Of a stretch of 22,240 bases of DNA, positions 1 through 22,240 are shown in pieces (position 1 is the first letter of the stretch; each line of letters begins with the position of its first letter). Position numbers and translations under genes: made by a program. The stretch is from a virus, in IMG/VR virus record IMGVR_UViG_3300032286_000560, positions 1 through 22,240 of that record, one strand, 5' to 3'. The notes under the pieces were generated by a model. The model saw nothing but the letters and a program-made list of their open reading frames with translations, was not told the origin of the DNA and did no database searches.

Positions 1-97
1 CAGTCACCGAATAGGTGGCCTTGCCCGTGGTATAGTAGTCTCGAGATGCGAGAGCCATCAGAGGCTCCGGCACTCCGAATTTATTAGTTATCTTCAT
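1..97 (-). CDS. Phage protein, N-terminus only (possible PD-(D/E)XK-type nuclease)
   Basis: An open frame starts with ATG at 97 on the minus strand and runs off the left edge, giving 32 residues that begin MKITNKFGVPEPLMALASRD. A ribosome binding site (GGAG, at 107-104) lies six bases before the ATG, which supports the start. The 'MKITNK(F/Y).LP.PL..AL..D.Y..GKA..SVT' pattern recalls the N-terminus of phage proteins often annotated as PD-(D/E)XK nucleases. The catalytic part lies outside the window, so the function is a recollection-level guess. It is divergent from the RusA-like gene at 290. That the frame is a real gene is fairly safe; its identity is not. Confidence 0.6.
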   Translation of the reverse strand, partial: MKITNKFGVPEPLMALASRDYYTTGKATYSVT

Positions 98-289
98 TTT
101 CACTCCAGTGTTAGGTGAGGGGGGAAAGTAGATTCCGCGCCCCCTCGTTCGCGTCAGTGGAGAGTCCTTGGCCGTCTAATTACGGGGGGAACCAAGGCTC
201 GACAGGGAAACGCTCGCATCTACTAGGCTAGTTCCCCGCCCAAATATCCACCCCCCAAACTCTTCAATGATAGGGTAGTCGCCGCGAAC
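98..289. other. Divergent intergenic region with hairpin
   Basis: This gap separates the leftward gene ending at 97 from the rightward gene at 290. It holds a hairpin in which CCTTGG (166-171) pairs with CCAAGG (192-197), extended inside by CCGT (172-175) with ACGG (182-185). There is no T-run, so it is not an obvious terminator. C- and G-runs are frequent. I see no convincing promoter for either direction, although at least one is expected here. Confidence 0.4.
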
Positions 290-652
290 ATGCAAGCACT
301 TACAGAAATCTGCTTAGAAATTTTTGGCGAGCCCGCATCAAAGGCAAACAGCCGCAGGCTTGTGGCCCGCGCAGGCAGGCCCATGTTCATCAAGTCAGAA
401 AAGGCACTGACCTACGCAGAATCGTTTAAAAAACAATGTACACACAATGTACACACACCGTTTGCCTGTGATGTATGCGTGGAGATGACCATCTACTACG
501 CATCCCGCAGGCCCGACCTTGACGAGTCTCTCATCCTCGACCTTCTACAGGGCATAGCCTATTTAAACGACAGGCAGGTAAAGCGTAAGGTCATCCAGTG
601 GGCGCTCGACAAACACAATCCCCGTTGCCTTATCAAGGTAACCCCTCTATAG
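290..652 (+). CDS. RusA-like Holliday junction resolvase
   Basis: This 120-residue protein has the size and layout of the RusA family, homodimeric metal-dependent endonucleases that resolve Holliday junctions and debranch phage DNA before packaging. Seen: an N-terminal 'GEPASKANSRR' (residues 13-23), matching the family's G.P..K...R region, and the core RRPDLDES...D (73-84) followed by NDRQV (93-97). This supplies the acidic residues D76, D78 and D94, equivalent to the three catalytic aspartates of Escherichia coli RusA. Odd: the lysine that follows the DLDN motif in E. coli RusA (K76) is an isoleucine here (residue 82). The ATG has no clear Shine-Dalgarno sequence upstream. A terminator follows 34 bases after the stop. 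The gene carries two TTTAAA-core sites (425 and 561). Confidence 0.75.
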   Translation: MQALTEICLEIFGEPASKANSRRLVARAGRPMFIKSEKALTYAESFKKQCTHNVHTPFACDVCVEMTIYYASRRPDLDESLILDLLQGIAYLNDRQVKRKVIQWALDKHNPRCLIKVTPL

Positions 653-685
653 TTTCGCGTCTCCTCCAGTGGTACTCCCACTTTC

Positions 686-710
686 CAGCCCCTTCGGGGG
701 CTGTTTTTTT
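686..710 (+). terminator. Rho-independent terminator after the RusA-like gene
   Basis: CAGCCCC (686-692) and GGGGCTG (697-703) form a perfect 7-bp stem closed by a TTCG tetraloop, followed at once by seven Ts (704-710). This is a textbook intrinsic terminator for the rightward transcript of the resolvase gene. Confidence 0.9.
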
Positions 711-714
711 GCGC

Positions 715-743
715 TTGACAACGCAAGAGCGTTCAGCTACTGT
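715..743 (+). promoter_or_regulatory. Sigma70-type promoter (TTGACA-17-TACTGT)
   Basis: A perfect -35 hexamer TTGACA lies at 715-720, and a weaker -10, TACTGT, lies at 738-743 with the ideal 17-bp spacing. It sits immediately downstream of the terminator at 686-710, as expected for the start of a new transcription unit. A transcript would start near 750 and run into the structured element at 774-854. Confidence 0.6.
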
Positions 744-749
744 CCCCAA

Positions 750-854
750 CATTGGGCGTGGTAACCCGAAAAGAATCGCTAAGTAAGACTCCGCCCCGAA
801 AGGGGGGCATCCAAAAGATGTTTACCACCGGGGTCTTTCTTAGCGGTTTTTTTT
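750..854 (+). ncRNA. Candidate phage small RNA ending in a branched terminator
   Basis: No gene fits here, but the RNA would be highly structured. A 19-position outer stem pairs 774-792 with 830-848, with one U-U mismatch and a few G-U wobbles. It encloses two smaller hairpins: GCCCC against GGGGC (793-808), and CATC (808-811) with GATG (817-820). The outer stem ends in a run of eight Ts (847-854). With the promoter at 715-743 this gives a self-contained unit of about 105 nt. The alternatives are an attenuator controlling readthrough into the HNH-primase genes, or simply an elaborate terminator. The structure is read by eye. The RNA itself is inferred. Confidence 0.45.
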
Positions 855-1191
855 GCCTCGCTCATTCGCACTCCTCGCGTTAGCAATGCACCTGCATGGG
901 TGGCTGGGAAGAGAACACCGGAGCGGGGCAACACCTCCCTTGAAATCCGCGCAGCCTGTCCGCGAGGGACTGCACAAGACACCTAGAACGGGGTGGTAAA
1001 CCACTAGGTATCGAGTGAATCGCGGCGTCCAGCGTGCGCTGGGAGGAGCCCCATGAGCGGCCCTTCGGGCGAGTGGTCAACCCGACCACCTTGGTAGAGC
1101 TTTGCCTTATGAAAAGCAAGCGCCCCTTGCATGTAAGTTTCCTTGTGTTGGTCGAGACCGAGGGGTAGCATAAGAATTCAACGGAGGGGTC
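855..1191 (+). other. Structured leader upstream of the HNH gene, no clear gene
   Basis: These 337 bases hold several hairpins and no gene I can support. A nested hairpin pairs ACCTAG with CTAGGT around GTGG-TAAA-CCAC, within about 980-1010. GTGGTC/GACCAC forms another near 1072-1088. Two very short open frames exist: 1053-1097 (14 codons, preceded by GGAGGAG at 1042-1048) and 1109-1168 (19 codons, no good ribosome site). They could be leader peptides or chance. Minus-strand open frames here lack ribosome sites. I looked for tRNA and group I intron signatures and found none that hold. Confidence 0.35.
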
Positions 1192-1431
1192 ATGGCGAAA
1201 AAATTGGAAGACCGCAACTGGAAGCATGAGTACGAACTACAAAAGAAAAGAGGCGACACCAAAGGTCAGATTGAAAGACAGCGCGCTCGCAGGATGTATG
1301 ACAAAGAAGGCATCGACCGCAGCGGCAAGAACATCGATCACATAAAACCGTTAGCCCAAGGGGGGAAATCAGTCCCCGGCAACCTTCGGCTGCGCTCACC
1401 AAGCGCCAACAAAGCAGACAACAAGAAGTAA
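1192..1431 (+). CDS. Small HNH endonuclease
   Basis: This 79-residue basic protein has a compact HNH (beta-beta-alpha-metal) nuclease motif: the DH pair at residues 49-50 (NIDHIKPLAQGG), the GNL segment at 63-65, and the terminal N at 73 in SANKAD. The family makes single- or double-strand DNA cuts and is common in phages as free-standing homing endonucleases or packaging-associated nucleases. The N-terminal half is highly charged and probably binds DNA. The start is supported by GGAGGGG just before the ATG. The stop overlaps the start of the primase-helicase by one base (TAATG), so the two are translationally coupled. Its position beside a replication gene and far from terL favours a mobile or homing role over a packaging role, but this is inference. 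Confidence 0.75.
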   Translation: MAKKLEDRNWKHEYELQKKRGDTKGQIERQRARRMYDKEGIDRSGKNIDHIKPLAQGGKSVPGNLRLRSPSANKADNKK

Positions 1432-3107
1432 TGCAGGTCGAGGCACTTGTTGCGTCACTGCATGTGCATCAACACGCCCGTGTTGTTTGCCCAAATTGCT
1501 CTGACGAGCGCAAAAAAAGAGATAAAGACCTAGTCATAACCCGCAGCGGGGATGTCTGGGTTTTCTACTGTCACCACTGCAACACGAAAGGCATCGTCCC
1601 CGTGTTTAAACGAGAGAGGAAACCAATGGTTCAGGTTCAGTCAATCAACACCAACAGCTTCGACTTTCTTCAACAGGAACACTATGACTTTCTATCGACG
1701 AGAGGTATTAGCAAAACAACCGCAGACGCCGCGCAGCTTTTTGCTGCTAATAAGTTCTTTCGCAAGCTCAATCGCAACGCTAAGGCGGTAGGTTTCCCCT
1801 ACTACAAAGGCGGCAAGCTCGTAGGGGTTAAATACCGTTGCCTCGAAACCAAGGACTTCACGCAGGACGCCGGCGGTAACAACGAGTTTTACGGCATCGA
1901 CGATATCAAGGAAGGACCAATCGTTATTGTCGAGGGCGAGATTGATGCGCTCACACTGAAAGAGTGCGGGATAGAGAACGTCCTTTCTGTCCCTTCAGGT
2001 GCCCCGATGAAGGTCAGCAACGGGAAGGTCGACGCATCCGAGGACAAGAAGTTCGAGTTCGTCTGGAACGCCTTTGAAACCCTATCTAAATCGCCCTATG
2101 TGACGATTGCGACCGACAGTGATACCGCAGGTCAAGCCTGCGCCGAAGAGCTTGCTAGGCGCATTGGGAAGGACCGCTGTAGGCTTGCCTCGATACCGGG
2201 TAAAGACCTAAATGAAGTATTTCTCCGGGACGGTGCCGCCGCAGTCAAACAGGTTATCGAAACCGCGCAGCCCTACCCGGTGGCGGGACTCTCAGAGGCA
2301 ACCAAGTACGAAGAACGTTTAAACGATTTATGGGAAAAGGGTAACGGCAAGGGTGAATCAACTGGCTACTCAAACGTAGACCAGATTTACACGGTAGCTC
2401 AGGGTCAACTAACGGTAGTCACCGGGTATCCCTCATCAGGCAAATCAAACTTCGTTGACCAGCTTATGGTTAATCTAGCGAAAGCCCATGATTGGAAGTT
2501 CGCCATCTGCTCATTTGAAAACGCACCCGAGATTCATATCTCGAGATTGATGGAGCTTTATAAGCAGAAGAGATTTTTCGACGGTGCCGAGCGCATGAGC
2601 CAGCAGGAAAGGGACGATGCGTTTAAATGGGTCAAGGAACACTTCTTGTTTCTAGACTCCGAGGGCGTCGAACCATCGACCATTGAATCGATATTGGAAA
2701 GGGCTCGAGCTGCGGTCGCCCGCATCGGGATTCGGGGCCTTGTCATCGACCCCTACAACTACATCGACAACGGCAGGAACCAATCAGAGACTGAGTTTAT
2801 CTCTGGCATGTTGACCCGCGTACAAGCCTTTGCAAAGGCTTACGGGGTCCATGTGTGGTTCGTGGCCCACCCGAGCAAAATAACGCGCTCAGGGATGGAT
2901 TTACCGCGCCCTGACGGCATGGCAATCAGCGGCAGTATGGCTTGGTGGGCGAAGGCGGATTGCGGCATCACCGTACACCGGGCAAAGCCTAACGTGGAGA
3001 TTGCGGTATGGAAGTGCAGGTACCGCTGGATAGGCCAGCAAGGTGAGACCACCCTTGCGTATAACAAGATAACCGGCAGCTATTTCGAGTCTGACGATTT
3101 TATTTGA
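1431..3107 (+). CDS. T7 gp4-like DNA primase-helicase
   Basis: This 558-residue bifunctional replication protein would unwind DNA at the fork and lay down RNA primers. In order: an N-terminal four-cysteine zinc-binding module (C20, C23, C47, C50); a TOPRIM primase fold with VEGEIDAL (167-174, catalytic Glu) and DSD (229-231); a linker; and a RecA/DnaB-type helicase with Walker A GYPSSGKS (332-339), Walker B GLVIDPYNY (436-444), a histidine motif near 480 and conserved arginines around 530. Length and order match phage T7 gp4 and mitochondrial Twinkle. It begins inside the HNH stop codon, and its expression probably depends on translation of that gene. It carries two exact GTTTAAAC sites (1604, 2317) and one near-match (2621). 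No forward terminator follows. Confidence 0.92.
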   Translation: MQVEALVASLHVHQHARVVCPNCSDERKKRDKDLVITRSGDVWVFYCHHCNTKGIVPVFKRERKPMVQVQSINTNSFDFLQQEHYDFLSTRGISKTTADAAQLFAANKFFRKLNRNAKAVGFPYYKGGKLVGVKYRCLETKDFTQDAGGNNEFYGIDDIKEGPIVIVEGEIDALTLKECGIENVLSVPSGAPMKVSNGKVDASEDKKFEFVWNAFETLSKSPYVTIATDSDTAGQACAEELARRIGKDRCRLASIPGKDLNEVFLRDGAAAVKQVIETAQPYPVAGLSEATKYEERLNDLWEKGNGKGESTGYSNVDQIYTVAQGQLTVVTGYPSSGKSNFVDQLMVNLAKAHDWKFAICSFENAPEIHISRLMELYKQKRFFDGAERMSQQERDDAFKWVKEHFLFLDSEGVEPSTIESILERARAAVARIGIRGLVIDPYNYIDNGRNQSETEFISGMLTRVQAFAKAYGVHVWFVAHPSKITRSGMDLPRPDGMAISGSMAWWAKADCGITVHRAKPNVEIAVWKCRYRWIGQQGETTLAYNKITGSYFESDDFI

Positions 3108-3111
3108 GACG

Positions 3112-3133
3112 AAAAAAAACCCCCCGAGGGGGG
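3112..3133 (-). terminator. Terminator of the leftward operon
   Basis: On the minus strand a G/C hairpin (six Cs at 3120-3125 against six Gs at 3128-3133) is followed by eight Ts (complement of 3112-3119). It lies seven bases beyond the last leftward gene and five bases past the primase stop, between converging genes. Read in the plus direction it has no T-run, so it should end only the leftward transcript efficiently. Confidence 0.85.
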
Positions 3134-3139
3134 CTAGTG

Positions 3140-3295
3140 TCAGCAATCGTTTGCTTGTATCTCAATGCTCACGATATCGGGGTGACTCCTCAAACCGCAG
3201 CGCTCGATAAAGTCCTCGAGCTTCCATTTCGATTCAAAGTTTTTCCACCACTTGTTACCGTTGCGAAACTCCCAACGCAAGGTATATGGGTACAT
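3140..3295 (-). CDS. Small hypothetical protein, last gene of the leftward operon
   Basis: I do not recognise this 51-residue protein. It begins MYPYTLRWEF and is rich in aromatic and charged residues (five Trp in total, several Lys and Glu), with no membrane segment. The start at 3295 is chosen over an in-frame ATG at 3328 because GAGGT lies just before it, overlapping the stop of the upstream gene (3303). That arrangement implies translational coupling. The operon terminator follows directly. Confidence 0.6.
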   Translation of the reverse strand: MYPYTLRWEFRNGNKWWKNFESKWKLEDFIERCGLRSHPDIVSIEIQANDC

Positions 3296-3302
3296 GGTTA
3301 CC

Positions 3303-3500
3303 TCAGTGTTTAATTGTTGGAACCTCATCGTTCTCGAACATCAGAACCCGTTCGACAAAGTCGACAACCTCTCTCATTGGCATACCGGATGATTTAGCCG
3401 CGTGATGCAGCAGCATCACGAGAGAGGGGACAACGTCCCCCAAGCTCTCCCCATCTAGAATCTCTGCGATAGATTCTGAAAGCATTGCTGCTCTACTCAT
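3303..3500 (-). CDS. Small hypothetical helical protein
   Basis: This 65-residue protein is of unknown function. The sequence (MSRAAMLSESIAEILDGESL...) looks wholly helical, with hydrophobic residues spaced as in amphipathic helices and an acidic C-terminal part. ATG at 3500 is preferred because AGGAG stands five bases upstream. A GTG at 3506 would overlap that ribosome site. It follows the VWA gene by eight bases and is presumably co-transcribed with it, so it may be a small partner of the AAA+/VWA module, though nothing in its sequence shows that. Confidence 0.6.
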   Translation of the reverse strand: MSRAAMLSESIAEILDGESLGDVVPSLVMLLHHAAKSSGMPMREVVDFVERVLMFENDEVPTIKH

Positions 3501-3508
3501 TGTCACTC

Positions 3509-4291
3509 CTAAGAAACTTCTTTCAGTATATTGCCAAAGGACTTTGAAGCCATATCCTTTGCATTGTTAACGTTCTCCGCATTGCGAAAGCATTTGGATA
3601 CTTGAGTATCGCCAATGCCAATCGCAATAACCTTGATGCCGCGCTTATCAGCGAATTGCTGCAAGTACTCCATATGCGCGAGGTTGTAGGACTCCGCATC
3701 AGTGAGTACAAAGAACAGCTTTCGCGAGTCTTGCCTGCGGGATAACTCCTCGAGCTTGATGTACACCGCAGAGTAGTCGGGCGTACCGCGCGAAGCTAAC
3801 TCGCACATTGCGCCAAGCTTCGCCGCCGCTTTTGGCAGCGCCTCGCCCCACTGTTTAAACGGGATGAACTCGATGCGCTGGACCGCGACGCCGGGTTCGC
3901 TGCTCGTGCCGCCCTTGAACCCGTTAATCTCAAACGATGCGTTGCTCTTGCTGATGATGTTGGCAAGCTGAATCGCAATCGCTTGCGCGACTTGAATGCG
4001 CGACGAACCGGTTTCCACTTCCCAATTCATCGACAGGCTGCAATCAATCAGGATGGAGACCGCAGCGGTGTCGGCCTCCTTGTACTCGCGGCGGGAGAAC
4101 ACGTTCGCCTGCCCCGTAGCAAAGCGGGTGTAGGCTTTGCGGTCGAGGCGACCCGACTCCTCATGGGTCGACCACCCGACAAAGTCCATCGACCGCAGCG
4201 CGGCCAGCAGCTTCGCCCGAGTGGCGGCAATCCCGTGAATCGGATTGTGCAGGATTCTGGCATATGCCTTTTCGCAGTCTGCTCTTTTCAT
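3509..4291 (-). CDS. VWA-domain protein resembling the C-terminal half of CobT
   Basis: This 260-residue protein has a von Willebrand factor A domain with a complete metal-ion-dependent adhesion site: D83-x-S85-x-S87 (DCSLSM), T170 (RGTPDYSA) and D198 (LTDAES). In CobT, BchD and other MoxR-associated proteins this domain holds Mg2+ and links the AAA+ ring to its substrate. ATG at 4291 is preferred over 4303 because GGGAG precedes it with good spacing. The upstream HExxH/acidic-repeat gene stops two bases earlier (TGA at 4296-4294), so the pair is tightly coupled. In bacterial CobT, an N-terminal part, an acidic linker and a VWA domain form one chain. Here the VWA is a separate polypeptide. 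It contains one GTTTAAAC site (3853). Confidence 0.85.
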   Translation of the reverse strand: MKRADCEKAYARILHNPIHGIAATRAKLLAALRSMDFVGWSTHEESGRLDRKAYTRFATGQANVFSRREYKEADTAAVSILIDCSLSMNWEVETGSSRIQVAQAIAIQLANIISKSNASFEINGFKGGTSSEPGVAVQRIEFIPFKQWGEALPKAAAKLGAMCELASRGTPDYSAVYIKLEELSRRQDSRKLFFVLTDAESYNLAHMEYLQQFADKRGIKVIAIGIGDTQVSKCFRNAENVNNAKDMASKSFGNILKEVS

Positions 4292-4293
4292 AA

Positions 4294-5292
4294 TCACTCC
4301 CATATGAATTTGAAGGTTGTCGGGGTGCCTGCCGTTGGTCGCGGTTCGTCACCCGTATCTAACGCGCTGCGGAATCGCATCATTTCCCGGCTAAGGTCGG
4401 GCTCGATATCGCGTTCGTCCTTGATGCCCGGTTCGTCGCCCTCAGTAGGGTCACCTGCGGAATCGCCATCAGCAGGGTCGCCATCTTCGCCGTCGCCGTC
4501 GCCATCCTCAGCGGGGTCACCCTCGTCGGCGGGGTCACCCTCAGCGGGGTCGCCGTCAGTGGTATCACAAGTGTTACCCTCAGCAGGGTCGCCATCGTCG
4601 GCAGGGTCACCCGCATCGTCGCCAGCGTCATCACCCGCATCGTCGCCGGCATCCTTGAGTGCGTTTAAACTGCCAAGCAACTCGATTGCAATCTGGACAA
4701 TCTCCGCAGTCGACTTCGCCTTGTGCGCTTTACGCAGGGCAACCTCCATCGGCACCTTGTACTTCGATTTACCCAGAACCGGGGCCAACGCAATCTTGTA
4801 CCCGTTCATGCGTCGACCCTCGACTGCCAGTTGAAAGGCGAGGTTATCGAAGTCATCCGGGTCAACGTACTTGCCTCCCATCATTTCGTTAATGAGATTC
4901 TCAAACAATGCAGATGCATTGCCTGCGATGCCGGACTCGATAACCTTGCGCTCGATGCGCGGGTCCTCGAGCCCGTTAATCAGCCGGCACAGAACGGCGT
5001 TGCCACGGTGAACGTCCCATGGTTCGTTGTCGGTAAACCATGCGTGACCGAGTTCGTGCAGCACCATGCCAATGAACTTGGGCATCAGCACCTTGGGCAC
5101 CTCTCCGTTGTCGTCGATGTTGGGGAAGCGGAAGGTCGCATCGACCATCCGAGTGTTGCCGAGAACTTCGAACTTAATCGAGGCCCCGGTTCCATACCAT
5201 TGGAAGTTCAACTCGCTGAACCACCATTGCGAGGATTTGAACACCCGCTCGAGCGTGGTGACCACGCCGCGTTTAAACTCTGAACCAAGCAT
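4294..5292 (-). CDS. HExxH metallopeptidase-like protein with Asp-rich repeat tail (CobT N-terminal half-like)
   Basis: The protein has 332 residues. The N-terminal domain has HELGH (79-83), a zinc-metallopeptidase signature, and a downstream LEDPRIE (108-114) that resembles the 'ED.R(I/V)E' element of CobT/NorD-like and DUF2201-type proteins. Residues about 214-288 form a low-complexity acidic tail built from repeats of the GDPAEGD/AGDDAGD type. The last 44 residues return to normal composition. CobT also has an acidic stretch between its N-terminal and VWA regions. ATG at 5292 is chosen because GGAGG lies just before it and overlaps the end of the AAA+ gene (stop at 5296-5294). An upstream start at 5343 would lie inside that gene. 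Whether it cleaves peptides or only scaffolds the VWA protein cannot be told. It carries GTTTAAAC at 4663 and 5271. Confidence 0.8.
   Translation of the reverse strand: MLGSEFKRGVVTTLERVFKSSQWWFSELNFQWYGTGASIKFEVLGNTRMVDATFRFPNIDDNGEVPKVLMPKFIGMVLHELGHAWFTDNEPWDVHRGNAVLCRLINGLEDPRIERKVIESGIAGNASALFENLINEMMGGKYVDPDDFDNLAFQLAVEGRRMNGYKIALAPVLGKSKYKVPMEVALRKAHKAKSTAEIVQIAIELLGSLNALKDAGDDAGDDAGDDAGDPADDGDPAEGNTCDTTDGDPAEGDPADEGDPAEDGDGDGEDGDPADGDSAGDPTEGDEPGIKDERDIEPDLSREMMRFRSALDTGDEPRPTAGTPTTFKFIWE
4429..4653 (-). repeat. Tandem degenerate repeat encoding the acidic tail
   Basis: This stretch is made of degenerate short repeats on the theme GGGTCACC/GGGTCGCC + (C)TCAGC(A/G), as read on the plus strand. 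It encodes the Asp-Gly-Asp-Pro-Ala-Glu repeats at residues 214-288 of the overlapping gene. Unit length varies, so slippage or unequal recombination is likely to change its length among relatives. The plus-strand frame across it is an open Ser/Pro shadow frame and not a gene. Confidence 0.8.
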
Positions 5293-5293
5293 T

Positions 5294-6652
5294 TCAACCT
5301 CCAAGTGCTTTATTGAAACTGGCCTCGTCAATCGAGGCCACATAGATACCCTCGAGTTCGACCGCAGTCTCGGCGGGAAACTTGTTGATGACCGCGCTCT
5401 TATAGGCGCGGTTCACCTTGACCCCCGCCTTCACCGCATCGGCCCAAGCAAACAACTGCCGCAGGCTTGGTGCCTGCGTGAGCAGCCCGTCGCGGGCTTT
5501 CTCCCGTGCGATGTTCAGTAGGTCGACCATCATCACCACCGCGTTAGCGGGCAACCCGCTAACCTTCGCGACGAGGTCCGTTTCCTGCTCGCGTGGCAGG
5601 TAATTGAACTCGAAGGTGTAGGAAAAGCGGTCGATGAAAGCGGTCGACTGAACCCGCACCCCGGCGAAGTTGCCCGAGGCGTCGCCGTGTCCGTTGCTGT
5701 TATCGGCAACCATAAACACAACATGCGGCGCAACCGGGATGCGCTCGCCCGTCTCCGAGATAACAATCGCACGGTCAGCGGTGCGCTCGCACACTGCGTG
5801 TAGCGAAGCAATCGCCTGAGCCCGCGCAAACCCAATCTCATCGAGCAAGACAATCGCACCGGGGTGCGTGATTGCCTTGACCAGCGAACCGGGAGACCAA
5901 GTCACCGACCCGTCGGTGATGGTGTTCGCCCCGATAAACTCCGAGCGTTCGGCGGACTCGTCGAAGTTAATGCGGAACAGCTTGCGACCCAAGCGATTAG
6001 CAAGCTGTTTTGCAAACTCGGTCTTGCCGGTGCCGCGCTCGCCGGCCAGCCACATGTTGTGGGGCAGTGGGTTGGAGAGGGCGCACAGTGCCTCGTGCAG
6101 AATCTCCGGGTCCCACCGGTACTCAGCATTCGCCTTGGGCGCTTCCGGGTCACCCCAATACTCGACCAGCATGGCCGAGAAGTCGGTGCGCCCGTACCGG
6201 GTGAAGCCGGCGAACAGTTCGCCCGCAGGTTTCAGGGTCCGCGCAGGCGGCATCGCGTTCGCAATCTCAGTCACAATCTCAGGTGCGGTAACCGATTTAA
6301 ACGCAGAGAACGCAGCCGACACTGCGCGGGCAACCTCGGATGCGACCGCGCCCGCATCAACCTTGGGCACCGCAGCCAGCTTCGCATCAACCTCAGCGGC
6401 TTGCCGGGTCACCGTTGCAGCGAGCGCAGCGGTGGTTGCGTGTAGGTCCTGCATGGTTTTGGCGATGCCCGAATCAACCACGGGCTCAGGCTCCACCGTG
6501 CACGCTTTAATTTCCTCGAAGGTGATTCGCCCATCGGCAATCATCCTGCTAAGAACGTTGCATGCTGCGCCCTTGTCAGTGGTGGGCGTCATACGCAACT
6601 TAACTAGCGCTGCGTTCAAGGTACGCAGCGGGAGCAGTGCAAGCTCTTTCAT
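5294..6652 (-). CDS. CobS/MoxR-family AAA+ ATPase
   Basis: This 452-residue protein has an alpha-helical, Ala-rich, probably coiled N-terminal region (about 60-120) and a MoxR/CobS-type AAA+ module: Walker A GERGTGKT (204-211), Walker B IVLLDEIG (267-274), sensor-1 ADNSN (316-320), arginine-finger DRF (341-343) and a sensor-2-like SLRQL (396-400). Such ATPases form hexameric rings that work with VWA partners to remodel proteins or insert metals; CobS with CobT drives cobalt insertion by CobN. Here the genes for an HExxH protein and a VWA protein follow at once, which supports a CobS-CobT-like complex. No CobN-like subunit is visible, so a cobaltochelatase role is doubtful. GGAGG precedes the ATG. 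The name CobS should be read as fold similarity only. Confidence 0.88.
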   Translation of the reverse strand: MKELALLPLRTLNAALVKLRMTPTTDKGAACNVLSRMIADGRITFEEIKACTVEPEPVVDSGIAKTMQDLHATTAALAATVTRQAAEVDAKLAAVPKVDAGAVASEVARAVSAAFSAFKSVTAPEIVTEIANAMPPARTLKPAGELFAGFTRYGRTDFSAMLVEYWGDPEAPKANAEYRWDPEILHEALCALSNPLPHNMWLAGERGTGKTEFAKQLANRLGRKLFRINFDESAERSEFIGANTITDGSVTWSPGSLVKAITHPGAIVLLDEIGFARAQAIASLHAVCERTADRAIVISETGERIPVAPHVVFMVADNSNGHGDASGNFAGVRVQSTAFIDRFSYTFEFNYLPREQETDLVAKVSGLPANAVVMMVDLLNIAREKARDGLLTQAPSLRQLFAWADAVKAGVKVNRAYKSAVINKFPAETAVELEGIYVASIDEASFNKALGG

Positions 6653-6673
6653 AAAACCTCCAGTAGTTATCAG

Positions 6674-7234
6674 TTATCGCGTGAACGTGGTGCCATCGTT
6701 GGGGCACTCAGGCAAACCCAAGCTTGCCCATTTCTCGGTGAGTCGAATGGTGTACCCACACGCAGGGCACCATGCCTTAATGAGGCGGGTCGACTGAACC
6801 TTGCGGACCAGCCCAACGTTCAGCGCCCCGTGCGGGTACGGGCCAATCGCCTCCACGATAGGTCCGAAGTTCTCGCGAAACGCCTGCCCCGCAACGGTCG
6901 CGGTCGCCTTGCCCTCGAGCCACAGCGCCCGGATAACCCGGACGAACTCTCCCTTGTGGCCGCAGCCGGGGGTCGCAGCATGAGCAAGCTCGTGGACCAG
7001 AATCGCCGCAGCCTCCATGGGTTCCGCAATCACGGGCGAGATAAGAATCTCGTTAAACCCGTCAGCGCTGGCGTCGGGAGCCCAATGCTCACCGATTGCC
7101 TTATTCAGGGTCCGAGCTTTCTGCGAGGGAAACCCGCAGGTGACTCGAATCTTTTCCGGGAGCGGCGCGTTAATCGCCGCGAACATTGGCCGCAACTCGG
7201 CGACCAATTCATTGAGCCACTCTTCACGATTCAT
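6674..7234 (-). CDS. SprT-like zinc metalloprotease
   Basis: This 186-residue protein contains HELAH (81-85) and a third metal ligand H93 (GCGHKGEF), the pattern of SprT/Spartan-type proteases. A C-terminal zinc-ribbon remnant follows: CPAC (156-159) and a single CP at 177-178, so the second half of the ribbon has only one cysteine. SprT-like proteins in eukaryotes degrade DNA-crosslinked proteins; phage members are of unknown role. ATG at 7234 is preferred over the in-frame start at 7264, because GGAG lies just upstream and the preceding small membrane gene ends three bases before it (TAA at 7239-7237). It opens the block of large genes leading into the AAA+ ATPase 21 bases downstream, so it may serve the same process. 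Confidence 0.8.
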   Translation of the reverse strand: MNREEWLNELVAELRPMFAAINAPLPEKIRVTCGFPSQKARTLNKAIGEHWAPDASADGFNEILISPVIAEPMEAAAILVHELAHAATPGCGHKGEFVRVIRALWLEGKATATVAGQAFRENFGPIVEAIGPYPHGALNVGLVRKVQSTRLIKAWCPACGYTIRLTEKWASLGLPECPNDGTTFTR

Positions 7235-7236
7235 TG

Positions 7237-7407
7237 TTATCTCCAAGCGTAGATTGAACGGCACTGTTCAACGTGAACAACGCCACGGCTATCGGTCCAG
7301 TGCTCACCGCAGCCGGACAACCATCCGGTCAGGGCGAGCCCCAACCAGACCCCAAAAAGAATCACGGCGAGGACCGCGCAAGCGGCCCTTAGTGCATCTC
7401 TCAGCAT
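7237..7407 (-). CDS. Small single-pass membrane protein
   Basis: A 56-residue frame starts with ATG at 7407 behind a CTGGAG ribosome site and stops just before the SprT-like gene. Residues about 8-32 (CAVLAVILFGVWLGLALTGW and neighbours) form one hydrophobic segment after a short positively charged start, then SGCGEHW and a hydrophilic tail. It is either an anchored inner-membrane protein or, less likely, a lipoprotein with a late cysteine (C33). Function unknown. Phage proteins of this size include spanin parts and lysis regulators, but nothing here identifies one, and the gene is not near lysis genes. Confidence 0.65.
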   Translation of the reverse strand: MLRDALRAACAVLAVILFGVWLGLALTGWLSGCGEHWTDSRGVVHVEQCRSIYAWR

Positions 7408-7422
7408 GCGAATCTCCAGTGT

Positions 7423-7608
7423 TTAAACAGCAATATCGTTGTGCTCGAAATACCATTCGTCGCTATACCAAGTGCTCCAGCCTTGGTCAGAGTGGGCAAT
7501 GATTTGACGAACCCCGCAAGCATCCCTGCGGGTATAGAACTCATCAATGCTTCCGTCCTCAATCGAGCGGTGAGCGGCTTCAAGTGCTTCGTTGTAGCTA
7601 TCTTTCAT
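7423..7608 (-). CDS. Small hypothetical protein
   Basis: This 61-residue protein is acidic and aromatic-rich (WSTWYSDEWYFEHND near the end). I do not recognise it. ATG at 7608 is chosen over 7614 because the latter overlaps the GGAG ribosome site. The stop codon TAA lies inside a GTTTAAAC palindrome (7421-7428), which also sits just before the ribosome site of the next gene. Confidence 0.6.
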   Translation of the reverse strand: MKDSYNEALEAAHRSIEDGSIDEFYTRRDACGVRQIIAHSDQGWSTWYSDEWYFEHNDIAV

Positions 7609-7638
7609 CGTCATCTCCAGTTAGTGAATCGTCATCCC

Positions 7639-7659
7639 CATGCCCCCGTAAGGGGCATG
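7639..7659 (-). other. Intercistronic hairpin
   Basis: CATGCCCC (7639-7646) and GGGGCATG (7652-7659) form a perfect 8-bp stem with a 5-base loop, in the gap between two small genes of the leftward operon. There is no T-run on either strand, so it is more likely an mRNA stability or processing element than a terminator. Confidence 0.55.
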
Positions 7660-7672
7660 AGGTTGGCAGGAC

Positions 7673-7855
7673 TCAGTCTTCGTAGTCGTACTCTTCAGGG
7701 TGCCGTTGCGGTGGACCCTTGTAGTAGGGGTTCTGAACCCAAGTGTCGTAGTTGGTCAGAATCCATTGTTGGTCGCGGCGTTCGTGACCCACATTGAAAG
7801 CGTATTCAGTGCATGCCTCTTCGTCAGTCGCGAGGCGGTCTTCGTAGTCGTACAT
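7673..7855 (-). CDS. Small acidic, tyrosine-rich hypothetical protein
   Basis: The protein has 60 residues, with many Asp, Glu and Tyr (it starts MYDYEDR and ends YDYED). I recognise no family. Start 7855 is preferred over the ATG at 7861, because the AAAGGAG site lies seven bases upstream of 7855 but directly against 7861. The upstream gene's stop (7858-7860) lies between the two, so translation is probably coupled. Its strong negative charge would suit a DNA mimic or an inhibitor of a DNA-binding protein, but nothing beyond composition supports that. Confidence 0.6.
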   Translation of the reverse strand: MYDYEDRLATDEEACTEYAFNVGHERRDQQWILTNYDTWVQNPYYKGPPQRHPEEYDYED

Positions 7856-7857
7856 GT

Positions 7858-8040
7858 TCATGCTCCTTTGCGGCGTGATAGTTGGATGTCGCGGATGGCG
7901 TCGATCTCAGCCCACAACTTCGCGATGTAGGCGGGGCTATGAAACTCGGCCCCGATTCGTAGGGTTTCGTGACAGTCGGTCAGCGCGGCGATCAGCGCCG
8001 CATCCGAGTAGCGTTTAAATTTGGCGGTGTAGTGATTCAT
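7858..8040 (-). CDS. Small hypothetical protein
   Basis: This 60-residue basic protein is mostly helical by appearance (AALIAALTDCHETLRIGAEF and an AEIDAIRDIQLSRRKGA tail). Function unknown. Start 8040 is favoured because the upstream gene stops at 8044-8042, one base before it (TGAGATG), typical of coupled genes. The in-frame ATG at 8064 lies inside that upstream gene and has no ribosome site. A GTTTAAAT site lies within it (8013). Confidence 0.55.
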   Translation of the reverse strand: MNHYTAKFKRYSDAALIAALTDCHETLRIGAEFHSPAYIAKLWAEIDAIRDIQLSRRKGA

Positions 8041-8041
8041 C

Positions 8042-8203
8042 TCAGTAGTTCCAAGGTGTTGCATTCGCGGCCTTCGCCGCCGCCTTCGCTGATCTCTTGT
8101 CAGGGTGCGCCGTTTGACTGACGATCCCGATGTTGATCTCAGAACCAGCGGTGATGATTAATTCGTAGCCGGTGCGTGTCTTGTAAATGTGGGCATAACG
8201 CAT
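8042..8203 (-). CDS. Small hypothetical protein, first clear gene of the leftward operon
   Basis: A 53-residue frame starts with ATG at 8203 behind AGGAG. The first 30 residues look like a small beta-rich unit (MRYAHIYKTRTGYELIITAG...). A Lys/Ala-rich segment (KRSAKAAAKAANA, 37-49) follows, then PWNY. No family is recognised. The basic tail could contact nucleic acid. The long structured leader and candidate promoter upstream (8204-8531) suggest regulation of the whole operon acts just before this gene. Confidence 0.6.
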   Translation of the reverse strand: MRYAHIYKTRTGYELIITAGSEINIGIVSQTAHPDKRSAKAAAKAANATPWNY

Positions 8204-8500
8204 ATCGTTCTCCTGTTTAGTGATTGCATCCTGCCGCGCACTGTTAGCAATGCGCGGTCAGATGAAATCTCTCTCAGCAGTTGCAGTCGGTGCCCTTGTG
8301 TGTAAGTGGGTCACCTGTCGCATGGGGTTGTTCCCTGCTGGCTTGCCCCTCGCGGGGGACTCGGCACTCGCTACACCGGTCAGCGTGTAGGTCAAAGCGG
8401 TCGGGCGTTTCATCTCGTTCGGTTGCTTGGTCCCCATCCGGGGAGCAGTGCCTACTAGCCTTTGCCCGTCTCGGTCATCAACAACACAACCGAGAGACTG
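8204..8500 (-). other. Structured leader of the leftward operon; one weak small frame
   Basis: About 300 bases lie between the candidate promoter at 8502-8531 and the first well-supported gene. The transcript would form several hairpins. CCGCGCA (8238-8244) and TGCGCGG (8251-8257 region) make a 7-bp stem about 40 bases before the first gene. CTACAC/GTGTAG pairs near 8370-8390. TCTCGGT/ACCGAGA pairs near 8469-8496. A minus-strand frame at 8413-8258 would encode 51 residues (starting MKRPTALTYT), but it lacks the GGAG site present before the other genes of this operon, so I do not call it. I see no known riboswitch pattern. Confidence 0.4.
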
Positions 8501-8501
8501 A

Positions 8502-8531
8502 ACGATAGCACAACTGTTTAAACGAGTGCAA
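8502..8531 (-). promoter_or_regulatory. Candidate leftward promoter with GTTTAAAC in its spacer
   Basis: Read on the minus strand, TTGCAC (8531-8526) is followed after 18 bases by TATCGT (8507-8502), with an upstream TG in the extended -10 position. The palindrome GTTTAAAC (8516-8523) occupies the spacer. It points at the leftward operon. The hexamers are imperfect, so this is moderate evidence. Confidence 0.4.
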
Positions 8532-8627
8532 GCGCTGTCTACGACAAGTTGTCGCAGGGTAGCTACAGGGTTCTCACACGCGCGCGATATTCCTTTTTAG
8601 TGGACCGCGCATCAGGTTCCCGGCGAC

Positions 8628-8866
8628 TTATCCACAACTGTATAGATGCACATATGCCCCGAAATTGGGTCTAAAACGGCCTACAAGCGATTTAAACCCT
8701 TTCTGATACCTGAGCATTGGGAGCTTCGCGTTCGACGCTTGTAGAGCGTTTCCCAGTGTTTATGCGGGTTCCAAGCCATCGAAACCACTGTAATTGCATA
8801 CAGTGTGGACAAGCTGTGGATAACGTTGTTATAAGTTGTCCACAAGCTATTCACAGGTTGTCCACA
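8628..8866. other. Probable DnaA-dependent replication origin (six DnaA-box-like sites)
   Basis: Two 9-mers match the DnaA box TTATCCACA exactly: 8628-8636 (plus) and 8815-8823 (minus). Four more differ at one position: 8804-8812 (minus, TTGTCCACA), 8836-8844 (plus, TTGTCCACA), 8847-8855 (plus, CTATTCACA) and 8858-8866 (plus, TTGTCCACA). Five of the six fall within 63 bases. The cluster lies in the only large divergent intergenic region, between the leftward operon and the rightward packaging genes, and is flanked by ATTTAAAC sites at 8690 and 8887. This is what a host-DnaA-recruiting phage origin would look like. The alternative is DnaA-controlled transcription. Confidence 0.65.
8806..8835 (+). 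promoter_or_regulatory. Candidate rightward promoter for the packaging genes
   Basis: TGGACA (8806-8811) and TATAAG (8830-8835), 18 bases apart, form a plausible sigma70 promoter about 95 bases upstream of the small terminase gene. It is interleaved with the DnaA-box-like sites, so DnaA binding could control it. It is weak by sequence alone. Confidence 0.35.
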
Positions 8867-8934
8867 ATAGGGCAGAATGCGAACAGATTTAAACGGTGCC
8901 GACACGCACCGCGCAACGAATAAGGGGTTGACCT

Positions 8935-9549
8935 ATGAGCAGGGAAGATTGGAGCGAACCGGTCGAAGAGGACCAGCAAGACGGTATCGCTGAGCAGGAC
9001 GCCGCAACAAGCACGAACGTTGCAGACCCCGGCATCAGGCCGGAAATGCTCGAAATGATAGAGGGCACAAAAGAGAGAAAGAGAATAGATGGGAAAGCAT
9101 GGGGAGTGAAAGCAGAGGTACCAAGAATTACACCCAAGATGCGTCAGTTTGCGTCCCTTGTTGCACAAGGTAACTCGCCAAGAGATGCGTATCGAAAAGC
9201 CTACGCAGTCCGCACAGATACAGCGGAGTCGACCGTGATTGCCAGTGCGAACAAGTTGATGAAGGATCGAAGGATAACTGCACTCATGGAGCCCATCTGG
9301 GAGACCATAAAACAGAACGTGATTGATGACGCAATTGCCACCAGACGCCATGTTCTAGAGCAGTTACATGCCCATGCATCCGATACCAACGCACGCACTG
9401 GTGACCGTTTAAAGGCGCTGGAGTTGATGGGCAAAGCGATCGGCATGTTCGTCGACAAGACCGAAGCGAAGGTGGAGCAGGTCGACCCCGAGCAGTTGAA
9501 GCGAGAGCTGGACTCGCATCTAAAGGCGTTCAAGCTCCGCGCTGTTTAA
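8935..9549 (+). CDS. terS: Small terminase subunit
   Basis: This 204-residue protein should recognise phage DNA and start packaging with the large subunit. The centre holds the typical small-terminase helix-turn-helix: ITPKMRQFASLVAQGNSPRDAYRKAY (about 65-90), then 'ESTVIASANKLMKDRRI', where the family has its helix and 'N..L....V' pattern. A helical oligomerisation region follows (110-170). The N-terminus is acidic and disordered-looking. AAGGGG precedes the ATG. The stop codon TAA lies inside GTTTAAAC (9544-9551). The large subunit follows after one regulator gene, a usual near-neighbour arrangement. No enzymatic motif is expected, so the call rests on the domain pattern and position. Confidence 0.78.
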   Translation: MSREDWSEPVEEDQQDGIAEQDAATSTNVADPGIRPEMLEMIEGTKERKRIDGKAWGVKAEVPRITPKMRQFASLVAQGNSPRDAYRKAYAVRTDTAESTVIASANKLMKDRRITALMEPIWETIKQNVIDDAIATRRHVLEQLHAHASDTNARTGDRLKALELMGKAIGMFVDKTEAKVEQVDPEQLKRELDSHLKAFKLRAV

Positions 9550-9800
9550 ACGCCCCCTAGGCTTTCCAATACGGCTGCGCGCGACCCCCACTGTACCCCC
9601 ACCCCGCCGCTTGGGCGGTGGTGCATCGTCCATCCCTTACACTCGACTCCCCACATCCGATTAAACACTTCCCAACTCACACAATCATCCCCCGCACGAA
9701 CACAATACCCCCCACCCCATTGCTTTTTTTGCTTGCGGTTGTTTAAACGTGTACATAGAATCACCCCCCATGCGAACGTTCTTGTTTTGACCGGGGGGGT
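9550..9800. other. C-rich intergenic region between terS and the regulator gene
   Basis: There is no gene on the plus strand in these 251 bases. From about 9580 to 9730 the plus strand is strongly pyrimidine-biased, with many C-runs and few Gs. It has a small hairpin, CCGCC (9604-9608) against GGCGG (9614-9618), without a T-run. The minus-strand open frame 9815-9546 would need a TTG start without a ribosome site, so I reject it. Proximity to terS and terL makes this one of the places where a pac or cos site could be. The sequence alone does not show one. Confidence 0.45.
9733..9761 (+). promoter_or_regulatory. Promoter with GTTTAAAC spacer site upstream of the LexA-like gene
   Basis: TTGCGG (9733-9738), a 17-base spacer and TAGAAT (9756-9761, one mismatch from consensus) form a good sigma70 promoter. 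GTTTAAAC (9741-9748) sits in the spacer. Just downstream, GAACGTTC (9774-9781) is a second perfect palindrome between the expected start point and the gene; GAAC...GTTC half-sites are used by some LexA-family proteins, although normally with a spacer. Both are candidate operators for the LexA-like regulator encoded next. Confidence 0.5.
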
Positions 9801-10052
9801 ATGTTTGAAAAGCAAGAAGGACTAACCTCCCGTCAGGAGTTAGTGCTTGAGTTCATTCATGCGTATATCAAGCTAAAGGGCTATGCGCCTTCGTACAACA
9901 ACATTGCTCAGGGCATGAAGTTAAAGAGTAGGTCTAACATACATAGGCTTGTGCATGAGCTTAGGCAAAAGGGTTACCTAAGGGTAACCGCGCATAAGTT
10001 TAGGAGCTTGAAAGTTGCTGACAAGGGCATTAAGAAGATTCTTGCGCTATGA
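9801..10052 (+). CDS. LexA-type winged-helix DNA-binding protein (no protease domain)
   Basis: All 83 residues match the LexA DNA-binding domain: LTSRQELVLEFIHAYI (8-23), GYAPSYNNIAQGMKLKSRSNIHRLVHEL (27-54, helix-turn-helix) and KGYLRVTAHKFRSLKV (57-72, wing). Full-length LexA has about 200 residues with a C-terminal Ser-Lys self-cleaving domain; here the gene ends after the DNA-binding part. It therefore probably represses or activates without RecA-triggered autocleavage. Its ribosome site is a run of seven Gs (9793-9799) directly before the ATG, which is unusual. Lying between terS and terL behind its own promoter, it is well placed to control the late genes. It is also a natural candidate reader of one of the nearby palindromes. 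Confidence 0.82.
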   Translation: MFEKQEGLTSRQELVLEFIHAYIKLKGYAPSYNNIAQGMKLKSRSNIHRLVHELRQKGYLRVTAHKFRSLKVADKGIKKILAL

Positions 10053-10073
10053 GCCTTACTAAAAAGCACGGTA

Positions 10074-10099
10074 TAAGGAGGCTTTTATGAGCCTCCTTA
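10074..10099 (+). promoter_or_regulatory. Hairpin enclosing the terL ribosome site and start codon
   Basis: TAAGGAGGC (10074-10082) and GCCTCCTTA (10091-10099) form a perfect 9-bp stem, with the 8-base loop TTTTATGA containing the terL ATG (10087-10089). The 5' arm is the Shine-Dalgarno sequence itself, and the 3' arm is codons 2-4. If it folds, it would hide the ribosome site and limit terL translation unless opened by a passing ribosome or a protein. Confidence 0.7.
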
Positions 10100-11592
10100 C
10101 AAAACAAGAGTTAAAGGACTATCGCAAGCTGTTAGACACGCTCCCTGCGGGTCATCCCAACATTGTTAAGATTGCTCAGCTTTTAAAGGCAGACAAAGTA
10201 GAGCGATGTAAGGAAAACTTCTTACCGTTTGTTAAAGAGATGTGGCCTGTCTTTATCTCAGGTAGGCACCATCAAGTGATGGCAGAGGCGTTTGAACGGG
10301 TTGCTGCGGGCGATTTAAAGAGGCTTATCATCAACATGCCTCCTCGTCACACAAAGAGTGAGTTTGCTTCCTTTCTGTTTCCTGCTTGGTTTCTAGGCAA
10401 GTTCCCAGAAAAGAAGATTATCCAAACCGCGCACACAGCAGAACTTGCGGTAGGGTTTGGACGTAAAGTTAGGAACGTGGTTAACACCCCGGAGTATCAG
10501 GCAATCTTTCCTACAAAGTTGTCAACCGATTCCAAAGCCGCAGGCAGATGGAATACAAACAAAGGCGGGGACTACTTCGCTATTGGTGTTGGCGGTGCTG
10601 TAACCGGTAAGGGTGCAGATGTTTTAATCATTGACGATCCCCACTCAGAACAAGAAGCAATGCTTGGTAACCCTGCGGTGTATGACAGGGTCTTTGAGTG
10701 GTACAACTCTGGCCCTCGTCAGCGTTTGCAACCGGGCGGCGCTATCGTTGTTGTGATGACTCGTTGGTCCAAGAGGGACCTTACCGGTCAGATTGTTAAC
10801 AACGCAATCAAGAGGGACGCAGATGAATGGGAAGTTATAGAACTTCCCGCCCTGATGCCTTCTGGGAACCCTCTATGGCCCGAGTTCTGGAGCCAGAAAG
10901 AACTAGAGGCAATCAAGAATGAACTGCCGGTAAGTAAGTGGGAAGCCCAGTACCAGCAGAACCCTACCTCGGAAGAGGGGGCAATCATCAAGAGGGAGAT
11001 GTGGAAGCTTTGGGAAAAAGAAAGACCCCCACCTTGTGAGTACATCATTCAGTCATGGGATACAGCTTTTGAGAAGTCATCAAGGGCTGACTACTCCGCA
11101 TGTACAACATGGGGCGTGTTCTACAATCCAAATGAGAATGGGGATGAGATAGCTAACATCATTCTTTTGGATGCTTTCAAAGACCGCATGGAGTTCCCAG
11201 CCTTAAAGAAAAAGGCTATGGAGATGTATAAAGAATGGGAGCCTGATTCGTTGATTATTGAAAAGAAAGCGGCGGGCGCCCCTTTAATCTATGAACTCAG
11301 GCAATTAGGCATTCCCTTATCGGAGTACACTCCATCAAGAGGCAATGATAAGATTGCCCGCGTTAACTCAATATCAGATGTGTTTGCCTCTGGGTTGGTT
11401 TGGGCACCAGAAACAAGATGGGCAGAGGAGCTAATTGAAGAGATTGCCTCTTTTCCCAATGGCGATCACGACGACCTTGTAGACTCGACAAGCCAAGCTC
11501 TTCTTAGATTTCGACAGGGTGGTTTCATTCGGTTGGCAACGGACATGCCCGAAGAAGAAACTTTCTTTAAACGTAAAGTGGCGTACTACTAA
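10087..11592 (+). CDS. terL: Large terminase subunit (packaging ATPase/nuclease)
   Basis: This 501-residue motor protein translocates DNA into the prohead and cuts the concatemer. The ATPase part has a Walker A-like MPPRHTKS (84-91), Walker B VLIIDD (179-184) and the coupling motif region VVVMTRWSKRDLTG (221-234). The C-terminal RNase H-like nuclease shows the acidic residues D325 (SWDTAF), E392 (IIEKKAAG) and D462/D463 (GDHDDLVD). Length and motif order are standard. A strong AAGGAGG site is present but is locked in a perfect hairpin. The stop overlaps the portal start by one base (TAATG), the usual coupling in packaging operons. Confidence 0.95.
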   Translation: MSLLTKQELKDYRKLLDTLPAGHPNIVKIAQLLKADKVERCKENFLPFVKEMWPVFISGRHHQVMAEAFERVAAGDLKRLIINMPPRHTKSEFASFLFPAWFLGKFPEKKIIQTAHTAELAVGFGRKVRNVVNTPEYQAIFPTKLSTDSKAAGRWNTNKGGDYFAIGVGGAVTGKGADVLIIDDPHSEQEAMLGNPAVYDRVFEWYNSGPRQRLQPGGAIVVVMTRWSKRDLTGQIVNNAIKRDADEWEVIELPALMPSGNPLWPEFWSQKELEAIKNELPVSKWEAQYQQNPTSEEGAIIKREMWKLWEKERPPPCEYIIQSWDTAFEKSSRADYSACTTWGVFYNPNENGDEIANIILLDAFKDRMEFPALKKKAMEMYKEWEPDSLIIEKKAAGAPLIYELRQLGIPLSEYTPSRGNDKIARVNSISDVFASGLVWAPETRWAEELIEEIASFPNGDHDDLVDSTSQALLRFRQGGFIRLATDMPEEETFFKRKVAYY

Positions 11593-14006
11593 TGGTAATT
11601 GCAAAGTCTCTCTACTCAGCACCAGAAGGTCTTGAGTCACTTGATGACGGCGAAGAACTGGACATTGTACTTACGGCAGATTCTGAGCCGGGGGATACCC
11701 AAGAAGAGCCGGAAGAGCCGATTGGGTTCAATGAAAACCTTGTTGAACATTTAGATCCCGGCGTTGTACAAGAGCTTGTTTCAGACATCATTTCAGATTT
11801 TGATGATGACATTTCGTCACGCAAAGACTGGATTAAAGCTTATGTAGATGGTCTTGAGCTTCTCGGCCTTAAGATTGAAGAACGCATGGACCCATGGCCC
11901 GGAGCCTGCGGGGTCTATCACCCTCTTCTTTCGGAGTCTCTGGTTAAGTTCCAAGCAGAGACAATCATGGAGATTTTCCCGGCATCCGGTCCCGTAAAGA
12001 CCGAGATAATCGGGAAAGAGACCCCGGAGAAAAAGGACGCAGCAGCCCGTGTAGAAGCCGATATGAACTACCGGCTAACGGACGAGATGACCGAGTACCG
12101 CCCCGAGACAGAGAGGCTTCTGTGGGGTTTGGGGCTGTCTGGAAACGCTTTCCGTAAAGTCTACTTCGATCCCGGTTTAAACAGGCAAACAGCAATCTTT
12201 GCGCCTGCGGAAGATGTTGTGGTCCCTTACGGGGCATCAAACATAGAGACCTCCCCTCGTGTCACCCATGTAATGAGGAAGACTGAGAACGAAATTAAAC
12301 GACTTCAGATGATGGGGTTTTATGCTGATGTTGACCTTGGCGAACCCAACAACAACCTAGATGAGGTTGAGAAGAAGATTGCCGAAAAGATGGGATTTCG
12401 GGCCACATCAGATGATAGATACAAGCTGCTTGAGGTTCAGGTAAATCTAGACATCCCCGGACTCGAGCATGAGGACGAAGAAGGCCCCACTGGATTAGCA
12501 CTGCCCTACCTTGTCACGATTGAAAAAGGAAGCAACAAATGTCTTGCCATTCGCAGGAACTGGGAAGAAGGCGATGAAACGCACAAAAAACGCCAGCACT
12601 TTGTTCACTATGGTTATATCCCCGGTTTTGGGTTTTATTGCTTTGGCCTTATTCATCTTATTGGGGCTTTTGCCAAATCCGGCACTTCCATTATTCGACA
12701 ACTGGTTGACGCCGGAACTCTTGCTAATCTGCCCGGAGGCTTTAAAACAAGAGGAATGCGGGTCAAAGGCGATGATACTCCAATCGCACCGGCAGAGTTC
12801 CGAGACGTAGATGTTCCTTCAGGAGCAATTAAAGACAACTTAATGCTCCTTCCTTACAAAGAGCCAAGCCAAGTCCTGCTTACCCTTCTCAACCAAATCG
12901 TTGAAGACGGTCGACGGTTTGCTAATACGGCAGACCTTCAAGCTTCGGATATGTCTGCCAACGCCCCTGTTGGTACAACCTTAGCCATCCTAGAGCGTAC
13001 CTTAAAGGTAATGAGCGCGGTCCAAGCCCGCATTCATTACTCCATGAAGCAAGAGCTTCGCCTGCTTAAAACAATCATTGCTGACTATACTCCCGATGAG
13101 TATGAGTACCAACCTGCGGAAGGGGACAAGAAAGCCAAGAAGTCTGACTACGCGATGGTCGATGTCATCCCCGTGTCAGACCCCAACGCCGCAACCCTTT
13201 CTCAAAAAGTTGTCCAATATCAAGCAGTCATTCAACTGGCTCAATCTGCACCACAGTTGTACGACCTTGCCTATCTTCACAGGCAAATGCTTGAAGTTCT
13301 AAGCATTCCAAACGCAAATAAATTAGTTGCTTTGGAAGACGACCAGAAACCAATGGACCCCATGTCCGAAAACATGAACGCAATGAAGGGGAAGCCTTTA
13401 AAAGCGTTTATCTATCAAGATCAAGACGCGCACATTGCGGCGCATCAAGCTTTCATGCAGGACCCGATTGTCATGCAAACAATAGGTCAAAACCCGCAAG
13501 CACAGATGATTATGGGAGCTTTGCAAGCCCACATTGCAGAACACTTAGGGTTCTCTTACCGCGCCAAGCTTGAGAAACAAATGGGCGTCACCATGCCCCC
13601 GCCCGACAAAGAGCTTCCAAAAGAACTTGAAGTCGAGCTTTCCAAGCTTATCGCCACCGCATCCCAACAACTGCTACAAACAAACAAAGCTCAGGTCGCG
13701 CAGCAGCAGGCCCAGCAGCAAGCCCAAGACCCTCTTATCCAAATGCAACAAGCAGAGCTTCAGCAGAAAGGACAGGAGATTCAAAGGAAGGCACAGAAAG
13801 ACCAAACAGACGCGCAGCTTAAGATGCAGCAGCTTCAGATTGAACGCGAACGTATCCAACAGCAGGCGCAAACAGACGCAATGCGTATTCAAGCGCAACA
13901 ACAACAAGCCCAAGAACGCAACTCCCATGACCACGACCTCGAAAGAACGAGATTGGGAGTACAGGCGGCAATTGAAGACGCCAAATTAAGGAAAGGTCAG
14001 CAATGA
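11592..14006 (+). CDS. Portal protein with Gln-rich C-terminal coiled coil
   Basis: At 804 residues this is a large portal of the P22 or environmental podovirus kind, the dodecameric ring at one head vertex through which DNA passes. After an acidic, disordered N-terminus come portal-type regions: 'RKDWIKAYVDGLELLGLK' with 'WPGACGVYHPLLSESLVKFQAE', typical of podovirus portals; a middle region with GLIHLIG and GTLANLPGGFKTRG; and the 'FANTADLQASDMSANAPVGTT' segment seen in this family. The last 116 residues (689-804) are Gln- and charge-rich, built like a long coiled coil, and could form the barrel or crown inside the head. It overlaps terL by one base and the next gene by four (ATGA). It contains a GTTTAAAC site at 12175. 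Confidence 0.88.
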   Translation: MVIAKSLYSAPEGLESLDDGEELDIVLTADSEPGDTQEEPEEPIGFNENLVEHLDPGVVQELVSDIISDFDDDISSRKDWIKAYVDGLELLGLKIEERMDPWPGACGVYHPLLSESLVKFQAETIMEIFPASGPVKTEIIGKETPEKKDAAARVEADMNYRLTDEMTEYRPETERLLWGLGLSGNAFRKVYFDPGLNRQTAIFAPAEDVVVPYGASNIETSPRVTHVMRKTENEIKRLQMMGFYADVDLGEPNNNLDEVEKKIAEKMGFRATSDDRYKLLEVQVNLDIPGLEHEDEEGPTGLALPYLVTIEKGSNKCLAIRRNWEEGDETHKKRQHFVHYGYIPGFGFYCFGLIHLIGAFAKSGTSIIRQLVDAGTLANLPGGFKTRGMRVKGDDTPIAPAEFRDVDVPSGAIKDNLMLLPYKEPSQVLLTLLNQIVEDGRRFANTADLQASDMSANAPVGTTLAILERTLKVMSAVQARIHYSMKQELRLLKTIIADYTPDEYEYQPAEGDKKAKKSDYAMVDVIPVSDPNAATLSQKVVQYQAVIQLAQSAPQLYDLAYLHRQMLEVLSIPNANKLVALEDDQKPMDPMSENMNAMKGKPLKAFIYQDQDAHIAAHQAFMQDPIVMQTIGQNPQAQMIMGALQAHIAEHLGFSYRAKLEKQMGVTMPPPDKELPKELEVELSKLIATASQQLLQTNKAQVAQQQAQQQAQDPLIQMQQAELQQKGQEIQRKAQKDQTDAQLKMQQLQIERERIQQQAQTDAMRIQAQQQQAQERNSHDHDLERTRLGVQAAIEDAKLRKGQQ

Positions 14007-14197
14007 TTGATAAGTACCTACATCTTCTAATCAAACAGATAGATGACAAAGTTGAACATCTGCAAGAAGCGATTGGAAACGGCTCCGCTCGAGACTTTGC
14101 AGAGTACAAAGAGATGGTCGGTGTGGTTAAAGGTCTACGCACCGCTCGTTTAAACGCAACAGACCTACTTGATAAACTTGAGGAATTTGATGACTAA
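14003..14197 (+). CDS. Small helical protein between portal and co-chaperonin
   Basis: This 64-residue, wholly helical-looking protein (MIDKYLHLLIKQIDDKVEHL...) has an alternating charged and hydrophobic pattern and an acidic end. Its start overlaps the portal stop (ATGA), and its stop overlaps the next gene by eight bases. Its place between portal and capsid genes suggests a head-assembly or head-completion accessory, but the sequence itself identifies nothing. It carries GTTTAAAC at 14148. Confidence 0.65.
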   Translation: MIDKYLHLLIKQIDDKVEHLQEAIGNGSARDFAEYKEMVGVVKGLRTARLNATDLLDKLEEFDD

Positions 14198-14582
14198 ACT
14201 TGTATTGGCAACTGAAAACGGCGCAGTCCCTGAAAACGCCGAAGAAAAGGCCAAACAGCTTCCTAAACCAGCCGGTTACTACGTCCTTTGCGCGGTACCG
14301 GAGGTTGAAGAGGAGTTTGAAAACGGACTAATCAAGTCCGCTACAACCGTTCACCATGAAGAAGTCCTAACCACGGTGCTTTTTGTGGTTTCAATGGGTC
14401 CAGACGCATACAAAGACCCTAAAAAGTTCCCCTCCGGGCCTTGGTGCAAGCAGGGAGACTTTGTTTTAGTACGTCCAAACGCAGGTACTAGGCTGGTAAT
14501 CCACGGCAAAGACTTTCGTTTGATTAGTGACGACTGTATTGAGGCTGTTGTGGACGACCCGCGCGGCGTCAAACGTAAGTAA
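14190..14582 (+). CDS. GroES-like co-chaperonin
   Basis: The protein has 130 residues. From residue 25 on it follows the Cpn10 plan: LPKPAGYYVLCAVP (25-38), a putative mobile loop with the hydrophobic tripeptide equivalent GLI (46-48; IVL in E. coli GroES), then EEVLTTVLFVVSMGPDAY (57-74), KQGDFVLVRPNAGTRLVIHGKDFRLI (87-112) and DDCIEAVVDD (114-123), matching the GroES roof and C-terminal strands. Phage T4 gp31 is a known example of a phage GroES substitute needed to fold the capsid protein. Its place just before scaffold and capsid genes fits that role. ATG at 14190 is chosen (GAGGAA upstream) over a TTG at 14169. Identification is by pattern, with low sequence identity. Confidence 0.72.
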   Translation: MTKLVLATENGAVPENAEEKAKQLPKPAGYYVLCAVPEVEEEFENGLIKSATTVHHEEVLTTVLFVVSMGPDAYKDPKKFPSGPWCKQGDFVLVRPNAGTRLVIHGKDFRLISDDCIEAVVDDPRGVKRK

Positions 14583-14593
14583 GGAGCTTAAAC

Positions 14594-15499
14594 ATGGCTG
14601 AATTCGAAAAAGAAGAGTTTAAATTCCCCGATGAAGTCGAGGCCGAGGCAACAAACGAGGCCGAAGACGACAACATCGAGGTAGAAATCGAAGACGACAC
14701 CCCGGAAGAAGACAAAAACCGGGAACCTTTACCTAAAAAGGTGGCAGAAGACCTCTATAACGACGAGTTAGAGGACTATTCAGCCAAAGTAAAGGGCAAA
14801 CTTGTAGCTTTAAAGAGGCTTGCACACGACGAAAGACGCGAAAAAGAGCGTGTTTTGCGTGAAAATCAAGAGGCTACAGCCCTTGCAAAACGCCTTTTTG
14901 AAGAGAATAAACGCCTAAAAACGTCCCTAAATGAGACCGAAAAGGTCACTCATTCAGCGATTGCAGAGGCAATTGAGAGCAAACTAAAGGAAGCAAAGAA
15001 GGCTCATCTAGAAGCATACGAAGCTGGTGAATCTGAAAAGATTCTTGAAACCAACTTAGAAGTTAACAGGCTTGCAAATGAATACGAGCGTGTTAAAAAC
15101 TATCAACCAGCCCCTTTACAAGAGGAGCAATTCTATGCTCCAATAGAGGAACAGAAGCCAAAGGTTGACCCAACCGCAGTTCGCTGGCAAAAGCAGAACC
15201 CATGGTTTGGTCAAGATAAGGTGATGACGGGCATGGCTTTAGCTTTGCACGAAGCACTGAAAGACGAAGGCGTTGTTGTGGCTTCTGACGAATATTACAA
15301 ACGCATTGATCAAACAATGCGACAGAGGTTTCCTGAGAAGTTTCCAAAGGCACCTCCTAAAAGCTCGATTGTGGCTCCCGCAACTCGAAGCACATCCTCC
15401 AAGCGTATTGCTTTGAAGACCACACAAGTCAACATTGCTAAAAAACTTGGCATAACTCCCGAGCAGTATGCTCGTGAAGTACTAAAATTGGAGTCATAA
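14594..15499 (+). CDS. Capsid scaffolding-like protein
   Basis: This 301-residue protein has a very acidic start (about 5-45), a long charged coiled coil (about 70-170) and a conserved-looking C-terminal part: NPWFGQDKVMTGMALALHEAL (202-222) followed by SDEYYKRIDQTMRQRFPEKF (231-250), a pattern seen in podovirus scaffold/capsid-assembly proteins. A basic C-terminal helix that could bind the coat protein ends the chain. Scaffold proteins guide prohead formation and leave before packaging. AAGGAG precedes the ATG. It sits between portal/GroES and the capsid genes, as scaffolds usually do. Function rests on composition, motif recollection and position. Confidence 0.7.
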   Translation: MAEFEKEEFKFPDEVEAEATNEAEDDNIEVEIEDDTPEEDKNREPLPKKVAEDLYNDELEDYSAKVKGKLVALKRLAHDERREKERVLRENQEATALAKRLFEENKRLKTSLNETEKVTHSAIAEAIESKLKEAKKAHLEAYEAGESEKILETNLEVNRLANEYERVKNYQPAPLQEEQFYAPIEEQKPKVDPTAVRWQKQNPWFGQDKVMTGMALALHEALKDEGVVVASDEYYKRIDQTMRQRFPEKFPKAPPKSSIVAPATRSTSSKRIALKTTQVNIAKKLGITPEQYAREVLKLES

Positions 15500-15500
15500 A

Positions 15501-15947
15501 ATGGCTGACCGCATTCCTCGCAACCTTGAAACCCGCGAATCTGAAGCTCGACCAACTTTTTGGCGTCCGCCAGAATTGTTGCCAGAGCCAGACAAACAGG
15601 CAGGGTACACATACCGTTGGATTAGGGTTTCTTTAAATAGTAACGCTGACCCCCGTAACATTTCCTCAAAGTTAAGGGAAGGTTGGGAGCCAGTAAAGCT
15701 AGAAGAGCAGCCCAAATTTCAAATGCTCGTTGATCCCAACAGTCGATTCAAAGACAACATTGAGGTTGGCGGGTTATTACTTTGTAAGATTCCAGAAGAG
15801 TTTATGCAACAACGCGCAGCATACTTTGATGAAATGTCGCGTAAACAAACTGAATCTGTTGACAACAATCTGATGCGTCAAAGTGATCCAAGAATGCCTC
15901 TTTTTAATGAACGGCGTTCTACGGTTTCTTTTGGTAAAGGCAATTAA
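15501..15947 (+). CDS. Hypothetical virion/head-region protein
   Basis: This 148-residue hydrophilic protein has an N-terminal Arg/Glu-rich part (IPRNLETRESEARPTFWRPP), then a compact region (YTYRWIRVSLNSN...GWEPV) and a polar C-terminus. GGAG lies inside the last codons of the scaffold gene, which ends two bases upstream, implying coupling. Proteins of this type accompany scaffold and capsid genes in environmental phage genomes, but I know of no assigned role. A minor head or assembly protein is the likeliest guess. Confidence 0.65.
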   Translation: MADRIPRNLETRESEARPTFWRPPELLPEPDKQAGYTYRWIRVSLNSNADPRNISSKLREGWEPVKLEEQPKFQMLVDPNSRFKDNIEVGGLLLCKIPEEFMQQRAAYFDEMSRKQTESVDNNLMRQSDPRMPLFNERRSTVSFGKGN

Positions 15948-15963
15948 ATTTTAGGAGCTATAA

Positions 15964-16899
15964 ATGGCTTATCCGACTGTTAATGGCCCTTACGGGCTGG
16001 TACCGGTCAACCTGATGGGCGGCATTCCGTTCTCAGGCTCGACCCGGATGATTCCGATCAAGCAAAACTATGCAACCAATCTTTTCAACGGCGACGTTGT
16101 TGGTTTGTCTGGTGGTAGCGCGGTCATCACCCCTTACAACGCTAATAGCTCGTCTGCTGCCGCAGCAGGGGATATTGTTGGTGTTTTCTTGGGTACCCAG
16201 TACCCCGGTACGAGTCCTATCCTTGGTAACCTGCAAGGTCAATACTATCAGGCAAACACCAACAAGGCTGGGATGATTGCCTATGTGATGGACAACCCCA
16301 CCGCGCTGTTTAAAGCATGCGTTCTGGCTCAGGCTCAAGGCACGGCTAATACGCAAGCTAACACCAGCACGACGGTTGGCTACATGTCGCCTCGGTTTGT
16401 TGGAACGGACGCCTTCCTTGTTGCCGGTAACTCCGGCAGCACGACGACTGGCAACTCGGCAATGGGCGTCTCTGGTGGTAACCCCACCGTGTCTAGCTCG
16501 GTAGCCGGGAATATCGTTCAGACGGTTGGTACCGGCTCCGGCACGGCACCTTGCTTGCGTGTTGTTCAGTTGGTTCAGGACAGTGCAGTTGTAGTTGGCA
16601 CCACCCTGACCAGCAGCCCATCAAACGCAACCACTTTCACCGTTGCTTCTACGACCGGTATTCAGCCCGGAATGGCAGTTTCTATTGGTGGCACCGTTTA
16701 CTCGGGCGCAAGCACCGCACCGTTCCCAACGCTTTCAACCTTGGTTGTTACCGGCGTTGTAACCAGCACTTCGACTATCACCGTTAGTTCGGCAGTGACC
16801 GCCACCTCTGGCGCAAGCGTGTCGTTTGTCGGTTACCCAGAAGTGATTGTTGGCTGGAACTTCGGTTACCACAGCTATCTGATCGCCACTGGCGTCTAA
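15964..16899 (+). CDS. Structural head protein (possible decoration protein) with an extra beta-domain
   Basis: This 311-residue protein is rich in Gly, Ser, Thr, Ala and Val and looks all-beta. It starts MAYPTVNGPYGLVPVNLMGG, a pattern seen in proteins next to phage capsid genes. Residues 1-205 and the last 20 (YPEVIVGWNFGYHSYLIATGV) look like one fold. Between them, residues about 210-288 form a Ser/Thr/Val-rich stretch (TTLTSSPSNATTFTVASTTG... to ATSGASVSF) that reads like an inserted Ig- or bulb-like domain. TTAGGAG precedes the ATG. It lies directly upstream of the major capsid gene, so a decoration or head-fibre role is plausible but unproven. Confidence 0.6.
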   Translation: MAYPTVNGPYGLVPVNLMGGIPFSGSTRMIPIKQNYATNLFNGDVVGLSGGSAVITPYNANSSSAAAAGDIVGVFLGTQYPGTSPILGNLQGQYYQANTNKAGMIAYVMDNPTALFKACVLAQAQGTANTQANTSTTVGYMSPRFVGTDAFLVAGNSGSTTTGNSAMGVSGGNPTVSSSVAGNIVQTVGTGSGTAPCLRVVQLVQDSAVVVGTTLTSSPSNATTFTVASTTGIQPGMAVSIGGTVYSGASTAPFPTLSTLVVTGVVTSTSTITVSSAVTATSGASVSFVGYPEVIVGWNFGYHSYLIATGV

Positions 16900-16909
16900 G
16901 GAGTAAATC

Positions 16910-17818
16910 ATGGCTATTTCACGCGCCCAACTACTCAAAGAACTGCTCCCGGGCCTTAACGCCCTGTTCGGTCTTGAGTATGCTCGCTATGGCGAGGAAC
17001 ACAAGGAAATCTACGAAACCGAGACTTCCGAGCGTTCGTTTGAAGAAGAGACCAAGCTCTCTGGCTTCTCTGCTGCACCAGTCAAAAACGAAGGTCAATC
17101 CATCGCTTATGACAACGGTCAGGAAGCTTGGACCGCCCGCTACAACCATGAAACCATTGCTCTTGGCTTTAGCCTGACCGAAGAGGCAATCGAAGATAAC
17201 CTCTACGATTCTTTGTCGGCTCGTTATACCAAGGCTTTGGCTCGTGCTATGGCTTACACCAAACAGGTGAAAGCTGCGGCTGTGTTGAACAATGGCTTTA
17301 ACTCTGCCTACACGGGCGGAGATGGGGTTGCTTTGTTTAGCACCGCGCATCCTTTGGTCTCTGGTGGCACCAACAGCAACACCCCTTCGACTCAAGTTGA
17401 CTTGAACGAAACTTCGTTGGAAAACGCAGTTATTCAGATCGCAGCTTGGACCGACGAGCGTGGCCTGCTGATTGCAGCCAAGCCCCGTAAGTTGATTGTT
17501 CCTCCTGCTCTTCAGTTCGTTGCAACTCGTTTGCTGGAAACTGAATTGCGTGTTGGAACGACCGACAACGATGTGAACGCCCTGAAGAACAATGGTTCGA
17601 TCCCTGAGGGTTACACCATTAACCACTTCTTGACGGACACCAACGGTTGGTATCTGACCACGGACGTTCCTAACGGCATGAAGCACTTTGTGCGTACTCC
17701 GTTGCAGAACTCCATGGATGGAGACTTTGACACCGGGAACGTGCGTTATAAGAGCCGTGAGCGTTACAGCTTTGGCTGGAGCGACCCGCTCGGAATGTAC
17801 GGTTCTTCGGGATCGTAA
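16910..17818 (+). CDS. Major capsid protein
   Basis: The 302-residue protein has features of HK97-fold or Mu-type (gpT-like) major head subunits: an N-terminal helix (RAQLLKELLPGLNALFGLEYAR), an E-rich E-loop-like region with 'GFSLTEEAIEDNLYDSLSARYTKALARAMAYTKQVKAAAVLNNGF' (spine helix, about 92-136), then 'LFSTAHPL' (142-149) and 'LLIAAKPRKLIVPPALQFVATRLLETELR' (P-domain-like, about 190-220). It ends with a beta-strand-rich C-terminus. AAGGAG precedes the ATG. A strong terminator follows at once, as expected for a highly expressed gene. GroES and scaffold genes upstream fit its folding and assembly. Confidence 0.85.
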   Translation: MAISRAQLLKELLPGLNALFGLEYARYGEEHKEIYETETSERSFEEETKLSGFSAAPVKNEGQSIAYDNGQEAWTARYNHETIALGFSLTEEAIEDNLYDSLSARYTKALARAMAYTKQVKAAAVLNNGFNSAYTGGDGVALFSTAHPLVSGGTNSNTPSTQVDLNETSLENAVIQIAAWTDERGLLIAAKPRKLIVPPALQFVATRLLETELRVGTTDNDVNALKNNGSIPEGYTINHFLTDTNGWYLTTDVPNGMKHFVRTPLQNSMDGDFDTGNVRYKSRERYSFGWSDPLGMYGSSGS

Positions 17819-17819
17819 G

Positions 17820-17850
17820 AAAAAGGGGGTTTAAAAGCCCCCTTTTCTTT
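17820..17850 (+). terminator. Terminator after the capsid gene
   Basis: AAAAGGGGG (ending at 17829) pairs with CCCCCTTTT (17838-17846) across a TTTAAAA-containing loop, followed by CTTTTAT. The 9-bp A/G stem gives T-rich sequence in both directions, so it may work both ways. It begins one or two bases after the capsid stop codon. Confidence 0.85.
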
Positions 17851-17871
17851 TATGTGTGTCTGTGATATAAA
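17843..17871 (+). promoter_or_regulatory. Extended -10 promoter with overlapping GTTTAAAC
   Basis: TGATATAAA (17863-17871) is an extended -10 element with a near-consensus TATAAA hexamer. The -35 region (TTTTCT, 17843-17848) is poor, as is usual for extended -10 promoters. GTTTAAAC (17872-17879) lies across the expected start point, and ATTTAAAC (17884-17891) lies just after it. It would restart transcription for the post-capsid virion genes. Confidence 0.5.
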
Positions 17872-17891
17872 GTTTAAACCTAGATTTAAAC

Positions 17892-17937
17892 AACTTGCTG
17901 ACTGACTAGGCAGACTTCCCTCAAGAGACAGCAAGTT
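17892..17937 (+). other. Long-stem hairpin in the leader of the post-capsid genes
   Basis: AACTTGCTG (17892-17900) and CAGCAAGTT (17929-17937) form a perfect 9-bp stem around a 28-base loop, ending 10 bases before the GAGGAAA ribosome site of the next gene. It could stabilise the mRNA 5' end or act as a protein-binding site. The spacer of 28 bases is too long for a typical terminator, and no T-run of note follows. Confidence 0.5.
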
Positions 17938-17956
17938 TTGATTTGAGGAAATTATT

Positions 17957-18481
17957 ATGGGTTTCGCTACGCACCTTGGCCCTTGGCTGCTCGGTACCGT
18001 CCGCAACACCACCGGCACAACCGTTGGTAATATTGAAAACTGCGGCGCAACCGTTGTTTCGCAAACTTTTAAGAAAGACTACACAGGTCAAGCGGCTTCG
18101 GCTACTACCGACACGATCTGCGTATTGCCTGCTGGCGCTCAGATTCACTTCATTCACATTGATACGCTGGTTGCCTTTACGGGTTCGACTGCAGCTAACG
18201 TCACGATTGGCGATGGCACCACGGCAGCTTTGTATTGGGCCTCTACCGATATTACTTCGCAGGGCCGCGCAGCCGCCTCTAACGCAGCCACTAAACTTGG
18301 GGCTTGGTCTGGTGCGGCGTCAACCGCCTCTCCAAATGGCATTGGAATTGGCCCGACTGATGTAAAAATTGTGGCTACATTGACCCCTACGGTTGCTGCG
18401 GTAACCGCTGGCACGGTTCAATACACTATTATTTATACGGTAGCAAACTCCAACGGCTCTCAGTTCCCAGCGTCAGCCTAA
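17957..18481 (+). CDS. Virion-type beta-rich protein of unknown function
   Basis: The protein has 174 residues rich in Thr, Ala, Gly and Val, with alternating strands (TVGNIENCGATVVSQTF, CVLPAGAQIHFIHIDTLVAF, TVQYTIIYTV). No catalytic motif or membrane segment is seen. GAGGAAA precedes the ATG. It is the first gene after the capsid terminator and the new promoter. Composition and place suggest a structural protein, perhaps a decoration or head-tail region component. The exact role cannot be read. Confidence 0.65.
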   Translation: MGFATHLGPWLLGTVRNTTGTTVGNIENCGATVVSQTFKKDYTGQAASATTDTICVLPAGAQIHFIHIDTLVAFTGSTAANVTIGDGTTAALYWASTDITSQGRAAASNAATKLGAWSGAASTASPNGIGIGPTDVKIVATLTPTVAAVTAGTVQYTIIYTVANSNGSQFPASA

Positions 18482-18495
18482 AATAAGGGGCTAAT

Positions 18496-18846
18496 ATGCG
18501 CCCAGTTGTTTATACACTTATTGGCGGCAGCGGCACGCAAACTGCGTCTCGGGTATGCCCGATTGACCACTATATTTCTCCGGCAAACATTGCTTTGAAT
18601 GTGGTGGTCACGGGTACTATTACCTACACTGTGCAATACACATTTGACGATGTGTTTGCTGCTGGGTATGACCCTGCCAACGGTAACTGGACTAATCATC
18701 CAACGTTGGTAACAAAGACGGTCACTGCGGATTCAAATATTTCTTATCCTGTACGCGGGATTCGTATTATTTCTCCGGCCTCTCCGTCTTCTTCTGGTAT
18801 TGCTACTCTAACCATTATCCAAGGTGGCGGAGGTGGCTTAGCATGA
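18496..18846 (+). CDS. Small virion-type beta protein
   Basis: This 116-residue beta-strand-rich protein (NVVVTGTITYTVQYTFDDVF, SYPVRGIRIIS) ends in a GGGGG run. Its internal pattern 'GTxTYTVQYT' echoes the C-terminus of the preceding protein ('GTVQYTIIYTV'), so the two may share a fold or be an ancient duplication. AAGGGG precedes the start; the stop overlaps the next start (ATGA, 18843-18846). Function unknown; probably structural. Confidence 0.65.
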   Translation: MRPVVYTLIGGSGTQTASRVCPIDHYISPANIALNVVVTGTITYTVQYTFDDVFAAGYDPANGNWTNHPTLVTKTVTADSNISYPVRGIRIISPASPSSSGIATLTIIQGGGGGLA

Positions 18847-19388
18847 TTGCAACAAGCATTGACGGTTCTAATTCGACGCTTGATCTGCTATCGACGCTGC
18901 TTGCTGACCCGACTGTTTATGCTGATAAGCTCAAAGCGCTGACCGACGCCACTGCTGAGAATAAAAAGTATGTGGAGTTGGTTGGCCCTGCTTCGGAGAT
19001 TTTAGCTACTCGGGCGCAGGCGGACGCAGACCGCGCAGCGGCTGCTCAAGCGTTGGCTGATGCTAAAGCACAGGCAGATAAGATTGTTGGGGATGCTCAC
19101 GCAAACGCTGCGGGAATTCTTGCAGATGCACAGGGTCAAGCCGACACTTTAGTTGCACAAGCTAAAGCTCAAAAAGATGAGTCTGACGCGGTGTTGGCGC
19201 AGTCTAAAGCATCTCTAGCTAATGTTAAACGAGCAGAAGCAGAAGCTAAGGCCGCGACCGCAGCGGCTAATGTGCAGGCTCAAAACCTAGCGACAGAGCA
19301 AGCAAAAACCGAAGCGCTGCAAGCAGAAGTAGCAGCAACAAAAGCAGCGTTACTGGCAAAGACGAAAGCCTTCATTGAAGGGTTGTAA
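18843..19388 (+). CDS. Ala-rich coiled-coil protein
   Basis: The protein has 181 residues. After about 50 ordinary residues, nearly all the rest (about 53-175) is a charged, Ala-rich heptad-like helix (ATRAQADADRAAAAQALADAK and onward, ATP-synthase-b-subunit style). Long trimeric or dimeric coiled coils are common in phage fibres, tail needles and assembly chaperones. It is coupled on both sides: ATGA with the upstream gene and TAATG with the downstream fibre-like gene. That suggests a fibre-associated or fibre-assembly role. No other evidence of function. Confidence 0.65.
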   Translation: MIATSIDGSNSTLDLLSTLLADPTVYADKLKALTDATAENKKYVELVGPASEILATRAQADADRAAAAQALADAKAQADKIVGDAHANAAGILADAQGQADTLVAQAKAQKDESDAVLAQSKASLANVKRAEAEAKAATAAANVQAQNLATEQAKTEALQAEVAATKAALLAKTKAFIEGL

Positions 19389-20386
19389 TGTCAGTCGTAC
19401 TGCTCACAGAGCCGTTCTCTGGTGGGGGTGGTGGTTCGGGAACAGTAACTTCAGTTGATGTCTCTGGGGGTACTACCGGGCTTACCACATCCGGCGGTCC
19501 CGTTACGACTGCTGGAGTTATCACACTAGGTGGGACACTTAGTGTAGGCAGCGGCGGCACTGGAGCATCAACGCTCACGGGTATCTTAAAGGGTACCGGC
19601 ACAACACCAATAACAATCGCCACAGCGGGGACTGACTATCAAGCCCCCATTACGCTAACCACAACCGGCACGAGTGGCGCTGCTACATTCATAGGCAACA
19701 CGCTTAATATCCCGCAGTACAGCGGTGGCGGTGGGGGTTCTGGGACCGTTACAAGTGTCTCTGTCACCTCAGCAAACGGGCTTGCAGGGACGGTAACCAA
19801 CCCCACTACAACCCCGGCAATCAGCCTTTCCACGACCGTTACAGGGCTGCTCAAGGGTAACGGAACAGCGATTAGCGCGGCTACGTCAGGGACGGACTAC
19901 GCACCCGCTACCTCTGGCACATCAATTCTCTACGGCAACGGATCGGGCGGGTTTTCTAACGTCACGATTGGCTCGGGTTTAAGTTTTGTTACCGGGACGC
20001 TATCGGCTACGGGTGGCGGCGGAGGGACTCCGGGCGGCTCTAACACACAGGTTCAGTTTAACAACTCAGGATCGTTTGGCGGGTCGGCCAACTTTACTTG
20101 GGACGGCACTAACGTACAGTTAGGCGCACAAGGCGCTCTGCGGTTTGCAGATGCGGATAGCAGTAATTATGTAGCGTTTAAATCCCCGGCAACAGTTGCT
20201 ACGAACGTAACTTGGACGCTGCCAAGTGCGGACGGGTCTTACGCGCAGGTGTTGTCTACTAACGGCTCTGGAACTTTGTCTTGGGTCACGCAGAGCGGTG
20301 GCGGCGGCGGAAGCCCTAATCTAGACGGCGGCACGCCAACAAGTAACTACGGCGGTATTACCGCAATCGACGGAGGGACGCCGTAA
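19388..20386 (+). CDS. Gly-rich tail-fibre-like repeat protein
   Basis: The 332 residues are modular. Four Gly5-type linkers (around residues 12-16, 113-117, 209-213, 304-308) separate segments. Two segments start SGTVTSV (17-23, 118-124), and two contain LKG(T/N)GT...GTDY.AP (68-87, 155-173). 'NTQVQFNNSGSFGGSANFTWDGTNVQLG' (219-246) and the C-terminal 'LDGGTPTSNYGG' resemble repeats common in phage tail fibres. It has no enzymatic motif. One base overlaps both neighbours (TAATG). A fibre, whisker or adsorption component is the best reading. The repeats make it a site for recombination and length change. Confidence 0.7.
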   Translation: MSVVLLTEPFSGGGGGSGTVTSVDVSGGTTGLTTSGGPVTTAGVITLGGTLSVGSGGTGASTLTGILKGTGTTPITIATAGTDYQAPITLTTTGTSGAATFIGNTLNIPQYSGGGGGSGTVTSVSVTSANGLAGTVTNPTTTPAISLSTTVTGLLKGNGTAISAATSGTDYAPATSGTSILYGNGSGGFSNVTIGSGLSFVTGTLSATGGGGGTPGGSNTQVQFNNSGSFGGSANFTWDGTNVQLGAQGALRFADADSSNYVAFKSPATVATNVTWTLPSADGSYAQVLSTNGSGTLSWVTQSGGGGGSPNLDGGTPTSNYGGITAIDGGTP

Positions 20387-21378
20387 TGGCTGTTCAGATT
20401 CAGATTAGAAACGGAACTGCCGCGCAGTGGACCTCTGCCAATCCAACGCTTGCTGTTGGTGAGATGGGTGCTGAGACGGATACCGGCAAGTTTAAGATTG
20501 GCACCGGGTCAACAGCTTGGAACAGTTTGGCTTATGCGGCAGTTGGTACTGTTACTTCTGTAGCACAGTCATTTACCGGCGGTATTGTTTCTGTTGGCGG
20601 TTCGCCAATTTCAACAAGCGGCACACTGGCGCTAACGGTTGCAGGTACTTCCGGCGGAGTGCCGTACTTTTCAAGCGGCACGACTTGGGCCTCTTCTGGT
20701 GCACTTGCATCTAACGCTTTGGTTGTTGGCGGCGGCGCTGGCGCGGCTCCTTCAACGGTTACGACTGGCACTGGGGTTGTTACGGCGCTTGGTGTGAACA
20801 CGGGGTCTGCCGGGGCGTTTGTGGTTAACGGCGGTGCGCTTGGAACTCCAAGCTCGGGAACGCTAACCAGCGCCACCGGATTGCCTTTAACGACTGGCGT
20901 TACCGGGGTTCTTCCTGTTGCAAACGGCGGCACAAACGCAAGCGCTGCTGGTATCACTGCATTCAATAACATTACGGGCTACACGGCATCCGGCGCTACT
21001 GGAACGACCAGTACCAATTTGGTGTTCTCGACCACGCCGACGCTGACTAATCCAACGGTTACGAACTACGTCGAAACTTCTTATGTAAACACTGCTGGCA
21101 CATCCGTAACGATTGATTTAGCAAACGGCACATTCCAGCGATTTACGATCTCTGGGGGCAACGCAACCATCACCATGCCTACGGCGGTTGCTGGCAAGAG
21201 CTTTATCTTGATTTTGACGCAGGACACCAGCTCACGCACAGTGACTTGGACAACGGTTGTTTGGCCGTCTGCTACCGCACCAACGATCAGCACCGGGTCA
21301 GGTAAGCGCGATATTTTCTCGTTCTTCTCTGACGGCACAAGCTGGTTTGGCGCCACTATCGGACAGAATTTCGCATAA
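20386..21378 (+). CDS. Tail-fibre-like protein with Mtd-type N-terminal domain
   Basis: This 330-residue protein has residues 3-50 (QIQIRNGTAAQWTSANPTLA... to KFKIGTGSTAWNSLAY) matching the short N-terminal module of the major tropism determinant and many phage fibres. Then GTVTSV (54-59) repeats the module found twice in the previous gene. There follow Thr/Ser/Gly-rich fibre-repeat segments ('GVLPVANGGTNAS', 175-186) and a compact beta C-terminal domain (about 228-330, 'ATITMPTAVAGKSFILILTQDTSSRTVTW'). It is coupled by TAATG to both neighbours. It probably forms part of the host-recognition fibre. No diversity-generating reverse transcriptase or template repeat is seen in the window. Confidence 0.72.
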   Translation: MAVQIQIRNGTAAQWTSANPTLAVGEMGAETDTGKFKIGTGSTAWNSLAYAAVGTVTSVAQSFTGGIVSVGGSPISTSGTLALTVAGTSGGVPYFSSGTTWASSGALASNALVVGGGAGAAPSTVTTGTGVVTALGVNTGSAGAFVVNGGALGTPSSGTLTSATGLPLTTGVTGVLPVANGGTNASAAGITAFNNITGYTASGATGTTSTNLVFSTTPTLTNPTVTNYVETSYVNTAGTSVTIDLANGTFQRFTISGGNATITMPTAVAGKSFILILTQDTSSRTVTWTTVVWPSATAPTISTGSGKRDIFSFFSDGTSWFGATIGQNFA

Positions 21379-22240
21379 TGTTTGCAGCATCTAAATCTGG
21401 TAAAGCTGCGGCTGGCGGTGGTACAACGGATCAATATTTCCCGTACGTCCCGCTGCTGTTGGAAACTACCAGCACCAATGGGCAGAACAATCAAGGAACA
21501 ACGACTACTAACGGGTTCTTAGATTCCAGCAGCAACACATTCACCATCACCCGCAACGGAACCCCAACGCAGGGTTCGCGCACTCCGTATTGGCCGAATG
21601 GGCAGTGGAGTAATTATTTTGTTGCGTCGTCTTCTCAAACAATTCTTACCACAGAAACCCAAGTAATTCCAACCGGCAACTTTACGATTGAGTTGTTTGT
21701 TTACGTCACAAGTTCAACAGCTACCCAAGCATTTGTCTCTCAAGGTACAAGCGGCTCTGCTGGAAGAACGGCGATAGGAATTGACAATAGTTCGGGGGCC
21801 AAATGGTTCTGTCAGGTTGGCGGCGTCTTTGTGTATTCTTCTGCCGCACCAACGCTGAATACTTGGAACTATTTGGCAATGACCTACAACGGAGCAACGA
21901 TAGCTCTGTACCTTAATGGAACGCTATTAAACTCCGCAAGCAATACGACAAGCGCACAAAACTCGCAACTTCGTATTAGCGGACTGTGGGCGACTCCTGT
22001 TGCTGGTTATTACCTTGATGGGTATCTTTCTAATGTTCGCGTAAGCAATACAGTCAGAACCGTAACTTCCGTTCCTACCGCTCCGTTTACTCCTGACGCA
22101 AATACAACTTTGTTGACCTGCCAAGGCAATAGGTTTGTTGATGTTTCTGGTACGCCAAAAACACTTACTCCGTCTGGAGGCCCACAGGTCCAAGCATTCC
22201 AGCCGTTCTCCCCGACGGCATCGTACACCACTGCGCTGTA
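21378..22240 (+). CDS. Lectin-like (LamG/ConA-fold) virion protein, 3' truncated by window end
   Basis: The open frame begins at the ATG overlapping the previous stop (TAATG) and runs 287 codons to the window edge. A Concanavalin A-like/laminin-G-type jelly-roll is recognisable: NFTIELFVYV (101-110), NTWNYLAMTYNGATIALYLNGTLL (161-184) and GYLSNVRVSNTVRT (215-228). It is followed by the 'PFTPDANTTLLTCQGNRFVDVSG' segment (236-258) that often follows this domain in phage proteins. Such domains bind surface sugars, so an adsorption protein is likely. The C-terminus is outside the window. Confidence 0.75.
   Translation, partial: MFAASKSGKAAAGGGTTDQYFPYVPLLLETTSTNGQNNQGTTTTNGFLDSSSNTFTITRNGTPTQGSRTPYWPNGQWSNYFVASSSQTILTTETQVIPTGNFTIELFVYVTSSTATQAFVSQGTSGSAGRTAIGIDNSSGAKWFCQVGGVFVYSSAAPTLNTWNYLAMTYNGATIALYLNGTLLNSASNTTSAQNSQLRISGLWATPVAGYYLDGYLSNVRVSNTVRTVTSVPTAPFTPDANTTLLTCQGNRFVDVSGTPKTLTPSGGPQVQAFQPFSPTASYTTAL

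Follow-up and report, generated by a model that had tools for sequence, protein, structure and literature searches.

A putative remodeling motor encoded by a viral operon with a split CobT and a conserved HExxH motif

Phage cobS and cobT genes are listed as auxiliary genes for vitamin B12, and the "peptidase" label attached to cyanophage cobT has been called a mistake (PMC8651126, PMC9503304). Does this description fit a viral locus in which a CobS-like ATPase gene is followed by a CobT divided between two genes, the first of them encoding an HExxH motif? The locus lies in a window of 22,240 nucleotides, which is positions 1 to 22,240 of IMG/VR record IMGVR_UViG_3300032286_000560. A first-pass annotation had described three coupled genes, for the CobS-like ATPase, the HExxH protein and a VWA protein, and all three open reading frames are present on the minus strand (Table 1). 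The tight coupling is also borne out, with the HExxH frame spaced 1 nt from the CobS-like stop and the VWA frame either overlapping the HExxH frame by 10 nt, when read from ATG 4303, or beginning 2 nt past its stop, when read from ATG 4291. The latter is the better supported start because it is preceded, at a distance of 5 nt, by GGGAG, like the GGAGG found upstream of both the CobS-like and HExxH genes. The operon is bigger than had been stated, however, having a SprT-like gene upstream and, often, a small ORF after the VWA gene. The upstream gene, for which an alternative GTG start at 7264 is possible, adjoins CobS in 75 of 81 records; its product scores 13.4 bits against the Pfam SprT-like family, under the 25.6-bit cut-off, and is named SprT-like here after phage homologues annotated as "SprT-like protease". 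Homologues of the small downstream ORF occupy the same position in 39 of the 81 records. The hairpin that follows is only suggestive as the end of the operon, because the scan returned 9 terminator-like sites compared to 5.5 in shuffled sequences.

Table 1. Features of the operon and of its products, by position in the window.
Feature	Position	Strand	Evidence or remark
Terminator-like hairpin, then T run	3118..3135	-	Terminator scan
Small ORF downstream of VWA gene	3303..3500	-	Start ATG 3500 (GTG 3506 possible)
VWA protein, C-terminal half of split viral CobT	3509..4303 (likely start 4291)	-	Pfam CobT_C 24.6 bits, cut-off 21
MIDAS DxSxS = DCSLS, residues 87-91 counted from ATG 4303	4031..4045	-	
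HExxH protein, N-terminal half of split viral CobT with acidic linker and C-terminal tag	4294..5292	-	
Conserved C-terminal tag past linker	4297..4419	-	56 distinct C-termini aligned
Acidic Asp/Gly/Pro linker, ~residues 214-290 (77 residues)	4423..4653	-	
LEDPRIE motif, residues 108-114 of HExxH protein	4951..4971	-	Invariant in 49-sequence alignment
HELGH, residues 79-83 of HExxH protein	5044..5058	-	H79, E80 and H83 invariant (49-sequence alignment)
CobS-like MoxR/CbbQ-type AAA+ ATPase, 452 aa	5294..6652	-	phrog_249 E=6e-43; Pfam AAA_5 and CbbQ_C over cut-offs
Walker A GERGTGKT, residues 204-211 of CobS-like protein	6020..6043	-	Near-invariant across 81 homologues
SprT-like protein, first gene of operon; HELAH; Cys zinc-ribbon-like C terminus	6674..7234	-	phrog_6361 E=1e-40

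The motifs and family matches of the CobS-like protein identify it as an AAA+ ATPase of the MoxR family. It scores 28.7 bits against the Pfam CbbQ_C family (cut-off 20.6), its relatives in the PDB include NorQ (9qhd) and CobS (9ujv), and, besides the Walker A motif, it has a Walker B motif (IVLLDE) and a sensor-1/arginine-finger region (VADN...FIDRF, PSLRQL). The MIDAS of the VWA protein is complete, as had been noted (D87-S89-S91, T174 and D202), with D87, S89, S91 and D202 invariant and T174 conserved at 90% or above among 35 homologues. The best PDB match of the AlphaFold model of this protein is the VWA domain of NorD in NorQD (9qhd_G, E=1.2e-11), and all of the top five matches are NorD from NorQ complexes; as modeled, then, the protein is a VWA of the type that partners MoxR ATPases.

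The HExxH protein combines a confidently modeled N-terminal domain (pLDDT 93.9) with the Asp/Gly/Pro tail reported earlier as 75 residues long and found here to be slightly longer. The HELGH motif has a single exception in the alignment, a HEGLGH with one extra residue in one contig pair, and the second conserved element forms part of LINGLEDPRIE (residues 104-114), where a third metal ligand might be E109, D110 or E114. In the model, HELGH and the LED...E residues fall within long helices (67-86 and 99-120), and five single-chain phage CobTs all share the equivalent acidic residues E100, D101 and E105. A PDB fold search with this domain gave no match at E values up to 0.001, and so HExxH and the conserved LED...E are the basis for assigning it as a peptidase. 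Weaker fold matches include some metallopeptidases, which we have not used as evidence. The acidic linker carries a net charge of -32 across a 73-residue stretch; in the split family as a whole, its median length is 91 residues with a net charge of -18. Beyond it lies a conserved tag with the family consensus GRxvEPxxFIxxEL...RP..KP...F-W, which ends in FKFIWE in the window and is plausibly a docking peptide.

That the two CobT halves are separate genes could reflect a frameshift introduced by sequencing or assembly, or programmed frameshifting within one continuous gene, given that the VWA frame is offset from that of the HExxH ORF in this window and DNA of low complexity is found close to the junction. 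The same gene order was sought in other viral DNA, as the first-pass annotation had proposed, and VWA is a gene of its own in 55/55 related viral contigs that extend far enough downstream to be judged. The split layout is thus not an artefact, and is beyond chance, because it recurs in every one of these contigs. In addition, all three relative frames are used at the junction (14, 18 and 30 contigs for frames 0, 1 and 2, respectively), the conserved C-terminal tag sits before the stop codon, and both starts are preceded by sequences resembling ribosome-binding sites. A frameshift or an assembly error is rejected by the three junction frames together with the uniformly split contigs, and we regard it as extremely improbable. 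The suggestion that a split CobT with a peptidase-like motif is less usual holds only in part, since the cobT of HHTV-2 is known to be split, with the vWA domain in its own ORF (Liu et al. 2021, PMC8651126), and the motif is not tied to the split. Viral cobST as such is common.

Profile comparisons identify the HExxH protein as a viral CobT N-terminal domain that has been detached from its VWA domain. Positions 49-135 of the single-chain model phrog_1576 (729 positions) match the HExxH protein (E=1e-4), and positions 467-718 match the VWA protein (E=5e-15), in agreement with the earlier view that CobT is broken after the acidic linker. The N-terminal family aligns over 217 columns with the N-termini of single-chain phage CobTs at 99.4% hhalign probability, and these in turn align with cellular CobT at 97.4%, compared to at most 0.7% in controls with unrelated domains. 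Direct hhalign comparison of the split N-half with cellular CobT is not significant (0.2%), but merging it with four phage CobTs raises the value to 88%; on this evidence the split N-half appears to be related to cellular CobT only by way of the single-chain phage proteins, of which that of T5S1 can be aligned from one end to the other with the CobT of cobaltochelatase (9uka_G, E=4e-29). The N-domain model also matches predicted structures of phage CobT/VWA proteins and of HHTV-2 R4T663 (E=2.9e-3), a protein of 355 aa, which is the length of gp02. A proposed link to DUF2201 (PF13203/PF09967) was not recovered, the HExxH protein having no Pfam match at E values up to 1. Nor does HExxH mark the split form, as it is also present in single-chain proteins with complete N-termini, in 27/27 that are SSU5-like and 78/78 from cyanophages, including proteins labeled "peptidase". 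By contrast, none of the more than 100 canonical cellular CobTs checked has HExxH, DS(M/V/I)AL standing in its place, although many of these loci come from closely related species and hence are not independent.

These residues bear on whether viral CobS and the split CobT form an auxiliary module that joins host CobN and boosts cobalt insertion for cobalamin during infection. Such a role has been put forward for viral CobST (Liu et al. 2021, PMC8651126) and is taken for granted in the papers on Mae-Yong1326-1 and CRP-810; the CobT_C match over cut-off and the fact that NorQD, a close structural relative, inserts metal are both consistent with it. We nevertheless consider this role unlikely for the present operon, in which the N-terminal domain has a metallopeptidase motif missing from the canonical cellular CobTs examined, the partner is a SprT-like protein with no cobalamin gene alongside, and the CobS-like protein scores 58.6 bits against the CobS equivalog TIGR01650, not reaching the cut-off of 558.55. 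The absence of a CobN-like subunit noted earlier extends to 29 searched records, several of which are fragments, and a search of 26 records, mostly fragments, yielded no RNR large subunit; both absences are weak evidence because the records are mostly incomplete, and CobN could be furnished by the host. The usual "phage vitamin B12 gene" label is probably wrong, however, because CobT is split and has an intact metal-protease-like motif that is absent from the true B12 enzyme.

The earlier reading of the genes as a remodeling machine, not a B12 enzyme, is accordingly the one that we favor, as a putative assignment: the operon probably specifies an ATP-driven remodeling motor of the CobS-CobT/NorQ-NorD kind that serves the phage's own purpose. 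NorQD itself is a remodeling and metal-insertion motor in which a VWA finger enters the ATPase pore (PMC13036017). In the proposed mechanism, the CobS-like protein would assemble into a hexameric ring on which the VWA protein docks, using its MIDAS to grip the target, and the complex would be rejoined by the HExxH protein non-covalently by means of its C-terminal tag on the flexible acidic linker. The HExxH/LED...E site would bind metal and either cut the target opened by the motor or hold it, with the SprT-like protein perhaps acting as the second protease of the operon. Because of the split, force could not pass along a continuous chain of N-terminal domain, linker and VWA, unlike what has been proposed for NorD.

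Whether the HExxH domain cuts anything is a separate matter. It might be structural, or bind metal without proteolysis, in a complex that acts as a metallochaperone or remodeling factor for one target, like NorQD and CbbQO. These systems function without a protease, cellular CobT retains the domain minus HExxH, and NorD is the best match of the VWA model, all of which make this alternative a serious one that we still hold to be rather less than probable; the H, E, H and LED...E residues are invariant over very divergent viral lineages, suggesting catalysis or tight metal binding over structure alone. A broader and equally tentative proposal is that viral "CobST" overall constitutes a widespread, distinct class of ATP-driven metalloproteases, in which MoxR/VWA opens the target and the HExxH domain cuts it, the latter being here a separable, tag-docked subunit beside a SprT-like protease; the HExxH of cellular CobT would then have been lost or have degenerated. 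It seems improbable that the operon is a conflict or anti-host system carried by the phage, of the MoxR-vWA ternary type and using the HExxH protein as its effector. MoxR-vWA pairs with a third protein have been described as conflict systems (PMC7159879), but these have other third components and effectors, PADLOC gives only weak generic ATPase matches, the bpMoxR match is below cut-off, and throughout the clade the genes keep one genomic location instead of varying, as if they performed a core function.

Among the known systems most similar to the locus, HHTV-2 also has CobT as two ORFs, with a separate VWA (gp03) and a first half bearing HExxH and an acidic tail (gp02, HEVQH). HHTV-2 is an archaeal virus of far diverged sequence, however, and its AAA+ gene (gp10) lies about 3 kb downstream of the CobT halves, past six genes, whereas the ATPase gene directly precedes them here. 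HHTV-2 gp09 was considered as the N-terminal half and rejected in favor of gp02 as it is without HExxH. The single-chain viral CobTs of Salmonella SSU5, Roseobacter CRP-810, T5S1, Microcystis Mae-Yong1326-1 and cyanophage S-PM2 (the "peptidase") share the domains, HExxH, LED...E, acidic linker, MIDAS and adjoining CobS, but are one polypeptide and have no SprT-like relative in the surrounding stretches searched. CobNST (CobT 9uka_G, CobS 9ujv) has a homologous AAA+ ATPase and VWA, and its N-terminal part is connected through the phage intermediates; it differs in its one-chain CobT without HExxH, its CobN subunit and its proven B12 role. NorQ-NorD (9qhd and relatives) likewise pairs a MoxR ATPase with a VWA partner, although NorD is one chain with a linker proposed to stretch and no HExxH partner has been described. 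The natural split tests that stretched, continuous-linker model, in that no covalent connection runs from the linker to VWA and yet the gene set is conserved clade-wide. Similarly, the intact HExxH...LED site of viral CobT, absent from canonical cellular CobT, points against the view that the "peptidase" label was a mistake, and the role of phage CobST becomes directly testable by one point mutant.

Relatives of the split N-half were not detected by a pattern method in 84,980 bacterial and archaeal genomes, nor were any found in a scan with CRP-810 CobT as query. The CobT N-terminal family PF06213, which does not match the HExxH protein, is matched by the T5S1, CRP-810 and SSU5 CobTs and, weakly, by six bacterial proteins, four of which lack HExxH and two of which (L220 and L221) have it in the right place. 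Both of the latter loci are near phage-type primase genes.

The first-pass annotation had described a CobS-CobT-like trio with CobT divided into an HExxH gene and a VWA gene, and this layout is confirmed on the minus strand of the 22,240-base virus record, with near-zero spacing between the operon genes. That description overlooked, however, a SprT-like gene, a small ORF, and a second VWA start. The CobS and HExxH genes each have GGAGG or GGGAG just ahead of them, as does the second VWA start (4291), which is the likelier of the two.

Features of the split-CobT operon in window coordinates
Feature	Position	Strand	Remarks
SprT-like gene	7234-6674	minus	HELAH; Cys zinc-ribbon-like C terminus; first gene of operon
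CobS-like AAA+ ATPase gene	6652-5294	minus	
HExxH protein with acidic tail	5292-4294	minus	
VWA protein	4303 or 4291 to 3509	minus	two candidate starts
Small ORF 3' of VWA gene	3500-3303	minus	
Terminator-like hairpin	3135-3118	minus	

The related viral records make up a single phage clade in which the operon is fixed. At 45-79% identity, 80 viral contigs encode the N-terminal region of the HExxH protein, and VWA is a gene of its own in all 55 contigs having at least 900 bases downstream (53 from a pattern search, L021 and L077 from the ORF list, in which seeming exceptions were settled by inspecting reading frames). Relative to the HExxH gene, the VWA gene lies in frame 0 in 14 contigs, 1 in 18, and 2 in 30, several contigs being closely related so that such counts are not independent events. 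Because all three frames occur and the VWA gene is separate in each of these 55 contigs, frameshift error is excluded as the origin of the split, and programmed frameshifting is very unlikely. Gene order and orientation are constant among 81 records, which contain CobS (81), the SprT-like gene (75), terminase small subunit (69), primase/helicase (49), and the small ORF (39). A search of the phage collection with the HExxH protein gave no match.

Pfam gives zero matches for the HExxH protein, and phrog_1576, a single-chain viral protein of 729 positions, matches it and then the VWA protein in turn. Comparison of 49 relatives (alignment A2) with four single-chain phage CobT N-termini gives an hhalign probability of 99.4%, and the same N-termini give 97.4% against cellular CobT; direct comparison of A2 with cellular CobT fails (0.2%), and unrelated-domain controls reach at most 0.7%. 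The very confident N-terminal domain model (pLDDT 93.9) has no significant match in the PDB; its matches are to predicted structures of phage CobT and to a 355-residue HHTV-2 protein that has no name but has the length of gp02.

H79, E80, H83, E109, D110, and E114, which may form a metal site, are invariant in A2. In one contig pair, L065 (1462-2484) and L067, HEGLGH with one inserted residue replaces HExxH. The motif pair of HExxH and LED...E is also present in the single-chain CobTs of T5S1, CRP-810, Mae-Yong1326-1, and SSU5, in the S-PM2 'peptidase', and in contigs with a complete single-chain gene (27/27 SSU5-like, leaving out one that ends inside the motif, and 78/78 cyanophage); HHTV-2 gp02 has HEVQH. 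In cellular CobT, by contrast, the aligned stretch is DS(M/V/I)AL. HExxH is absent from this place in all 102 parsed proteins and in every additional canonical CobT inspected, and a phmmer alignment of T5S1 CobT with cobaltochelatase CobT (9uka_G) displays the same replacement. As single-chain viral CobTs have HExxH and cellular CobT lacks it, the sequences compared indicate that the motif is a feature of viral CobT and not a mark of the split form, contradicting its earlier association with the split layout.

Divergent CobT-like genes with HExxH also occur beside phrog_510-type primases in bacterial genomes (L220, 6088-8283; L221, 5417-7309), at loci that are probably mobile elements or prophages. 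Three other divergent bacterial CobT-like proteins (L217, L218, L219), which adjoin a MoxR gene, have low PF06213 scores and lack HExxH at the CobT site; these may be non-B12 MoxR-VWA pairs.

Homology to CobST and the published proposal that viral CobS and CobT work with host CobN (PMC8651126) speak for a B12 role, but the HExxH difference from cellular CobT and the low CobS equivalog score argue against such a role. Neither CobN (29 records) nor the RNR large subunit (26 records) was found, which is weak evidence given that the records are mostly fragments.

By sequence, the ATPase is a member of the CobS/NorQ/CbbQ group, matching phrog_249, AAA_5, and CbbQ_C, and its relatives of known structure include NorQ and CobS. 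The VWA protein scores above Pfam's threshold for the VWA domain of CobT, and its AlphaFold model (pLDDT 84.5) best matches NorD in NorQD, then Midasin; residues 40-75, ahead of the VWA core, are conserved yet poorly modelled. NorQ powers NorD via a finger in its pore, and has been proposed to stretch the linker joining the NorD N-terminal and VWA domains (PMC13036017). This chain is continuous in NorD, whereas it is cut in the phage clade, where the HExxH protein carries an acidic linker followed by a conserved C-terminal tag, GRxvEPxxFIxxEL...RP..KP...F-W (56 sequences). We infer that this tag docks on either the VWA protein or the CobS-like protein, and that the HExxH domain either cuts or holds a target that the motor has opened. 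The comparisons establish homology, conservation, and layout, whereas assembly, metal binding, proteolysis, and the target are inferences.

The literature already describes viral cobST and, in HHTV-2, one split viral cobT. New within the reach of our searches are the bacteriophage-like clade with a fixed split, the conserved tag at the C terminus, the partnership with an SprT-like gene, and the systematic viral-cellular contrast at the HExxH site. The SprT-like protein, a second and unrelated-looking HExxH protein, opens the operon in 75 of 81 related records; Microbacterium and Dinoroseobacter phages have relatives of it too, with no CobS/CobT next to them. The small ORF keeps its position where present, is poorly conserved in sequence, and has no convincing family match. 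On the plus strand, 19388-21378 encodes two neighbouring low-complexity proteins, rich in Gly/Ser/Thr and carrying GTVTSV-like repeats, that are probably structural and tail-fibre-like.
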